A stretch of 64,000 bases of DNA, taken from contig JACMRL010000015.1 in assembly GCA_014376435.1 (NCBI GenBank), forward strand, positions 124,001 through 188,000, in the 5' to 3' direction. A program made the position numbers and the translations under genes. Source of the stretch: Bdellovibrio sp. Lineage in GTDB: Bacteria; Bdellovibrionota; Bdellovibrionia; Bdellovibrionales; Bdellovibrionaceae. Below, in pieces: positions 1-64,000 of this stretch (position 1 is its first letter; every line of letters begins with the position of its first letter). The notes beneath the pieces were generated by a model. The model was not told the origin of the DNA and searched no databases. It saw nothing but the letters and a program-made list of their open reading frames with translations.

Positions 1-28
1 TTCAGTTTTAAAAAGCCGATAAGTACTT

Positions 29-508
29 ATGAAGTTTATGGAGCTTACTGGCCAAACATTTTCTGAAAACGAACTTTTTGAAGTAGTACTTTTCGAAGTT
101 GAAAGTGATTACGATCAGCATTCGTCTGATTGTATGAATATTTTTTTCGAGCGGATTGAAAATAAAAAAATTAAAGTGACGGAAATTATTCGATTCGAAG
201 ATATCGCTGCTCTGGATAAGTGTGAACGACAGAATATTGAAAAAAAAGAGTGGATTAGTGTTGATGGTAAGAGCGGAAGTATCAGACTAATGCTTTGTCG
301 CTTTGATCGCACCGGTGAGCTAGCCGTCGTCTACAACGACAATACAAGAACTAGAAGAGAAGAGTCGCATTTGTCGTGGTTAGACGAATATGAAGATTAC
401 GGAAAACCCCTTACTGAAGAAGAGATGCGTTTGGGTTTTCAAGAGCTTTGCGGTGTTCTTCAAAGTAATGAATTAAAACAAAATTTAAAACCTAAAAAAG
501 CCATATAA
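29..508 (+). CDS. Hypothetical acidic cytoplasmic protein
   Basis: A 159-residue protein I do not recognise. It has no signal peptide and no membrane segment, and it is rich in Glu and Asp, with a short basic tail ending in KPKKAI. An in-frame TAA lies three codons upstream of the ATG, so the start cannot be far off; a second ATG four codons in is the only nearby alternative, and neither has a strong ribosome binding site. The gene stands alone at the window edge and the next reading frame runs the other way. The function is unknown; the call rests on frame length and codon pattern only. Confidence 0.6.
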   Translation: MKFMELTGQTFSENELFEVVLFEVESDYDQHSSDCMNIFFERIENKKIKVTEIIRFEDIAALDKCERQNIEKKEWISVDGKSGSIRLMLCRFDRTGELAVVYNDNTRTRREESHLSWLDEYEDYGKPLTEEEMRLGFQELCGVLQSNELKQNLKPKKAI

Positions 509-522
509 CATAAAGCCGTCAT

Positions 523-825
523 TCAAAAAAAAACTGGATCACCAGTTTCTAGGGCTGCGCGAACAACTTTAGAAGCATTATGGCTAAGACTCTTTGAGGC
601 CGATGGTCGCTCGATAGTTCCAAGACCGATTAACTTCGCATGATCATTATAATCGTGCATCAGCAATTCATCTTCTACCGCTGTAAAGTAGAGTCTCACT
701 AATTCTTGCGGTCTTTCGATTCGATATGTCTTGATCAGAAGGTCCTTCAGTTCCGAAAACCCGCCCACTAATTCTGTCTGCTGCACTAGATCCGCCCGTG
801 TTTGTTTAAACGCAGACTTTTGCAA
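523..825 (-). CDS. Small hypothetical protein, possibly a gene remnant
   Basis: A 100-residue frame on the minus strand opening with TTG; the next in-frame stop upstream is only four codons away, so no longer form exists. The protein is mixed alpha-type with no signal or membrane segment, and I recognise no family. No good ribosome binding site precedes the TTG. The region between it and sppA holds nothing else I can name. It may be a real small gene or the surviving 3' end of a longer one. Low confidence. Confidence 0.35.
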   Translation of the reverse strand: MQKSAFKQTRADLVQQTELVGGFSELKDLLIKTYRIERPQELVRLYFTAVEDELLMHDYNDHAKLIGLGTIERPSASKSLSHNASKVVRAALETGDPVFF

Positions 826-945
826 AAACCGAGCTTACTTGCTGGCTTCCTGCGCAATCAGGGATCGCAAAAAACCTAGGCGACAGCCCGCAAGTCCGAT
901 ACCATCATTTAGTACACTCACCAGAGACATAACCAGAGGCATAAT

Positions 946-1920
946 ATGAATACATGGTCGACTCGTAAAAAATTCTTCTTCGCTTTAATTTTCTTTATTT
1001 TAGGCGGCATGGTTTACAAAGGTTATAAATCTTATAGCGTCAGCGAATCTTCGCGTTCGATTTCTAAAAATGAAATTCTTCATTTAGAATTAAATGGCGT
1101 GATCATGAATGGGAAGAAGTTTCTTTCGCAGTTAAAAAAATATTCTAAAGATGCGTCAGTTAAAGCGATCGTCATTGATATTAATTCTCCGGGCGGAGCC
1201 GTTGGACCTTCGCAAGAAATCTTTACCGAAATTAAGCGTACTAAAGCAGAAACGGGTAAGCCGGTAATTTGTGTATCGACGGGTTTAATCGCCAGCGGTG
1301 GTTATTATTCAGCTCTTGCTTGTGATAAAATTATTGTGGCTCCAGGTACAATGATTGGTTCAATCGGCGTAATTATGGAATTTGCTAATTTAGAAAAACT
1401 TTATGATTGGGCGAAAATTTCTAGATACACAATTAAATCTGGAAAATTCAAAGACTCGGGCGCTGAATACCGCGCCATGCGTGATGATGAGCGCGCTTTG
1501 TTCCAAGATATGATCAACGAAGTCTACGCACAATTTCGTGATACAGTCGTCGCGGAACGAAAATTAGATGTAGCAACGGTAAACGCTTACGCCGATGGCC
1601 GTGTAATGACGGGTGCTAAAGCAGTTCAGCTGAAATTCGCCGATGAAATTGGTACCTTTGAAGATGCGGTTCGTTTAGCGGCAGCGGATGCAAAACTGGG
1701 TAAAGACGACTACAAACTTTTTAAACCTCGTCGTGAAAAAGCTAGCATCATGGATTATCTTTTTACCGACGAAGATGATGATGAGTTAAATAGCCTTAGT
1801 GAAGTGAAAGCCCTATTAGGCGCCTCAAAGGGTGCTTCACTAAAAGAGATGACCGAAATGTTTTTAAAAACAAAGTATTTAAACCAACCGCTTTATTTAA
1901 TGCCGGGCTACTGGCAGTAA
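946..1920 (+). CDS. sppA: Signal peptide peptidase SppA-type serine protease
   Basis: A membrane-anchored serine protease that degrades cleaved signal peptides, 324 residues, of the short single-domain SppA type. Residues 9-25 form an N-terminal membrane anchor. The oxyanion segment DINSPGGA is at about 79-86, the nucleophile Ser117 sits in ASGGYY, and the KSGKFKDSG segment near 164-172 carries the general-base lysine expected for the Ser-Lys dyad. The active domain would face the periplasm. AGAGG lies about 8 bases upstream of the ATG. The HIT and rhomboid genes follow closely (9 bp gap, then a 4 bp overlap), so the three probably form one operon. The short C-terminal acidic stretch (EDDDE) is unusual but harmless. 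Confidence 0.9.
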   Translation: MNTWSTRKKFFFALIFFILGGMVYKGYKSYSVSESSRSISKNEILHLELNGVIMNGKKFLSQLKKYSKDASVKAIVIDINSPGGAVGPSQEIFTEIKRTKAETGKPVICVSTGLIASGGYYSALACDKIIVAPGTMIGSIGVIMEFANLEKLYDWAKISRYTIKSGKFKDSGAEYRAMRDDERALFQDMINEVYAQFRDTVVAERKLDVATVNAYADGRVMTGAKAVQLKFADEIGTFEDAVRLAAADAKLGKDDYKLFKPRREKASIMDYLFTDEDDDELNSLSEVKALLGASKGASLKEMTEMFLKTKYLNQPLYLMPGYWQ

Positions 1921-1929
1921 GAGATTGCT

Positions 1930-2517
1930 TTGAAAAAAACGGGTAAAGCAAAAGCTAAAACAAAAGTTATTAAAAAAAGTCCCGCTAAAAAAGCGAAGGC
2001 CGCCTCTGACTCATGGCCATTAAAAAGAAATGTTTTTTTTAAACCGCAACGTATGAAATACGTTCGTAAGTTAGAAAAAGACGAGGGTTGTGTTTTCTGT
2101 CGCTCGGCTAAATTAGATATTTCTTTCGATAGCTTATGCGTTTATAAATCAGCCCATTCACAAATCGTATTAAATAAGTATCCGTACAATAACGGGCACC
2201 TTTTAGTTTTGCCACTTCAACATATTGGAAATCTTTTAGAATTAAGCCCCGAACGTTACGATGATCTACATCGTACATTGCGTATCGCCGTTGAAGCGAT
2301 ACAAGCAGTTTATGCCCCACCGGGCTTCAATATTGGACTGAATCATGGATCAAGTGCGGGGGCGGGTATTCCTGAACATTTACACTTTCATATTGTTCCG
2401 CGCTGGGGCGGGGATTTTAATTTCTTTCCGTTAATTGCGGATGCTAAAGTCGTCGTGGAAACCGTTGAACAAAGTTATCAAAAAATGAGTCAGTATTTTT
2501 TAAGAGGTAAAAAGTGA
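1930..2517 (+). CDS. HIT-family nucleotide hydrolase/phosphorylase
   Basis: A histidine-triad protein, 195 residues, expected to hydrolyse or phosphorolyse dinucleoside polyphosphates or AMP conjugates. Residues from about 40 onward are the HIT fold: a CVFC zinc-type pair near 56-59, NKYPYNNGHLLV in the middle, and the diagnostic HLHFHIVP (HxHxH) near 151-158. The first 35 residues are an extremely Lys/Ala-rich tail (KAKAKTK, KSPAKKAKA) that is not part of the family. The start is TTG; an internal ATG at the MKYVRK position would remove the basic tail, so the start is open. It lies between sppA and a rhomboid gene, in the same direction. Confidence 0.85.
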   Translation: MKKTGKAKAKTKVIKKSPAKKAKAASDSWPLKRNVFFKPQRMKYVRKLEKDEGCVFCRSAKLDISFDSLCVYKSAHSQIVLNKYPYNNGHLLVLPLQHIGNLLELSPERYDDLHRTLRIAVEAIQAVYAPPGFNIGLNHGSSAGAGIPEHLHFHIVPRWGGDFNFFPLIADAKVVVETVEQSYQKMSQYFLRGKK

Positions 2518-3260
2518 ACCAAATCCAAGTCGCTCCGTTAACTCCGGTCGTAAAAAAGCTGGTGATTGCAATTTGTTTAGGTTGGTTTGTTTTACAAATT
2601 TTAGGTGAAAAAGTTTTTAAATTACCGATCGTCGGCTGGCTTGCCTTACATCCTGATCAAGTGATCGAGAAGTTTTACGTATGGCAATTAGTGACTTATA
2701 TGTTTTTTCATGCGCTTTCGCCTTTTCACATTTTCTTTAATTTAATGATGCTGTGGTTTTTCGGTTCGGAATTAGAAAAACACTGGGGCGCGCGTTTCTT
2801 TACAATTTATTATTTTGTCTGCGGAATTGGCGCGGCCGTTGTTTACTGCTTAGGGGTTAGTATTTACGCCGTGCTATCAGGTGTGCAGACTCCGCTATTG
2901 ATTCCGGTGCTAGGGGCTTCGGGTGCCTTATTTGGCTTATTAGTCGCTTACGGTCTTATTTTTTCTGATCGGGTCATTTACTTCATGGGTCTATTTCCGA
3001 TGAAGGCAAAGTACTTTGCGATGATTGCGGCGGCCATGGATTTTTCGTCATTGCTGACCACGGGCTTTGCGGGAAGCGAAGTGGCTTATCTATGCCACGT
3101 GGGCGGCGCTTTAGTTGGCTTTTTATTCTTGATGGGTCATACGCGCTTAAAATTGAACAAAACAAAGGCTAAATTGAAGAAAAAAAACTCTAGCCTACGT
3201 CTGGTTGTCGATAACGAAAAGCTGAACAAAAGCGAAGACGGCCCAAAATACTGGAATTAG
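2514..3260 (+). CDS. Rhomboid-family intramembrane serine protease
   Basis: A polytopic membrane protein of 248 residues with the rhomboid fold. The catalytic serine motif GASGALFG puts Ser136 in a membrane helix, the partner His195 lies in HVGGALVG, and the helix-2 segment HIFFNLMMLWFFG ends with the typical ELEKHWG loop. Rhomboids cleave membrane proteins within or near the bilayer; the substrate is unknown. The GTG start overlaps the TGA of the HIT gene (GTGA), which suggests translational coupling. The C-terminus is a charged, Lys-rich cytoplasmic tail of about 40 residues. Confidence 0.9.
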   Translation: MNQIQVAPLTPVVKKLVIAICLGWFVLQILGEKVFKLPIVGWLALHPDQVIEKFYVWQLVTYMFFHALSPFHIFFNLMMLWFFGSELEKHWGARFFTIYYFVCGIGAAVVYCLGVSIYAVLSGVQTPLLIPVLGASGALFGLLVAYGLIFSDRVIYFMGLFPMKAKYFAMIAAAMDFSSLLTTGFAGSEVAYLCHVGGALVGFLFLMGHTRLKLNKTKAKLKKKNSSLRLVVDNEKLNKSEDGPKYWN

Positions 3261-3297
3261 CTAGGTTTCAGCTAGATTTTAATCATTAAAACGGCTA

Positions 3298-3303
3298 TAT
3301 AAT
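3298..3303 (+). promoter_or_regulatory. Probable -10 element for the 58-residue small gene
   Basis: A perfect TATAAT 40 bases upstream of the small gene's ATG, in the 82-base gap behind the rhomboid gene. No convincing -35 is visible 17 bases upstream, so this rests on the -10 match and position alone. Confidence 0.35.
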
Positions 3304-3342
3304 TAGGTCCGTCAGTTACCAGGAAATGCATAAGGAGTTTAT

Positions 3343-3519
3343 ATGTCTTTAAATAAAGCTTTATTAAATTTGAAATTCGACAAACGTCTTTTAGATCTTA
3401 ACGTTAAAATGGGCCGCGTAACTCAAGAAGAGATGGACGCGAATGATAAAACTTTACCTGATTTAGAAGCTCAGTCTGAAAAATTAGATATCGAAAAAGA
3501 AGATAAAGATCTGATCTAG
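3343..3519 (+). CDS. Small charged protein of 58 residues
   Basis: A 58-residue protein, MSLNKALLNLKFD... ending KEDKDLI, with a strong AAGGAG ribosome binding site 6 bases upstream of the ATG and a TATAAT box upstream. It is soluble, highly charged, and predicted to be mostly helical, with a conserved-looking MGRVTQEE segment in the middle. Its stop lies 3 bases before the end of the convergent L,D-transpeptidase gene. I do not know its function. The strong translation signals argue that it is real and well expressed. Confidence 0.75.
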   Translation: MSLNKALLNLKFDKRLLDLNVKMGRVTQEEMDANDKTLPDLEAQSEKLDIEKEDKDLI

Positions 3520-3522
3520 TTA

Positions 3523-4467
3523 TTAGCGGGCGGTAAGCGACTGTCTAAGCTCCGCCCACTCTTCGCGCTGAATTTTTAAATTCACGCCTTCCTTAAATAC
3601 ATAAAGAGTTTTTAAACCCGTATCTTTATGCCCATCCGATTCATAGTCTTGCACAAACTGAAAAATATACTGATTTTTTAAATGAAAAATCTGCGGGTCA
3701 GATAGCTGAATCTTTACAAATTTATATCGGCTTTTTAGATTCTTTTTGTGTGCTAGCCAAGATTTTTTATTAAAATTCGGCGCCGAAAATTCTTCCGAAT
3801 AATTTTGAATGTAAGAATCTAAATCTTGCGTCTCCCAATGGGCTTTCCAAGCATTCATCCAGTTGATAGCAAACTCTTTTTCTTTTTGGTATTCCGCTTG
3901 AGTTAGCCAATTAATTTGATCGTTAATTAAAATAAAAGTTTTATTTAACGAAATATAATCTTCTACTTTTTTGATCGCATCGTTACGTAAAATTACGCAG
4001 CCTTTTGAGCCGCGGGTTAAAGCAACGCTATTCGGAACCGAATGCAGCCAAATTCCATCGCCGGTTTTATTTTCAAACTTATCAAAGAAATTTGGATAGT
4101 TTGTCGTAAACGCCATCGATCCGTAAAGATCAAACGGGATATCAGGTGGCACTCTTTTTTTCTCTAAGATATAAATACCTTCCGGAGTTTTTTTATCGTC
4201 GCGCTTAGTTTTAGGACCATCGTTTTTTCCGATGTCGATATCAAATTGTTGGCGTGGCGTTCCCGTATCTAAGCTTGCGCGGTCGAATACACTTAATTTT
4301 CTTTTTGTTTTATCGGCCACGATTACGTTTGGCGACAGCCGGCTATCAGAAGAAATCGCTAACACTTCTAACGGATGCGTTTTAGACGAATCGTCATCGA
4401 CGGCTAGGGCGAAGCTTGAAGTCATAGTTAGAATGAAAGATAGCATCAGGTTGCGCATTGTTCTCAT
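3523..4467 (-). CDS. Secreted L,D-transpeptidase (YkuD) with C-terminal NTF2-like domain
   Basis: A periplasmic peptidoglycan enzyme of 314 residues that would make or exchange 3-3 cross-links or attach partners to the tetrapeptide. An N-terminal signal peptide ends near Ala22. The YkuD domain spans about 45-185, with His142 and the catalytic Cys157 in the SKGCVILRN motif. Residues 200-314 resemble an NTF2/SnoaL-like domain (MNAWKAHWE at its start), an arrangement I know from other L,D-transpeptidases. In Bdellovibrio such enzymes are known to reinforce the prey wall; that role here is inference. The start may alternatively be the ATG three codons in. It is convergent with the 58-residue gene. 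Confidence 0.85.
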   Translation of the reverse strand: MRTMRNLMLSFILTMTSSFALAVDDDSSKTHPLEVLAISSDSRLSPNVIVADKTKRKLSVFDRASLDTGTPRQQFDIDIGKNDGPKTKRDDKKTPEGIYILEKKRVPPDIPFDLYGSMAFTTNYPNFFDKFENKTGDGIWLHSVPNSVALTRGSKGCVILRNDAIKKVEDYISLNKTFILINDQINWLTQAEYQKEKEFAINWMNAWKAHWETQDLDSYIQNYSEEFSAPNFNKKSWLAHKKNLKSRYKFVKIQLSDPQIFHLKNQYIFQFVQDYESDGHKDTGLKTLYVFKEGVNLKIQREEWAELRQSLTAR

Positions 4468-4611
4468 TACTTTTCGGTTAGTTTAATTTAATATTTTACC
4501 TTTAAGAACAAATAAGACTAGAAATAAATACCTATATCGCAGCTAATAAAAAAGACTGTCTCAATCCGGGACAAATTCAAGGCGGCCTATTAAACAGCCG
4601 ATGACATACCT

Positions 4612-5094
4612 ATGAATGTTAAAGCTATTATTAAAAAAGTACTTATTGGAACTGGCCTCACCTTAAATATTGGGGTTTTGGGCTTAGGAACTTACTGGGT
4701 TTTTATCTCGACGGTGGGTTACGAAGCTCCGGTGATTGTAGAAAAAACATTGCGCGAGCCAGCAAGCCTAAAAGAAAAATTTTCGCAAGCGCCGATGGTT
4801 TATACCATGGATAAATTCGTCGTGAATCTTTCGGGCTTACCGAAAAGAACAATTCGCGTGCAGGTTAATTTAGACATGATTGGCCCGGATGCATTCCAAG
4901 AAATTATGGATTTTGATAATCGTGCAAAGGCCCGTGATAAAATTGTCCGAATCTTAAATGAAAAAACTTTTGATGATTTAGAAACGATTCAGGGAAAACT
5001 TTTCTTGAAAGATAGAATCGTTGAAGAAGTAAACCACGTTTTAGACCGTGGTTTAGTTAAAGATGTTTATTTTACAGATTTTGTAATGAACTAA
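4612..5094 (+). CDS. fliL: FliL-family flagellar basal-body protein, stand-alone
   Basis: A 160-residue single-pass membrane protein. Residues 8-33 are the membrane helix; the periplasmic part carries the family pattern YTMDKFVVNLSG, then RTIRVQVNLDM, RDKIVRILNEKT and a C-terminal DVYFTDFVMN. FliL sits around the stator of the flagellar motor and tunes torque. It is normally found beside fliM/fliN; here it stands alone between a divergent L,D-transpeptidase gene and a convergent secreted protein, so it may be one of several paralogues. A hairpin terminator follows immediately. Confidence 0.85.
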   Translation: MNVKAIIKKVLIGTGLTLNIGVLGLGTYWVFISTVGYEAPVIVEKTLREPASLKEKFSQAPMVYTMDKFVVNLSGLPKRTIRVQVNLDMIGPDAFQEIMDFDNRAKARDKIVRILNEKTFDDLETIQGKLFLKDRIVEEVNHVLDRGLVKDVYFTDFVMN

Positions 5095-5103
5095 AAATGC
5101 GGA

Positions 5104-5120
5104 CGGCTAGCTGCTAGCCG
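5104..5120 (+). terminator. Bidirectional hairpin terminator behind fliL
   Basis: A perfect 7-bp stem CGGCTAG / CTAGCCG around a 3-base loop, followed on the plus strand by CGTGTTTTCTT. It lies between convergent genes and overlaps the TAG stop of the minus-strand gene, so it can serve both; the T-run on the minus side is weaker and further away. Confidence 0.65.
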
Positions 5121-5863
5121 CGTGTTTTCTTATAATATTTTAATCCGAAATAAGCCAAGACCGCCAAAATTAGCAACCCAATTCCTAGCGTTGTTTCACT
5201 TCCCAGAAATCCTTTTTTAGATTCAGAGCCCGCTTCATCGGCCGCTAATAAATCAGCGGGCATGGCTTGACCAATTCCTGCTCCTAAAGTTTCACCAGCT
5301 CCACGAATTGGGCCCAAGTCTGGCCGGGACAATAAATCTTTGCTGGCAATTACGCGCAACGACTTAATCGTATTATTAAAATGTCCCGAGTGTTTTGCGT
5401 AGAACTTATTGTGCACGGTAAACGTAACTAAGATTGCGATTTGATCTTTAATCGTTGCCACGTAGCGCGTGAAATAATTCTGCACTTCACTATCACGGTG
5501 AATGCCGTCTAACCACACTTGATCATTGTAGCGTTGCTGCTGGGCTTTATAAACTACCGATGAAGTCAAGTTCGCTCCCGTTTTAGAAACGCTCGAGATC
5601 GGATTATTCATATGGCCTTCATAAATCGGAAATGAATCCGTGGGGCCTTTTTCTTTTGCGGTTAAAATAATAACGGCCTCTTTAGCCTCTTGCGGGTCTT
5701 CCGCGCGACAAACCCATTCGGTTTGTTCTAAATTACATTTCCAGTTATCGAGCATCTCAAACGAGATATATGCATTTTTGAAAGTACGAGCGTGGCTAGA
5801 TAAACTAAACAACGAAACAAACAATAAACTTACTGCAAGGAAGTAAGCCTTTGGCCTAAACAT
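5114..5863 (-). CDS. Secreted hypothetical protein with C-terminal membrane anchor
   Basis: A 249-residue protein I do not recognise. I chose the ATG at 5863 because it has a GAGG ribosome binding site and opens directly on a signal peptide (MFRPKAYFLAV... cleaved near SHA). The mature part is a compact domain with two cysteines (WKCN, WVCR), a low-complexity Gly/Ala stretch near residues 185-205, then one membrane helix (TTLGIGLLILAVLAYFGL) and a short basic tail KYYKKTRG. It would therefore sit in the periplasm, held by the inner membrane. It is transcribed divergently from the LysR gene, which may regulate it. Confidence 0.7.
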   Translation of the reverse strand: MFRPKAYFLAVSLLFVSLFSLSSHARTFKNAYISFEMLDNWKCNLEQTEWVCRAEDPQEAKEAVIILTAKEKGPTDSFPIYEGHMNNPISSVSKTGANLTSSVVYKAQQQRYNDQVWLDGIHRDSEVQNYFTRYVATIKDQIAILVTFTVHNKFYAKHSGHFNNTIKSLRVIASKDLLSRPDLGPIRGAGETLGAGIGQAMPADLLAADEAGSESKKGFLGSETTLGIGLLILAVLAYFGLKYYKKTRG

Positions 5864-5959
5864 GATGGACCTCACTTTGATGTAGACTAAAAAATTTCTT
5901 TCCTGCCTAATATTATAGGCATAATTTAGTTCTTTAGAAAGAACAAACAAGGGGATCGC

Positions 5960-6856
5960 ATGCTCAATCTTTCTCAACTCCAGACTTTCGTCACGGTCGC
6001 TGCTGAAGGCAGTATGACTGCCGCTGCCGACAAACTTTTTTTAACTCAGCCAGCGGTTAGCCAGCAAATGAAGAATATGGAAGACGACCTAGGCGTTGAG
6101 TTAATCGTACGCGGTTCGAAGCAAATCAAGATGACGGCTCAAGGTGAGATTTTATACGAACACGCAAAAAAAATTCTAAGCTTAGCGCAAACTGCCGAAG
6201 TTTCGATTAAATCAATCGGTGCAAAACTGCACGGAGAGTTAAGAATTGGCACATTGAATTCAATCGGCCTACATTTGATGAGCCCGGTGGTTAGCCGCCT
6301 ATTAAAATTCAATCCAGATTTTAAAATCAAAGTTGATTACGCGAAAGGCGAAGACCTGGTTAAAGATTACAAAGCGAATAAATTAGATGTACTTATTTTG
6401 CCTGATGTCGAAAAACATTTTAATTCAACTTTGCCAGATGCAAAGTCTGAGACTTTATTTCAAGAAGAAATGTGGTTAGTGGGTTCAGGTAAAGATGAAT
6501 TTTACCCGTCGACAATTAAATTAGAAGAAATCAAAAAAATTCCTTACGTACATTTCTCAGATGAATTTCCTGATTTTGATAAAGAGTTAGATAAACGTTT
6601 AGGTACTTTGCAATCGGTATTTGAATCATCAAATGTGGGTACCTTAAAGCGCGTGATCGAATACGGATTAGGAATTGGCTTTTTACCTTCGCACTCAATT
6701 AAAAAACAAGTTCGCAGCGGTCGTCTAAATCACGTACGCGTGACTGATTTCGAATACAAAATGGCATTTCAGTATTACTACCGCGCGACGGGTAAAACTT
6801 CAGAAACTGCACATATTTTATTTCAAGCATTAACCGGCGATCAAGAGCGTTCGTAG
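5960..6856 (+). CDS. LysR-family transcriptional regulator
   Basis: A 298-residue DNA-binding regulator. Residues 3-62 are the winged helix-turn-helix with the family signature TAAADKLFLTQPAVSQQMKN; residues 90-290 are the type-2 periplasmic-binding-like effector domain, including a GLGIGFLP segment near 234. AGGGG precedes the ATG by about 6 bases. The 96-base gap to the divergent secreted-protein gene contains an A/T-rich palindrome (ATTAT-AGGC-ATAAT) compatible with a LysR site, so autoregulation and control of the neighbour are likely but unproven. The effector cannot be read from the sequence. Confidence 0.9.
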   Translation: MLNLSQLQTFVTVAAEGSMTAAADKLFLTQPAVSQQMKNMEDDLGVELIVRGSKQIKMTAQGEILYEHAKKILSLAQTAEVSIKSIGAKLHGELRIGTLNSIGLHLMSPVVSRLLKFNPDFKIKVDYAKGEDLVKDYKANKLDVLILPDVEKHFNSTLPDAKSETLFQEEMWLVGSGKDEFYPSTIKLEEIKKIPYVHFSDEFPDFDKELDKRLGTLQSVFESSNVGTLKRVIEYGLGIGFLPSHSIKKQVRSGRLNHVRVTDFEYKMAFQYYYRATGKTSETAHILFQALTGDQERS

Positions 6857-6873
6857 TTAATTATTTTAAAAAT

Positions 6874-7368
6874 TCAAAGCGCTTGTAAAATAGGTTGAAT
6901 TTTTTTTAACTCATAATTTTCTAATAAAATTTTAATCGCTTTATCATCTATAAGTAACAAGTTATTTTTATGCCATTCGATAAAACTAATGCAATCAAGA
7001 ATGTCTGAATCACTTCCGCGATTTAATTTAAGTTTTAGATAAAGCTCAAGTGATGGTCTAAAGATATTTCCTTTTGGCCCGCTTTTAAAAAGTACCAACG
7101 ATGATTTCCAATTTTGTATCTGTCTTAAAAAGAAGTCAGCTGACGGATTAATCGACTCGATAGATAAACCTGCTTTTAAAGCTAAGTTCATTAACGCTAA
7201 TCTTTTTTCATTGGTTAATTCACCGAGTGGGCAGATATCAATATCGGTCGTATTTCTAGTTCCCGCATTGAGTATCGCAAGCAGTGATCCGCCAATAACA
7301 ACCCAGTCGTCTTCAAGATCAGCCGTGATAAAACTTAAAAACTGTTCGTATTGATTCTTTGTAATCAT
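6874..7368 (-). CDS. Nucleotidyltransferase-fold protein, toxin-like
   Basis: A 164-residue protein with a minimal nucleotidyltransferase signature: VVIGGSLLAIL near 23-33, then NAGTRNTTDIDI, i.e. the GG...R.T.DID pattern seen in DUF6036 and AbiEii-like proteins. Members of this fold act as tRNA or protein nucleotidyltransferases, several of them as toxins. It overlaps the preceding gene by 4 bases (ATGA), so the two are translated together. The pair is isolated between the LysR gene and ppsR and has the look of a small accessory module. Exact substrate and toxin status are inference. Confidence 0.6.
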   Translation of the reverse strand: MITKNQYEQFLSFITADLEDDWVVIGGSLLAILNAGTRNTTDIDICPLGELTNEKRLALMNLALKAGLSIESINPSADFFLRQIQNWKSSLVLFKSGPKGNIFRPSLELYLKLKLNRGSDSDILDCISFIEWHKNNLLLIDDKAIKILLENYELKKIQPILQAL

Positions 7369-7664
7369 GCTACTTTTGAAAGAGCACTTAAGGCCATGCG
7401 GCGTAATTTAATTATTTTTGGTTTAGCTGATTCGATTTCACAATTAAGTAAATTTATTTGTTCCATTTTTAAATGTGATAAATATTTTGGGTAATGGTCC
7501 CGATAAGCCATAAATACAGCTAAGGCAGCTTCTTTAACTCTTTGCTCTGAGTTTGAAAAAAATATTTTTACAACTTCAGTAATAAATTCTTCATTTGAAT
7601 GGCAATTTTCAAACATGAAATTTTCGCTAGTATCGTACAATGGAAAAACGAACTTAAAGCTCAT
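7365..7664 (-). CDS. Hypothetical partner of the nucleotidyltransferase-like gene
   Basis: A 99-residue mostly helical protein, first gene of a coupled pair with the downstream nucleotidyltransferase-fold gene. I recognise no domain; it lacks an HEPN-type Rx4-6H motif and a clear helix-turn-helix. Its size, order and 4-bp overlap are those of an antitoxin or regulatory subunit, but that is inferred only from context. Confidence 0.5.
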   Translation of the reverse strand: MSFKFVFPLYDTSENFMFENCHSNEEFITEVVKIFFSNSEQRVKEAALAVFMAYRDHYPKYLSHLKMEQINLLNCEIESAKPKIIKLRRMALSALSKVA

Positions 7665-7732
7665 TTAATTAGCTTACAATATTTCGTGTTACAAATCTTT
7701 TGTGAATAGGTAGAATCGACTAAAGTCTTGAA

Positions 7733-8584
7733 TTAGAACAACGCGCTTTCGGGCCAACCCATCCGTGAAGCGATTAATCTAACAATTTCGCTGGCGGTTT
7801 CTTCTAGGGCACGCTCGGTCACATTAAAGACGGGCCATCTTTTATTTTGTTTAAACAAATTTTCCGCGTATTCAATTTCTTTTAGAATTTGCTGAATCGA
7901 CGCGTATTCTCCGCCGGTATCTTGGCCAAATTTTTCTAAGCGATTTTTTCGAATGCGCTGTAAAGAATCAATATCTATAATCAGTCCCACAACTTTACGT
8001 TGATCAATTTTAAAAAGTTGCTCAGGTAACGGAGAGCCCGGAACCAAAGGAATGTTCGCAACTTTCCAACCTTTATGGCTTAGAAAAATCGATAGCGGAG
8101 TTTTACTGGTGCGACTGATGCCGACTAAAACGATATCGGCCTTATCTAATTCGTTTAAGGTTTTTCCGTCATCATGTCTAACCGTGTATTCAATCGCTTC
8201 AATGCGCTTAAAATAGCGATCGTCGGTTTGTCTTAGTATGCCGACTTGTTTTGAAGAAGCTACGCCAAAAAAATGATCTAGCGTTTGAATTAAGGGTCCT
8301 AAAAAGTCGATAGACGGAATTGATTTCTCCGCGCAGATATCGGCTGCTTTTTGACGAAGTGTCGGGCTAGCGAAGGTGTAAGCCACCATACCGCGTTTTT
8401 CGAAGCACTCGTCGATGACCGAACGTAATTGATCTTCAGATCTAACATTTTTGCAGCGCTGGATATTAATCTCTTTTTCGGCGTATTGAACCAAAGCCGC
8501 ACGAATCATTGTAACGGCAGTTTCGCCCGTACTGTCGGATAAAATAAAAATTGTATAAGGGGTGGCGGGGGTGTCTGTGCTCAT
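7733..8584 (-). CDS. ppsR: PEP synthase / PPDK regulatory kinase-pyrophosphorylase
   Basis: A 283-residue bifunctional regulator (DUF299) that phosphorylates and, by phosphorolysis, dephosphorylates a Thr next to the catalytic His of PEP synthase or pyruvate phosphate dikinase. The N-terminal FILSDSTGETA motif and the P-loop-like GISRTSKTPLS near residues 153-163 are diagnostic; VDLxGP-type and LVPGSPLP segments follow. I start it at 8584, where ATG overlaps the TGA of the upstream gene (ATGA); a longer frame exists but runs back into that gene. It ends the operon nrdR-nusB-unknown-unknown-ppsR. The target enzyme gene is not in the window. Confidence 0.9.
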   Translation of the reverse strand: MSTDTPATPYTIFILSDSTGETAVTMIRAALVQYAEKEINIQRCKNVRSEDQLRSVIDECFEKRGMVAYTFASPTLRQKAADICAEKSIPSIDFLGPLIQTLDHFFGVASSKQVGILRQTDDRYFKRIEAIEYTVRHDDGKTLNELDKADIVLVGISRTSKTPLSIFLSHKGWKVANIPLVPGSPLPEQLFKIDQRKVVGLIIDIDSLQRIRKNRLEKFGQDTGGEYASIQQILKEIEYAENLFKQNKRWPVFNVTERALEETASEIVRLIASRMGWPESALF

Positions 8585-9111
8585 GAATCGAAGTGAACAC
8601 GCATTAAAGTTTTTTGTAAACTTTCGATGCGTAGTTGCAACCAAGGTTCGGCTAGGGCCGACATCACCACGAAGCTATGGTTTTGCGTAAGTCTTACGAA
8701 AAAGCCCGTCATCTTTTTTTCTGAATCTAGATGTTCTAAACCAAATTTTGTCAAAAAAGATATTGCATTCGTTTTCATGACTTGAAATAAATCAGCATTT
8801 GGTAAACGAATAGTTTTTAGGCCGTCTAATTGGCTTAAGTGTTTTGAATACGCAAAAATTTGGCTAGCGGTGCATAAACCCGTAGACGAAGTTTTTTCTA
8901 ACATAAAGCCCACTTCAAAAAATGAAGAAAGCTGCGTAAATAATAAAGCGATATCTTCTTTTTTAACCACCGACGAGAAAATATAACTGATATTTTCTAA
9001 TTGCTGATTATCCGAAGTGATGTGGTAAGATTTTTTTAGTTCCTCGAAATCAACCGTGTTGTTAGGTTGTTCGAACATCTTTTCTACTTTTTCATTCCAT
9101 TTTTTTATCAT
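8581..9111 (-). CDS. Hypothetical cytoplasmic protein in the nrdR-ppsR operon
   Basis: A 176-residue protein with no signal peptide or membrane helix. It resembles a GAF/roadblock-like alpha-beta fold in its alternation, but I cannot assign a family. It is coupled to ppsR by a 4-base overlap and lies 17 bases after another unknown gene. Position suggests a housekeeping regulatory role in this lineage, nothing more. Confidence 0.6.
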   Translation of the reverse strand: MIKKWNEKVEKMFEQPNNTVDFEELKKSYHITSDNQQLENISYIFSSVVKKEDIALLFTQLSSFFEVGFMLEKTSSTGLCTASQIFAYSKHLSQLDGLKTIRLPNADLFQVMKTNAISFLTKFGLEHLDSEKKMTGFFVRLTQNHSFVVMSALAEPWLQLRIESLQKTLMRVHFDS

Positions 9112-9128
9112 GAAGATAGCTTAACGAA

Positions 9129-9581
9129 TTAAAGGGCCTCTACATATGAGATCTGATCTAAACTAGCCGAAAGGCGGGCCTCTATTTGCTGTTGCAAAGA
9201 TTGATTCGGTGAAAATAATCGTACGTTTTTAATTTTTAAATCACTTTGCATCCGCGCTAATTTTTCAACGACGGCCGCGGGGTCGTTTTTCCAAAGCAAG
9301 ATCCATTTATTTTGAAAATGATCTGATGATCCTAATAATAAAATATTTTGATCTTCAGCGAACGCGTAAACTTTTAATTGAGTTTCGGTAATTAAGTAAT
9401 TCATCTGGCTAGCGACTGGTTTTTTATTATGGTACAGGCACGCGCTTAATAAAAAGCCCGATCTAAAATCGATTTCGTTCCACCATTTATCTTTGTCATT
9501 ATCTTCGACGATCCACAGTTCAGCACCGGCATTAAAGGCTTCGTCAGCATCTAGTTTTACAGATTTATTAGCTGCGCTCAT
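9129..9581 (-). CDS. Hypothetical cytoplasmic protein after nusB
   Basis: A 150-residue acidic protein overlapping the end of nusB by 14 bases. It has no signal or membrane segment; Trp-rich patches (ELWIVEDNDKDKWW, NKWILLWKND) stand out. No family recognised. It is probably translated by coupling with nusB and is followed at 17 bases by another unknown gene. Confidence 0.6.
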   Translation of the reverse strand: MSAANKSVKLDADEAFNAGAELWIVEDNDKDKWWNEIDFRSGFLLSACLYHNKKPVASQMNYLITETQLKVYAFAEDQNILLLGSSDHFQNKWILLWKNDPAAVVEKLARMQSDLKIKNVRLFSPNQSLQQQIEARLSASLDQISYVEAL

Positions 9582-9969
9582 TGCGGGTCACTTGGTCTAA
9601 AATTCCATTTACAAAAGAAGGTGATTCTTGCGAACCAAAAACTTTTGCAACTTCGATGGCTTCGTTGATTGCGATCTTAGGCTCGATCATTTCTGAAGCC
9701 ATCATCATCTCGTAAACCGCCATCCGTAAGATGTTGCGGTCGACGCCAGCCATGCGTTCAATTTTCCAGTGGCGGCTAGCACCTTGAATTTTTTCATCGA
9801 TTTTTATTTTGTGAGCTTGCACGCCGCGCACGATATCATCGGCGTATTTAATAATTCCACGGTCTTTTTGGTCTTCATATATTGAAAATAAATCTTCGAA
9901 AGAAATTTGGGGTGCGTACTCAGTTTGAAATAGGATCTGCAGGGCGATTTCGCGTGATTGTCTTCTCAT
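9568..9969 (-). CDS. nusB: Transcription antitermination factor NusB
   Basis: A 133-residue all-helical RNA-binding protein that, with NusE (S10), assembles on boxA RNA to allow rRNA antitermination. The sequence runs along the whole family: MRRQSREIALQILFQTEY at the start, ERMAGVDRNILRMAVYE in the middle and IAINEAIEVAKVFG near 100, ending FVNGILD. Length is normal. The ATG lies 50 bases inside the end of nrdR, an unusually long overlap, but the NusB start is fixed by the family N-terminus. Confidence 0.93.
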   Translation of the reverse strand: MRRQSREIALQILFQTEYAPQISFEDLFSIYEDQKDRGIIKYADDIVRGVQAHKIKIDEKIQGASRHWKIERMAGVDRNILRMAVYEMMMASEMIEPKIAINEAIEVAKVFGSQESPSFVNGILDQVTRNERS

Positions 9970-10480
9970 CTTCTAAATTCCTTGGCGAAACAGGTGTTAA
10001 GCTTAATTGGGGTCCTGAGGAGTCGATCATATCAATAAGCTCGTCACCTTCAAGTTTTTCTACAAATTCCTGCACGTCTTTGAATGTTCTATACACACTC
10101 GCAAATCTTACGTAGGCCACATCATCTAGTTGTTTTAATTCAGCCATCACTTTACGGCCGATGACTTTTGACGAAACTTCGCCTTCACCACGAGTCATCA
10201 ACCAACCAGAAATACGCTCTACCGCGGCCTCAAGTTGGGCCGAACTAATCGGGCGCTTTTGGCAACTGGCTTGTAAACCACGAAATAATTTATCTTTATT
10301 GTAATGTTCGCGGCGGCCGTCCTTTTTAATAATCGACGGGTAACTTAACATCACTGTTTCTAGGGTCGAGTACCTGGATTTACACGAAAGACATTCACGA
10401 CGACGGCGAATACCCGTGTCTTTTTGGACTCGGGTGTCTAGGACTTTGTCTTCAGAATGACCGCAGAAAGGGCACTTCAT
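9920..10480 (-). CDS. nrdR: Transcriptional repressor NrdR
   Basis: A 186-residue ATP/dATP-sensing repressor of ribonucleotide reductase genes. It opens MKCPFCGH with the zinc ribbon completed by CLSC near residues 31-34 and IRRRRE between; the ATP-cone follows from about residue 47 (IIKKDGRREHYNKDK). I start it at 10480 because the zinc ribbon is always N-terminal; the longer frame is not needed. The C-terminus runs about 30 residues past the usual end and overlaps nusB by 50 bases. It heads the five-gene operon down to ppsR. No ribonucleotide reductase gene is in the window. Confidence 0.93.
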   Translation of the reverse strand: MKCPFCGHSEDKVLDTRVQKDTGIRRRRECLSCKSRYSTLETVMLSYPSIIKKDGRREHYNKDKLFRGLQASCQKRPISSAQLEAAVERISGWLMTRGEGEVSSKVIGRKVMAELKQLDDVAYVRFASVYRTFKDVQEFVEKLEGDELIDMIDSSGPQLSLTPVSPRNLEDEKTITRNRPADPISN

Positions 10481-10575
10481 AGTTTTAAAGTAGGTGAGGC
10501 TTTGGTCAGGGTCAACGCTTGCTTTCATTGCCAAAAATAAGACTGGCACGTAGCATAATATTTGGAGGTTTCACC

Positions 10576-11244
10576 ATGTTAAAAAACCTATTCGCTGCAG
10601 GCTACCTGGCATTCATTTTTCTAATTTTTTTAAGCTCTTACAGCTTCGCAAACTCTCCGAAGGTGGGTAGAAATGCAGCAGCTAAATATTTTATGGGAGA
10701 AAAAAACCAGGGGGCTGGCGAATACCAAAGTTCACCTCGAAAACCCAATTCCGTTGAATCCTTAACTCCCGACGAGCGCTACTTAACTTTCGGTCTAAGT
10801 AACTACATGAGCAGTGATAGTTATAATTGGGGTGGGCCGAACGAAGAAAAAGTCGGAAAATGGGGAGTCGATATGACTTACCGTTTGAGTGAATACCACA
10901 GTTTACTGGATGAGGCGATCCGCGTTTCTTACACTGAATACGAGCCGACGGGGAAGCGCGCTTCGAAATTAAGTTTTCTGTACACCATCATGCTTCCGGA
11001 TGCGGGTTCTAAATTTCCACTTTATTTTGGAGCCGGTGCAGGCCCAGGCATTTTTTTAAAACAGCTCGAGAACGAATCTCCGCTAAGTCTTGATTACCAA
11101 TTATTTTTAGGATTACGCCTATTTAATTTATTCGACAACACGGGCTTCTATTTTGAGGGTGGTATTAAGAATCACCTTCAGCTGACTTCGGATGGCCAAC
11201 TCAACGGAGCTTATATTTCTACGGGCGCAATCTTTACGTTTTAG
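10576..11244 (+). CDS. Secreted beta-barrel-like outer-membrane protein
   Basis: A 222-residue protein with a signal peptide (residues 1-22, ending SYSFA). The mature part has alternating aromatic/hydrophilic strands (WGVDMTYRLSEYH, LYFGAGAGPGIFL, YISTGAIFTF) and ends in Phe, as outer-membrane barrels do. The ATG at 10576 is preceded by GGAGG; the longer frame starts inside nrdR's promoter region. It is divergent from nrdR. No specific family recognised. Confidence 0.65.
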   Translation: MLKNLFAAGYLAFIFLIFLSSYSFANSPKVGRNAAAKYFMGEKNQGAGEYQSSPRKPNSVESLTPDERYLTFGLSNYMSSDSYNWGGPNEEKVGKWGVDMTYRLSEYHSLLDEAIRVSYTEYEPTGKRASKLSFLYTIMLPDAGSKFPLYFGAGAGPGIFLKQLENESPLSLDYQLFLGLRLFNLFDNTGFYFEGGIKNHLQLTSDGQLNGAYISTGAIFTF

Positions 11245-11268
11245 GTTTCAATAATTTAAGTTAAATAA

Positions 11269-11583
11269 TTAAGATGCTTTATTTTTATCGATCGAAACTG
11301 AAAGTTTTAATCCCATTACTTTTAATAAAGAAATCAGCGTTGTTAGTTTTGGATTTCCGTTGCTAGACAAAGCTTTGTATAAACTTTCTCGGCCTAATTT
11401 TGTTTTCTCGGCTATATTTGCCACTCCGTAAGCTCGTGCGATATCGCCCAGCGCAAGCAACAGAAGCTCTTCATATTGGCTTTCACCGTCATCCTCTAAA
11501 TGCGCATTCAGGTAAGCGGCGGCGAATTCTGGGTCTTTAAGATCCTTATCAAGTAAATCTGTGTATTTTACTGATTTTTTCAT
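11269..11583 (-). CDS. HigA-type antitoxin (helix-turn-helix)
   Basis: A 104-residue DNA-binding antitoxin of the 'probable addiction module antidote' family. Its HTH region reads IAEKTKLGRESLYKALS, followed by GNPKLTTLISLLKVMGLKL, which is the family's signature end. It would bind and neutralise the toxin encoded just upstream and repress the shared promoter. I start it at the ATG at 11583, 16 bases after the toxin stop. Toxin first, antitoxin second is the HigBA order. Confidence 0.8.
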   Translation of the reverse strand: MKKSVKYTDLLDKDLKDPEFAAAYLNAHLEDDGESQYEELLLLALGDIARAYGVANIAEKTKLGRESLYKALSSNGNPKLTTLISLLKVMGLKLSVSIDKNKAS

Positions 11584-11599
11584 TTGTAACTTCTTTCGT

Positions 11600-11929
11600 T
11601 TATCTTGATAAGTAATCAATTAAGTACTCTTGGGCTTTTTTAATATCTTTTTGCTGTGTCGACTTGTCTCCACCTAAGAATAAAATAATGATCGAGTTTT
11701 TTTCTTTTCCAAAATAAACTCTAAAGCCGGGACCATAATTAATCTTTAGTTCAAAGAGGCCAAACCCAACGGCTTTTGTGTTGCCGAAATAACCTATACG
11801 TAATCTATTTAATCGCTGAAGAATAATAATCCGAGCTTTTGAATCACGTAAAGCATTTAACCAATCTCCGTAGGGTTTTCTGCCGCTTAAGGTTTGGTAA
11901 ACAACAAAATTTTTTACTACTGGTTCCAA
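11600..11929 (-). CDS. HigB/RelE-superfamily toxin
   Basis: A basic protein of the 'addiction module killer' family, likely a ribosome-dependent mRNA endonuclease. Family landmarks: GRKPYGDWLNALRD near the N-terminus, ARIIILQRLNRLRIG, then FRVYFGKE and LLGGDKSTQQKDI-type motif near the end. The open frame reaches back to 12004, but residues before the TTG at 11929 have no family counterpart and would lie across the promoter/operator, so I take TTG as start (109 residues). The 12004 start cannot be excluded. It is followed at 16 bases by the antitoxin. Confidence 0.78.
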   Translation of the reverse strand: MEPVVKNFVVYQTLSGRKPYGDWLNALRDSKARIIILQRLNRLRIGYFGNTKAVGFGLFELKINYGPGFRVYFGKEKNSIIILFLGGDKSTQQKDIKKAQEYLIDYLSR

Positions 11930-11944
11930 AGCAGCTACTTTCGT

Positions 11945-11973
11945 AATGTATCCTATAAGATACAAAATGTCTA
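11945..11973 (-). promoter_or_regulatory. Promoter with inverted-repeat operator for the toxin-antitoxin pair
   Basis: On the minus strand, TAGACA (11973-11968) and TACATT (11950-11945) are 17 bases apart, a plausible -35/-10 pair. Inside lies a perfect inverted repeat TGTATC-N6-GATACA (11947-11964) covering the -10 side. This is the expected place for autorepression by the antitoxin, and it supports the short toxin start at 11929. Confidence 0.55.
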
Positions 11974-12128
11974 TAGTAATTTTAACAATGCATTTTGAAT
12001 ACATAGGCTAAAAGCGAATCTATTTGAGCTGCGCGAGTGCTGCATCCGGGGTTAAGAAATATTCTAGCTAAAACACATTGCTGGGCTTATATGTTGGGTC
12101 TTCAAAAAGAACGGATTTTACCTTGGCA

Positions 12129-13328
12129 ATGCCCTTACACCTTCACCTCATTGATGCAATCGTCGCCGCCCTTGATGAAATTATTATTGATCAACGTTAC
12201 GCCGATAAAGTGATCGAAAGAATTTTTAAAAAAAATCGTAAGTGGGGGGCGCGTGACCGTAAATTTGTAGCCGAATCAATTTACGAAATCATTCGTCACC
12301 GCCGCAGATTCGAATATATTGCAGACTCCAGCGAATCTTGGGATTTATTAGCCGCTTACCTATTTCAATCGATGAATGAACTTCCAAACTGGGAAGAATT
12401 TGAGCGGCTTGATCTGGATCAAATGAAAAAAAGAAATTCCGAAGAAAAACCTCCACAAGTGGCAAATTCTTTTCCGGATTGGTTACATGAATTAGGTCAG
12501 GCTGAGTTTACAGATCAATGGACCAAGTTAATGAACGCGCTGAACAGACCCGCCGAAGTTTTTTTGCGGGTTAATACTTTAAAAGCACAAACGCTGCCGT
12601 TGATTGCTGAATTAGCCAATGAAGAAATCGAAGCCGAAGTAGTCAAATCGTCCGAATTTCAATTACCAAGCACTTTAAAATTAGCGAAAAGAAAAAATGT
12701 TTTTACCACGCAAGCTTTTCGCAGTGGCTACTTTGAAGTTCAAGATGCGGGTTCGCAGCTGGTAGCTCCGTTAGTCGATGTAGCGCCCGGTATGCGCGTT
12801 GTTGATGCCTGTGCGGGCGCCGGCGGTAAATCATTGCACCTTGCGGCGCTCATGAAGAATAAAGGTAAAATTATTTCCATGGACATTCACGACTGGAAAT
12901 TAAAAGAACTTAAAGTTCGTGCGGCCCGTGGTGGCGTTGATATTATCGAAACTAAATTAATTGATTCTTCTAAAACAATTAAGCGCCTTGAAAATTCATT
13001 CGACCGGGTATTACTGGATGTTCCGTGTTCGGGCTTGGGCGTGCTTCGCCGTAATCCTGATACGAAGTGGAAATTGACCATGATAGAAATTGATCGGTTA
13101 ATTCTTCTGCAGCGCGAAATTATCTCTGATTACTCGGGTATGTGCAAGCCGGGTGGTAAAATGGTTTACGCGACTTGCAGTATTTTACACCGTGAAAATG
13201 AAGATCAAGTTAAATGGTTTTTAGCTTCGCCAGAAGGTGCTCACTGGACACTTGAAAAAGAAGAGCGCATTTGGCCGCATGTTCACGGCTTCGATGGTTT
13301 CTACGCTGCGGTTTTGAAGAAGAATTAA
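12129..13328 (+). CDS. rsmB: RsmB/NSUN-family RNA m5C methyltransferase
   Basis: A SAM-dependent cytosine-C5 RNA methyltransferase, 399 residues from the ATG at 12129 (a TTG-started longer frame exists but adds no family sequence). Motif I is DACAGAGGKS near 240; the two cysteines of the family are in LLDVPCSGLGVLRRNP (motif IV) and YATCSILHRENE (motif VI). The N-terminal 130 residues form a reduced NusB-like/RNA-binding part. The likely target is 16S rRNA C967 or an equivalent base; the precise site is inferred from family. Confidence 0.82.
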   Translation: MPLHLHLIDAIVAALDEIIIDQRYADKVIERIFKKNRKWGARDRKFVAESIYEIIRHRRRFEYIADSSESWDLLAAYLFQSMNELPNWEEFERLDLDQMKKRNSEEKPPQVANSFPDWLHELGQAEFTDQWTKLMNALNRPAEVFLRVNTLKAQTLPLIAELANEEIEAEVVKSSEFQLPSTLKLAKRKNVFTTQAFRSGYFEVQDAGSQLVAPLVDVAPGMRVVDACAGAGGKSLHLAALMKNKGKIISMDIHDWKLKELKVRAARGGVDIIETKLIDSSKTIKRLENSFDRVLLDVPCSGLGVLRRNPDTKWKLTMIEIDRLILLQREIISDYSGMCKPGGKMVYATCSILHRENEDQVKWFLASPEGAHWTLEKEERIWPHVHGFDGFYAAVLKKN

Positions 13329-13354
13329 AGTCTCCTTATTTTTTTACAATTCGA

Positions 13355-14146
13355 CTAAAAATAAATCTTCAACCCGATTTTATTCCCCGTACGAATCAAG
13401 TTCGTCTCGACGTTATTTTGTTTCGAATTCTGACGTTCTTGGTAATAATCTCCGAATAATCTAAAACTGCCGAACTCAATGAAAGCTCCGGCGTTTAACT
13501 CGTCTCCTTGAGTGTCGCCGTAAAAGCTTTCACTGGTCGGCAAGTACATTCGGTAGTTTCCTTGTATGCCGAAGTACTTCATTAAATAAATTTGTAAAGT
13601 AGCCGCCGGAAATTGTTGGTTCAGTCGGTAACTGTTGTTTTGGGCCGTGCGGGTTCTGAGACCGTAGTGCAAAGTAATGTGTGAACCTTGTACGGTGTTA
13701 CCAAATACGCGTAGGTTAAATATTCCGTTGGTGTCGTTGAAACCGTCTTCGGGGTTGTTTGCGTATTCGGCCGTGATTCCGACGAATCGGGCGTAAGCAG
13801 AAATTTCACCAGCGTAATTTTTTTTGTTGTACATTGCAGAAATATTATTCGTCGTGGTTTGTAAGGTGTAGGTGTTCATTGAGCCACCTAAGACGAATTC
13901 GTAGGGTGATGGGGTATTGATGGTTAACCACATATCCATTAAGGCGCTGCGATCTTTGTTTTCTAACCACGACTGTAGCGTAAAGCGTTTAGCTTCACGG
14001 GCGGCGGCGCCTTGTGATAATAACCAGGGGCGTGAACCGCCGCCGGAAGAACTTCCTCCGCCAGAGCTTTGTGCCCAAGACTGAGACGTGATGCTGGTCG
14101 CTAGCACGACGTAAACAAATAGGCTTAATACGTGATGTGTTCTCAT
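13355..14146 (-). CDS. Secreted beta-barrel-like protein with Gly/Ser-rich linker
   Basis: A 263-residue protein with a signal peptide (ending SQSWA) followed by a low-complexity linker of Ser and Gly (about residues 27-38). The rest shows amphipathic beta strands with girdle aromatics (ISAYARFVGITAEY, TLHYGLRTRT, FRLFGDYYQER) and ends in IYF, i.e. a terminal Phe as in outer-membrane barrels. No family recognised. It is convergent with rsmB, 26 bases apart. Confidence 0.65.
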   Translation of the reverse strand: MRTHHVLSLFVYVVLATSITSQSWAQSSGGGSSSGGGSRPWLLSQGAAAREAKRFTLQSWLENKDRSALMDMWLTINTPSPYEFVLGGSMNTYTLQTTTNNISAMYNKKNYAGEISAYARFVGITAEYANNPEDGFNDTNGIFNLRVFGNTVQGSHITLHYGLRTRTAQNNSYRLNQQFPAATLQIYLMKYFGIQGNYRMYLPTSESFYGDTQGDELNAGAFIEFGSFRLFGDYYQERQNSKQNNVETNLIRTGNKIGLKIYF

Positions 14147-14198
14147 AGGTTTATTTTATCACGATCCGGGTGATAGCGATAAAATTGTGAAGCCCGTC

Positions 14199-14227
14199 TC
14201 ACATTGGGAATACAATGTGACTTTTTT
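14199..14227 (+). terminator. Perfect inverted repeat plus T6 upstream of a membrane-protein gene
   Basis: TCACATTG-GGAATA-CAATGTGA, a perfect 8-bp stem with 6-base loop, followed by CTTTTTT on the plus strand. Its form is that of a rho-independent terminator, yet no plus-strand gene ends here: it sits between two divergent genes, 30 bases before the GTG at 14257. It may be an attenuator or an operator instead. Confidence 0.5.
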
Positions 14228-14256
14228 ACGGTGATTTAAATACCGATAAGGCTTTT

Positions 14257-14859
14257 GTGCGCAAAAAACATCTAGAACTTATTCAAAAAAATGAATCTTT
14301 TTTTATTCAAATTAATACAGTCACCGGACGGGTTTCTTTGTTATTTGATCACCCGGTTTTTAATTGGGTGATGGCGAAAGATTTAAAAAATTTGCATTAT
14401 CAAACGCGTGGAAAAATTCAACTGGTGCCGATGCGGCAAAAAGATTTATTTATTATGGAAGACGTAGATTTAAAAGGTTTTAAAGCGCAGAATTTTGTCT
14501 ACGCCGCAGATGAGATCAGCGAACAATTTGAAAAGTTAACGACGAAAAGCTGGGCGCTGGGCTTTGGCTTTGAATTTTTAACGAAAAGTATTTCGATTTT
14601 TTATTTATTAGTTTATTCGGCTTGGCATTATTACGTTTTTTATCATTACGGCTATGATGGAATTGCGCGTTTAAGTTGGATCTTTGGTCCGCCGGCGATG
14701 ATTTTAATACCGAGCTTATATTACTTCTTTTGGTCGTCAAAGACGCGGTCGAGTATTTTAAAATTCTTTTTTAGATTTGAATTAATGCTCATGTTGGTTG
14801 CGGCGGTGGCATATTTAATTATTTATATTTTAATGCCGCCCGCGATTCAAGTTTATTAA
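14257..14859 (+). CDS. Hypothetical membrane protein with three C-terminal helices
   Basis: A 200-residue protein with a soluble N-terminal half (about 1-105) and three hydrophobic segments near 108-128, 143-163 and 172-195. The GTG start has no strong ribosome binding site; it is preceded by a terminator-like hairpin. I recognise no family. Its codon pattern and the membrane segments support a real gene. It is convergent with menB. Confidence 0.6.
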   Translation: MRKKHLELIQKNESFFIQINTVTGRVSLLFDHPVFNWVMAKDLKNLHYQTRGKIQLVPMRQKDLFIMEDVDLKGFKAQNFVYAADEISEQFEKLTTKSWALGFGFEFLTKSISIFYLLVYSAWHYYVFYHYGYDGIARLSWIFGPPAMILIPSLYYFFWSSKTRSSILKFFFRFELMLMLVAAVAYLIIYILMPPAIQVY

Positions 14860-14882
14860 TTATTTTCCGGGCAGTAAATAAC

Positions 14883-15815
14883 TTAGTAGTGCCAAGGAAA
14901 CTTTTTAAAATCTTGATCGCGTTTCTCAACGAATGAATTTCTTCCCTCTTCGGCCTCGTCTGTTGCGTAAGCTAATCGCGTCGCTTCACCAGCAAATAGC
15001 TGTTGGCCGACCAAGCCATCATCGATCATATTAAAACCAAATTTTAACATGCGCATTGCGGTCGGAGATTTTCGGTTCATCTCGGCGGCCCATTCTAATG
15101 CTACTTTTTCTAAATCTTTATGCGGAATCACTTCGTTAACCATTCCCATGTCGTAGGCGGTTTGTGCATCGTAATCACGGCCTAAGAAAAAAATCTCGCG
15201 GGCTTTTTTCTGTCCGACTTGTCGGGCTAAGTAAGCCGATCCGTAGCCAGAATCAAAACTTGCGACGTCAGGATCGGTTTGTTTAAAAATGGCGTGTTCT
15301 TTGGAAGCTAAAGTTAAATCACAGATGACGTGTAATGAATGACCACCGCCCACGGCCCAGCCGGGAACAACGGCGACGACGATCTTTGGCATAAAACGAA
15401 TTTGTCTTTGTACTTCTAAAATATGAAGACGACCTAACTTTGCTAAGTTCACTTTATTTTCTTCCGCAGTGCCGGTTCCGTTATTGTCGGCGCCTTCGTA
15501 TTTGTATCCATCTTTTCCGCGGACGCGTTGATCTCCGCCCGAACAAAATGCCCAGCCGCCATCTTTTGGTGAAGGGCCATTGCCAGTTAATAATACGACG
15601 CCGACGTCGGCCGAAATTCTTGCGTGCTCTAAGGCGATCGAAAGCTCGTCCACGGTTTTTGGGCGGAATGCATTTCTGACTTCGGGTCTATTCAGCGCAA
15701 TACGAACGGTGCCCTGGTTTTTTGCGCGGTGGTAAGTGATATCGGTGAAGTCAAAACCCGTAACTTCGGTCCATTGGGTGGGATCAAAAATGTCAGAAAC
15801 TTTTTTTGTGCTCAT
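14883..15815 (-). CDS. menB: 1,4-Dihydroxy-2-naphthoyl-CoA synthase MenB
   Basis: A crotonase-fold enzyme of the menaquinone pathway that cyclises O-succinylbenzoyl-CoA. 310 residues from the ATG at 15815. Diagnostic segments: RIALNRPEVRNAFRPKTVDE, WAFCSGGDQRVRG, VPGWAVGGGHSL (oxyanion), SFDSGYGSAYLARQVG and ARE-IFFLGRDYDA, all typical of MenB rather than general enoyl-CoA hydratases. No other men gene is beside it. An ATG two codons upstream (15821) is an alternative start. The gene is divergent from lgt with about 76 bases between. Confidence 0.92.
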   Translation of the reverse strand: MSTKKVSDIFDPTQWTEVTGFDFTDITYHRAKNQGTVRIALNRPEVRNAFRPKTVDELSIALEHARISADVGVVLLTGNGPSPKDGGWAFCSGGDQRVRGKDGYKYEGADNNGTGTAEENKVNLAKLGRLHILEVQRQIRFMPKIVVAVVPGWAVGGGHSLHVICDLTLASKEHAIFKQTDPDVASFDSGYGSAYLARQVGQKKAREIFFLGRDYDAQTAYDMGMVNEVIPHKDLEKVALEWAAEMNRKSPTAMRMLKFGFNMIDDGLVGQQLFAGEATRLAYATDEAEEGRNSFVEKRDQDFKKFPWHY

Positions 15816-15891
15816 AGGCATTATATGTAGCATTGACCAAGGCAAATCCTCAAGGGAAGATAATCGTGAAATACAAAAATCGGAGACACCC

Positions 15892-16968
15892 ATGGTTCAT
15901 GATTTAAGTCCCTTTATATTTAAATTTCCGGAGACCTCATTATGGGGCGCAGAGTTTGGTTTTCGTTGGTACGGATTTTCTTATATGCTCGGATTTGTTT
16001 GCGCTTATTATCTAATCTGCTGGCTTGCAGAGCGTCAGCGTGCGGGTTTAACTCGAGTCATGGTGGGTGATTTTATTACTTACGCGGCCATCGGAACTTT
16101 AGTGGGCGGACGCTTAGGATATTGTCTTTTTTATGATCCGTCTTTGTTTCATAGTTTTCGTCCGGGCTTTCCATTTTGGGGAGTATTAGCCGTTAACGAA
16201 GGTGGCATGGCCAGCCACGGTGGCATTATCGGAATTTTTATTGCGTGTTTTCTTTATGCGCGCAAGACCGGCCTTAATTACGTTTATCTTTTAGATTTAG
16301 CCGCGATTACGGGACCAATCGGTGTTCTATACGGACGTATCGCAAATTTTATTAATGGTGAATTAGTCGGTCGCGTGGCACCCGCGGATTTTTCGTTGGC
16401 CGTAAAATTTCCGACCGATATTTTAAATTGGCCCAATTATGAATTTGATCGCTTAAGTACCTTATCGCCCGTAGTCGAAAAAGTGGGCGTAGCGACTTCT
16501 AAGTGGAGCGAATTACTTTCGTCTTTCCGTTTAGACGCTTCTTCGCGAGATCAGGTTTATTCAATATTATACAAAATCATTCACGAAATTCAAAATGGCA
16601 ATAGCTCCGCCAAAGAGGCAATCGCACCGGTTTTAGATTTTCGTTATCCGTCGCAATTATTTGCGGCCTTAACTGAAGGCGTGATTACATTTTTAGTTTT
16701 ATTTTTCTTGGCGCGTAAATCGCGTCGTCCGGGTTTTATCGCCGGAAGTTTTGTCGTGGTTTATGCGATTATGCGAATTATTAATGAACAATTTCGTATG
16801 CCTGATATTCAAATTGGCTTTCAGGCTTTAGGTTTGACGCGTGGTCAATGGCTTAGTGTTGGCATGTTGGCGGTGGGAATTGTATTGATATTCTATTGGA
16901 CACGTACCCAGTCGCAAACCATCTTCGGTTGGAAGCGCGGTGAAAGTGTTCGTGTCGGCCGCAGGTAG
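15892..16968 (+). CDS. lgt: Prolipoprotein diacylglyceryl transferase Lgt with insertion
   Basis: A polytopic inner-membrane enzyme that transfers diacylglycerol from phosphatidylglycerol to the lipobox cysteine, first step of lipoprotein maturation. I start it at ATG 15892 after CGGAGA. Key segments: FRWYGFSYMLGF, GGRLGY, MASHGGIIG (His109) and the signature GRIANFINGELVGR (Arg149), with YPSQLF later. The protein has 358 residues against about 260-290 usually; the extra part lies at about residues 180-248, between the signature and YPSQLF, in the periplasm-facing part. The gene ends one base before the convergent TolC-family gene. Confidence 0.92.
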   Translation: MVHDLSPFIFKFPETSLWGAEFGFRWYGFSYMLGFVCAYYLICWLAERQRAGLTRVMVGDFITYAAIGTLVGGRLGYCLFYDPSLFHSFRPGFPFWGVLAVNEGGMASHGGIIGIFIACFLYARKTGLNYVYLLDLAAITGPIGVLYGRIANFINGELVGRVAPADFSLAVKFPTDILNWPNYEFDRLSTLSPVVEKVGVATSKWSELLSSFRLDASSRDQVYSILYKIIHEIQNGNSSAKEAIAPVLDFRYPSQLFAALTEGVITFLVLFFLARKSRRPGFIAGSFVVVYAIMRIINEQFRMPDIQIGFQALGLTRGQWLSVGMLAVGIVLIFYWTRTQSQTIFGWKRGESVRVGRR

Positions 16969-16969
16969 T

Positions 16970-18259
16970 TTATCGGGATCTATCGTTTAAATTATCAAAC
17001 AGCGTACCTACGGTGCGCTGAATTTTAAAGCGAGTGTACAAAATTGAAATTTTTAAATCTAAACATTGCTGAGTATACATTTGGTGTGAGCTTAAAATAT
17101 TCAACGCCACATTAATATCGACGAAATCACCACGTCTAATTTTTTCTAAAATTACATTTAATGAATCCGTCGCACTTTTTAAATTAGCCGCTTGCGAGCG
17201 ATACAAGTTTAATTGATTTTGTAGACTTGGATAAATTGATTTAATACTGTGTTTAGCTTCTTCGACCGCGACTTCAAGTTCACGTTTCGAAGCTTCAACA
17301 TTTTTCAAAGCCGCCGCTTCAAAGTGTGAGTTCTTTGCATCTAAGGGATAATTTAAGTAAACACCTACGTTACTGTTATTCGAACGTCCGCTGGTATTGT
17401 TTGAATCAGAGATCGCTTTACTGATCGACGCTTGTAGAATCACGTTAGGTAAAGTTCGTCGTGCGTGGCCACCTTGGTAACTATACTCAGAGCTTTCGAG
17501 TTCGTACTGTGCTGTTTTAATATTTTGATTTTTTTCCAAAGCGATGTTGATGGCTTCTTCGCCGCTTGCGGGAATAATTAAAGAGTTAATGGCCTGGTCG
17601 ATTGTATCAAGCTGTGAAGGCGGTGGGGCAGGCACAGTCGTGAAATAATCAAAGTCTTCTAAGGCACGGCTATGATTGAAATCAGTACGAATGTTTGAAG
17701 TTTTCAAATCATTGATTCTTTGTTCAATTAAAACTAAATCATCGCCCGTAAAACCAGGCGCATATTTTTTTAAAGTGGCGGATAGAAAATTTAAATAATT
17801 TTTTTGTTCGATGACTTGCAATAAACCGACGTAGGCATCAACGGTATCACTTGCAATACTACCGCGCGTGTAGGGAATGAGTGCATTGCTAGAACTAAAA
17901 CGCGCTTTCATGGCTTTTAAATCCGCTTCGGCGGCCAAGGTTGAAAATTTATTTGCTCCACCATCGTATAAAGTTACGCTTGAAATTAAAGCCGCGGATT
18001 GGCTTCGTCCGATACTGCTTTGGCTAAAGCGTTCACTATCAAAGCGTGAAGATGAAATATTACTCCCTATGCTTATGCTGGCGGTGGGTAACCAATTTAC
18101 TTTTTGAGCTTTTAGACGATCTTCCATAGCTTGAACGCGTAACTGGTTCCCCGCCGTTTTTGAACTTTGGTCAATCGAAGTTTTAATGGCTTCTTGTAAA
18201 GTGAGCGCATGTAACGAAGTTGATAGCAACAAAGGAGCTAAAAAATAAAACGATTTCAT
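16970..18259 (-). CDS. TolC-family outer-membrane efflux/secretion protein
   Basis: A 429-residue outer-membrane channel protein: signal peptide (MKSFYFLAPLLLSTSLHA), then LTLQEAIKTSIDQS, the usual start of TolC repeats, long helical segments, and strand segments with Ser/Asn. Two repeat halves are visible (second begins GEEAINIALEKNQNIK near residue 240). It would join an inner-membrane pump or type I secretion system, but none is adjacent. Two ATGs (18265, 18259) follow AAAGGA; the second has better spacing. Confidence 0.8.
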   Translation of the reverse strand: MKSFYFLAPLLLSTSLHALTLQEAIKTSIDQSSKTAGNQLRVQAMEDRLKAQKVNWLPTASISIGSNISSSRFDSERFSQSSIGRSQSAALISSVTLYDGGANKFSTLAAEADLKAMKARFSSSNALIPYTRGSIASDTVDAYVGLLQVIEQKNYLNFLSATLKKYAPGFTGDDLVLIEQRINDLKTSNIRTDFNHSRALEDFDYFTTVPAPPPSQLDTIDQAINSLIIPASGEEAINIALEKNQNIKTAQYELESSEYSYQGGHARRTLPNVILQASISKAISDSNNTSGRSNNSNVGVYLNYPLDAKNSHFEAAALKNVEASKRELEVAVEEAKHSIKSIYPSLQNQLNLYRSQAANLKSATDSLNVILEKIRRGDFVDINVALNILSSHQMYTQQCLDLKISILYTRFKIQRTVGTLFDNLNDRSR

Positions 18260-18461
18260 AATCATATTTCCTTTAACTTTCACAAGGGCACCAAATTAAC
18301 TTCTAAAAAAGTTGAGTAAGTCGGTCTTAAAGTTGTTTCGATAAGGCTTAAGAATTTCACAACTGGTAAATATTCAAAAAACCAGCCGCTTAATAACAAA
18401 CGGAAGCGAATTGATCGTTAAAAGCTGTCAAAACTTTAAACAAAAGACTGATTCGGGCGGG

Positions 18462-19697
18462 CTATATTTTTTCAGCTTCGGCCTGGGTGGCGGCTTTTTC
18501 TTCGCCGGTCGTAAAATCTTTGATTTTATACTCGAGTGAACCATTTTCTTGATCGAAAATTAATACGGCCTTTGAGGTCCCTAATTTATTCGCTTTTTCT
18601 AATTTCTTTTTGAAATTTCCCGTTAAAAACACTTCGCAGTATTGATTACGGTTACGTGCTAGACTGGCTAATCTGACCGCTTCTTTTAATGCATTTTCAC
18701 CGTTAGCGATAAATGAAATGGGTGCAACTTTTTGATTCTCTAAATTCACTGCACATAGATCGGCTAAGCGATCAACTCCTGCTGCCCAACCTACGCCCGC
18801 CGTTTTTGGTCCGCCTAACATTTCGACTAAGCCATCGTAACGGCCACCCGAAAGAATGGCGCCTTGCGCCCCTAACTCGGTCGTCGTGAACTCAAAAACA
18901 GTGTGACAGTAATAATCTAAGCCCCGCACTAACTTGGGATTAATTTTATAAGGAATATTTAAATTTTTTAAACCTTGTTGAACATCATCGAAGAATTTTT
19001 TTGAAGTTTCGTTCAAATAATTTTCCATCAGCGGCGCATTGGCCACGATTTTTTTATCGCCTTCGTCTTTTGAATCTAAAATGCGTAATGGATTTTTTTC
19101 TAAACGAACTTGTGAATCCGCCGATAATTCGGTTTTATACGGTGTTAAATATGCAACCAATGCTTGACGGTAACGATTGCGCGATTGCACATCGCCTAAA
19201 GTATTTATTTCTAAAATACAGCGCTCAGAAAGTTTTAATTTTTTGATGATCGTCCACGCTAGATCTAAACATTCCACATCGGCTAAAGCAGACTCTAAAC
19301 CTAAAATCTCGACGCCGAATTGATAAAATTGGCGGTAACGACCTTTTTGCGGACGTTCGTAGCGAAACATCGGGCCATAGTAATAAAGTTTTAAGGGAAC
19401 GTGCTGGGCTAAACCTTCGCTAACGAAAGAACGCACCACGCCGGCGGTACCTTCCGGGCGCAGGGTGATTGAGTCACCACCGCGGTCGGTAAATGTGTAG
19501 GTCTCTTTGCTAACGGCGTCTGAGGTTTCGCCTAATGAGCGGTGAAAAACATCGGAAAATTCAAAAATGGGAGTTTCGATTTCGCTAAAACCATAGGTCT
19601 GAGCTGTTTTATAAGCAGTTTCGTCAATAAGGCGAAAGCTGCGCTTCAGCTCGGGTAATAAATCTCTTGTGCCGCGGACGCTTTGATATTTACTCAT
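18462..19697 (-). CDS. hisS: Histidyl-tRNA synthetase
   Basis: A class II aminoacyl-tRNA synthetase of 411 residues. It starts [16 protein letters not shown] (motif-like N-terminus of HisRS), has motif 2 in [20 protein letters not shown], the histidine-specific [15 protein letters not shown], and motif 3 near [13 protein letters not shown] with [11 protein letters not shown]. The C-terminal anticodon-binding domain follows from about residue 320. Length is normal. I take the ATG at 19697 rather than an upstream frame start. The 200 bases between it and the TolC gene show no feature. Confidence 0.95.
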
Positions 19698-19727
19698 ACA
19701 GGCGATCAGCATATCCTAAGTTTTCTT

Positions 19728-20174
19728 ATGATGAAATGGATTTTAGTCGCTATTCTAGTTTTTTCTGCCGCCGTCGGGGTGGGCGTCTATTTTATTTCGG
19801 GAGCCGGGGGCGGTCACGGAATCGAAGTCGATTGGCGTTTGTTAAATCAGATGGATTATATTTCTAATGTGGCAACGACCGAATTGAAACAGCTCGAAGG
19901 TAAGCGCGTTAAAATTCCGGGCTTTATGGTTCCATTGGAAGATAATCAAAGTTTAGTAACGGAGTTTTTATTAGTACCGACTCCGCAAGCTTGTATTCAC
20001 GTTCCACCGCCGCCGCCGAATCAGATGGTCTACGTAAAAATGAAAAAAGGCGTCGAGGGTCGCGTAGGTGCACCGATTTGGGTTTACGGTGATTTTAAAA
20101 TTATGACGAAGCGCTCACAGTACGGTGAAGTTTCTTTTGAGTTAACCGGCGAAACTGTCGAAGACTACAAATAA
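19728..20174 (+). CDS. DUF3299 exported/membrane-anchored protein
   Basis: A 148-residue protein with an N-terminal membrane helix (MMKWILVAILVFSAAVGVGVYF) and the DUF3299 core: KRVKIPGFMVPLE, then the hallmark CIHVPPPPPNQMV. The family is found next to ZrgA-type and ABC permease genes in zinc-related operons, as here. It lies 20 bases ahead of the ZrgA-like gene and 30 bases from the divergent hisS. Start is one of two consecutive ATGs. Its biochemical role is unknown. Confidence 0.8.
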   Translation: MMKWILVAILVFSAAVGVGVYFISGAGGGHGIEVDWRLLNQMDYISNVATTELKQLEGKRVKIPGFMVPLEDNQSLVTEFLLVPTPQACIHVPPPPPNQMVYVKMKKGVEGRVGAPIWVYGDFKIMTKRSQYGEVSFELTGETVEDYK

Positions 20175-20194
20175 AAAATAAATGGAGTTCAAAA

Positions 20195-20719
20195 ATGAAA
20201 CTAGCCTACGTGATTTTAATATTTAGTTCGTTAGCCTTCGCCGAACAAAAGCCGGGTCATCACGAGCATCGTGAGCATGCCGCCCACAAACATGGTGCGG
20301 CCGAAATGTCGATCGCTTTTGAAGGCATCAAGGGTGAAATCGATTTCGCGGCTCCGGGTGATTCAATCTATGGTTTTGAATACGTCGCTAAAAAAGAATC
20401 GGACAAGAAAAAGCAAACCGAGGCCTTAGGCTTCTTACAAAAAAATATTTCCGAAATGGTTCGCTTCGAAGCTTCTTTGAAATGTGTAATCACTAAAGAT
20501 AAAATTGAAATTAATCAGTCTAAGGGCGAAAAACATTCTGCGGTGGATGCTGAGTTTAGCGTGATCTGTGAGAAATCACCGGTTGGTTCGGCGATTACAT
20601 TTAATGTTCAAACGACATTTCCGAAATTAAAAAGCGTAAACGTTAAAGTCATTGCTGATGATGTACAAAAATCTTTCGACGCCAGCCAAAACGGCGCGAA
20701 ATTAGAATTAAAGAAGTAA
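20195..20719 (+). CDS. ZrgA-like periplasmic zinc-associated protein (DUF2796)
   Basis: A 174-residue exported protein: signal peptide (MKLAYVILIFSSLAFA), then a His-rich metal-binding stretch HHEHREHAAHKHG at about residues 22-34, followed by the DUF2796 domain. In Vibrio the ZrgA family belongs to a zinc-regulated operon with an ABC ATPase and permease that supports zinc uptake. A GGAG ribosome binding site precedes the ATG. The gene order here matches that association. Confidence 0.78.
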   Translation: MKLAYVILIFSSLAFAEQKPGHHEHREHAAHKHGAAEMSIAFEGIKGEIDFAAPGDSIYGFEYVAKKESDKKKQTEALGFLQKNISEMVRFEASLKCVITKDKIEINQSKGEKHSAVDAEFSVICEKSPVGSAITFNVQTTFPKLKSVNVKVIADDVQKSFDASQNGAKLELKK

Positions 20720-20722
20720 TTC

Positions 20723-21400
20723 ATGGCCATCGCCCTGCAATTAACCCAAATTAAATTCTCGTACGGTGAAACACCCGTACTGGATATTCCGCAAATGCAG
20801 GTCGAAAAAGGTGAAGTCGTTTTTTTATTTGGGCCTAGTGGCTCAGGTAAATCAACTTTACTAGAGCTATTTGCCGGAATTTTGAAGCCTCAAGCGGGCG
20901 ATCTGATTGTCGAAGGTCAAAACTTAGCAAAGATGAATCTTTCCGAGCTTGATCATTTTCGGGCAGAAAATATTGGCTATATTTTTCAAAGTTTTAATTT
21001 GATTCCATATTTGTCAGTTATTGAAAATATTAAATTACCTTTTTTATTTCAAAAAAACGCGGTCGATGAAAATGAGCTGAATGATTTAATTGATAGACTC
21101 GGTTTAAAAAACTTTGTGCACCGCCCGGTATCACAATTATCAGTGGGGCAGCAACAGCGCGTTGCGGTCGCGCGCGCATTATTAAAAAAACCTCAAGTGA
21201 TCTTAGCGGACGAGCCTACTTCGGCTTTAGATTATGATCACCGCGAGAATTTTTTAAAAATATTATTTAAATTATGTCGTGAACACAAAATCACGGTTTT
21301 ATTCGTCAGCCATGATCGTTCGATCGAAAAATTATTCGATCGCGCAATTCATTTGCCAGAAATTAATCACGCGATCAGCCAATCGGCGGAGGTTTTATGA
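20723..21400 (+). CDS. ABC transporter ATP-binding protein (LolD/MacB type)
   Basis: A 225-residue ATPase. Walker A is GPSGSGKST near 37-45, the Q-loop is IFQSFNLIP, the signature is LSVGQQQRVAVARAL, Walker B is VILADEPTSALD, and the H-loop is FVSHD. The pattern is of the LolD/MacB/FtsE branch. It lies 3 bases after the ZrgA-like gene and overlaps the permease by 4 bases, so it forms one complex with that protein, probably linked to zinc. Confidence 0.88.
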   Translation: MAIALQLTQIKFSYGETPVLDIPQMQVEKGEVVFLFGPSGSGKSTLLELFAGILKPQAGDLIVEGQNLAKMNLSELDHFRAENIGYIFQSFNLIPYLSVIENIKLPFLFQKNAVDENELNDLIDRLGLKNFVHRPVSQLSVGQQQRVAVARALLKKPQVILADEPTSALDYDHRENFLKILFKLCREHKITVLFVSHDRSIEKLFDRAIHLPEINHAISQSAEVL

Positions 21401-22671
21401 AACTTCGCCAGTGGTTAAGCTTGGCTTGGAAATCTTTAAAGAATCGGCAGCTAGCGACTATCTTAACAATTTTTTCGATGACCTTAAGCTTAGTATTACT
21501 AATGGCCGTCGATCGGATTCAGCGCGCTGCCCAAGATGGTTTCACGCAAACAATTTCGGGTGTTGATTTAGTTGTCGGCGCCAGATCTGGTCCGCTACAA
21601 ATTATTTTGTACTCCGTTTTTAATATCGGTCAGCCCACACAAAATGTTTCGATGGAAAGTTACAATGAAATTAAATCTAAACCCGAAGTGGAATGGACAA
21701 TTCCGTATAGTTTGGGCGACGGTCATCGCGGCTTTCGCGTCGTAGCCACGAACGAAGATTTTTTTAAACATTATCATTTTCGTTCTAAAGAAAGTATCGA
21801 GCTTTCAAGCGGTGTTATATTTAAAGATTATTTTGACGTGGTGATTGGCGCCGATGTGGCGAAGACTTTAAACTACCAAGTTGGATCACCTGTCGTGGTC
21901 GCGCACGGGGTAACTAGCGGTGAAGCGATTCAATCCCACGAGGATAAGCCTTTTCGTGTCGTCGGTATTATGAAACCTACCGGAACTCCTTTAGACCGTG
22001 CTTTGTATATTTCTTTAGAAGCGATGGAGGCCATTCACCTTGACTGGCAAACGGGTAGCGCTCCGGCCAAAGAAAATGAAATCGCGGTTAATAAAATCAC
22101 TCCCGATATGGTTAAGCCTAAAGCTATTACTTCTTTTTTCTTACGTACTAAAAATCGCATTGAAACTTTACGTTTACAAAGATGGATCAACGAATATAAA
22201 GAAGAGCCCTTAATGGCCGTTATTCCCGGCGTAGTTTTATCTGATCTTTGGCAATCGCTATCGATGGTTGAAAAAGTTTTAAAAGCGATTTCATTTTTAG
22301 TGATGATCGTAGGGCTATTTTCGATGTTGATTGCATTAATGACCTCACTCAACGAGCGTCGCCGTGAAATGTTAATTCTGCGCGCCTTGGGTGCTTCGCT
22401 AAAACACGTATTAGGGCTTATTTTGCTAGAAACATTTCTGATTAGTTCGCTTGCGGTTATTTTTGCTTGTTTAAGTAAAATTATTTTAGAATTCAGTTTA
22501 GGGCCTTGGTTACAGTCGCGTTTTGGTTTGTATTTACAAGGCCCTACGTTTTCGAATAGCGAGATTTTCTACATGATTATTATGATGGTCAGTGCTTTAC
22601 TGATTAGTTTTATTCCAGCCGTGCGTGCGATGCGCGCGGCGCTTAAAGACGGATTGAGCTTGAAGTTATGA
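21397..22671 (+). CDS. ABC transporter permease (FtsX/MacB type)
   Basis: A 424-residue inner-membrane permease with the MacB/FtsX layout: one membrane helix near 18-38, a periplasmic domain of about 240 residues (DLVVGARSGPLQ at its start), and three helices in the C-terminal FtsX domain (ISFLVMIVGLFSMLIALM, then LLETFLISSLAVIFAC, IIMMVSALLISFIPA). The coupling motif ERRREMLILRALGAS is present. It pairs with the preceding ATPase. Its end overlaps greB by 4 bases. Confidence 0.87.
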   Translation: MKLRQWLSLAWKSLKNRQLATILTIFSMTLSLVLLMAVDRIQRAAQDGFTQTISGVDLVVGARSGPLQIILYSVFNIGQPTQNVSMESYNEIKSKPEVEWTIPYSLGDGHRGFRVVATNEDFFKHYHFRSKESIELSSGVIFKDYFDVVIGADVAKTLNYQVGSPVVVAHGVTSGEAIQSHEDKPFRVVGIMKPTGTPLDRALYISLEAMEAIHLDWQTGSAPAKENEIAVNKITPDMVKPKAITSFFLRTKNRIETLRLQRWINEYKEEPLMAVIPGVVLSDLWQSLSMVEKVLKAISFLVMIVGLFSMLIALMTSLNERRREMLILRALGASLKHVLGLILLETFLISSLAVIFACLSKIILEFSLGPWLQSRFGLYLQGPTFSNSEIFYMIIMMVSALLISFIPAVRAMRAALKDGLSLKL

Positions 22672-23144
22672 GTGATAAAAAAAACTATATTACTCCACCA
22701 GGTTTTGAAAAACTGCGTGCCGAATATGTTCAGCTGTTAAACGGCGAGCGTCCTAAGATCGTCGAAGTCGTTACCTGGGCCGCCAGCAATGGAGATCGTT
22801 CAGAAAATGCCGACTATCAGTATGGTAAACGCCGCCTGCGTGAGATTGATAAGCGCGTGCATTTTTTAAAAAATCGCATGGAAGACGCCGAGGTCATTGA
22901 CCCAACTCAATTAAAATCGGAAAAGGTTATTTTTGGCGCTACGGTCACTTTAGAGAATGAAGACGGTGAGTCTACCGTTTATCAAATCGTGGGTGAAGAT
23001 GAGATTGATATTAAAAACAAAAAAATCTCGTGGCGTTCGCCTTTAGCCTTTGCAGTCCTAGGAAAAAAATTAGATGACGAAGTGAAATTACAAAAACCCA
23101 CGGGTGAAGAGTTGTTAACTATTTTAAAGATCGAGTTTACGTAA
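22668..23144 (+). CDS. greB: Transcription elongation factor GreB
   Basis: A 158-residue secondary-channel factor that rescues backtracked RNA polymerase by stimulating transcript cleavage. The N-terminal coiled coil carries the acidic tip SNGDRSENADYQYGKRRLREID, the GreB form; the C-terminal FKBP-like domain ends with ISWRSPLAFAVLGKKLDDEV. Translationally coupled to the permease upstream (ATGA) and to the AlkB-like gene downstream (TAATG), an odd place for a polymerase factor. Confidence 0.93.
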   Translation: MSDKKNYITPPGFEKLRAEYVQLLNGERPKIVEVVTWAASNGDRSENADYQYGKRRLREIDKRVHFLKNRMEDAEVIDPTQLKSEKVIFGATVTLENEDGESTVYQIVGEDEIDIKNKKISWRSPLAFAVLGKKLDDEVKLQKPTGEELLTILKIEFT

Positions 23145-24105
23145 TGGTTTATTTTTTTCCATACCTAGTGATGTTATGCGGGGGCACGTGCCTTTACTTG
23201 GGGGCCGAAGCGGTGTGGACGGGGTTCGTTTTTTTCTTCGCGTTAATTCCAGTTTTAGAATTTATTTTTAAAGATGTAAAATTTAATTCTTCGCAGTTTA
23301 AGTCAAAGTCAGCGACGATTTCACTTTATTTAACACCAGTGGCGTTAACTGCTATTTTATTTTTAGCTTTACGTGGTGCTTATTACACCGAAGACTTATT
23401 CACTTTGATGGGGATTATTTTATCAACGGGACCAATGCTGGGTGCGTTCGGAATTAATAGCGCCCATGAATTGGTTCACCGTCGCGAAAAAAAGATTCGC
23501 GCGCTGGGCGTGTATAACCTGATTTTAGTTAATTTTGCTCACTGGGGATTAGAGCACGTATTTGGTCATCATAAGCATGTAGCGACACCGCTGGACCCAG
23601 CAACGGCCAGAAAAGATGAATGGCTTTATCTATTTTGGATTCGTAATTATATCGGGGCTTTAAAAGGCGCCTGGCATATTTCTAAAGAACGCGTAGCTAG
23701 TTACTGGGCTTTGTCTTTAGTAATCAGCGTAGTTTTATATTTTAGTTTAGGTTTAAAAGTTTTAATAATCTGGTGGGCTATTTCTTTTGTGCCGTTTTAT
23801 TACTGCAAACGGTTGATTATATCGAACATTACGCTTTAGTACGCCCGAAAAACCAAGAAGGTAATTACATGGCCTTCAAAGGGCCGCACTCTTGGGATTC
23901 GACTTCAATCATGACAAATATTACTTTATTTAATTTAGGATTTCATTCGCATCACCATATGAAAGCAGTCGTACGCTTTGAAGATTTAATCGAGCAAGAA
24001 ACCGCAAACAAAATGCCATACGGTTATTCGATCATGCTGCTGATTGCTTTAGTGCCGTGGGTTTACATTCCGTATATGAATAAGCGTTTAGCGCAAATTA
24101 CTTAA
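23144..24105 (+). pseudogene. AlkB-type membrane monooxygenase/hydroxylase, frameshifted
   Basis: A diiron integral-membrane hydroxylase in two frames. The first (23144-23839) has the His motifs HELVHR and GHHKHVATPLDPATA; the second, entered near 23785-23800, continues with QTVDYIEHYALVRP and the last His box FHSHHH. Together they give an alkane 1-monooxygenase-like protein of about 320 residues with all His boxes. One extra base in the TTTT run near 23790 would restore a single frame (ISFCAVLLLQTVDYIEHY). No good -1 slippery heptamer is visible, so a sequencing error or true mutation is more likely than programmed shifting. The end overlaps the convergent wecE gene by 8 bases. Confidence 0.8.
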
Positions 24106-25237
24106 AAAAATTTAAAACAGCCGAAGATATTATTTCAATCTCATTTTCGCTTAGATCATAAAAAAGCGGTAAACGTATCAGTGCGGCCGCTTTATGTTCG
24201 GTGTTAGCTAAATTTTCTCCGGTTCGGCCAAAGCGTTTTCCGGCGGGAGAATTGTGTAAGGGAACATAATGCGAAACCGCCTGAATATTCTGTTTTTTTA
24301 AGTGTAACGCTAGGTTAACCGCCATTTGCGGATTTGCCAAAATAAGATAAAAAATATGTGCGTTCTGTAAGTTATGATCAGGAATAACTGGTAATTGAAA
24401 TGTTTTCTCTGAGGCTAACGTATTTAGTTTTGCAAAGTACAAATTCCAAAGTTTTAAACGTTTGGCATTGATATCGTCTTGCTTTTCTAATTGCGCCAAT
24501 AAATAAGCAGCCGCTAATTCAGGTAATAAATAAGAGCTACCTTTATCCTGCCAAGTGTACTTATCAACTTCACCACGCAGAAATTTTTGTCGATTGGTGC
24601 CTTTATCTTTTAAAATCTCGGCGCGCGCGACCAAGTCAGGATGATTAACTAATAAAGCGCCACCTTCACCGCACAGTACATTTTTCGTCTCGTGAAAGCT
24701 GTAGGCGCCTAATTCACCAATGCTACCCAGTGCGCGCCCTTTGTACGTAGCACCAATCGCTTGTGCGGCATCTTCCACGATATAGATATGCTTTGGTAAG
24801 CGCGCACGCAGTAAATCTAAATCACAAGAAGTACTGGCGTAATGCACCACGCAAACCGCTTTAGTTTTTGCGGTCACTGCTTTTAGAACTTGATCAATAT
24901 CTAAATTCATACTTTGGTCAATATCTACAAATACGGGCGTGGCACCAAACAGAACAATCGCGGTGGCACTTGAAGTAAAAGTGAATGAAGGAAGAATGAC
25001 TTCGTCACCCGGTTGTAAATCAATGAGTAAATACGCCATTTCTAAAGCGGCCGTACAGCTGGGAGTTAAAGTAACGTATAACGAGCCCGTGCGTTCTTTG
25101 ATAAGCGCTGATGCTTTTTTATTAAATGTTCCATCGCCCGAAAGTTTTTTATTTTTTAAAACATCTTGCAGATACTGGGCTTCGTTTCCTACAACCATCG
25201 GTAAATTAAAAGGAATCAACTTCGTATTATTTTCCAC
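24098..25237 (-). CDS. wecE: dTDP-4-amino-4,6-dideoxygalactose transaminase (WecE-like)
   Basis: A PLP-dependent sugar aminotransferase of the DegT/DnrJ/EryC1 family, 379 residues. Family points: IPFNLPMVVGNE, KLSGDGTFNKK, TPSCTAALEMA, PSFTFTSSA, VEDAAQAIGA and the Schiff-base lysine in SFHETKNVLCGEGG. The SGDG opening and SFHETKN are WecE/RffA-like; this enzyme converts dTDP-4-keto-6-deoxyglucose to dTDP-Fuc4N. The GTG start shares a base with the TAG of rfbA (TAGTG). Last gene of the operon rfbB-rfbA-wecE, which supplies exactly its substrate. Confidence 0.87.
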   Translation of the reverse strand: MENNTKLIPFNLPMVVGNEAQYLQDVLKNKKLSGDGTFNKKASALIKERTGSLYVTLTPSCTAALEMAYLLIDLQPGDEVILPSFTFTSSATAIVLFGATPVFVDIDQSMNLDIDQVLKAVTAKTKAVCVVHYASTSCDLDLLRARLPKHIYIVEDAAQAIGATYKGRALGSIGELGAYSFHETKNVLCGEGGALLVNHPDLVARAEILKDKGTNRQKFLRGEVDKYTWQDKGSSYLLPELAAAYLLAQLEKQDDINAKRLKLWNLYFAKLNTLASEKTFQLPVIPDHNLQNAHIFYLILANPQMAVNLALHLKKQNIQAVSHYVPLHNSPAGKRFGRTGENLANTEHKAAALIRLPLFYDLSENEIEIISSAVLNFFK

Positions 25238-26103
25238 TAGTCCTCAAGAACTTGTAAAAGATATTGTCCGTAACGATTTTTCTTAAAAGGCTCAGCTAAT
25301 TTTTCTAACTGTTCGGCATTAATAAATTTCATACGGTAGGCGACTTCTTCGGGGCAGGCTACTTTAACTCCCTGACGTCTTTCGATTGTCTGAATAAATA
25401 ATCCAGCCTCCAATAGACTTTCGTGAGTACCGGTATCAAGCCAAGCAAAACCTCGTCCTAAATGAGCCACTGAAAGCTTTCCTTGCTCTAAGTAAATACG
25501 ATTAATATCGGTAATTTCTAGCTCACCACGCGCGGATGGTTTTAAAGATTTTGCGTAATCAACAACATTATGATCATAAAAATAAAGTCCCGTTACTGCT
25601 AAGTGTGATTTAGGAACTTTCGGTTTTTCTTCGATCGAAATCGCTTTACCGTTAGCATCAATTTCCACCACCCCGAACTGATCAGGATTTTGTACGCGGT
25701 AAGAAAAAACCACGGCGCCGTCGATCATTTCACAAGCATTTTGTAAAATGGGCCTAAAACCTTGGCCGTAAAAAATATTATCGCCCAAAATTAACGAGCA
25801 GGGTGAGTTCTGTAAAAATTTATCGCCGATTAGAAAGGCTTGCGCTAAACCTTCGGGCTTTTCTTGAACCGCGTAAGTTAAATTCATTCCCCAACGTTTA
25901 CCATCACCTAATAAAGCCTGAAAACGGGGAGTATCTTGCGGAGTTGAAATAACTAAAATATCGCGAATGCCGGCTAACATTAAAGTCGTTAACGGATGAT
26001 AGATCATGGGTTTATCGTAAACGGGTAGTAACTGTTTACTGACGACCATCGTTGCGGGATAAAGTCGGCTACCTGAGCCTCCGGCTAAAATAATACCTTT
26101 CAC
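25237..26103 (-). CDS. rfbA: Glucose-1-phosphate thymidylyltransferase
   Basis: Makes dTDP-glucose from glucose-1-phosphate and dTTP. 288 residues from the GTG at 26103, which puts [17 protein letters not shown] at the very start as in the family and overlaps the rfbB stop (GTGA); the longer frame runs into rfbB. Other motifs: [16 protein letters not shown]-type segment, [31 protein letters not shown]. Length is normal. No rfbC or rfbD accompanies it, so the product is not dTDP-rhamnose within this cluster. Confidence 0.93.
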
Positions 26104-27164
26104 GTTCGATCTCCATAATTCTTTTGAATCCACTCTTGGTATGCCCCTGAAGTGACGTTCGCGATCCAATTTTCATTTTGTAAATACCAATTAACGGTTT
26201 TACTTAATCCGGTCGCAAAACTTTCTTGTGGCTTCCAATCTAATTCATGCATAATTTTATCGGCATTGATTGCGTAACGTTGGTCATGACCTGGTCGATC
26301 GCGTACAAAAGTTTTTAGTTCTAAATAAGATTTACCATCTTTACGCGGGCGTAAATCATCTAAAATTTTACAAAGCGCATCGACGACTTCGATATTTTTC
26401 ATCTCGTTCAGTCCACCCACATTGTAAGTTTCGCCCGGACGACCTTTTTCTAAAATTAAGCGTAAGGCATGGCAGTGATCGGTAACATACAACCAATCAC
26501 GAACATTCGTGCCGTCGCCGTAAATAGTTAAATTTTTATTTTGTAATGCATTTAAAATACATAGCGGAATTAATTTTTCTGGAAACTGATAAGACCCATA
26601 ATTATTTGAACAATTCGAAGTGACGGTCGGCAATTTGTAAGTATGAAAATAAGCTCTGACCAAATGGTCACTGGAAGCTTTCGAGGCAGAGTAAGGGCTA
26701 TTTGGAGCATAAGCGGTTTTTTCCGAAAATGCGGGTTCTTCCGCAGTTAAGCTACCAAACACCTCATCCGTAGATACATGCAAAAATCTAAAATTTTTCT
26801 GATAATTCGCATCCAGCTGACCCCAATAGCGGCGAGTTTCTTCCAACAGCTGAAAAGTTCCGATGATATTTGTATGAATAAATTCAAAAGGCCCCGAGAT
26901 CGAACGATCGACGTGGCTTTCGGCGGCGAAATGAACGACTGCGCGAGGTTTGTGCTTTAAAAATAGCATTTTCAGATCGTCTGCCGAAGTTATATCCATC
27001 TTTACAAATTTATACAGAGGATTTGCTTGGGTGCTGGACAAATTTTCGGGATTACCCGCATAGGTTAGCTTATCGATATTCAATAATTCTTCATTACAGT
27101 TTTCGAACCATTGTAAAATAAAGTTAGAGCCTATGAAGCCGCAGCCACCCGTAACAAAAATCAT
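26100..27164 (-). CDS. rfbB: dTDP-glucose 4,6-dehydratase
   Basis: An extended short-chain dehydrogenase of 354 residues producing dTDP-4-keto-6-deoxyglucose. NAD motif [11 protein letters not shown] at the start, [13 protein letters not shown], catalytic [23 protein letters not shown] (Tyr/Lys), [16 protein letters not shown] and DWLYVTDHC. First gene of a three-gene operon with rfbA and wecE, transcribed away from the polytopic transferase gene; the 180-base gap between is AT-rich and probably holds both promoters. Confidence 0.93.
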
Positions 27165-27345
27165 TTTGTCCTCTACCTATTGCGCCATTAAAATTATGTA
27201 TAGACACACCTGAACTAGATTATAGAGTATATAAGAAATAGATTACTTACTCAACTTAGAACTTAAAAACTGGGAATCGCTTAAAAACTCGGACCGCTTG
27301 TTTGTTAGACTTTTCCATCGTCATACATGTACGAGGACTTTTATC

Positions 27346-28836
27346 GTGACCCTCCTAAATAGCCTTCACGGAAAATTTAAAATTGGATTAAATGTCTTAG
27401 TTGCTGCCTTGTTTTTGTATCTTGTCAGCACTGTCCTAGCAAAAGCATCGACTATTGGCGGCCCTGATTTCTTTTTCTACGTTCTTAACGGAAGAGATCT
27501 GTCTGAAGGCAATCAATTAGGCATTATGCGCTATCTTTATTTTCCTGGAGTTTATTGGGTTTGGCGATTTGCAATTGATCTACTAGGAAAAGATCTAGAA
27601 ACTCTACAAAATTTTTATGTGGGAATACTTATTCTTTCGGCGGTTTTGAGCTCGCTATGCGTTTATATCCTTTCAAAAAAATTAATTCCGGCATTAGTGA
27701 CGGGAAGCGTATATATTGCTCTATTGCATTTATTAGAAGGATTTGGCGGCTGCATTGAGCCAATCGCAGCTGTCACAATGTTGATCGGATTGACTGCATA
27801 CATCTATTTTGCGAAAAAAGAAAAGTTCTGGATTGCGACTTTAATTATTATTACTTTTTTTGCCTTGACCTTACTTATGAAACAGCAAGGTTTAGTTTTT
27901 GCTGTGGCAGCATTTGTTTTAGTATTTTATCCAACAAAAAGATTTTTCGAGCTTCATTGGTTAAATTTTGTAGTTCCGCCGTTAATCATCGCCACTTTTT
28001 TGGGTCTTATGTTTTTGGAAGGTGGGGGAATCGAAGCAATTAAAATTGCTTTTGGATTTGCTAGTGCCTATATCCAAATTGGAACGTTCGATGAAAATCT
28101 ATCAAGATTTTTTAAGACTATTATGCCGCTAGTTGTTATACCACTTTTGGTTTGGTTGCCGTTTTTCGTCGCTAGAATACTTCATGCAAGTCACAGCTTA
28201 TTTGTTTTAGCAACACGGTTGACAGTATTTTGTATTATCGCCGGTGGTTTTTCATTATACCAATTTAGAATTCGAGATTATTTACATTACGGGATTTATA
28301 CCATTCCTTCACTGGCGCTGCTGGTTGGTTTAAGTACGGCCTTTATAATCGAAACTTGGGGACTTCTTACATTTCAACAAAAGAAATTTTATTCTTGGGT
28401 AGCAGTTTCAATATTTTTTTATAGCAACTATTTGTGGCGTAGCGAATTGGACAAGATTTCATCGCAAATTCAAACCGGCTGGGGTTCGCCCATTAGTTAC
28501 GGACAAAATAGATTGTCCGACATTTGTAGTCGTTTAACTTCAAGAAAAGTTTTGATTCTTCCCCCAAGGGCCAACGAGTTTCACTGGGTATGCGATACTA
28601 CATCTGGGACCGGCAAGTGGGGCTACAGTTGGTTTGATGAGAATCCAACCTACTATATCCAGCTTATCGAAAACAAATACGCAAAAAATGTTCTGCTTTT
28701 TGATAAAAAATACGGATATTTCGAAAATGAACTTTTGTCCCGACCAGCTTGGGTGGGTATTGAAGCTAAACTTTTACAAAATGGTTATCGGGAAATTTAT
28801 TCTAGTCCTTTTGGTCATCTTTATGCGTTGCCCTAA
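27346..28836 (+). CDS. Polytopic membrane protein, probable GT-C-type glycosyltransferase
   Basis: A 496-residue inner-membrane protein with about ten hydrophobic segments, an early PDFFFYVLNGRDLSEG segment in the first periplasmic loop (where GT-C enzymes carry acidic catalytic residues), and a soluble C-terminal part. Such proteins use polyprenyl-phosphate sugars. I chose GTG 27346 because GAGGA lies 8 bases upstream; a TTG frame start 16 codons earlier has none. It lies within the glycan cluster; its end overlaps the convergent methyltransferase by 35 bases. No exact family recognised. Confidence 0.6.
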   Translation: MTLLNSLHGKFKIGLNVLVAALFLYLVSTVLAKASTIGGPDFFFYVLNGRDLSEGNQLGIMRYLYFPGVYWVWRFAIDLLGKDLETLQNFYVGILILSAVLSSLCVYILSKKLIPALVTGSVYIALLHLLEGFGGCIEPIAAVTMLIGLTAYIYFAKKEKFWIATLIIITFFALTLLMKQQGLVFAVAAFVLVFYPTKRFFELHWLNFVVPPLIIATFLGLMFLEGGGIEAIKIAFGFASAYIQIGTFDENLSRFFKTIMPLVVIPLLVWLPFFVARILHASHSLFVLATRLTVFCIIAGGFSLYQFRIRDYLHYGIYTIPSLALLVGLSTAFIIETWGLLTFQQKKFYSWVAVSIFFYSNYLWRSELDKISSQIQTGWGSPISYGQNRLSDICSRLTSRKVLILPPRANEFHWVCDTTSGTGKWGYSWFDENPTYYIQLIENKYAKNVLLFDKKYGYFENELLSRPAWVGIEAKLLQNGYREIYSSPFGHLYALP

Positions 28837-29695
28837 CTGCGGCTAATTTCTTAGCCACCAGTAAAATACTTGAACCCATAAGTAAATTTTTATTTGCGGC
28901 TAGGCGGCCATACTCAGCGCTTAAACTTAGTCGAATAATTTTTCCAACCAATCCAGTACGTTTTTGGTGATCATTTCGAATATTTAATTTTTGGTTTGTA
29001 GGTGATTTAAAAAATAAAGAAGGTAAAGATCTAAATAAAAAAATAATTGGTAAAAGAATTGAAAAAAAATAAGTACAATGAAGAACTTCGAAGCCACTGG
29101 CTTCAACGAGTCGTTTAATTTCAGATTTACTGTAGCGTCTAAAGTGGCCCGCATAGACATCCTCATTTGACCATAAGAAGCTGAAAGCAGGTACAGTTAA
29201 AAAAAGATGCCCTCCTTCAGAAAGAATTTCTGCACTTTGTTTTAAAAAGTGTAGATCATCTTCAATATGTTCTACAACATCAAAAGCTCCGACGTAGGAA
29301 AACTGAAATTTTTGGCTTACTAAGTCCTCTACTTTGCAATTTAGAACGGGATTTAAGTTTTGTTGGACAGCATTGCGTGCACCACTTACGCCGGGTTCGG
29401 CAACAATTGAAAAAATATTATTCTCTCGAAGGTGCTTTGTAACGGCGCCGTTGCCTCCGCCTAAATCGACAAAACACCCATTTTGATGATATTTTTTTAC
29501 CATTGCTGAAATACATCTGTTTCGGTGCTGAAACCACCATGAGTCGTTTTCTAGCTCGTAAAAGTGGTCGGCGGCCTCTTCCGGGTAAGATAAAATAGTC
29601 TGGTTGTGCATATTGCTAACCCAAAAACCAACTTCAGATTTTTCAAATTTTTTTTCAACGAGAATTTTTTCAATTTTTTCTTCTTCTGTATTCAT
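28802..29695 (-). CDS. Class I SAM-dependent methyltransferase
   Basis: A 297-residue methyltransferase: motif I is FVDLGGGNGAV near 75-85, motif II/III region GAFDVVEHIEDD, and post-motif LTVPAFSFLWS; GHFRRYSKSEIKRLVE near 190 is typical of methyltransferases in surface-polysaccharide clusters. The C-terminal half contains a hydrophobic segment (YFFSILLPIIFLFRS) that may bind the membrane. ATG at 29695 shares its A with the TGA of the GT2 gene (TGATG), so translation is coupled. The substrate is probably a lipid-linked sugar or glycan, by context. Confidence 0.8.
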   Translation of the reverse strand: MNTEEEKIEKILVEKKFEKSEVGFWVSNMHNQTILSYPEEAADHFYELENDSWWFQHRNRCISAMVKKYHQNGCFVDLGGGNGAVTKHLRENNIFSIVAEPGVSGARNAVQQNLNPVLNCKVEDLVSQKFQFSYVGAFDVVEHIEDDLHFLKQSAEILSEGGHLFLTVPAFSFLWSNEDVYAGHFRRYSKSEIKRLVEASGFEVLHCTYFFSILLPIIFLFRSLPSLFFKSPTNQKLNIRNDHQKRTGLVGKIIRLSLSAEYGRLAANKNLLMGSSILLVAKKLAAVRATHKDDQKD

Positions 29696-30615
29696 CAAAA
29701 ATTTATCCGTTTTTCGATTAAAAAAATCGGCCGCTGTTTTGTTTGATCGTAAGTTCTTGCTAGGTATAATCCAAGAATACCTAAATTTAGAAGAATCAAA
29801 CCAGTAGAGAATAGAACTGTAACGCTAAGACTGGTCCAGCCTGATGGCACATAGCCTAAAGTAAAATAGCGTATGATAAAGTAAAGCCCAAGGGTAAACG
29901 AAATTCCTGCGCAGATCGCTCCAACAATGACACTAAAAAAAAGCGGACGATTTGAAGACGAGATCGCGATATCGAACGCCAACTTAAGTGCACGAGTGAA
30001 TGAGTAAGAAGAAACTCCCTCGTAGCGGCTATCTTGTGAAACAACCACTGAAGCAGTTGGGAAACCTAGCCAACTAATTAAATAAGGAAAGAACCGAATT
30101 CGATCTCCCATTAGCATAGATGCATCGATTGTGTTTTTTGAGTATATTCCAAAATTTGCAATTTGATGATCCATTTTTACATCTAGAACAATTTTTAAAA
30201 CTTTATAAAAAAGCCATGACTGTAATTTTTTGCAGCGCGATTCTTTTCTTTCGCTACGTTTAGCAAGCACAACATCGTAGCCCTCTAATGCTTTTTCATA
30301 AAGTGCTAGCATGTATTTAGGGTCATCTTGAAGATCGCAATCTAGAACAAAAATCCAATCTCCAGTTGCACTCTTTAGTCCGGCAAAAATCGCGGGATGC
30401 TGACCAAAGTTACGAACAAGATTAACTCCCTTTGTGCGAGAGTCCAGTTTACAAATTCTTTGAATTTGGTTCCAGGATCCAAGCGGACAGGCATCGTTTA
30501 CAAAAATAATTTCATAATCGGATGTAACTTTAGAAAGTTCTTCTGAAATTTTAAGGTGAAGTGGCGCAAGAGTTTCTGGAGCCTTGTAGACGGGAATAAC
30601 AACAGAAAATTTCAT
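29695..30615 (-). CDS. GT2 glycosyltransferase (polyprenyl-phosphate sugar synthase type)
   Basis: A 306-residue GT-A enzyme with two C-terminal membrane helices (about 230-255 and 268-292), the layout of dolichyl/undecaprenyl-phosphate sugar synthases such as GtrB and ArnC. Motifs: SVVIPVYKAPETL, IIFVNDACP, NFGQHPAIFAGLKSATGD, the metal-binding LDCDLQDDP. It would load a sugar onto undecaprenyl phosphate for a GT-C enzyme such as the neighbour at 27346. ATGA overlap with the upstream formyltransferase gene. Confidence 0.87.
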   Translation of the reverse strand: MKFSVVIPVYKAPETLAPLHLKISEELSKVTSDYEIIFVNDACPLGSWNQIQRICKLDSRTKGVNLVRNFGQHPAIFAGLKSATGDWIFVLDCDLQDDPKYMLALYEKALEGYDVVLAKRSERKESRCKKLQSWLFYKVLKIVLDVKMDHQIANFGIYSKNTIDASMLMGDRIRFFPYLISWLGFPTASVVVSQDSRYEGVSSYSFTRALKLAFDIAISSSNRPLFFSVIVGAICAGISFTLGLYFIIRYFTLGYVPSGWTSLSVTVLFSTGLILLNLGILGLYLARTYDQTKQRPIFLIEKRINF

Positions 30616-31493
30616 TTTAACCTCGTGCGAAATTGCTTCCAGGGAATTAAGTTTTTCCCTAATTCCTCTGCACTTAATATCTTAAGCAATCCTTTGCCGC
30701 AAACAATAATGGGAAAGCCATCTTCTAAAAAAATAATTTTCCCCGGAGTTCTATTTTCAATTCGCACATCGGGCGCTAGCGTAGCGGCTAATATCCTAAT
30801 GGTGCGACCGTTAATTGTAGTCTTAGCGCCCGCATAAGGTGAGCCAACGCACGAAATAAAATGTAAGATTTTTTCAGAGTCTTGACTCCAATCTATAGAA
30901 TAGTCGTCTGCATCGCGCCAAAGACTGTACGAAGCCTGTGCATCATTTTGTACAGACCCCACCAGCCTAGTTGAGTCTATAAAAAGATTGCTGATAATCT
31001 CAATCGCAACCTGGGAATATAAATTACAAATGCGCAAGATTTCACGTTCAATCGACGTTGGGTAAGTTACGGAATGTGAAACTTGCGCTAATATGTCGCC
31101 ACGATCATAATCTTTGGCGCCCAAAAGCGCAGTGACTCCGACCAATTTTTCTTTGTTGAGTAACGCATTAACCAAAGGTGCAAAACCACGATATTTTGGC
31201 AAAAGAGAATCATGGAAAATAACTAATTTTTCTTCAGGTATATTTCGAATAAGCCATCGCCATCCGATGGCAAATGTATAATCCGACGAATTCATTTTGG
31301 TAGTAATTTCGTTACTTAAAACGTGCGGAATTTTATACAAGATGCAGTATTCAACCAAATTCTGCGACCAGTCATCCTGAATTGCCGAATCTGTTCCGAT
31401 AACAACGGATAATTCTAATTTCTCGAAGTGGTTTCTAAGCGCTTCAACTGTTTTGAAGCCTTTCATTCCTAGCGCGCAAATAGTAATTTTCAT
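30612..31493 (-). CDS. Formyltransferase-fold protein, probable sugar N-formyltransferase
   Basis: A 293-residue protein of the methionyl-tRNA/sugar formyltransferase fold. The core reads FHDSLLPKYRGFAPLVNALL with His94, then GVTALL and YDRGDIL with the catalytic-type Asp; the C-terminal domain resembles the Fmt/ArnA OB-like end. The Asn that normally stands two residues before the His is Ile92 here. First gene of a coupled operon with a GT2 and a methyltransferase, next to genes for dTDP-4-amino-4,6-dideoxygalactose, so N-formylation of that amino sugar is the likely role (inference). Confidence 0.72.
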   Translation of the reverse strand: MKITICALGMKGFKTVEALRNHFEKLELSVVIGTDSAIQDDWSQNLVEYCILYKIPHVLSNEITTKMNSSDYTFAIGWRWLIRNIPEEKLVIFHDSLLPKYRGFAPLVNALLNKEKLVGVTALLGAKDYDRGDILAQVSHSVTYPTSIEREILRICNLYSQVAIEIISNLFIDSTRLVGSVQNDAQASYSLWRDADDYSIDWSQDSEKILHFISCVGSPYAGAKTTINGRTIRILAATLAPDVRIENRTPGKIIFLEDGFPIIVCGKGLLKILSAEELGKNLIPWKQFRTRLK

Positions 31494-31644
31494 TAAAAGT
31501 TACATCCAAAAATTAAGTCAACATTGATATTTATCTGAACAGTATAGCATTGAAACATGGCTTGGCTATCAAAAATATTTCTTCAGCTATTTGTAAAAAT
31601 ATCGGCAGCAGTCTTTGCTGTGATCAGGTTGTACTTTTTCGTCC

Positions 31645-32646
31645 CTAGCGAGCTAACATCTTACGTAGATCGTCCGTTACGTAATTTACAAACCAACCAT
31701 AGTAATTTACCTGGGGCGTTAGCAGAGGGCGCCCTGCAGCCTTGTTGGCCTTATTCAACTTCGCTAGCTGAATTGCGCGCGCGCGTTCATTACCTAAATT
31801 ATAGAGTGTTGAAGTTAACCCCGGATTTTGTGAAATATCAAAGCCGGCTTCTTTTTTATAAATCTCAATCGAGTTAACGGCCGCCGCTGCGATATAGTGA
31901 ATAGTCACTGCCGGATCTAAAGTCGCGGCATAAACGCCGTCGATTTCGTTAATACTTAACTTCGGTAAACCACTTACGCGGTGAACGACATCGGTTAAGC
32001 TTAAGATTTTAATTGGACCCATTTGCCCAAGACCATAAGTTTTACCCGCCGTCGTCGGATCAAAAAAAGTAGTAACTAAACCGGTATTGGGAAAATTTTT
32101 CCCACACGCATTTTTATTACGGAAAACTTTTTCCCATTGGTAGCCATAGCAGTCCCACTTCAAGTATTCGCTTTCGATCGGCTTACAGATATTCATTTCT
32201 GGGCAATCGATCATTTCTGCGAATGGGTGTTTATTATTCCAGTAAGCTTGCCAGATTTTTAGTTTTAAAGCGTATTCTTGCGCGGTATCTTTTATATCAA
32301 CATTAAACACATGTTCGCCCACGATGGCGCTGGCAATATGGATCGGGTCAATGTGGTAAAGATCAGCGGCTTTTAAAATTTCTCGTTTTAAAGAGAAAGT
32401 TTTTGTTTCGTAATTCGTAAATAACTTCTTTTTAATCACTTCGTAGCGCTGAATATAAAAAGGGAGGGGGTTTTTAGCTAACTCAGAATTGAGTAGATCG
32501 GCTACGTATCTATTAAGAGATTTTTCCGGAACGGGCGGCATCTCGGTTAGAGTATTGCCTGCGGGCAGAAGAATTATTTCTTGTGCTTGTGTCACGGATG
32601 AAAAACTCATTAATAACAAAGCTAATAAAAGTTTAATTTTTTTCAT
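31645..32646 (-). CDS. Secreted DUF1402 protein, lysozyme-like
   Basis: A 333-residue exported protein: signal peptide ending SVTQA, then the DUF1402 pattern with IHIASAIVGEHVFN near 100-113 (a Glu in lysozyme-like position) and GKTYGLGQMGPIKIL near 205, followed by an Ala-rich helix and YNLGNE. The GLGQMxP segment resembles goose-type lysozyme/SLT folds. It is probably a periplasmic peptidoglycan hydrolase, inferred. It lies 9 bases behind the PBP4-type gene, whose stop overlaps its ribosome binding site (TAGGA). Confidence 0.7.
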   Translation of the reverse strand: MKKIKLLLALLLMSFSSVTQAQEIILLPAGNTLTEMPPVPEKSLNRYVADLLNSELAKNPLPFYIQRYEVIKKKLFTNYETKTFSLKREILKAADLYHIDPIHIASAIVGEHVFNVDIKDTAQEYALKLKIWQAYWNNKHPFAEMIDCPEMNICKPIESEYLKWDCYGYQWEKVFRNKNACGKNFPNTGLVTTFFDPTTAGKTYGLGQMGPIKILSLTDVVHRVSGLPKLSINEIDGVYAATLDPAVTIHYIAAAAVNSIEIYKKEAGFDISQNPGLTSTLYNLGNERARAIQLAKLNKANKAAGRPLLTPQVNYYGWFVNYVTDDLRKMLAR

Positions 32647-32655
32647 AATTCAATC

Positions 32656-33903
32656 CTATTTCTTTTTTAAAGCTAAATGATCAAATGAAAGAAAAAGCTG
32701 ATCCTTCGGGGTAATCTGGTCAGCTTCATTTTTCTCTAATACCGTCGTGATATCTTCTAATATTTTGACCCGCGCTTGCTTCCACTCTTTAGGGCCATCG
32801 GTTCCATACAAAATCGCAAACAGAATATCGCCCTTTTTTGTCAGAATACTGCCCGCTAAACCAATCGTCGGATCGATTGTTCCGGTTTTAGCAACAACGG
32901 TTCGATCCGTAATTGGTGACGAGTAATTTGAGGAGACCGGACTACGATCTTTAGCATCGCTATCCACGCCTACGGTTGCAAAAATGCTTTCTAAACCCAG
33001 CTGTGAGCGGCCTAAGATTGTTTTAACATCGCTAAGTACGCTGATAATCATCGCGCAGCTGGTCGAGTTATAAAATTTATTACCAGCTGGGTCGCGAATG
33101 GGGTTACCTGAACCATTACGTATTTCAAAGTTTTGTAAATCAACGCTTAAAGTCTTTTGCACAAAACCTGGGTATGCTTTCGCGGAGCCTAAATATTGAA
33201 ACAGAAAGTCTGCGATATGATTGTTAGAATGCTGGTTCATCTCAGATAAAATTTCTTTTAATGGAATTGATTGAATCTCAATCAAGCGTTCGTTGGCGGC
33301 CGCTTGAAAATCAGCTTTTGATTTGTAAGCTAAATCTTTATGTTTGATTTTAATCGTTTCGGGCAGGTTCACGCGGTAAAGGTCTAAAGCGCGTTTTCTA
33401 GTCTGTGCATAAGAATTAATAAATTTAGCTAAAGCTTGCGTTAAATTATTTTTTGTACGAGGTGAGCTTGGATCATGCGGAAAAGAATCTGATGAAGCCA
33501 TCATCGTTAAATTATCTACGAAAATAAAATTTTCATCGAAAGTGATATGGCGAAGCTGCGAAATTTTATTATTATTTAATAAGGCAATCACATATTGTAG
33601 ACGGTCACGCGAAAAAACGGGGTCAAAGCCACCTTCAAAATGTAAATCATAGGTATTATCATCGACCGGCGTTATGTGTAGCTTCGTAGTAAAGCGAAAG
33701 CCCAGTCCTAATTTAGCTAAGGCCCAATGACTAGTAAGAATCTTTGATAGCGAGGCGATTTCAATTTTTTTATTGGGATCTGTATCGTTATGTTCTTTGC
33801 TGGTCACATTATAATAACATGCGCTCTGCAACTGCAAAGCGCCCGCAGAAAAACCTAACATCAAGCTTACCAATAACGTACTAACGGGTTTAAGCATTTG
33901 CAT
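32656..33903 (-). CDS. dacB: D-Ala-D-Ala carboxypeptidase/endopeptidase, PBP4 type (S13)
   Basis: A penicillin-binding protein of 415 residues from the ATG at 33903 (a second ATG is two codons later). Signal peptide, then SxxK in ASLSKIL (Ser51/Lys54), the second motif SNNHIADF and the third KTGTIDPTIG. These are the S13 family landmarks. Such enzymes trim pentapeptides or open 4-3 cross-links; Bdellovibrio uses PBP4-type proteins to round up the prey, so a predatory role is possible but not shown. It sits in an operon between a lipase-like hydrolase and the DUF1402 gene. Confidence 0.85.
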   Translation of the reverse strand: MQMLKPVSTLLVSLMLGFSAGALQLQSACYYNVTSKEHNDTDPNKKIEIASLSKILTSHWALAKLGLGFRFTTKLHITPVDDNTYDLHFEGGFDPVFSRDRLQYVIALLNNNKISQLRHITFDENFIFVDNLTMMASSDSFPHDPSSPRTKNNLTQALAKFINSYAQTRKRALDLYRVNLPETIKIKHKDLAYKSKADFQAAANERLIEIQSIPLKEILSEMNQHSNNHIADFLFQYLGSAKAYPGFVQKTLSVDLQNFEIRNGSGNPIRDPAGNKFYNSTSCAMIISVLSDVKTILGRSQLGLESIFATVGVDSDAKDRSPVSSNYSSPITDRTVVAKTGTIDPTIGLAGSILTKKGDILFAILYGTDGPKEWKQARVKILEDITTVLEKNEADQITPKDQLFLSFDHLALKKK

Positions 33904-34022
33904 TCTCGTTTCCAAAGAAAGGATTAGCGAAAACCAGACCACGTATAAACGTATAGAGCCCTTAACGGATTTGAAAGTTGTATTGAAATAAGACGATTCG
34001 CCAGAATTTGGCAGCACAAGGA

Positions 34023-34964
34023 TTAATTATTTAAAATAAATTCAACGCTACGTTGGTGAACTTCGTCAGCGACCGAGCTTACTTCCTTAACCATCAAATG
34101 GTGGGGAACCGTGCTATTTTCAAAGTGAATAATCCGTAAGTTTTGAAAGTCGGCGGAAACATTTCTAATCGTCGAGGACTGGTCAACAATTTCATCGCCA
34201 TCACCAATAAAAAGTAAAGTCGGAGTTTTCAATTTTTTGCCAGAATCTTTTTTGATTGCGTTGTTCACTTGCTCACCAAAATTTTGTACGGCACGGGCAG
34301 CATCTAAGGGAATTTGTTGTAAGTAGTGATCGGGTTTAAGAATCGCTACTTTGATATCTGAAAAACGCGTCAGCTTATAAAGCAGTTTTGTGTAAACCAC
34401 CGGAGTTAAAAAACGAGCCGCGGCGCCTAGTAAACTTAAGAATGAAGAGTTGGGTTGATAGAAAGGGGAGTATAAAGTAATTGAAGCCGCAGCGAAGTCA
34501 GGATGCGTTCGTAAGTAATGATGTAGTAGCAGTCCGCCCGTAGAAAAACCTACCAAATGAATTTTTTTAAAACATGATTGTAATGACGCAAGATTCGCAT
34601 TGACGTGATTTTGCCAATCACTTGCTTTGAAATGATTCGCCACGTACCCATCTAATCCATAGCCCGGGATAATATCGTTTACGACGGTGTAATTTTCTGC
34701 CGATAATTTTTCTGCCACGACAGACATTTCTTCCGGAGTACCAATAAAGCCGTGAAGTAAGTAGACCACTTCTTTTTTATTTTTTCCCCAAGACCATGTC
34801 GGCTGGTTGGCCAATAAAACTTTTGTGTCTGAATACTTCGCGTATTGTTTTTCAAGTTGCGTAAAGCGTTTTTTAAAACCAAGCTCAGCGATTTGGCATG
34901 CGCCACTGGTGGCACTTGCCTGAGAGTGAAACAGAATAAAAAATATAAAATTAAACAAAAACAT
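34023..34964 (-). CDS. Secreted alpha/beta hydrolase (esterase/lipase-like)
   Basis: A 313-residue exported hydrolase. Signal peptide (residues 1-18), oxyanion region YLLHGFIGTPEEM, nucleophile in GFSTGG near 145, a FIGDGDEIVDQSS Asp segment and HHLMV for the catalytic His near 290. Two cysteines (near 22 and 137) may form a disulfide. Substrate unknown; serine esterase or monoglyceride lipase-like. First gene of the group with dacB (120 bases apart). Confidence 0.8.
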   Translation of the reverse strand: MFLFNFIFFILFHSQASATSGACQIAELGFKKRFTQLEKQYAKYSDTKVLLANQPTWSWGKNKKEVVYLLHGFIGTPEEMSVVAEKLSAENYTVVNDIIPGYGLDGYVANHFKASDWQNHVNANLASLQSCFKKIHLVGFSTGGLLLHHYLRTHPDFAAASITLYSPFYQPNSSFLSLLGAAARFLTPVVYTKLLYKLTRFSDIKVAILKPDHYLQQIPLDAARAVQNFGEQVNNAIKKDSGKKLKTPTLLFIGDGDEIVDQSSTIRNVSADFQNLRIIHFENSTVPHHLMVKEVSSVADEVHQRSVEFILNN

Positions 34965-35174
34965 CCTAGTGGTATCTCTAGTCTCAAACTGACTGTCAAC
35001 GGATATCTCACTGTCTAAAATACTTTCGACACCAGCCCGCGTGAATCGCTTTTAAGTGCGCTCAGCTTGTCTCATAAATGGATTCCAATCATTACCGTCA
35101 GTTGGATCGACGACTTTTCTGGTCTTCATTTTGAACTTATATTCAAGGCAGAGTCGCCTAAAATGGAGGTTTAA

Positions 35175-35864
35175 GTGTCTCAAAATAAAATAATATTTTC
35201 GCTTAGAAAAATAGTTTTACTTTCGGCATTAATTAGTTTGTTTTTTGCGAATCAGGCTTGCCAGGTTCGCCCATCGAAAGAAGCATTGTTTGCCCAAGAT
35301 CAAATTCGTATCAAGCATGCGCACGAATTACTTAAAAAAGATTATAAAAAATCAGACATACAAACTTTTGAAGGTGATTTTAAATTAGCCGAATATATCA
35401 AAAAATATATTAAACATGAGAATTTAAAATTGAACGCCGATGATTTAACTGACACGCTTTTGAAAGTAAGTAAGACGCATGGTTATGATCCAATCTTTTT
35501 GTTAGCCGTGATCAAAACAGAAAGTCAGTTTAACCCGAACGCGATCGGCAGCGCCGGAGAGATCGGTCTGATGCAAATCAAACCGGATACGGCGGAATGG
35601 ATTTGTAAGAAAAATAAGTTACGTTGGTTTGGAGCGAAGCGCCTAAAGAACCCCCATTACAATGTACTCATCGGCGCTTTCTATTTCCAGTACTTGAAAA
35701 AGACGCTCCATTCACAAAGTGCACGTTATATTAATGCCTATAATATGGGAATTAACAACTTGCAGCGTCTACCGGCGCAGGCTCAGAACGAACATCCTTA
35801 CTTCGATAAGGTTATCACAAACTATTTGTATATCTACGCAGAGCTTAAAAAAATCCGCGGTTAA
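35175..35864 (+). CDS. Lytic transglycosylase (SLT domain), probable lipoprotein
   Basis: A 229-residue envelope enzyme that cleaves peptidoglycan glycan strands to 1,6-anhydro ends. N-terminal hydrophobic segment ending FFANQAC; Cys29 may be a lipidation site though the lipobox is imperfect. SLT domain from about 95: LLAVIKTESQFNPNAIG with catalytic Glu116, GEIGLMQIKPDTA, and the later YNMGINNL and YFDKVITNY. GTG start with GGAGG 6 bases upstream. It precedes the metzincin-like gene by 75 bases. Confidence 0.87.
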   Translation: MSQNKIIFSLRKIVLLSALISLFFANQACQVRPSKEALFAQDQIRIKHAHELLKKDYKKSDIQTFEGDFKLAEYIKKYIKHENLKLNADDLTDTLLKVSKTHGYDPIFLLAVIKTESQFNPNAIGSAGEIGLMQIKPDTAEWICKKNKLRWFGAKRLKNPHYNVLIGAFYFQYLKKTLHSQSARYINAYNMGINNLQRLPAQAQNEHPYFDKVITNYLYIYAELKKIRG

Positions 35865-35939
35865 ATCGGCTTTTTTCCTTGAGTCCCTTCCTGACTGGAG
35901 TAGCATTTTCTAAGCGCTTAACTTCAAATCAAGGGAATT

Positions 35940-37271
35940 ATGAAATACGTTTTAATATCATTCTTGCTACTTTTTTCTATCCACGCTTTTTCCGAAATTC
36001 CATATCAAGACGAAAAATTTGGTTGCTTAACGGCTGTAGTCGCCAATAAATACATTAATGATTTTCACATTAACGTCAAATCTTTTGGTGGACTAGAACT
36101 TTGTAATTCTGAAGTTGACACTAAAAAACTTTTAAATGACATCGATATTGTAGCAAACGGACAGTTTGCCGGTAACGGACAAAATAATTTAATCCGAAAT
36201 TTCGTAGCACCTAATAATTATTACGATTGGATGAAACAACAAACTCGCGGAGTTGAGCGCGGGAACGATGTTCCCTATGCAACGGCGTACAATAGCGGCG
36301 GATACTTTACAATGCAAGACGGGTGGGCAAGCTCGTCAACATTAGGTCGCGTGGGAACTTTTATTCATGAAGCCCGTCATACGCAAGGTTACCGCCACAT
36401 CAGTTGCGCGCAAGGCCCGTATTTCGGTTCGGGATTATCTGGTTGCGATGAAAATTACAGCTACGGTGGTTCGCACGCGGTTGAAATGGAATACTATGCA
36501 AACGTTTCGGTGAACGGTTTAAACTTTCATCCAGTTTATAAAAAGATGGCGCGCTTGATGGCAATGGCGCGTAGTAATTTTGTTTTTAATACTTCTCCAA
36601 TGAAAACCCGCGAAGGGGTTTTAGCATTAGCGATGGATCGTAAAAGTGCCATGCTTTACGATAACGGAAATTGGGTATCACGTGAAGTGCCGCAAGCTTC
36701 CGGGCGCCTAAAGCGCACAAGCTTTGGTGGAGTTTTATTTGATGGATCCAGCGCTTATTCAATCGATCTATATCAAAATTCGGGATTTGTAGATTTAGTT
36801 TCAGATACGTATTCTTATTTTAAATTATTATTAGAAAGAAAACTGCAAATTAAAGATTTTGAAGAGTTTGATGCGGGAGCAAAACGTTACGTTGTGCAAA
36901 TGACTAATAATAAAATGGCGATGTTTGATTTTCCGTCGGGAAGTTGGGGCCAAGCCCAATCTCTGCCGTTTGATGCGGTGAAATTTTCAACCGCAATTCC
37001 CGGGCAAACTAAATCAGGTCTTTATATTATCAATACAAAAAATGAAATATACATTTACCAACTACAGACCCAGCGTTTAATTAGTCAGGCGGGCGCTTGG
37101 GATACGACAAATAAAGAAGTAATTACCTTCGCCGGTCAAAATTTAATTCTTAAAGCCGATGGTCGCACGTATGTGCAATCTGCAAATAATTTACAAGCTT
37201 GGGATACACAAAATTTATTCTCTGAAATCACTACGGTTCCTATTTACGATGCCTTTGAGGTAGTTAAATAA
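35940..37271 (+). CDS. Secreted protein with metzincin-type zinc motif
   Basis: A 443-residue exported protein: signal peptide (MKYVLISFLLLFSIHAFS), then a domain containing HEARHTQGYRH at residues 143-153, which is a full HExxHxxGxxH metzincin signature. Several Met residues follow (203-209) where a Met-turn could lie. Residues 220-440 show repeated beta-like blocks (AMLYDNGNW, KMAMFDFPSGSW, EIYIYQLQTQR), suggesting a beta-propeller-like end. I know no named family. A secreted zinc protease is the best guess. Its stop overlaps the next ATG (TAATG). Confidence 0.65.
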   Translation: MKYVLISFLLLFSIHAFSEIPYQDEKFGCLTAVVANKYINDFHINVKSFGGLELCNSEVDTKKLLNDIDIVANGQFAGNGQNNLIRNFVAPNNYYDWMKQQTRGVERGNDVPYATAYNSGGYFTMQDGWASSSTLGRVGTFIHEARHTQGYRHISCAQGPYFGSGLSGCDENYSYGGSHAVEMEYYANVSVNGLNFHPVYKKMARLMAMARSNFVFNTSPMKTREGVLALAMDRKSAMLYDNGNWVSREVPQASGRLKRTSFGGVLFDGSSAYSIDLYQNSGFVDLVSDTYSYFKLLLERKLQIKDFEEFDAGAKRYVVQMTNNKMAMFDFPSGSWGQAQSLPFDAVKFSTAIPGQTKSGLYIINTKNEIYIYQLQTQRLISQAGAWDTTNKEVITFAGQNLILKADGRTYVQSANNLQAWDTQNLFSEITTVPIYDAFEVVK

Positions 37272-37948
37272 TGAAAGCAAAATATTGGATTGCCGTTTTA
37301 GTTTTAGTGGGCACCGTTTTAGCGATTGAATACGACATCGCCCGCCGGACCGATGCAAAAATCACCGCGAAGAACAGAAAACCCGCGGCCACCGTCGCGA
37401 TTGCGGCCGGCAGTGTGGCGCCAGCACAAGCCACTTCGGAGGCCGTACCAATTACTTTTGAAGAACGTTTTAAGTCTGAGACTCTACAGATTGCTTCGCT
37501 TCAGGCTAGCCCCGGACAGGTCGAACAGCGCCTTGAAGCCTTAGCTTTATCGATGACGTCGAATGATATTCAGTCGCTATCAAAGATAATGCAAAATCCA
37601 GCCAGAAATAGTGATGAGCGCGCAATGGCAGTCGAGATTTTATCTCTGAAAAAAACGCCCGAGTCTTTGCGCGCCTTGGAGGGCTTTGTTAAAACTCACC
37701 AGCCTACAACGAAAGAGAACTGGAGCCGTTCACAAGAGTTTGAGTCCGTGATGCGGGCCCAAGCCGTTGAAGGCATCGCGGCTTACCCTGAAAAAGATTT
37801 GGCTTTGACTTCGTTAAACTCGCTTTCACAACAGGTCGACGAGTCGTTTTTACTTGATCGAATTATGCGTTCTAGCGTAAGTGTCAAAGGTAAAGCTGCG
37901 GCAACTGAACAACAAGATGATGCGGCTTTAAAAAAGTTAATTGAATAG
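37271..37948 (+). CDS. Hypothetical membrane-anchored helical-repeat protein
   Basis: A 225-residue protein with an N-terminal membrane helix (residues 4-19), an Ala/Pro-rich linker to about 60, and an alpha-helical domain with HEAT-like features (DERAMAVEILSLKKTPESLRAL). It is coupled to the metzincin-like gene by TAATG, so the two may act together, for example as protease and anchored partner or inhibitor. No family recognised. Confidence 0.6.
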   Translation: MKAKYWIAVLVLVGTVLAIEYDIARRTDAKITAKNRKPAATVAIAAGSVAPAQATSEAVPITFEERFKSETLQIASLQASPGQVEQRLEALALSMTSNDIQSLSKIMQNPARNSDERAMAVEILSLKKTPESLRALEGFVKTHQPTTKENWSRSQEFESVMRAQAVEGIAAYPEKDLALTSLNSLSQQVDESFLLDRIMRSSVSVKGKAAATEQQDDAALKKLIE

Positions 37949-37985
37949 ATATTAGTTAGTAAATAGTAATCATAAGGAGATTTTT

Positions 37986-38573
37986 ATGAACATGAAAAAA
38001 ATTTTTGTAGCCGCGACCGCATTATTTATGATGGGTTGTGAAGAGATGGATGGCCAGTTAACGGTTTCAAAAAACCTTAACGTTAAATCTTCAAAAAATC
38101 AGAACGTTGTACTTAATGCTGGAACTTACAACACCACCCTTGATTTTAAAAAAGACAAAGTTGAAGCTACTGTAAAAGCAAATAATAATTCAAAATTGAA
38201 AATCGTATTCGATGTTCCTAACAACGCACAAATTCCTGCTAACGGAAATTTTGAATTGAAATCAGCGCAAACGGGTCAACCTGTTGACGTGATTGGTAAT
38301 GCTAAAACAGTGCAAACTCAGTCAGCAGCTCAAACTGGGTGGGAACAATGCCAAGTCAGCGATTACCAAACAATTTGTAACCCACAAGGTTGTACAGCCG
38401 TTCCGGTTAACCGTTGGGGTCAGCAGTACACTGAGTACTACTTACGCAACACGGACAAAAATATTAATTTCACCATGACTGAAGTGGGATCTGTGTCTAA
38501 GAAGTTAGCCCAGTTTCAAGGTGCTTCACGCACATCACAAAAAGTGATTATTAGACAGGATCGTTGTTTCTAA
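37986..38573 (+). CDS. Hypothetical lipoprotein
   Basis: A 195-residue lipoprotein: MNMKKIFVAATALFMMGC gives a good lipobox with Cys18. The mature protein is beta-rich with Asn/Lys repeats and four further cysteines in the last third (QCQVSDYQTIC, GCTAV, DRCF), probably disulfides. Strong AAGGAG ribosome binding site. It lies 37 bases behind the HEAT-like gene, probably the same operon. No family recognised. Confidence 0.7.
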   Translation: MNMKKIFVAATALFMMGCEEMDGQLTVSKNLNVKSSKNQNVVLNAGTYNTTLDFKKDKVEATVKANNNSKLKIVFDVPNNAQIPANGNFELKSAQTGQPVDVIGNAKTVQTQSAAQTGWEQCQVSDYQTICNPQGCTAVPVNRWGQQYTEYYLRNTDKNINFTMTEVGSVSKKLAQFQGASRTSQKVIIRQDRCF

Positions 38574-38591
38574 GAACATCGATGCAAAAGA

Positions 38592-38616
38592 AAGGGTAGC
38601 TAAATTAGCTGCCCTT
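38592..38616 (-). terminator. Hairpin terminator at the helicase stop codon
   Basis: Stem AAGGGTAGCT / AGCTGCCCTT (one G-T wobble) around AAATT, overlapping the helicase stop. On the minus strand it is followed by TCTTTTG, so it can end the helicase transcript; it may also stop the convergent lipoprotein transcript. Confidence 0.5.
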
Positions 38617-39960
38617 GAATCCTGTAAAGTACTTCTTATTTTTCGACCGAGAACTTTTCTTTTTTGGCCCGCCACCAGCTCCGTCGCCGCCGCTTTTACC
38701 GCCGCCACTGAAACCATTTCCACGACGTCCGCCGCCACCGCGCTCAATCGAAGCTTTGGCTTTACCTTTTGACATAATATGAGCGGATTCAACCGCGTCT
38801 GAGTGATACGGATGCTCGCGGTCAATCGGAATTGCTTGGCCAATAATTTTTTCGATATCACGGATATAAGATTTTTCTTCCGTATCGCAAAAAGAAATCG
38901 CGATGCCCGCCGCGCCCGCACGGGCCGTTCGACCAATCCGATGAACATAACTTTCTGCCACGTTCGGAACTTCAAAATTAATTACGTGCGAGATTCCGTC
39001 TACGTCAATACCGCGGGCTGCAATGTCAGTGGCAATCAACACTTGAATTTTACCATCTTTAAAAGCGTCTAAGGCACGCTGACGGGCATTCTGCGATTTA
39101 TTGCCATGAATGGCTTCAGAGCGAATTTGATTCTTCGCTAGAAGCTCGGTCACGCGATTAGCGCCGTGCTTCGTGCGCGTGAATACGATCACGCGATTAA
39201 ATTTCGGATCTTTAAGCACATGGCGCAGTAAATCTCTTTTTTTAGATTGCTCAACGTACATCACGTACTGAGTTACTTTTTCAGCCGTTGAAGAAACCGG
39301 GTTTACTTCAATGCGCACTGGTTTATTTAGCATCGTCGAGGCTAACTTCTCAATTTCTACCGGCATCGTTGCTGAGAAAAATAAAGTTTGGCGTTGTTTT
39401 GGAATCATCGTGATCACTTTTTTAATATCGTGGATAAAACCCATATCTAGCATGCGATCGGCTTCATCTAATACAAAAGTATTTACCTGTTTTAAAGATA
39501 ATTTATTTTGTTCGATCAAATCTAGTAAGCGACCCGGAGTCGCAATTAAAATATCTACGCCGTCTTGCAAAGCTTTGATCTGCGGGCCAATTCCCACACC
39601 ACCGTAAGCCACCGCGATTTTAACATTTACATTTTGTCCGTAAGTTTTGAAATTTTCAAAAATCTGTAAAGCTAATTCACGGGTCGGAGTTAAAATTAGC
39701 ACGCTTGCGTGTTTCGCCGCTGGATAATTTTTTGATTGAGCCACAGTATTTAAAATTGGTAAGGCAAAGGCCGCCGTTTTTCCGGTACCGGTTTGCGCGC
39801 AACCCAATAAATCTTTTCCGGCTAATAAATGCGGAATGGCTTGAGCTTGAATCGCAGTTGGAGTTTCGTAGCCAGTCGCGCGGATCGCGGCTTGGATAGG
39901 TTCGATTAAGTTAAGATCGGTAAATTTAATTGTCACAGCGGGCGTAGGTTCTGACTTCAA
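38605..39960 (-). CDS. rhlE: DEAD-box RNA helicase, RhlE type
   Basis: An ATP-dependent RNA helicase of 451 residues. Q motif near residue 12-40 (GYETPTAIQAQAIP), motif I AQTGTGKT, Ia PTRELALQ, II VLDEADRMLDMGF, III SAT, IV VIFTRTKHGA, V ATDIAARGID, VI HRIGRTARAG. The C-terminal 70 residues are Gly-rich and basic (RGGGGRR, GGGKSGG, SRSKNKK), an RNA-binding tail. Roles in ribosome assembly or RNA turnover are expected from the family. Confidence 0.9.
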   Translation of the reverse strand: MKSEPTPAVTIKFTDLNLIEPIQAAIRATGYETPTAIQAQAIPHLLAGKDLLGCAQTGTGKTAAFALPILNTVAQSKNYPAAKHASVLILTPTRELALQIFENFKTYGQNVNVKIAVAYGGVGIGPQIKALQDGVDILIATPGRLLDLIEQNKLSLKQVNTFVLDEADRMLDMGFIHDIKKVITMIPKQRQTLFFSATMPVEIEKLASTMLNKPVRIEVNPVSSTAEKVTQYVMYVEQSKKRDLLRHVLKDPKFNRVIVFTRTKHGANRVTELLAKNQIRSEAIHGNKSQNARQRALDAFKDGKIQVLIATDIAARGIDVDGISHVINFEVPNVAESYVHRIGRTARAGAAGIAISFCDTEEKSYIRDIEKIIGQAIPIDREHPYHSDAVESAHIMSKGKAKASIERGGGGRRGNGFSGGGKSGGDGAGGGPKKKSSRSKNKKYFTGFKGS

Positions 39961-40029
39961 GGTAATCCTCTTTTTGAGCGGGTGTTCGATAAGATGGGTA
40001 AGCTATAGGCGGGGTGTAACTTTGTCTAG

Positions 40030-41124
40030 CTATTCCCATTCGATTAGAACGATTTCACTACGGGTAAACCAACGCATCGGAGGGCCCCACAGGCCTGTTC
40101 CCATATGTGCAAATACTAATGTGGAGCCAAATTTTTTGAAACCTCTGACAACGGGTTGCGCGATTCTGACAAGTACGCCAAATGGAAAGATCTGCCCACC
40201 GTGAGTGTGGCCAGAAAGCAATAGATCGCAAGTTTCGGTTTTCATATCCCAAATACTTGCGGGTTCGTGCGCGAGTAAAATTTTATAATTAACTTTTTGA
40301 TTTGTTTTTAAGGCCACGTCGGGAAGTGAAGCAAGGTTTCGGTCAAAGCGCGGTGCCATACGATCAGGAACTCCCGCCACTAAAATTTTTGCTTGTTGAT
40401 AAGTAAGAATTAAATTTTCGTTATGCAAAGTATGATAACCCAACTCTTTTAATCGTAACTCCCACGGACCTGAGCCATGAATATATTCGTGGTTGCCGGT
40501 GATATAAAATTTTTCAATGTTCACATGAATATCTTTTAATGGAGCTAGTTGCGGAGAAACTTCTTTGTAGGCACCCTCAACTAAATCGCCCGTAATCGCA
40601 AAAGCATGGGGCTTGATTTCATTCACACGCTCAACCACTGAAGCGAGCCATTTTTGATTAAGATGTAATAAGCCAATATGTAAATCAGAGACTTGCACCA
40701 GTGAAAAACCTTTTAAAGATTCTGGCCCGGTGATTTTGTGACGAATCAGCGTAGGTTTTTTCAAACCTTTGTATAAGGCCCAAAGACTGATCAGGATCGA
40801 GGCGATTAATACCCAATAAGAATAAAGGTGCGGATTAATCACTGAGATTATTGTTTCAACCAGGGTAAAGAAAAATATAATCTGAAAAAATCCCAGCCAA
40901 ATAAAACCGATCCAGCTGACAAATGACAATTGTTTTTTATATTTCGATAGACTTGAAAAAAAAGCGGAAGGTAATGCAAATATGGTAACGGCTAAAATAG
41001 CGCCAAAAATTTGGGTGAACAAATTGGGTTCAAGAAACGAACCCGTAACGACTCTAAAAATATAATAATGGGCAAGGGAAAAAACGATCACGATCATCGT
41101 TAATGGTAATAAATATCGTTTCAT
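40030..41124 (-). CDS. Membrane-anchored calcineurin-type metallophosphoesterase
   Basis: A 364-residue protein with four membrane helices in the first 120 residues followed by a binuclear metallophosphatase domain: QVSDLHIG, AITGDLVEG, ITGNHEYIHG, LLAHEP and LLSGHTHGGQIFPFG. This YkuE/LpxG-like type hydrolyses UDP-2,3-diacylglucosamine or related phosphodiesters in some bacteria; the substrate here is not determined. I take ATG 41124 rather than the TTG two codons upstream. It lies 11 bases after a small secreted-protein gene in the same direction. Confidence 0.85.
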   Translation of the reverse strand: MKRYLLPLTMIVIVFSLAHYYIFRVVTGSFLEPNLFTQIFGAILAVTIFALPSAFFSSLSKYKKQLSFVSWIGFIWLGFFQIIFFFTLVETIISVINPHLYSYWVLIASILISLWALYKGLKKPTLIRHKITGPESLKGFSLVQVSDLHIGLLHLNQKWLASVVERVNEIKPHAFAITGDLVEGAYKEVSPQLAPLKDIHVNIEKFYITGNHEYIHGSGPWELRLKELGYHTLHNENLILTYQQAKILVAGVPDRMAPRFDRNLASLPDVALKTNQKVNYKILLAHEPASIWDMKTETCDLLLSGHTHGGQIFPFGVLVRIAQPVVRGFKKFGSTLVFAHMGTGLWGPPMRWFTRSEIVLIEWE

Positions 41125-41135
41125 TACCAACTAGC

Positions 41136-41357
41136 TTAGTTGGCGCACTTTGTAACGCAAGCTTTTAATTCTGCACCCGGTGTATCAAAAGATTGAATAC
41201 AAATGTCGATGCACATTTGAATATCTTCTTTTGTTTTTTGTACGAATACTTTTTCGCCTTTTGGATTTTGATAAACTGATCCAATAATTTCAAATTCACC
41301 CGCTAAGACTGCTGACCCCATGACGGTAAAGATAATTGCACTTAATAACGATTTCAT
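41136..41357 (-). CDS. Small secreted cysteine protein
   Basis: A 73-residue exported protein: signal peptide MKSLLSAIIFTVMGSAVLA, then about 54 mature residues with four cysteines in a paired pattern (MCIDIC ... CVTKC), likely two disulfides. GGAGC lies 7 bases upstream of the ATG at 41357. It precedes the metallophosphoesterase gene by 11 bases. No family recognised. Confidence 0.65.
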   Translation of the reverse strand: MKSLLSAIIFTVMGSAVLAGEFEIIGSVYQNPKGEKVFVQKTKEDIQMCIDICIQSFDTPGAELKACVTKCAN

Positions 41358-41419
41358 ATTTGCTCCAAACAATTTGTTTAAGAGCGCAGACTATAAGTGA
41401 TCAGAGGTACTTTTTCAAT

Positions 41420-41968
41420 TCAGTCGGAAATTTTTGTAGTGATTTCACGGTAACATTTCAACAGTGATTCCGCACTGAAGTGTAAATTCTTTTTCCAGTC
41501 GTGAATTAAATTTTCATCCGAGTGATCGGTAACGAACTTGATTGAGTTGAATGGAATATTCATCTGCGCACACACAAAAGCCATCGCGTAGGCTTCCATA
41601 TCAAAAACGTCACACGGCGTGATTGGATCGGCTTTTTCAATGAAATCACCGCTTCCGCACAAAACAGCGGGCAGTGTAGTTAAAGCTTTTGTATGAATCA
41701 TTTTTGACTTAATTTGCAAAAAAGCGTGAGGAGCGCGTTGGACGAAGCTTGTGCATTCCACGAGCGCATTTTTTGCGATTGTTTTACTACCGACCGTACC
41801 TAAGTTAATTACGCGCTTAGGTTGATGCTCAAGCAGCCATTGGTTTAATTGATAAGTAGTTTTGACCAGGCCCACTCCGGTGTAATAGGGAGAAATACCC
41901 GCAGCTTCAAAAAGACCTTGCGACTCTTCTTTCAGCGCCATCACCAATAGAACGTCTAAACTTGCCAT
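41420..41968 (-). CDS. Nucleoside phosphorylase/MTAN-fold nucleosidase
   Basis: A 182-residue protein of the PNP/UDP phosphorylase fold: VLLVMALKEESQGL at the start, TGVGLVKTTYQ, VINLGTVGSK and CDVFDMEAYAMAFV (ribose-binding Glu), then FVTDHSDEN. It looks like a short methylthioadenosine/S-adenosylhomocysteine or futalosine nucleosidase, about 50 residues shorter than E. coli MTAN. It is divergent from the mtnA/mtnP operon by 29 bases, which supports a role in methylthioadenosine or 5'-deoxyadenosine metabolism. Confidence 0.72.
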   Translation of the reverse strand: MASLDVLLVMALKEESQGLFEAAGISPYYTGVGLVKTTYQLNQWLLEHQPKRVINLGTVGSKTIAKNALVECTSFVQRAPHAFLQIKSKMIHTKALTTLPAVLCGSGDFIEKADPITPCDVFDMEAYAMAFVCAQMNIPFNSIKFVTDHSDENLIHDWKKNLHFSAESLLKCYREITTKISD

Positions 41969-41997
41969 GGCTGAACACTACGTTGTATGACTAAGTC

Positions 41998-42657
41998 ATG
42001 ACAAGTCTAAAATCTCAAAGAGTCGCTCAACAAATCGTCGATATCTGCGAAAGATTACACAACCGAAATATGTTAGCGGGCGCGGACGGAAACGTTAGTG
42101 TACGAATTTCTGATGACGAAATTTTAATTACTCCAACCGGCATCGCTAAAGGTTTTATGGATGCGGGGCAAATGGCCGTGATTAATTTAAACGGCGATAT
42201 TTTAGATGGTAAGCCTTCTTCAGAAAGATTAATGCATTTAGAAGTTTATCGTACGTGTCCCAAAGCAAAAGCGATTGTGCACGCGCATCCCCCTACGGCA
42301 ATCGCGTGGTCGATTGCGCACCCAACGCTTAAAAAATTACCCAGCGAATGTTTATCGGAAGTTATTCTAGCGACGGGCGACATTCCGTTTGTCCCTTACG
42401 CACGTCCCGGAACTGAAGCCATGGGTGATGTGCTAAAATCTTTCCTTCCGCACTCGCGCGCATTAATTTTACGTTCGCACGGGGCCATCACTTGGGGTGA
42501 AGATTTAGATGAAGCTTATCGCGGTATGGAGCGCATTGAACACTCTTCGCAAATTTTAGCGACCGCCAAACAATTAGGCGGACTGCATTCATTACCGGCC
42601 GAAGAAATTGCTTATCTGTATGAATTAAGAAAAACGATCGGAGATGTTCTACTATGA
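41998..42657 (+). CDS. Class II aldolase/adducin-family protein (Ald2 or MtnB type)
   Basis: A zinc-dependent enzyme of 219 residues. Metal and catalytic positions: Glu76 in SSERLMH, His95 and His97 in HAHPP, His161 in RSHGAITWG. It is the first gene of an operon with mtnA and mtnP (4 bp and 7 bp overlaps). In such company it is either the 5-(methylthio)ribulose-1-phosphate aldolase of the DHAP shunt (giving DHAP and a methylthio-aldehyde) or the dehydratase MtnB. No mtnC, mtnD or mtnW is in the window, which favours the aldolase. Confidence 0.75.
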   Translation: MTSLKSQRVAQQIVDICERLHNRNMLAGADGNVSVRISDDEILITPTGIAKGFMDAGQMAVINLNGDILDGKPSSERLMHLEVYRTCPKAKAIVHAHPPTAIAWSIAHPTLKKLPSECLSEVILATGDIPFVPYARPGTEAMGDVLKSFLPHSRALILRSHGAITWGEDLDEAYRGMERIEHSSQILATAKQLGGLHSLPAEEIAYLYELRKTIGDVLL

Positions 42658-43688
42658 TTCAACTTCGTTCTTTGGCTTTACAGGCCGATATAACTAACGC
42701 AAAAATTTCTTTACGTTTGTTAGATCAAACTTTATTACCGCACGAAGAAAAATGGATCTTAGTTGAAACCAATGAACAAATGATTGAAGCCATCAAGACG
42801 TTGCGAGTTCGCGGAGCACCGTTGATTGGCGTCGCAGCTTGTTTAATGATTGCAAAACTTGCGATTGAAAAAACTTCCGTTCCGGAGTTACTCGCAAAAG
42901 CGCAAGCTTTATATGAGGCGCGCCCGACGGCAGTTAATTTGATGATTTGCATCGATCGCATGACAAAATTGATTAAATCTAATTTCACAATTCAAAACAC
43001 CGTTGATTTAGCCGTGCAAATTTTTAACGAAGACGTAAAACTTTGTGAACAGATCGCCGAAAACGGCGCGGCATTCATTCAAGACGGCGATCAAATTCTA
43101 ACTCACTGTAATACGGGCGGCTTAGCTACGGCGGGAGTAGGCACAGCCTTAGGAGTGATTCGTAAAGCGCACGAACAAGGTAAAAAAATTCACATCTACA
43201 TTGATGAGACTCGGCCGCTTTTACAGGGCGGACGATTAACCGCGTGGGAATTAAAAAAATTAAATATTCCGTGCACGCTCATCACGGATAATATGGCGGC
43301 GCACTTAATGAGTCTTAAAAAAATTAATAAAGCCATCGTGGGTTCAGACCGCATTGCGATTAACGGCGACTTCGCCAATAAAATTGGTACTTACAGCGTG
43401 GCGGTAAATTGTTTTTATCACCAAATTCCATTCTACGTAGCGGCTCCGTATACCACGGTCGATACAAAATGTGAAAACGGCAATCAAATCCCGATTGAGC
43501 AGCGCTCGGCTAAAGAAGTTCAAGGTGTATCAGGAAGTTTCGGCGAAGTTTTATGGGCACCAGCGGGAGTGGCCGTTTACAACCCAGCTTTCGATGTGAC
43601 GCCGGCAAAATTAGTCAGTAAATGGATTTTAGATAAAGCAGCTTATTCAAAAAAAGATATCGAACAGGGAGTTTTAAAATCATGTTAG
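42654..43688 (+). CDS. mtnA: Methylthioribose-1-phosphate isomerase
   Basis: Converts 5-methylthioribose-1-phosphate to the ribulose form. 344 residues, normal. Family points: RVRGAPLIGVAA, RPTAVNL, catalytic Cys152 in THCNTGGLATAG, DETRPLLQGGRLTAWEL, catalytic Asp232 in GSDRIAINGDFANKIGTY, and NPAFDVTPA at the end. Coupled to the aldolase gene (ATGA) and overlapping mtnP by 7 bases; it uses the product of MtnP and feeds the aldolase. Confidence 0.93.
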   Translation: MIQLRSLALQADITNAKISLRLLDQTLLPHEEKWILVETNEQMIEAIKTLRVRGAPLIGVAACLMIAKLAIEKTSVPELLAKAQALYEARPTAVNLMICIDRMTKLIKSNFTIQNTVDLAVQIFNEDVKLCEQIAENGAAFIQDGDQILTHCNTGGLATAGVGTALGVIRKAHEQGKKIHIYIDETRPLLQGGRLTAWELKKLNIPCTLITDNMAAHLMSLKKINKAIVGSDRIAINGDFANKIGTYSVAVNCFYHQIPFYVAAPYTTVDTKCENGNQIPIEQRSAKEVQGVSGSFGEVLWAPAGVAVYNPAFDVTPAKLVSKWILDKAAYSKKDIEQGVLKSC

Positions 43689-44545
43689 GCATCATTGGTG
43701 GATCAGGTTTTGAAAAGTTTGAAGAATTTGAAACGGTCGAATTATTAGAGCGTCTAACTCCATTTGGCCAGGCGGCCAGCGGTTTTAAAAAAGTAAAAGT
43801 TGATGGAGTTGAGTTTTTATTTATTTCTCGTCACGGTGATCATCACGAACACTTACCTTCAGAAATTAATTACCGCGCGAATATCTTCGCGATGAAAAAA
43901 ATGGGCGTAAAAGCGATCGTTTCATTCAGCGCCGTGGGTTCTTTGCAAAAAGAATTTGCGCCGGGTGATTTAGTTATTCCGTATCAATATATCGATCGCA
44001 CGAAATCTTTACGTGACCATACTTTCTTAGGTGAAGGTTTGATCGGCCACGTATCTTTAGCAAAACCAATTTGCGAAGTGATGGCTGAACGTTTGAAGCC
44101 ATTGGCGGCAGAAGTAGTAAAGGGCGCGACTTTTAAAACCCACTTTGGCCAAACTTATGTTTGTATCGAGGGACCTTATTTTTCGACAAAAGCAGAATCA
44201 AATACCTATCGTCAAATGGGAGCGCACGTCATTGGAATGTCAAATTTTCCCGAGTACGCACTCGCGCGCGAGGCGGGCCTACCCTATTTACCATGTTGCT
44301 TTGTAACTGATTACGATTGTTGGGATGACAGCATTCCACATGTAACGGTGGAAGAAGTTATTAAGGTCATGCGAAACAATAACGCAAAAGCATTCTCAAT
44401 TCTGAAATCAATTTTAAAAAATCCAGAAATTTATCAGAGCAGTTTAGCTTACGAGGGTGGATTAAGAACGGGTCTTTTCATGTCTCCCAAAGCAATTCCC
44501 GGGGCAAAACGCGCGATGGTTGATGTGTTAATGAAGTTGAATTAG
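43682..44545 (+). CDS. mtnP: Methylthioadenosine phosphorylase
   Basis: Phosphorolyses 5'-methylthioadenosine to adenine and methylthioribose-1-phosphate. 287 residues. Family points: IIGGSGFE, phosphate-binding SRHGDHHEHLPSEINYRANI, FSAVGSL, GPYFSTKAES, GMSNFPEYALAREAGLPY and DYDCWDD. Its ATG lies inside the end of mtnA. Just behind it lies the probable 6S RNA. Confidence 0.92.
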   Translation: MLGIIGGSGFEKFEEFETVELLERLTPFGQAASGFKKVKVDGVEFLFISRHGDHHEHLPSEINYRANIFAMKKMGVKAIVSFSAVGSLQKEFAPGDLVIPYQYIDRTKSLRDHTFLGEGLIGHVSLAKPICEVMAERLKPLAAEVVKGATFKTHFGQTYVCIEGPYFSTKAESNTYRQMGAHVIGMSNFPEYALAREAGLPYLPCCFVTDYDCWDDSIPHVTVEEVIKVMRNNNAKAFSILKSILKNPEIYQSSLAYEGGLRTGLFMSPKAIPGAKRAMVDVLMKLN

Positions 44546-44605
44546 TTAGCCCGTGAAGCCACCGATCAATACGGCCTCTCGGGCGATGGGGCCCGGGTGC
44601 ATTGC

Positions 44606-44742
44606 AAAAGACCTTGTATGCGAAGCATGGCCGCGGGAAAGCAAATTTTGTATAGAATGCGATTTTTAGGGTTCTGAGGTGACTTTCCGTACGAGGAAAG
44701 CCTTGAATTCAATCTGATTGCGCCGTCCTGAAGGTCTATTTT
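44606..44742 (+). ncRNA. ssrS: Probable 6S RNA
   Basis: The 320-base gap between mtnP and the next gene contains a long closed structure. The ends pair (AAAAGACCTT with AAGGTCTATTTT, one bulge). Inside, TGCGAAGCATGGCC near the 5' end and TTGCGCCGTC near the 3' end resemble the 6S closing-stem segments, and the apical part GGTGAC...CCGTACGAGGAAAGCCTTGAA matches the E. coli 6S core GGTGAGC...CCGTCCGAGAAGCCTTAAA. A perfect apical stem CTTTCC/GGAAAG (44683-44700) caps it. 6S binds sigma70 RNA polymerase as an open-promoter mimic. At about 140 bases it is shorter than E. coli 6S; the exact ends are uncertain. The flanks (44546-44600, 44743-44865) show only a GC-rich hairpin and the next gene's leader. 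Confidence 0.62.
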
Positions 44743-44865
44743 CAACCCAATCTGCAGGTTTTGCATGATTTTCCCAAATTTCCCATGGGCCATGTCTCAA
44801 AGATTGACCCCACGGGATTTTGTCTCCAATATGGGGCCTTCACAATCTCTCAAGAGGAAATTAAA

Positions 44866-45342
44866 ATGAAATCAGTAACAGAATTTATGAACTTTACATT
44901 AACTAATGGCTTAAAAGCTAAAACCGCTTTAGCTGCTGAAGGTAAAACTCCAGAAGAAATTCAAACAAGCCTTGGCGAGACTTTCAAAATGGAAGGCGAT
45001 AAATTAAAACACTTCTTTAATGCAATCGATGTTGCCGGACAAAATCCTGATAAATTAAAACGTGTACTTGTTGTTAACTTAGCAGAAGGCGAAACAGCTC
45101 CTGCAAAAGCGATTCAAGTTGAAGAAGCTCACTACGTACCTGAATTTTTAAACGAAGTTAAATTCGTAGCTCCCGTTAAAGCTGAAGCGGGTGGCCGAGG
45201 ACGCCAGCCACAACGCGCTGGCGGAAAAGGTAACAGCACGGCTCCTAAGGGTTCTCCATGGGGTATGACGCCTGAAGAGAAAGCCTTAAAAGCAAAAGGT
45301 GCCGCGGCTGCAAAAGCGGCTGCTTCTGAAAAAAAGAAGTAG
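44866..45342 (+). CDS. Hypothetical protein with basic Gly/Ala-rich tail
   Basis: A 158-residue soluble protein. Residues 1-105 form a compact domain (MKSVTEFMNFTLTNGLKAKTAL...); the tail is low-complexity with GGRGRQPQRAGGKG and KAKGAAAAKAAASEKKK, suited to nucleic-acid binding. AAGAGGAAA precedes the ATG; a longer frame upstream runs into the 6S-like region and is unlikely. Two hairpins, the second a strong terminator, follow, so it is probably monocistronic and well expressed. No family recognised. Confidence 0.7.
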   Translation: MKSVTEFMNFTLTNGLKAKTALAAEGKTPEEIQTSLGETFKMEGDKLKHFFNAIDVAGQNPDKLKRVLVVNLAEGETAPAKAIQVEEAHYVPEFLNEVKFVAPVKAEAGGRGRQPQRAGGKGNSTAPKGSPWGMTPEEKALKAKGAAAAKAAASEKKK

Positions 45343-45365
45343 TATTAAGGATCTAAATTTTGACC

Positions 45366-45385
45366 GGGACTAAAATTTTGGTCCC
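45366..45385 (+). repeat. Palindromic hairpin ahead of a terminator
   Basis: GGGACTAAAATTTTGGTCCC, a near-perfect palindrome just behind the stop of the preceding gene. With the terminator at 45391 it makes a tandem pair; it may protect the 3' end or act as an operator-like site. Confidence 0.5.
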
Positions 45386-45390
45386 ATTCG

Positions 45391-45424
45391 TAGAGCTTCC
45401 AATTTTAGAAGCTCTATTTTTTTT
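45391..45424 (+). terminator. Strong rho-independent terminator
   Basis: A perfect 9-bp stem TAGAGCTTC / GAAGCTCTA around CAATTTTA, followed by eight T. It ends the transcript of the basic-tail protein gene. Confidence 0.85.
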
Positions 45425-45590
45425 GATGTTCTTTTTCTTTATCGGCATAATAAAAGTCGTTCTTTTTATCAAACCTAATTAATTTTTCAATTTTTTTAAC
45501 TTTTTTTCATTTACAAAAAGCTTTAACTGACGGCAGTCATCGTGAAGCCGCATTTATTACTTTTGCCGTGGCAGCATCAGGGTTAACGGT

Positions 45591-46982
45591 TTAATAATTT
45601 TGAACAAAGTTAGGACGAATTTTATAAATATTTTTCCAGTGCGAAAGATACGGAAACTCTATAACGATTTCTTTAAAATCTTCGTAATAAAATAATCCGT
45701 AATTTGGCCCCAGCTGAACCAACATTCTTTGGTAAACCGAATCTTTTACGGCATCATTACGTAAGAAAAATTCCGGCAAGTAGGCAACTTGGTAAAGTGG
45801 TACGTGATCAGGATCAATTAAAGATTTAGCCCGAATCGGAGTTTGATAATCAATGTAAAATTGCATTCCGTGATGGGTGATCAATTCATCGGTAGGCTTT
45901 ACGAACTCATTCAAGCGCTGAATGTCAGGTACTTCGCGGCTAGCCAAGATAATCCACGGATATCCTGATTGGTAGCTGAACTCATATGACATGAGAGCTA
46001 AAGACAAAACGAATGTGGTAATCACAATTTTTAGATTACGAATTTTGGCTAAAGCAAATACGTATAGAATGAAACTGAAGCAAAAACTAAAAATCATCAG
46101 GCGCCATTTAATTTCGGCATTCGCCCCGCCAAACATAGGTATCAGCGGAACGATAGAAAAAAACAATAGTGCCGATAAGAATGATTTTTGATAATTATTT
46201 TCTAGTTTAAATTTTTTAATCTGACTGAGTAAAATAATTAGCCACATTAAAAGACAAATCATATGTACCGAGTTCAAATGAGAATTTATTCCAAACAGCG
46301 AATTTAAATTTTCTACGCGTATTTGCTGAATAAAGTTTAAAAGATGCTTCAGTAGGCGGGGATTAAGCGCTATACCGACCGCAACCGTGATGGCTCCAAG
46401 GGCAAGCAATTTTTTTGAAATGCGTGGTAAGCTAAGAATTAAAATACCTAAGCTTAGGATAAAAATTAAAGCCACCGTCTTATGGGTCAGGGCGGCTAAA
46501 ATTCCGAAAGCCAAAGCCCATTTGTAATATTTTTTATAAAATAAAACGGAAGCCAATAAGAAAAATGAAATCGCAAAGCCATTCTTAATAAATTCAAAAC
46601 ACAATCGAAGTAGTGGAGTTTGAAAGCTGAATGCAATCAATAGTAATAATGTGACGATAAATTTATATTTAGGAAATGAATCTAGATTTTTAAAAGTAAA
46701 AAAGCCGATACAGCTAAGGATCATGAAATAACTAAAGCACGACACGATTTGGTAAGCGGTTAAAACCGATAAGCCAATTTTCGTTAATAATGCTAAAGGT
46801 ATAAAAACAAAAGAGTAGTCAGCGTGATAGAAAGCAAAGTGTTGGGCCAACCACTGAGTTTGTTTTAGATAGAAATAACCATCTCCGCCCGAGGGATCTA
46901 AGTAAGCGTGTAGTCTTAAAAAAGTAACGGCAGCCAAAAGAGCTGCCGTTAAATAAATAAAATATTGAGATCTTAATTTCAA
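45591..46982 (-). CDS. Polytopic membrane protein, GT-C-like
   Basis: A 463-residue inner-membrane protein with about ten to eleven hydrophobic segments. After the first helix comes LDPSGGDGYFYLKQTQWLAQ, an acidic first periplasmic loop as in GT-C mannosyl/arabinosyl-type transferases that use polyprenyl-linked sugars. The last 110 residues are soluble (VPDIQRLNEFVKPTDELITHHG), also typical. Exact donor and acceptor unknown. It lies 3 bases behind the YARHG-domain gene in the same operon. Confidence 0.6.
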   Translation of the reverse strand: MKLRSQYFIYLTAALLAAVTFLRLHAYLDPSGGDGYFYLKQTQWLAQHFAFYHADYSFVFIPLALLTKIGLSVLTAYQIVSCFSYFMILSCIGFFTFKNLDSFPKYKFIVTLLLLIAFSFQTPLLRLCFEFIKNGFAISFFLLASVLFYKKYYKWALAFGILAALTHKTVALIFILSLGILILSLPRISKKLLALGAITVAVGIALNPRLLKHLLNFIQQIRVENLNSLFGINSHLNSVHMICLLMWLIILLSQIKKFKLENNYQKSFLSALLFFSIVPLIPMFGGANAEIKWRLMIFSFCFSFILYVFALAKIRNLKIVITTFVLSLALMSYEFSYQSGYPWIILASREVPDIQRLNEFVKPTDELITHHGMQFYIDYQTPIRAKSLIDPDHVPLYQVAYLPEFFLRNDAVKDSVYQRMLVQLGPNYGLFYYEDFKEIVIEFPYLSHWKNIYKIRPNFVQNY

Positions 46983-46985
46983 AGT

Positions 46986-47777
46986 TTAATTCAATGTGCA
47001 GTCAAGAACCGACCTATCTTTGTAGTTACCACCATCAATTTTAACGCCTGAAGCTTTAAGTGGTTTCAAAGAGATTTTTACATCTCCCGAAGAGTCAACC
47101 ATCCAAGTACCAAATGAAGTCATCTCAACAACCGACAGAGAAGTTGAATCTAGGCCACGAATGCCAGTTGAATCTAAAGTAACTGATTTTCCGTTATCTT
47201 CGTCTTCATTACTAGGCATGTCTGCTTTAAGTTTTTTAATTTGAACTAATCCACCTAAAATAAATTTTCCGTCAGAATTTTTCTTTGCAGAAAAATGCAA
47301 GATCGTCGCACGGCCCATATCATTTTCATCGGATACGTGGCAGTACTGATCTTTTAGCATTGCAGCACGTGTTTTAGCTTTGGCTTTTGGCCAAACTTTA
47401 TCGAAATCGGCAACTTGTAAATTTGATTCAAGATATTTTAAATTTTTAATATTTGTTTTATCAATCGCAGTCAAATTAGAGTAAGAGTAAGTTAAATTTT
47501 CCTTCAAGCAACCACGTGTCTTCATTTCAGTCGTGACAGCTTCATCGGTAAATTTATAACCATATTGTGCAAAGATTGAATTACGTAAAGCTTTGGCTTC
47601 TTCTAACGTTAGATCATTTTCAAACATATCGAAGGTTTTATTCAAAGGAACGCAGCTAACAGACTGTTGCGCTACTTTACGATTTTGTTTGTGAGTTTTT
47701 TTTACCGGAGCGGCTACGGCTGTTAAGCCCGTGATTAGTAATGCTGCGAAAGTCATTTTTAACAAAGTCGTTTTCAT
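46986..47777 (-). CDS. Secreted YARHG-domain protein
   Basis: A 263-residue exported protein: signal peptide (MKTTLLKMTFAALLITGLTAVAA), a basic linker, then a YARHG-type domain (LTLEEAKALRNSIFAQYGYKF, ending NLTAIDKTNIKNLKYLE) at about 55-125. The second half is a beta-rich domain of unknown type. YARHG domains are extracellular, possibly binding peptidoglycan. I take ATG 47777 because AAAGG is spaced 6-7 bases from it; the ATG two codons upstream abuts the ribosome binding site. Confidence 0.7.
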   Translation of the reverse strand: MKTTLLKMTFAALLITGLTAVAAPVKKTHKQNRKVAQQSVSCVPLNKTFDMFENDLTLEEAKALRNSIFAQYGYKFTDEAVTTEMKTRGCLKENLTYSYSNLTAIDKTNIKNLKYLESNLQVADFDKVWPKAKAKTRAAMLKDQYCHVSDENDMGRATILHFSAKKNSDGKFILGGLVQIKKLKADMPSNEDEDNGKSVTLDSTGIRGLDSTSLSVVEMTSFGTWMVDSSGDVKISLKPLKASGVKIDGGNYKDRSVLDCTLN

Positions 47778-47910
47778 ATACATCCTTTATATTTACGTTC
47801 ATTTACATTGTAGCCAGAGCGAAAAGTCTTTTTCAACTAGACAAAATAATTAGTTACGCAAGTAGCTATTTTTTTTTTGATTAAAGCGAATTAGTTGCTA
47901 GTCTAACTAA

Positions 47911-48483
47911 ATGGAAGAAATGCTTTTACAGGATCTGTCTCAGCGCGATTGGCTGGGTATTCTTAATCAATCTTTGTTAACCCCCGCATTACTTCCAGTT
48001 CTGTTGGTTAATAATGGAGTTTCAGTCGAACGATTAACTCAATTAGCACGCATGTCGCTAAACTTATATGAACCTTACGGCAGGCACATCCTCTACAAAA
48101 GTCCAGAGATTGAAGTGATGCTGGCTAAGTGGTCTTACAGGTCAGCCGCTAGTCCGCACAATCATGGCTATTCACGCGGATTAATTTGGTTTTTAAAAGG
48201 CGACTTTAATGAACAGCACTTTCAATTTTCAAAAGGTCAATTAAATGCAGTGGGTGCTCCCGTATATTTTGCGGAGGGCGATGTGGCAACTGTTGTTTCA
48301 AGCGATATTCATTCTTGTTCTCCAGTGGGCGAAGGAATTTCTTTACATCTTTACAGTCCGGCAATTCAAGAAATGAAAGTTTGGGATTTAGCTAATAAAG
48401 AAACCCTAACGGTGGCTGACGAGTGCGGCGCCTGGGTTCCGCAAAAATCTGATTTGATTATTAAAAGAGTCAAATGGGAGTAA
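47911..48483 (+). CDS. Cysteine-dioxygenase-like cupin
   Basis: A 190-residue single-cupin thiol dioxygenase-like protein. The CDO pattern is clear: YGRHILYKSPEIEVMLAKW, iron ligands His83 and His85 in SPHNHGYSRG, third ligand His134 in SDIHSCSP, and ISLHLYSP behind it. CDO oxidises cysteine (or 3-mercaptopropionate and similar thiols) to the sulfinate. The usual HDHxxS is HNHGYS here. First gene of a tightly overlapping operon with a caspase-like/methyltransferase fusion and a racemase, so the substrate may be specialised. Confidence in family is good, in substrate low. Confidence 0.8.
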   Translation: MEEMLLQDLSQRDWLGILNQSLLTPALLPVLLVNNGVSVERLTQLARMSLNLYEPYGRHILYKSPEIEVMLAKWSYRSAASPHNHGYSRGLIWFLKGDFNEQHFQFSKGQLNAVGAPVYFAEGDVATVVSSDIHSCSPVGEGISLHLYSPAIQEMKVWDLANKETLTVADECGAWVPQKSDLIIKRVKWE

Positions 48484-49802
48484 CTCAAAATAAGTGTATC
48501 GTGATTACTTATACCACATTGTATCGCACGGGCGGCGAACAGTTTTTACGAGCCGCAGAAACCTTACGTAAAGAGAAATCAAAAGAATTTCCCGATCTTA
48601 AAATTATTTCGGTGGCTACGGAAAGCAAAGCCGCTTTTTTAAAAGTTTTTGAAGATATTAAAATGCAAAATCTGCTGGTCGAAGAATTTCACTTTTTTGG
48701 TCATAGCGGAGTTTATGGTGTTATGTTTGGTACAACCGATTGGCCCGAACAGTTTAGCCCCTTCGAATGGAAACAGATGCAGTGGCCGTTGGCAAACCAG
48801 GCAAAAATTTTCTTTCACGCTTGCCGGACGGCTCGTTGGTTAGCCCTTTTTTTAGCGACGCACTTCAACCGCAATGTATACGGCTACTGGTGGTATACAA
48901 CTATTTCTACCTCAAATAAAAAATTTATTTGGAAACCAAATCTAAAGGCTCCGGGCGATTTGTATATTGTTTCTTGCGCTGGCCGAAAATCGCATGGCTT
49001 ATCAGCATCGGTGTTAAAATATTTAGGCCAAGTAAAATTATATCCGATGATCGAATACAAACCTGCAGATGGACAGATTGATCGGTCATACGATTTTGTA
49101 TCTGAGCTCTATGAGGATACCTTTCAAGATTTATCAGTTCGAAAAGATGAGTGGCATTGGCTGCATAAAAATATTGATTTTAATAAAACAAAAACTTTAT
49201 TAGACATCGGCTGCGGCAATGGGGCTTTCCTTCGGCAAGTCGCGCCCCAATTAGAAAAAGTCAGCGGGGTTGATGCTTCCGCCGGAATGTTAAAAGTAGC
49301 GCAAACGAAAGCAAGTGAAGCGGGAATTGAAAATATTGATTTTCAAAGAATCGACGGACCAAAGCTACCATTTGCAGATAATCAATTTGATACGGTGATT
49401 TCTGTTTTATCTTTTCGTTATCTAGATTGGGACCCCATGATTAACGAAATTTTGCGGGTTTTAAAGCCGGGTGGGCGAATATTAATTTTAGATATGGTGG
49501 CGGCGCCGATTCGCTTTTACGAGATTCCTCAATTACTAATTTCCAAAATGAAAAATTATTTTCAGCGTATACAAAATCCGAAATACTATAAAGCTTTAAG
49601 TAAAATGGTTTCAATGCCCGCATGGCAGCAAATGTTAAAGTACAATCCCATTCGGGCCGAACACGAATATAAATGGTATTTGCAAAGTCGTTTTCCAAAT
49701 TCAAAGCAAGACTGTATTAATATTGCGTGGCATTCGCGGATTATTACTTTTAACTCTGGCCCGGTTCATTTTAAATCGGTGCAAAAAACGAGTTTTCCGT
49801 GA
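48474..49802 (+). CDS. Caspase-like domain fused to a SAM-dependent methyltransferase
   Basis: A 442-residue two-domain protein. Residues 225-430 are a class I methyltransferase: motif I LDIGCGNGAF at 243-252, SGVDASAGML, LPFADNQFDTVISVLSF and LKPGGRILILDM. The N-terminal 200 residues look like a caspase-fold (clan CD, DUF4347/CHAT-like) domain: hydrophobic strand then FFGHSG with His77, and FFHACRTA with Cys117, spaced 40 residues apart as in caspases, with a LFGT-type strand between. It overlaps the cupin gene by 10 bases and the racemase gene by 4. The combination is new to me; whether the His/Cys pair is catalytic is inference. Confidence 0.7.
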   Translation: MGVTQNKCIVITYTTLYRTGGEQFLRAAETLRKEKSKEFPDLKIISVATESKAAFLKVFEDIKMQNLLVEEFHFFGHSGVYGVMFGTTDWPEQFSPFEWKQMQWPLANQAKIFFHACRTARWLALFLATHFNRNVYGYWWYTTISTSNKKFIWKPNLKAPGDLYIVSCAGRKSHGLSASVLKYLGQVKLYPMIEYKPADGQIDRSYDFVSELYEDTFQDLSVRKDEWHWLHKNIDFNKTKTLLDIGCGNGAFLRQVAPQLEKVSGVDASAGMLKVAQTKASEAGIENIDFQRIDGPKLPFADNQFDTVISVLSFRYLDWDPMINEILRVLKPGGRILILDMVAAPIRFYEIPQLLISKMKNYFQRIQNPKYYKALSKMVSMPAWQQMLKYNPIRAEHEYKWYLQSRFPNSKQDCINIAWHSRIITFNSGPVHFKSVQKTSFP

Positions 49803-50548
49803 ATTTAGGTTTAGTTGACTGGGGCGTTGGCGGACTTAGCGTTTATCAGCGATTAATCAGTAAAAAATTAAATATAACGTACTTGTCAGATTCCGGGGCG
49901 ATGCCCTATGGGAAGATGGCGAAGCCTCAGTTGATCCAAAGATTGCAGCTAGTTTGCGATTTCTTTCGTACAAAAAATATCCAGCATATCGTTATTGCGT
50001 GTAACGCAGCCAGCACCGTACTTAACGAAGTAAAACGTAAAAATCCTGATCTAGTTTTTTATGGAATGTTAGATAGTGGTGCCGAGCTAGTCAGAAAATC
50101 GAAAGTCGAAAACAGCTTAATTATCGGTGGCAAAAGAACGGTTCTATCTAAATATTTTCAAACGAGGTTTAAAAATTCCCGTATTAAAACTCAAGTAAAA
50201 ATTGCGCAGCCATTGTCGGCATTTATTGAAAAAGGTGATATGTCTTCAATCCTTTTTCAGCGTAGTTTAAAAAAAGTTTTTTCAAATTTGAAATTTAAAC
50301 CCGATTCGGTATTACTGGCGTGTACGCATTATCCAGCCATTGAAAAACAAATCAAGCAGCTTGTGCCCACGGCAAAAATATTAGACCCAAGCACGATGAT
50401 TATTAAAAAAATTTCTCGAAAAAAAGAAATCAATTTTTTGAAAAAAACGGATCAGTTCTACACGACGGGCTTGCCATCATCCATGGTAAAAAGCGCTCAA
50501 AAAGCCTTTGGCCTTAACATCAGAAAGCTTACGAAAATTTCTCTTTAA
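49799..50548 (+). CDS. Glutamate/aspartate racemase-like protein
   Basis: A 249-residue MurI-like racemase. Both catalytic cysteines are present: Cys68 in ACNAAST and Cys175 in LLACTHYPA. The glycine motif is DWGVGGLSV (Trp replaces the usual Ser of DSGIGGLSV), and DSGAMPYGK replaces the usual DTxxxPYG. MurI makes D-glutamate for peptidoglycan. The divergence in these motifs and the odd operon suggest a specialised racemase rather than the main MurI, but it could also be the only one. GTG start overlapping the upstream TGA. Confidence 0.78.
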   Translation: MNLGLVDWGVGGLSVYQRLISKKLNITYLSDSGAMPYGKMAKPQLIQRLQLVCDFFRTKNIQHIVIACNAASTVLNEVKRKNPDLVFYGMLDSGAELVRKSKVENSLIIGGKRTVLSKYFQTRFKNSRIKTQVKIAQPLSAFIEKGDMSSILFQRSLKKVFSNLKFKPDSVLLACTHYPAIEKQIKQLVPTAKILDPSTMIIKKISRKKEINFLKKTDQFYTTGLPSSMVKSAQKAFGLNIRKLTKISL

Positions 50549-50568
50549 ATTGCATCGTCTTACTGTGA

Positions 50569-50694
50569 TTAAGAAAAACAAACTTAAACCTAGATACGGG
50601 CACTTTAGGTGCTAGCATTGATCAATTAATGGAAGAGCTAAAAAAAGGTGATAACGCGGTCGCGAAGCAATTAAATGCATTACCAATGATGTAG
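50569..50694 (+). pseudogene. Decayed 3' end of a gene
   Basis: Behind the racemase gene a 41-codon open stretch encodes NLDTGTLGASIDQLMEELKKG and ends ALPMM before a TAG, but it has no start codon with signals and a stop lies directly upstream. It reads like the C-terminus of a lost gene. Low confidence. Confidence 0.35.
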
Positions 50695-50731
50695 CAAACC
50701 GACATTACGTATATTTTTCGATATGCTTTAA

Positions 50732-51568
50732 TTATTGAGGTAGTGCTACGAACAGGTCTTCTACAAAAGCGCGTTGGCTAAATTGAAAGCCGACGCCTTT
50801 TAATTCAAAGGCAACTTCACTTGGGTAAGTTGTTCCATCGCTTGGAACATGAGTCATCGCCACATTATCAAACATGCTAGCCGGAGCACGTCCGCTATAA
50901 TCAATCCAAGAATTCACAACTTTTAAAATCATCTGTTGCTCGCCCCAGGCGTGATTATAATCGTAACCGTATATATTAACGAAGTGTCCGCCCACGCGAC
51001 TGTAGGTGTTGGAAACCGAGTTGAATTCATACCAACCTAGGCCCATAACCACCATTAATTTATTACCAACGTAGGTGCGGAAATCAGTTATATTTAAAAC
51101 ATGCTGCGTGGTTTGTAGGGGTAATCCTGGCTGAGCCTCTACCGAATGAGGACCAACCATGTAAGAATATGGTTTATAGCCAGAAGTTTGAATGTAGGCT
51201 TTCATACAAGCTAAAGCCATTGAATAGCGAGTCCCGCCTTGCTTGTCAGTTTGACAAGTTTGAAAGAAATAACGAATTTTATCTTGGTAAGAATCCGAAA
51301 CTCCGTCGTTGTCCAAATCAAGCACGGGGGCTAATTGTTTAAAGCCCGCTGCATAACGTAGGTAAGTAAAACCATGGGTCATGGCGATCGGCGCGCACAG
51401 CTCGCTGCCATTCGTACCAAACAAGTCTTTCAACTGAGCAACCGGATAAAGATTAAGTCCGGGTTGAAAATTAATGGCTTCGTCAAAAGGACCAATTTCT
51501 AAGGGCGCGATTTCTGCAAAAGCTGAGGCGGTGGTCAAAAGCGAAAAAGCGAGTAAAAATTTTAGCAT
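50732..51568 (-). CDS. Secreted papain-like cysteine protease candidate
   Basis: A 278-residue exported protein: signal peptide ending ASAFA. A Cys-His-Asn order suits a C39/papain-like fold: Cys58 in NGSELCAPIAMTHG, His195 in GGHFVNIYGYDY, Asn219 in VNSWIDY. Other cysteines (105, 121) may pair. A Ca-binding-like DLDNDGVSD lies at about 84-92. No specific family is known to me. It is convergent with the racemase side and divergent from the HExxH gene at 51640. Confidence 0.6.
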   Translation of the reverse strand: MLKFLLAFSLLTTASAFAEIAPLEIGPFDEAINFQPGLNLYPVAQLKDLFGTNGSELCAPIAMTHGFTYLRYAAGFKQLAPVLDLDNDGVSDSYQDKIRYFFQTCQTDKQGGTRYSMALACMKAYIQTSGYKPYSYMVGPHSVEAQPGLPLQTTQHVLNITDFRTYVGNKLMVVMGLGWYEFNSVSNTYSRVGGHFVNIYGYDYNHAWGEQQMILKVVNSWIDYSGRAPASMFDNVAMTHVPSDGTTYPSEVAFELKGVGFQFSQRAFVEDLFVALPQ

Positions 51569-51639
51569 TTCATATCCTTTAAATTAGGTCGACTTTTTTT
51601 ACTTAGGCAAACTCGGGCAGTCAAGTTAAACATAACATC

Positions 51640-52530
51640 ATGAAATTAAATCGGCTGCTGGAGCTTCATTCGGACACAACTGAGCCTCATCATCTATCTG
51701 ATAATTTTGGCGATTCTTTATTGTGTAAAAAAAATAAAATATTTTCAAATATTCGTAAAGCCTGCTTATCAAGATCTTATCAATTTAGTTCTGCGCAAAA
51801 TGAATTTTACCAAGCTTTGCCACTCAGTCAGCTGGAAGATGTTTTAACTAAAAAAGTAATTCCTTACGTAAATAATGTTTCGGTTTTAAAGCATCTTGAG
51901 CGAAACTGGCCCCATGTGACCGAGTGGGATGATCTATCTGACAATTTGAAGCGTAATTTTGTATTTCACGAATCTTGTCATGCAGTGGCGCGCAGTGAAG
52001 CGTTAGCTAGTCAGCAGTTAACTGATTCGCTGGTGCTACAGATGTTGATTGAAGAGTCTTTTGCAAATACCTGTGAACTATTGGCTGTCATTGATGCCGA
52101 AGATAATGCGCACCGTATTTTTTACGAAATCAGTTCTTATACAAGTTTATTTGAAGAGCGGACAAATTTAAAAAACGCCCAGACCGAGATTGGTTCAGAA
52201 AAACTAATGGAGTTCATTCTTTTAAGTTATTTACATTCAAATTTTTTATTTGAAAGTTTAGACGAATTGCAATTCAAGCGAATTTTAAAAATTATATTTA
52301 AAGAAAATAGTCCTAACCCAAGCCAAGTTAAAACGATGAAAAGAATTTCTAAGATTTGTTTTACCTTAGACGAAAAATTTAAGTTTGTGACCACGGGATT
52401 TTATATGCGCTTGAATGGTTACAAAATGTCACAGAGTAATTTATTAAGTTTTGATTTTATGGCACGGATCGAACAAACTCCTGTTTTGCAAAACTACCTA
52501 ATAAAAATCATCAAGATTGCGTTGGATTAA
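51640..52530 (+). CDS. HExxH-containing putative metalloprotease-like protein
   Basis: A 296-residue protein without a signal peptide. HESCH at residues 110-114 fits HExxH, and EESFAN at 138-143, 24 residues later, could give the third zinc ligand of a gluzincin. The rest is helical. No family recognised. The gene is divergent from the papain-like gene (71 bases between) and its end overlaps a minus-strand gene remnant. Confidence 0.55.
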   Translation: MKLNRLLELHSDTTEPHHLSDNFGDSLLCKKNKIFSNIRKACLSRSYQFSSAQNEFYQALPLSQLEDVLTKKVIPYVNNVSVLKHLERNWPHVTEWDDLSDNLKRNFVFHESCHAVARSEALASQQLTDSLVLQMLIEESFANTCELLAVIDAEDNAHRIFYEISSYTSLFEERTNLKNAQTEIGSEKLMEFILLSYLHSNFLFESLDELQFKRILKIIFKENSPNPSQVKTMKRISKICFTLDEKFKFVTTGFYMRLNGYKMSQSNLLSFDFMARIEQTPVLQNYLIKIIKIALD

Positions 52531-52684
52531 CTTTTCCAAAGGCTAAATTAGCGGGAATGGCTTCGTTAATTTTTTTATTTCCCAGCATTAATTCTTGGCC
52601 GTCGCGCAAGACTAAATCAGTACAGAATACTTTTGCATCTTCGCTGATCGCCGTTTGGACTTCTGTTTGTGCATCGGCTATAAT
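52511..52684 (-). pseudogene. Gene remnant, C-terminal coding stretch without start
   Basis: A minus-strand open stretch of 57 codons with normal-looking protein (EDAKVFCTDLVLRDGQELML, then IPANLAFGKVNPTQS) and its own TGA, but a stop directly upstream and no plausible start. It overlaps the end of the HExxH gene by 20 bases. It is probably the surviving tail of a secreted-protein gene. The rest of the 52531-52756 gap holds nothing else I can name. Confidence 0.4.
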
Positions 52685-52756
52685 CTAAGATTAGGTCGAT
52701 GATTCTGTTTCAAATAATTGCTTAAAAATAATTCCGTGATCCATGAAATTCGGTTA

Positions 52757-53332
52757 CTACTTAAGCTCGACGATCACAATTGAATGTGACGCTTTGCTGG
52801 GCGTCTTTACAGAAGTATCGGTATTAGGTACGCCTGCAATCTCTAAAGATTTTTTAAGACGGCTATCCGTAGTTTTGAAAATATCTTTCAACAGGCCCGG
52901 GCGCTCGGCCATACTGTATAACTCTACGTCCACACCAGAGGCACTTTTATTTAAGTAAGTTTTGATAGCATCATTTCTTTTTTTAACTAAATCACGATCT
53001 TCTTCAGAAAGTTTTTTGGTATGGACGGACGGATACTCAGCATCGGCCCAAGTTAATACGCGAATGTTTTTAACCGGGCCTCGTAACGAGGCCTCTTTTA
53101 ACGCATCCTGAATTTGGTTTTTGTGGACCTTCGTTAACAGAGTAGATAATTTAGTAAAACGAATTTCTGCCACGTACATCGTTTCTTCTTGTGCAGCAAC
53201 TTGTTTGGCTTCAATGCTTGCTCCCGGTTTTACTGGGGCTGAATTGTTTTCGGCGGCCGGGACTTCCGGCTTAGACGAGCAACCGGTAAAAGCGAATGCA
53301 ACACAAACAATAATAAAGATATTTTTAATCAC
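52757..53332 (-). CDS. Hypothetical lipoprotein
   Basis: A 191-residue lipoprotein with lipobox FAFTGC near residues 13-18 and a Pro/Ala/Asn-rich linker. The folded part has an OmpA-like hint (LSEEDRDLVKKRNDAIKTYLNK), but the peptidoglycan-binding residues are not clear. I start it at the GTG 53332, 6 bases after a perfect AGGAGG; the TTG two codons upstream abuts that site. It overlaps the DUF748 gene by 8 bases; last gene of the operon YihY-DUF748-lipoprotein. Confidence 0.72.
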   Translation of the reverse strand: MIKNIFIIVCVAFAFTGCSSKPEVPAAENNSAPVKPGASIEAKQVAAQEETMYVAEIRFTKLSTLLTKVHKNQIQDALKEASLRGPVKNIRVLTWADAEYPSVHTKKLSEEDRDLVKKRNDAIKTYLNKSASGVDVELYSMAERPGLLKDIFKTTDSRLKKSLEIAGVPNTDTSVKTPSKASHSIVIVELK

Positions 53333-54392
53333 CGACAACCTCCTGAGGTTTTTTTAGATTTAATGAGTATAAATTTTCTAAGCCAGGTTCTACTTTATCC
53401 TGGAAGCCATGCGCAATGGCGGTTGATATCGCGTGTGAGGCATTCCACTGAAAATCATCTTTTGTATAACTAAAAATAATTTTAGTGGCGACACTTTTAT
53501 CTTTAGAGCTTTTTAACAGCGCGTTCAATGCTGCGACCGTAATTTCAATTCCAAAATGTTTAAAACTTTTAAAATCGTTCTGATCACCAATAAAAGTAGC
53601 CTTTTTCAGAAAAGGTTTTACGTATCCTTCAAGTTTACCATTTTCTGACTTAATTTCGCCGTACAAATCTAGACTGCCTTGTTCAAATGTAAGGGGTCCT
53701 TTGCGCTTCAAAAAAGAATTTAATTTTGTGGCCTCAAATTCTTTTACTTCGACATCAAAATTCCAATCTAACGGCTTTTGCGACCGATTTAATTCTCCAA
53801 CCACTTTGATTAAACCACTATTCATTAATGAACCTTTACCGACAAATAATGAAATAGGATCTTCCGGCGAAGTAGTTACATTGTTTAACCGGCCATCCAG
53901 ACCCGTTACTTTCAGCTGTAGCTCTGGCGGCAGGCCGCTGACGTCTGCGAAGAGAAAATCTGAATTACGAATATCGATTCTGGAAGCGTTGAAAGGAAAT
54001 AACTTTTCTTTTGCTTTTTTACCTTCGCCGATCGTTTTTGCGGCCGGTTGCTTTTTTGAACCCGCCATCAATTCTTGTGTAAGAACAAATTTAACGCTAT
54101 CGGCGACAACATCTGTTAAAATACGTCCGCGAAAAATTTCTCTCCATGAAAGCGAAACATCAATATATTTAGCTTGAATAAAATTTTCTTTTTGCTTACG
54201 AAGTTGCCCGGTTAAGCCTTCAAAGCGGTAGGCACCACGTAGAATGCTAATATCTAAATCTTCAATATGAAAAACATAAATTTCTGAAAAGTCTTTTAAA
54301 TAACTATTCACTTTAGGTAGCACAATACTCGGTAATACCGCACGAATTGCCACCAGTAAGATAACAATGCCGATTGCAATCTTAGACTTCAT
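53325..54392 (-). CDS. DUF748/AsmA-like inner-membrane-anchored protein
   Basis: A 355-residue protein with an N-terminal membrane helix (residues 3-20) and a long periplasmic beta-rich part typical of AsmA/DUF748 proteins: LDISILRGAYRFEGLTG, ASRIDIRNSDFLFADV, ITVAALNALLKSS. AsmA-like proteins are thought to bridge the envelope for phospholipid transport. It overlaps the YihY gene by 11 bases and the lipoprotein gene by 8, suggesting a joint envelope function. Confidence 0.78.
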   Translation of the reverse strand: MKSKIAIGIVILLVAIRAVLPSIVLPKVNSYLKDFSEIYVFHIEDLDISILRGAYRFEGLTGQLRKQKENFIQAKYIDVSLSWREIFRGRILTDVVADSVKFVLTQELMAGSKKQPAAKTIGEGKKAKEKLFPFNASRIDIRNSDFLFADVSGLPPELQLKVTGLDGRLNNVTTSPEDPISLFVGKGSLMNSGLIKVVGELNRSQKPLDWNFDVEVKEFEATKLNSFLKRKGPLTFEQGSLDLYGEIKSENGKLEGYVKPFLKKATFIGDQNDFKSFKHFGIEITVAALNALLKSSKDKSVATKIIFSYTKDDFQWNASHAISTAIAHGFQDKVEPGLENLYSLNLKKPQEVVGD

Positions 54393-55281
54393 GCGGCTCT
54401 TTCAGGGGTACAAACTTCGTATGAGCAACTGACTCAGAGGCTTTTTTTGATAAAATCGCTAAGGTCGTCGCACAATGAGCACCGATAAAAATAATCAATG
54501 CAGAATAATAAACCCAGGCTAATAATACAACTAGGGATCCCGCCGCTCCGTAACTGGTGCTGATGCCGCTGTTTCCTAAATATAAACCAATTAATTCTTT
54601 ACCACCTACAAATAATAAAGAAGTCATTAATCCTGCTTGCCAAGATCTTCTCCAAGTTAATCTTTCGCTGGGTACAAAGTGAAATAATAATGTAAACAAT
54701 GCTGAATAAAATAAAATTGAAATAGCGATATTTATGAAGGCTTTGAATGCTGCATCGTCTGAATATAAAATTGCGGATAAAGCCGTTGATATGACTAGTG
54801 AAACAATCATAATAAATAAAAATGCAAACGCAAAGCCCATTTGAAAAATATAAACTTTTATAAAAGCTTGAGTCGCGCTCAAAAAAGTAGTTAATTGTTT
54901 TGGTAAATTCTTAACTTCGAAAATTTGATTGAGGGCGCTACGTAACTCGCCAAAGATAAAGCTAGCGGATAACAGTAACGTAGCCATTCCAACCATTCCC
55001 GAAATCGAGCTTAAGTCAGATCTAGATTTAGCATTCATAATAATCATTTCTACCGTTGAAGCTGCTTGCGGCCCCATCATATAAGTAGCTTCACTAACAA
55101 AAGTATTCTGCAAATCAGGGCTGAGCCTGGATGAAAAAGTAACAAATAATATTAACAACGGTGCTAAAGAAAGCGAGGTGTAAAACGCAAGTGAAGCGGC
55201 CCAAGTCGTTGTGTTTGTGCTTAGAAAGCGTTCTACAAAAACGTCGATAAAACTTTTAAATTTGATGTTTGATTTTCCCAC
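54382..55281 (-). CDS. YihY/BrkB-family membrane protein
   Basis: A 299-residue inner-membrane protein with six membrane segments. Family features: TTTWAASLAFYTSLSLAPLLIL near 20-42, FGELRSALNQIFEV near 110-123, FHFVPSERLTWRRSWQAG and GAAGSLVVLLAWVYYSALIIFIGA. YihY proteins act with AsmA-like proteins in recent models of phospholipid transport, which fits the overlap with the DUF748 gene. The start is GTG. The gap upstream has repeated TAGCCCCATTTT elements. Confidence 0.88.
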   Translation of the reverse strand: MGKSNIKFKSFIDVFVERFLSTNTTTWAASLAFYTSLSLAPLLILFVTFSSRLSPDLQNTFVSEATYMMGPQAASTVEMIIMNAKSRSDLSSISGMVGMATLLLSASFIFGELRSALNQIFEVKNLPKQLTTFLSATQAFIKVYIFQMGFAFAFLFIMIVSLVISTALSAILYSDDAAFKAFINIAISILFYSALFTLLFHFVPSERLTWRRSWQAGLMTSLLFVGGKELIGLYLGNSGISTSYGAAGSLVVLLAWVYYSALIIFIGAHCATTLAILSKKASESVAHTKFVPLKEPHEV

Positions 55282-55355
55282 AGACCCACAATTTGCAGTT
55301 TAAAGGCCTACGCGTAATGAGGCTATTTGCCTCTGATGACAAATTACATACATTT

Positions 55356-55411
55356 TAGCCCCATTTTGTAGAAATTAGCCCCATTTTAAAAGTTGAAAAC
55401 TAGCCCTGTTT
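55356..55411. repeat. Short direct repeats TAGCCCCATTTT
   Basis: TAGCCCCATTTT occurs at 55356-55367 and 55376-55387, exactly 20 bases apart (two helical turns), with a degenerate copy TAGCCCTGTTT at 55401-55411. They lie in the divergent gap between the YihY gene and the gene at 55454 and could bind a regulator. Confidence 0.5.
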
Positions 55412-55453
55412 ATCTGCAGCGTTGGCGGGACGCTTGCTAAATAGTCCGACAAT

Positions 55454-55801
55454 ATGGAAACGCAAACGGTTGGTATTCTAAACATCATTAAAACTAAAAT
55501 GTCGGCTTTACTCTCACAGAAAAATTACCCCTGTGTAGCGGCCCTAAAATCATTTAACAGCCAAGATTTTGAAATTAATACTTATCAAGGTTTTGGCAGT
55601 ACAGAAAGCAGCTTCAAATTGGCAGATGACTTAATGAAATATGCAAAAAATTATGAAAAAACAAAATCACCTTTTTTTACTTTTTGGGCAGTTTATCCGG
55701 ATACCTCAGAAATGTCTGAAGAAAGTTTTGAAGATAAGTTATGGAAAGAACTTTCGGCTTTGGCTTCGCACCAAGAATTCTCATCAAAATCTCCTTTTTA
55801 A
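55454..55801 (+). CDS. YqcI/YcgG-like protein, apparently truncated
   Basis: A 115-residue protein resembling the first half of the YqcI/YcgG family: NYPCVAALKSF, then SSFKLADDLMKYAKNY, and SEESFEDKLWKELSAL near the end. The family, which includes heme-dependent N-hydroxylases, is usually about 230 residues; here the frame stops after SSKSPF and no other frame downstream resembles the missing half. It is either a degraded gene or a short variant. The following 210 bases up to 56014 contain no convincing gene. Confidence 0.45.
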   Translation: METQTVGILNIIKTKMSALLSQKNYPCVAALKSFNSQDFEINTYQGFGSTESSFKLADDLMKYAKNYEKTKSPFFTFWAVYPDTSEMSEESFEDKLWKELSALASHQEFSSKSPF

Positions 55802-56013
55802 ACGAAACTTACGAGCTTATTCGCAAGAGCAGTGCCAAATACTTTTTTATAAAACTGCGAATGACGGTTTTTTTAAACTTAAATAAGGGGGTGAATAAGT
55901 CTATCAACAGGAAAAATGTCTACAAAAAATTATTCCAAATTTTTGTAATGCAATTAAACTGCAGCGGCTTAGGCACCCTGCTTGCTTTATATTTAATTAA
56001 AAAAGGGGTCTAT

Positions 56014-56655
56014 ATGCAAACAGAATTAAACAACATCATCGAAAGCAGTAATGACGAAAACCTATTCAGTAATACAACGAACCAGCCAATGGCTGCGTTT
56101 GGGATGTTTATTCATCACTACGATGCGCAAAAAGCTATTTCTAGATTAGAAAAAAATGGATTTGCACGTGACGATATTTCAATTTTAGCTCCACAAAAAT
56201 CAGGTCGGCGTGATTTCGTTCAACAACAAAAAACCAGTCTTAAAGCGGGCGCGGTTATTGGAGCCGTCATTGGTTTTTTCGTTTTAGGATTTCTAGGCTT
56301 GGTGTTGGGCTTAGGCACGTTCACTCAATTTTTACCGATTAATCAAACAAATACGACAACTTCAACGCCGTCTTGGGTATTATCTTCGATTATTGGCGCA
56401 ATCATCGGCGTTATTTACGGAGCAGCCAGTGGCGCTTTGGTGGGTATTGGTACACCAAGGAGCGCTGCTAAAAGATATGGATTTTATCTGAAAGAGGGCG
56501 CAATTATGCTTTCGGTCAATTTACATAGCGAAGGCGATCGTGCGCGCGTTAACAATATCTTAGAACAATCCAGTGCCCAGGATATTTCCGAATTGAATGT
56601 ATCAGAAATATGGAAAACAATCGTACCTGAGAAGAAAAAACTTATTTACAGCTAA
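56014..56655 (+). CDS. Stress-type membrane protein with YflT-like N-domain and glycine zipper
   Basis: A 213-residue protein starting at ATG 56014 after AAAAGGGG. Residues 27-55 (AAFGMFIHHYDAQKAISRLEKNGF, DDISILAP) match the 'heat-induced stress protein YflT'/17M fold; two glycine-rich hydrophobic segments (AGAVIGAVIGFFVLGFLGLV and IIGAIIGVIYGAASGALVGIG) form a membrane hairpin; a C-terminal ferredoxin-like repeat follows. It lies 17 bases before sodC, so the pair may be a stress operon. Confidence 0.7.
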   Translation: MQTELNNIIESSNDENLFSNTTNQPMAAFGMFIHHYDAQKAISRLEKNGFARDDISILAPQKSGRRDFVQQQKTSLKAGAVIGAVIGFFVLGFLGLVLGLGTFTQFLPINQTNTTTSTPSWVLSSIIGAIIGVIYGAASGALVGIGTPRSAAKRYGFYLKEGAIMLSVNLHSEGDRARVNNILEQSSAQDISELNVSEIWKTIVPEKKKLIYS

Positions 56656-56672
56656 CTTACAAAGGAAAAAAA

Positions 56673-57182
56673 ATGAAAATGAACTTTAGCATTCTAACTG
56701 TATTATTGGCTTTCACATCCTATTCGAACGCTGCCTCAGAAGCGCATGCAAATTTAGAAAGTAAAAATGATTCTAAAGTAATTGGTAGTGCTCATTTTAA
56801 AGAATTACCGGAAGGTTTAGAAATTGAATACAAAATATTAGGTCTTAAAAAAGATGGAAATTATGGATTTCATATTCATGAAAAAGGTGATTGTTCATCT
56901 AAAGATGCTAAATCTGCAGGTTCCCATTATCAAAAAATTGCCGAAACGGGTGGTACTTCGTTAGAAACACCTGAGGCATTTGCCGGGGATCTGCCGTCGT
57001 TAGTTTCCAATAACAAGGGTATCGCACAAGGTCGTTTACTAATTGCTAACTTAAGTTTAGAGGGTGTAAACCCAGTTAAAGATTTAGCGATTATGGTTCA
57101 CGGTGGGCCAGACGATGCAACTAAGCATTCAGCTCCACGCGTGGCATGTGGGGTTATCAAACCCATGAAAGCTAAAAAGTAA
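56673..57182 (+). CDS. sodC: Periplasmic superoxide dismutase SodC, zinc site incomplete
   Basis: A 169-residue exported copper superoxide dismutase. Signal peptide ending SYSNA. Copper ligands are present: His67 and His69 in GFHIHEKGDC, His85 in AGSHY, His143 in MVHGGPDD; Cys74 and Cys159 can form the disulfide, and RVACG follows with its Arg. The zinc side is degraded: the HG pair and the His of HxGDLP are missing (AFAGDLP here), only Asp106 remains, so it may be a Cu-only enzyme. In one operon with the YflT-like gene. Confidence 0.85.
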   Translation: MKMNFSILTVLLAFTSYSNAASEAHANLESKNDSKVIGSAHFKELPEGLEIEYKILGLKKDGNYGFHIHEKGDCSSKDAKSAGSHYQKIAETGGTSLETPEAFAGDLPSLVSNNKGIAQGRLLIANLSLEGVNPVKDLAIMVHGGPDDATKHSAPRVACGVIKPMKAKK

Positions 57183-57310
57183 TTTTAATTCGCAAATTTG
57201 ATTAAAAAGCTTCTGATTGCTTGTTTTGTAAAGTAGGAAGCTTAATCTAAAAATAGTTGGATCAGATTTTTTGATGAGTTTAATTTGTACGCGGTGAGAA
57301 TAAATAAAAT

Positions 57311-57335
57311 AAGCGCTCCGGTTAAGGAAGCGCTT
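57311..57335 (-). terminator. Hairpin terminator behind the 57391 gene
   Basis: AAGCGCTCC-GGTTAA-GGAAGCGCTT (one bulged A), followed on the minus strand by ATTTTATTTATT. It lies 56 bases past the end of the minus-strand gene at 57391, between convergent genes. A weaker hairpin AAGCTTC...GAAGCTT with a 23-base loop lies at 57207-57243. Confidence 0.45.
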
Positions 57336-57390
57336 ATGCAGTGATCTTCTACATAGATCTAAAACTCACTGGAAAAAATAATTTGTTGGC

Positions 57391-57879
57391 TTATTGACCG
57401 ACGATATATTTTTTTAATTCTAAAGTGTAAGTTACGCCTTCAGGTGATGTTTGAACTTGTTTTGCAATTCCGAAAGGAACCGTGCTGGTCCACATGCTAC
57501 CAACAATTTTTCCAGTCTCATCTTGCGTAGGCATTTTGCAAGAATTTAAAATGCCTGCAGGAACTGCTACTTGTTCAATTACACCACCGTAAGCTGCGCA
57601 GTTTGTAAGAACGTCATTGATTGTTTGGTCATTTAATAAAGCAGTTTTTTCTGTTTTTGTTTCTTGGTATTGATCAGCTTGTCCATCGAAATGAATCGTC
57701 GTTGATAAACCAACTGTGCCATCGTTCGCATCGGATACGATTGCTAAAATGTAACTACCAACCATCGATTGGCCTGCTTGTGACATTGTGAATTGGAATT
57801 CGCTATAGTCGCCTAATTTAGGTGTAGCGTGAGCAATCGCAGTTAAAAGCAAAGCCGCAGTGGCTAAAAATAATTTCAT
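57391..57879 (-). CDS. Small secreted hypothetical protein
   Basis: A 162-residue exported protein: signal peptide MKLFLATAALLLTAIAHA, then a beta-rich domain (LGDYSEFQFTMSQAGQ, GLSTTIHFDGQA) with two cysteines (NCAAYGG, NSCKMP) that may pair. GGAGA-like ribosome binding site upstream. No family recognised. A divergent gap of 180 bases separates it from the SNF2 gene. Confidence 0.65.
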   Translation of the reverse strand: MKLFLATAALLLTAIAHATPKLGDYSEFQFTMSQAGQSMVGSYILAIVSDANDGTVGLSTTIHFDGQADQYQETKTEKTALLNDQTINDVLTNCAAYGGVIEQVAVPAGILNSCKMPTQDETGKIVGSMWTSTVPFGIAKQVQTSPEGVTYTLELKKYIVGQ

Positions 57880-58060
57880 GGAATCTCCTTGGTTAAGTTA
57901 GTTGTGTTATCAAAGCGGACTAGACCTTTGATTTCAACTATTTTGTTTAGCGTAAAAGCCCAAAATCAGAATTCAATAAAATAATAGACAATGACAATTT
58001 CAAAAAAGTAAGGCAGGCTACGTGATGGCTTAAATCTGAGCAGAAAAGGACTTTTCCAGA

Positions 58061-61000
58061 GTGTTTTTATCTCCACAAACTCTTAATCAAATTTCTCAGT
58101 TGCGCAATCCTAGCGAAAGAGTCCCGCTTAGTGAGCACATCGTTTACAAAGACGCCCTTTTATTAATCGAAGAGGGCCGGTTTCAAAGTTATCAACTAAA
58201 TTCTTTAGAACCTTTAAATATGGAAATAGGTTGGAAAGATCCAGCCGTTGAAAATAGCGTTCAAGTCAAAATGATTGAAAGCCAAGTTGCCGGAGCGCTT
58301 GATTTTATGTGCTCGATTTGTGAAAGCACCTGTGAGCATCAATGGGCTTCATTTGTTTTATTATGGCAAGCCTTGGTCGTTGAAAAAGAACAACTTATTA
58401 ATCCAGATTTACTACAACTTTCAGAAAAATTAAAAGAGCGAAACTTAACCGAATCAGGCGAAGAAGTTTCTCCTTACGAAAAAACGCGATTTGATTCGAT
58501 CAGTTTATTTTTCGAAGAAAATTCAGTATTAAAAAGTACTCCGCTTAGCAGCGTTCTAAAGACCGATTTTAGTAAATACAAACATCACGAAGTTGGTAAA
58601 GAGCGTGAACAACCTTCGCCCCGAGCCTGGAATCTACCCGAAATCTTCCGTCGCAAAATGGTAGCCTATTCGGGAAGTTATTTACACGAAGTAAACCAGC
58701 AAAATCGTTTAGCCGATATTGTTTGTTACAATTTCAGTAATGGTATGCAAATTTCGGCAAAAGAAATTTTACGTCATCCTTTACATAAAAAAGTTCCTTT
58801 AGATTTATTACCGCAAGTCAAAACGCCGGCGTCTGTTTTTGCTAAATGGCCATTAACTCAACACAGTGAAAATGCTTTCATCAGCCAAGCGGTTAGCGAG
58901 CTGGAAGAAATTATTCAAGCTTTACTGGGCCAAGTGACGACGGTGCAGCGACACGGAAAAGTGGATCTTTTTTTACAAACTAGAAATCGTCCGTCAATGG
59001 CGATGCGAATTAATTCGGTTGAATTTGATCCGGCGGCAGAATTAGATTGGCGCGTAGATTTTTCTGAGAAAAAAGAACTGATCTCAGAATTTAAATTAAT
59101 TAGCTTTAGAAAATTACCTTTTTTCTTTTTCGAATCATTCGCGATTGAAGAGACTGAAGGTGTCTTAGTTATTCATCCTTGGTTACGCGAATTCAGCATG
59201 TTACAAGAAACGATTTCTAGCGTGTTGCCTGATTTAGTGATTACGGGCCAAACGATGCCGGTTGTGGATGTGATCGGTGAATTTGAAGCAAAAACGATTC
59301 TTCGCTATTTAAGAACACGATCGATTCCGGTAAAAATCACCGGCGATTCTAGAACTTTAAATAAAGATCAAAGTCAGACCGAAGTTCACCTTAATGAATT
59401 TGGACATTTCTTTTTACAACATGATGCTCGGGTATCGGGGCAAAAAAATCTAGTCCGTAAGGGCTGGACGTCGCTATCAATGGTTTATCTGCAAGCGTTG
59501 TCGCAAGGTCTTTCATTTATCTTGGGCGCCGATGCCCGCGACGTCGCCGCCCGTGTGGGAAATAAGCGCGACTGGGATATGAAGCTTTTAAAACATTTGG
59601 GTATTTTACAGTTTTTAATATTAGAAATTTGCGCGGTTCACTTTGATGGTGCTACGACCGATGGAGTTGAGTGCAGTAAAGAAAATTTATTTGTGCAACT
59701 GCACGACAAAGTTAAAGCCTTACTTTTATCAGGCAGTACGGCCACTTTTATTAAAGAGGTTCCTTTAACGGAATTGTGCTCAAAATCGGTTCTAAATAGC
59801 TTTGAAGATTTTGTTAAATTAACTTTTAAATCATTACATACTAGCGAAGCTTTCTATTCTGAAGAAGGTGAAGTGATTTTAGAAGGCGTTGTCGAGCGAG
59901 AGTTTAGACTTATCTATGAGCTTCTTAGAAAGTTAGCCATTAGTTCGGGCGGCGAAGCTTTTAAAAAATCTAGGACGTCATTTTTATCTAAAATTTCAAA
60001 TCATAACTTTGAAAAAGATCCTCATGCATTAGAGACAACTTATCATTTTCCTACGGCCGGCTTACAGGCGGCTAGCTTGCAAGACTCGCTAGAGTCTTTA
60101 CAGCAGTTGATTCCACATAGTTTTAAAATTTTTTACAAAGGCCAACCTTTACAAGAATTAGCGGAAGATGAATTTCGCGTTGATTTCACCATTCAAACTG
60201 AGTCTGACCAGAAAATGCTTAACTGGTTTGAGCTCAATCCAAAATTTTTCTTACGCGGTGAAGAAGTTGAAGCCGAAAACTTTTTAAATTTAGGCCGCGG
60301 CGGAGTGATCGAGTACAATGGTAAGCTTTATTTAGTTCCGAAAAAGCAAATGCCATCCCTCAAGCGTTTAGAGAATTTTTGGCAAAAATTGCAAAAAGGT
60401 AAAAACGAAACCAGTAAAAGAAAAAATGGCGAGAAAATTTACCATTTACCTCGTAGCCAAACTTTAGAATTATTAGCTTTACGTGCTTCCGGCGTAGCGA
60501 TGCGCGGTGATCATGAATGGCAAAAATTATGTGAATTTTACGATCAACTAGGTACAAAAACTCGTGAATTAGTTTTGCCAAGCTCAACGAAGGCAGAATT
60601 AAAACCATACCAAGCAGTGGGTGTGCAGTGGTTGCAAGATCTTTATCACTTACGTTTAGGCGCTTTATTGGCTGATGATATGGGTTTGGGTAAAACCTTA
60701 CAGACTTTAACTTTCTTAGATGATCTGCGCTCTAAAGGCGAAATGGGCCAAGTCTTAATCGTCGTACCATCTTCGCTGATTTTTAATTGGCAAAGTGAAA
60801 TCGAAAAATTTACCCCGGAAGTTCCGTTAACGGTTTTTACTAATAAAGAGCAAGACCGCGTAGGCCGTTACTTCGCTAACCAAGAGCAAATCGTAGTGAT
60901 TACCACTTACGGTCTTTTACTAGAACACGAAAATTTCTTAAACCAATACAAATGGAAAATTTTAATTTTCGATGAAGCGCAAAATTTAAAAAATATCACT

Positions 61001-62011
61001 ACGAAGCGAACCGCGGCCGCTCGTTCATTAACGGCGCAGTTTAAAATTGGTTTAACTGGAACACCGATGGAGAATCACTACGGCGAATTTTATTCATTAG
61101 TAGATATTCTAGTTCCGGGTAGTTTGGGTAAAATTGATGAATTTAGAAAACAGTTCGTTAACCGTGAAACAGTTTTACGCGAAGAAGTAGAAGAGCTTAA
61201 ATTAAAAATTAAACCTTTATTATTGCGACGAACTAAAAAAGAAATTTTAGATCAGCTACCAGAAAAACAAGAAACTAAAATCAGTATCGCCTTCGAAGAA
61301 CGACAAAAAGAAATTTATCGTGATATTGCCTTGTCTTACAATCAACGCGTACAAGAGACCATGGCTATTCAAGGTGAAGCTAGCGTGCAGTTGCAAATGC
61401 TAACGGCCTTGCTACGCTTACGACAGGCGTGTTCAGACCCAGCCGCATTGCCAAATGTTCGCTATGAAAAAGTTCCACCTAAATTAGAAACTTTATTAGA
61501 ATCCATGCAAGAGATCATTGAATCAGGCGAAAGTGCATTGGTCTTTACTCAGTTTTTACAAACTTTAGAACATACGGCGCAGCTATTACGAAATGCGAAT
61601 ATTCCGGTATTTGTATTACATGGGGGCGTGCCGACGAAGCAGCGACAAAAAATACTTTCTGATTTTAACACTACGCCGGGCGGCGCGGTTTTAGTAATGA
61701 CTTTAAAAACGGGTGGCGTCGGCCTTAATTTAACGAAAGCTAGTTACGTTTTTCATTTAGAACCTTGGTGGAATCCTTCAGTTGAAAACCAAGCAACCGA
61801 TCGGGCACATCGTTTAGGTCAAAATAAGGCTGTACAGGTATTTAAATACATTATGCATGAGTCTTTAGAAGAAAAAATTGAATTACTCAAAGATCGTAAA
61901 GATAAAAAATTCCAATCTTTATTTTCGGCGACAGAAAAAGATGCTGATATGGGCCCCGGCAGCGCCGCGATTAGCAAAAAAGATTTCGACATTCTACTAG
62001 GCATCGACTAA
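58061..62011 (+). CDS. SWI2/SNF2-family DNA-dependent ATPase with SWIM-like zinc finger
   Basis: A 1316-residue bacterial SNF2 protein. A SWIM-like CSIC...CEH cluster lies at about 93-102; the long middle is a family-associated domain; the ATPase lies in the last third: motif I ADDMGLGKTLQT near 870, motif II IFDEAQNLKN near 970, GLTGTPMEN, RRTKKEILDQLPEK, then motif V MTLKTGGVGLNLT and motif VI ATDRAHRLGQNK near 1247. It remodels protein-DNA complexes, possibly RNA polymerase or nucleoid. GTG start. Its stop overlaps the 39-residue gene's end. Confidence 0.9.
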   Translation: MFLSPQTLNQISQLRNPSERVPLSEHIVYKDALLLIEEGRFQSYQLNSLEPLNMEIGWKDPAVENSVQVKMIESQVAGALDFMCSICESTCEHQWASFVLLWQALVVEKEQLINPDLLQLSEKLKERNLTESGEEVSPYEKTRFDSISLFFEENSVLKSTPLSSVLKTDFSKYKHHEVGKEREQPSPRAWNLPEIFRRKMVAYSGSYLHEVNQQNRLADIVCYNFSNGMQISAKEILRHPLHKKVPLDLLPQVKTPASVFAKWPLTQHSENAFISQAVSELEEIIQALLGQVTTVQRHGKVDLFLQTRNRPSMAMRINSVEFDPAAELDWRVDFSEKKELISEFKLISFRKLPFFFFESFAIEETEGVLVIHPWLREFSMLQETISSVLPDLVITGQTMPVVDVIGEFEAKTILRYLRTRSIPVKITGDSRTLNKDQSQTEVHLNEFGHFFLQHDARVSGQKNLVRKGWTSLSMVYLQALSQGLSFILGADARDVAARVGNKRDWDMKLLKHLGILQFLILEICAVHFDGATTDGVECSKENLFVQLHDKVKALLLSGSTATFIKEVPLTELCSKSVLNSFEDFVKLTFKSLHTSEAFYSEEGEVILEGVVEREFRLIYELLRKLAISSGGEAFKKSRTSFLSKISNHNFEKDPHALETTYHFPTAGLQAASLQDSLESLQQLIPHSFKIFYKGQPLQELAEDEFRVDFTIQTESDQKMLNWFELNPKFFLRGEEVEAENFLNLGRGGVIEYNGKLYLVPKKQMPSLKRLENFWQKLQKGKNETSKRKNGEKIYHLPRSQTLELLALRASGVAMRGDHEWQKLCEFYDQLGTKTRELVLPSSTKAELKPYQAVGVQWLQDLYHLRLGALLADDMGLGKTLQTLTFLDDLRSKGEMGQVLIVVPSSLIFNWQSEIEKFTPEVPLTVFTNKEQDRVGRYFANQEQIVVITTYGLLLEHENFLNQYKWKILIFDEAQNLKNITTKRTAAARSLTAQFKIGLTGTPMENHYGEFYSLVDILVPGSLGKIDEFRKQFVNRETVLREEVEELKLKIKPLLLRRTKKEILDQLPEKQETKISIAFEERQKEIYRDIALSYNQRVQETMAIQGEASVQLQMLTALLRLRQACSDPAALPNVRYEKVPPKLETLLESMQEIIESGESALVFTQFLQTLEHTAQLLRNANIPVFVLHGGVPTKQRQKILSDFNTTPGGAVLVMTLKTGGVGLNLTKASYVFHLEPWWNPSVENQATDRAHRLGQNKAVQVFKYIMHESLEEKIELLKDRKDKKFQSLFSATEKDADMGPGSAAISKKDFDILLGID

Positions 62012-62127
62012 GTACAGCCACGTAATAAAAATAATACTAAAAGGAAGGGCACGGGGATACCAATGGCCCATAAAAGAATCCAACCAACTTTTCCGCTTTC
62101 GTCCTTTAATTGTTCGATCATTTTCAT
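62008..62127 (-). CDS. 39-residue membrane microprotein coupled to the transporter fusion
   Basis: A 39-residue single-pass membrane protein: MKMIEQLKDESGKVGW, then a hydrophobic helix (ILLWAIGIPVPFLLVLFLL) ending RGCT. AGGA lies 6 bases upstream of the ATG, and the ATG overlaps the TGA of the transporter-receiver gene (ATGA), so both are translated together. I have an impression of similar short proteins ending LLRGCT in other bacteria, but no named function. Its last 4 bases overlap the SNF2 stop on the other strand. Confidence 0.7.
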   Translation of the reverse strand: MKMIEQLKDESGKVGWILLWAIGIPVPFLLVLFLLRGCT

Positions 62128-63737
62128 AATAGTCCTGTAGTTTTTTGAACTAATTGTGGGTCCGTTACGATCGATGCGCTTAGGTCCGTATTTACATTTT
62201 TATAATGCTGGTGAATCAGATTCATTAAGTGATCAAAATCAACGGGCTTACGGATAACTTCTTCGGCACCTGAATTAACTAATTTGATGCGGTCATCATC
62301 GGCCGATAAAAATACAACGGGAATATTCTTGGTATTGTCCGTGCTACGAATTTTTTCAAAAAATGTTAAACCGTCCATAACCGGCATTTTATAATCAAGT
62401 AAGATTAAGCCCACATTGTGAAAACGTTTTAAATATTCCAAGCCATCTTGACCATCGCCAGCTTCCAATACGCAGAAACCTTCGGTTTCAAGAATATCTT
62501 TAAGCAAAGCCCGCGTATCTAAATCGTCATCTACGATCAGAATTGTTTTATTTAAAGCTTTTAAAATATGGCGGTCGGCATGATTATACATTTTTGATTC
62601 GGCAAAATTAAGTAAAGGGTCGTTCCACATGCTTAATGGATCAAATAATAAATCTGTATCAACTTTTGAAAAACTATGTTTTTGCACAACCTGGCGCCCT
62701 AAATACTTCGCTAGCCAAATTCTTTCAATGATTGGATACGACGCAACAACCGGTAAAATAGCGATAGCCGCTAGAATTCCACCTAAAGTGAATGCTACAA
62801 GAATGGAAAGTAATACGACTAAAGTACCTAGTTTTAAATTACGTCGGTAAATCATCGGCAGCAATACATAAACTTCGAAGGCATGATAACAAGCATAGCC
62901 AATCACAATCACTCCCGCCGTCGCTGGAGAGACTGTTAAAGCCAGTAACAAAGCGGGAACTAAGGCCATCAAAAATCCTAAGACGGGCATGATATCTAAT
63001 ATTGCGGCAATGGCGGCTAAAGTTAAAGCCGCTGGAACATTAAATGCGGTTAAGATTGTGAATGCAAAAAGCCCGCATAAAATACAAGAAATTAATTGCG
63101 CAGATACGTACGCGGAAATAACTGGTGAAGTTTGGGCGGCTGTAGCACGTAGTTTCAAACGAACTGGTGCGGAAAAAAAATCACTAAACCATACGAAAGC
63201 TCTTTTTCCATCAATTAATAAATAAACAGCCATAATAATCACCACGAAAAATTCACTTAAGCCATGCATTGTTGATTGCAAAAATGTAATGGCTGGGTTC
63301 AGCCAAAGATTTGGATCGGTATCGCCGTTAATCGTAAAACGGTTTAAAAGTTTAGAAACAATTCCGTCTTTAGAAAATTCTGAAATAAGTTGGTGTTGTA
63401 GATCAGGCAGAGCAGACATAAAAACTTGTAATTGCGAATAAATCACCGGCGCCAAAACTAGGCCTACCCATAATAAGCTGCATCCTAAAAAAAATGTAAC
63501 TACGCCAATCGCGAAAGAGCGAGGAAGTTTTAATTTTTGAATGCTGGTGACTACCGGGTTTAAACTAACCGCGATAAAAATCGCTACGAAAAAAAGTAAA
63601 AATAACTTAGTTAGCTTCAGTACCAAAAATATAACTAATGCAAACAAGGCTATTTTAACAAAAAAACTTGGGGCGACGTCAAACTGACGACGTTCAGAAA
63701 ATTGCGAATCTGTACTAGATTGTCGTGAATTATTCAT
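62124..63737 (-). CDS. AI-2E-family transporter fused to a response-regulator receiver domain
   Basis: A 537-residue two-part protein. Residues 23-345 are an AI-2E/PerM-type transporter with about eight helices (FIAVSLNPVV, the PDLQHQLISEF soluble loop, AAILDIMPVLGF, LGGILAAIAILP). After a linker of about 50 residues comes a complete receiver domain (about 397-515): DDD acidic pocket, phospho-acceptor Asp448 in LLDYKMPVMDG, SAD switch serine, and the conserved Lys in RKPVD. The transporter would thus be controlled by a histidine kinase, which is not in the window. I take ATG 63737 with AGAGGA upstream. Such a fusion is unusual. Confidence 0.85.
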   Translation of the reverse strand: MNNSRQSSTDSQFSERRQFDVAPSFFVKIALFALVIFLVLKLTKLFLLFFVAIFIAVSLNPVVTSIQKLKLPRSFAIGVVTFFLGCSLLWVGLVLAPVIYSQLQVFMSALPDLQHQLISEFSKDGIVSKLLNRFTINGDTDPNLWLNPAITFLQSTMHGLSEFFVVIIMAVYLLIDGKRAFVWFSDFFSAPVRLKLRATAAQTSPVISAYVSAQLISCILCGLFAFTILTAFNVPAALTLAAIAAILDIMPVLGFLMALVPALLLALTVSPATAGVIVIGYACYHAFEVYVLLPMIYRRNLKLGTLVVLLSILVAFTLGGILAAIAILPVVASYPIIERIWLAKYLGRQVVQKHSFSKVDTDLLFDPLSMWNDPLLNFAESKMYNHADRHILKALNKTILIVDDDLDTRALLKDILETEGFCVLEAGDGQDGLEYLKRFHNVGLILLDYKMPVMDGLTFFEKIRSTDNTKNIPVVFLSADDDRIKLVNSGAEEVIRKPVDFDHLMNLIHQHYKNVNTDLSASIVTDPQLVQKTTGLL

Positions 63738-63873
63738 ATGTTGCAATCCTCTACTTGTTGCAATTGCAAACTAGTCGCCATCTTTTTTATAGGAAATTTG
63801 TCAATGTCTAAGGAAAAAATACTCAAAGTCAATTTATGTGAGTATTTTTGACCGGTTTTGTAAAGTTATGTAT

Positions 63874-64000
63874 TTAAAAGGCCGCCAAAAAATTTTCTAG
63901 ATGCTGATTAAAAATATCCGGTTGCTCGATATTAGAAAGATGGCCAGCATTCTCTATAACGTAAAATTTTGATCTGGGCGATTTTCTTTGATCATTCCAA
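63874..64000 (-). CDS. Alpha/beta hydrolase, C-terminal end (partial)
   Basis: The window cuts this gene; the last 41 codons are visible. YVIENAGHLSNIEQPDIFN followed by FLAAF is the usual C-terminus of alpha/beta hydrolases, with the catalytic His in NAGH. The class resembles enol-lactonase or lipase-like enzymes. The 136 bases up to the fusion gene show no feature. Confidence 0.65.
   Translation of the reverse strand, partial: WNDQRKSPRSKFYVIENAGHLSNIEQPDIFNQHLENFLAAF

Follow-up and report, generated by a model that had tools for sequence, protein, structure and literature searches.

We analyzed a window of 64,000 nucleotides from Bdellovibrio sp. (assembly GCA_014376435.1, contig JACMRL010000015.1, positions 124,001 to 188,000 of the forward strand); the host assembly has 2.76 Mb and a completeness of 90.75. 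A preliminary description of this DNA proposed a three-gene operon at 47911-50548, and the open reading frame calls confirm it: a cupin gene, a gene for a two-domain protein, and a racemase gene follow each other on the + strand, with overlaps of 10 and 4 bases (Table 1). We use the name casMT for the two-domain protein, a predicted caspase-fold domain fused to a SAM methyltransferase. Beyond these three genes, two divergent genes at 45591-47783 belong to the neighborhood in four loci from the Bdellovibrionota.

Table 1. Features of the locus, in coordinates of the window.
Feature	Position	Strand	Remarks
Hydrophobic membrane protein, 463 aa	45591..46982	-	spans by eye; EpsG-like below cut-off
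Small secreted-type protein, 265 aa, YARHG domain	46986..47783	-	divergent from operon; secretion judged by eye
Intergenic region, 127 bases, between the two divergent gene groups	47784..47910	.	from ORF calls
Cupin, cysteine-dioxygenase (CDO) type, 190 aa	47911..48483	+	H83/H85/H134, R58, S144-H146-Y148
casMT, 442 aa	48474..49802	+	start overlaps cupin gene by 10 bases
Caspase-fold domain of casMT as modelled, residues 1-199	48474..49070	+	predicted dyad H77/C117
Methyltransferase core of casMT, residues 243-338	49200..49487	+	Methyltransf_11
Asp/Glu-family racemase, separate clade, 249 aa, GTG start	49799..50548	+	overlaps casMT by 4 bases

The methyltransferase part of casMT exceeds several Pfam cut-offs (83.8 bits for Methyltransf_11, whose cut-off is 21.2). 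Across the 28 genomes with casMT that are described below, the glycines of SAM motif I (G246, G248, and G250) are each kept in 28/28 proteins, and D244 is kept in 27/28. The N-terminal domain matched no Pfam family, either in the window protein or in the ten rows that we searched. Its marginal Pfam matches were to DUF4347 (PF14252; E = 0.18, in 1 of the 10 rows) and to Amidase (three rows, best E = 0.18). The DUF4347 match is not significant, DUF4347 comes without a methyltransferase, and our literature search found no paper that joins DUF4347 with caspases.

When we compared a model of full-length casMT to the PDB, the list was swamped by the methyltransferase half, so we folded the N-terminal domain alone. 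The AlphaFold model (from nine sequences) has a pLDDT of 82.7 and a pTM of 0.85. The first match from Foldseek against the PDB was an activated SAVED-CHAT structure (8tl0, E = 6.9e-4); no other hit had an E value below 0.001, and the ranks after it were mostly caspases and MALT1. TM-scores in the top ten were 0.40-0.50, so the relation of this domain to caspases and CHAT proteases is distant. From the model, we predict that the domain has a caspase-type fold. H77 follows a modelled strand (67-75) and C117 follows another (106-115), and we take these places after core strands to be the place of the His/Cys dyad of caspases. H77 and C117 are each present in all 28 aligned casMT proteins, as are R18, K52, R118, and R121. 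Some of these basic residues may resemble places in the acidic P1 pocket of caspases; together, they would suit an acidic substrate. Given the predicted fold, the invariant dyad, and the methyltransferase score, the earlier proposal that one protein combines a caspase-like fold with a methyltransferase holds up.

As for the sequence family Peptidase_C14, Pfam gave no match in casMT, and a search of its own genome with PF00656 gave 0 matches. Kinship was not supported either when we compared profiles of the casMT domain and of 22 C14 domains from bacteria (E = 0.083, probability 0.7%). A short local match in this comparison set H77 on the C14 histidine. Compared to members of clan CD (caspases, the paracaspase MALT1, and the SAVED-CHAT protease), casMT shares the predicted fold and the position of the dyad, but it lacks a sequence family match, is fused to a SAM methyltransferase, and adjoins metabolic enzymes. 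The available text of a paper on prokaryotic caspase homologs (PMC3501461) contains 0 occurrences of "methyltransferase."

To describe how widespread casMT is, we begin with the window's phylum. With the N-terminal 219 residues as the query, 5 of 368 genomes had a match, and four of these are casMT. The fifth (G031) is a secreted-type protein that matches DUF4347 marginally (E = 0.022) and has no methyltransferase, so we rejected it as a relative. A scan of genome contigs found eight casMT loci in MAGs titled Bdellovibrio, Bdellovibrionales, Myxococcales, delta- or proteobacterium, and Verrucomicrobia. We then used a casMT profile of ten rows, which came in part from the Verrucomicrobia-labelled genome and from five of the 23 genomes that follow. 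When the best 8 candidates per genome were scored, the profile matched in 23 of 377 genomes from the phylum of L014, a Myxococcales MAG, and in 2 of 387 genomes from the phylum of the Verrucomicrobia-titled MAG, where one of the two matches covers only a short N-terminal stretch. The Verrucomicrobia case is a single contig of 4.5 kb, and the binning of MAGs can be wrong. In total, we consider 28 casMT genomes (4 + 23 + 1), with G178 and G301, which each appear under two handles, counted once. The genome searches scored a capped number of candidates per genome (8 for the casMT and cupin profiles, 4 for the membrane protein), so absences are not certain.

The racemase gene lies immediately behind casMT in 25 of the 28 genomes. 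A racemase is present in 27/28, although in two of these only as pieces. In G370, casMT runs off the end of its contig, and a racemase without its start, with ACHSAS instead of ACNAAS, lies at the start of another contig. In G301, the start of a racemase lies beyond a membrane-protein gene at the contig's end, and a further piece is on another contig. In the third such genome, G700, nothing matched the racemase. If we take the first start of each open frame, the two genes overlap by 4 bases at 10 junctions and by 10 bases at 3 junctions, and are separated by 1, 39, or 58 bases at three loci; at 9 other loci, the start is unsure because the open frame extends upstream. Evolutionary distances for casMT and the racemase are correlated across 24 loci (r = 0.824, while the best of 2,000 permutations gave 0.319), to which shared host descent contributes, as it does for the cupin below. 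Conservation of the gene order beyond close relatives had been suggested as a check, and casMT and the racemase do recur together in distant genomes. That they form a real and deeply conserved module is well supported. The idea that neighboring housekeeping-type genes merely happen to adjoin here is barely credible: all of the parts come from common superfamilies, but the adjacency, the overlaps, and the matching divergence refute it for casMT and the racemase, although it could apply to the cupin in those lineages that lack one.

The racemase in the window is above the cut-off for PF01177 (33 vs. 31 bits) but under the cut-off for the MurI family TIGR00067 (114.6 vs. 146.65 bits). Its motifs are D7-W8-G9, C68-N-A-A-S, and C175-T-H. 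Among the operon racemases, both catalytic cysteines are invariant (C68 in 25/25 and C175 in 24/24), W8 is found in 26/26, and A70 in 24/25, where MurI has the motifs DSGxGG and ACNTA. Ordinary racemases from the same genomes have DSG in 25/25 cases and ACNTA in 20/25 cases. The preliminary description spoke of a two-cysteine racemase with an altered glycine motif. The cysteines are as described, but the glycines are kept, and the change is DWG for DSG and ACNAAS for ACNTAS. We assume that Ser11 and Thr76 of MurI, at these positions, line the pocket; a literature search for their role did not find one.

Could the operon racemase be the cell's only MurI, which would have spoken against the earlier proposal? 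We reject this, because an ordinary DSG-type racemase is encoded elsewhere in 25 of the 28 casMT genomes (one of them is partial; none was seen in G301, G700, and G734). The ordinary copy reaches the TIGR00067 cut-off in 24/28. Also, the operon copies are a clade apart: when we built a tree of 47 racemases, a branch with support of 100/100 separated 24 operon copies from 23 ordinary copies. (This tree had long-branch warnings, and it left out incomplete operon copies as well as the ordinary copies L125 and L133.) Overall, the operon racemase shares with MurI the superfamily, both catalytic cysteines, and the PYG and CTH motifs, but differs in DWG and ACNAAS, in its separate clade, and in lying in genomes beside an ordinary copy. 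The window's copy is below the MurI cut-off, but the operon copy from G199 is just over it (147.1 vs. 146.65 bits, the only such case among the operon copies listed), so some MurI-like activity of the operon racemase is possible.

The first gene of the operon encodes a cupin. Its match to CDO_I from Pfam (E = 1.5e-4, 21.8 bits) is under the gathering cut-off of 23, so we call it CDO-type and do not file it as a CDO. A profile built from eight relatives of the cupin matches solved bacterial and mammalian CDOs (E = 2.6e-21 for 3eqe). H83, H85, and H134 align with the three histidines of the CDO iron site, and R58 aligns with the arginine of YTRN in mammalian CDO, which is the place of Arg60. R58, H83, H85, H134, H146, and Y148 are each kept in 12/12 aligned members, and S144 is replaced by threonine in L015. 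These results uphold the earlier identification of a thiol-dioxygenase cupin with His83, His85, and His134. Recognition of the substrate by CDO has been tied to Arg60 and Tyr157 (available text of PMC8050391). Like bacterial CDOs (3eqe and 4qm8), the cupin has the 3-His site, an arginine at the place of Arg60, and the S-H-Y motif. It differs from them in its sub-cut-off Pfam score, in its operon with casMT and the racemase, and in a conserved C-terminal stretch, CGAWxP, which lies past the region that aligns with the solved CDOs.

The cupin gene is less constant than the racemase gene. It lies directly upstream of casMT in just 12 of the 28 genomes; the other 16 include L049, where the contig ends at the cupin's place. 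Anywhere in the genome, a cupin match was found in 19/28 at E = 1e-3 and in 16/28 at 1e-28, and in 9/28 there was none. Within L014's phylum, 12 of 23 genomes with casMT and 10 of 354 others have a strong cupin, with an E of 1e-28 or better (P = 4.6e-11, Fisher exact test); this comparison ignores relatedness, uses the best 8 candidates per genome, and includes four casMT genomes that supplied rows of the profile. Strong cupins in genomes of this phylum without casMT adjoin different genes. Distances for the cupin and casMT are correlated across 12 loci (r = 0.915; the best permutation gave 0.680). The cupin is an accessory to the casMT-racemase pair. The preliminary description had all three genes acting together, which fits the near-constant pair of casMT and the racemase but extends to the cupin only in the lineages that have it.

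What might these proteins do? Four active sites retain their residues, which makes an enzymatic pathway likely; we think that it is probably undescribed and serves to make or modify a small molecule or peptide. Because the product of CDO is aspartate-like, the racemase's superfamily handles aspartate and glutamate, and casMT has the basic residues described above, we favor the tailoring of a small acidic amino acid, or of a short peptide that carries one; we consider this plausible, if somewhat short of probable. Where the cupin is present, it would convert cysteine to cysteine sulfinate, which is an aspartate look-alike. Cysteine sulfinate cannot, however, serve as the substrate everywhere, given the genomes with no cupin match or with no cupin directly upstream. 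The racemase would invert the α-carbon by two-cysteine proton transfer, and its substrate would be something other than free glutamate, since its active-site motifs differ from those of MurI. The caspase-fold domain might recognize the acidic residue and cut or activate the adjoining bond via H77 and C117, and the fused methyltransferase might methylate the same molecule. In some lineages, the product may be used at the cell envelope, where the membrane protein and the small secreted protein would take part. We tentatively suggest that the caspase fold serves as a biosynthetic enzyme, with a methyltransferase and its own racemase, and that an acidic residue, which would be cysteine sulfinate wherever a dioxygenase is present, is turned into a methylated product of D configuration, such as a signal, a metabolite, or a substituent of the envelope. 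When we inspected the neighborhoods of casMT, we noticed no peptide-forming enzyme or precursor peptide, which counts against the favored reading. The rarity of the membrane protein (below), the lack of a racemase in G700, the MurI score of the G199 copy, and the outcome of the C14 profile comparison also count against it.

The divergent genes raise another explanation, which is that decoration of the envelope is the module's purpose: cytoplasmic enzymes would make a D-configured, methylated acidic substituent, the membrane protein would attach it to a glycan or to peptidoglycan, and the YARHG protein would sense or anchor it. In the window, the membrane-protein gene lies 3 bases behind the gene for the secreted protein, and each of the four loci from the window's phylum has this divergent pair. 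Strong matches to the membrane protein, which has the motif DPxGxDGYFYLKQ, occur in exactly the four casMT genomes of the 368 (best 4 candidates per genome), and there are two weak matches elsewhere (E = 5.8e-7 and 3.8e-4). Since three of the four casMT genomes gave rows of the profile, what counts as independent is the match in G199 and the lack of strong matches in the remaining genomes. The membrane-protein gene of L017 shares 4 bases with casMT. The YARHG and membrane-protein genes recur together, and in G456, which has a second, weaker membrane-protein match, they do so away from casMT. The cupin relative in L093, in a genome without casMT, adjoins an MBOAT gene. According to the available text of PMC3355149, YARHG is hypothesized to bind peptidoglycan.

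Nevertheless, we consider envelope decoration rather unlikely. Just 8 of the 28 casMT genomes have the membrane protein (within the casMT neighborhood in seven; in G404, other genes lie between). Its match to EpsG falls short of the cut-off in the window (23.5 vs. 30.1 bits) and narrowly passes it in L008 (33.1 bits), and the proteins from L009, L017, and L056 have no match at E = 0.1. A small secreted-type protein precedes the membrane protein in 7 of the 8 loci, and L017 has another protein there. YARHG scores above its cut-off in the window's protein (29.4 vs. 27 bits) and was also scored by Pfam in L060 and L070; in L056, one can see a YARHG-like stretch by eye. The small proteins from L008 and L009 have no YARHG and are just 18-19% identical to the window's, so their kinship with it is not established.

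Alternatively, the caspase-fold domain could cleave cellular proteins after acidic residues, the methyltransferase could cap or repair the new end, and the racemase could supply or correct D-aspartyl residues. A caspase fold with a kept dyad and a fused methyltransferase would fit such protein processing, but we think it improbable. The Pfam search of casMT matched no further protein-binding domain, the CDO-type cupin is left unexplained, and the characterized racemases of the Asp/Glu family have small molecules as their substrates.

Caspase-like and CHAT domains serve in bacterial defense, so we also considered an anti-phage or cell-death system with a caspase-like effector. The best fold match of the casMT domain is to a SAVED-CHAT structure, and the distribution of casMT is patchy. 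However, the models from PADLOC (E up to 0.1) match only the methyltransferase part: mad2 matches residues 229-339 (E = 2.3e-24), the other matches are two weak models of type II methyltransferases, and there is no match for the caspase-fold domain, the cupin, the racemase, or the two divergent proteins. In a search of PHROGs, casMT was the sole protein with a match, again only in its methyltransferase part. Viral contigs, plasmids, and phages had no relatives at the thresholds we used. A defense role is very improbable.

To return to the favored reading, the parts belong to known superfamilies, and what is new, as far as the literature we searched goes, is the fusion and the combination of genes: our searches found no description of a caspase-fold/methyltransferase fusion or of its combination with a racemase and a cupin. 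Bacterial caspase folds are known mainly as peptidases and as effectors of death or defense. If the favored reading is true, then a casMT that is locked to a dedicated racemase extends the caspase fold to metabolism, and suggests that the Myxococcota and Bdellovibrionota make a new natural product or modify their surface in a new way. The core of two genes is small enough for direct expression and assay.

One parallel is fungal. In the biosynthesis of oxepinamide, as we suppose for the operon, a two-cysteine racemase of the Asp/Glu superfamily (OpaE) acts before a methyltransferase (OpaF). OpaE differs in its branch (allantoin-hydantoin) and in its substrate, which is a derivative of a nonribosomal peptide, and the available text of its description mentions no caspase-fold domain or CDO (PMC12661438). 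According to the same text, OpaE inverts a peptide-derived product so that the methyltransferase can act, so racemization followed by methylation is an order of steps that exists (PMC12661438).

The cupin family of the operon also has relatives where casMT, the caspase-fold methyltransferase, was not matched. We found cupin relatives in 10 genomes (L093-L102), none of which has a casMT match. One of these relatives (L093) adjoins an MBOAT gene, and several others adjoin a protein of about 390 amino acids, for which the copy that we tested (from L094) has no Pfam match. These neighbours suggest that the cupin family has a second genomic context.

TIGR00067 gave no match to any type of glutamate racemase in G700, a genome with casMT (at L060); this assembly may be incomplete. 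In another casMT genome, G456, genes for a YARHG protein and a membrane protein are paired on a different contig from casMT. We also found two sequences that resemble part of casMT (see table). The one from another genome of the window's phylum, a secreted-type protein, resembles the caspase-fold domain, and the methyltransferase is absent. The other lies in one more genome of the Verrucomicrobia-titled group and has the appearance of a broken or remnant gene.

Downstream of the racemase, the window encodes a HESCH-motif protein with no Pfam match above the cut-off. Among the loci compared (L008-L020), its sole relative is at the locus of the casMT genome G178 (L013), where 4 bases are shared between its gene and that of the racemase. 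A reverse-strand gene separates the two in the window. The secreted-type protein that it encodes has no Pfam match above the cut-off and no NCBIfam match; judged by eye, it recalls papain-like C39 peptidases.

Coordinates of features near, or related to, the operon
Feature	Locus	Position	Strand	Remark
Secreted-type protein	L011	8750-9904	-	marginal DUF4347 match
casMT-like reading frame	L141	5359-5865	-	N-terminal part only
YARHG-protein and membrane-protein genes	L070	770-2874		paired; genome G456
Secreted-type protein, 278 aa	window	50732-51568	-	
HESCH-motif protein, 296 aa	window	51640-52530	+	HExxH-like motif
HESCH-motif protein, counterpart	L013	12087-12980
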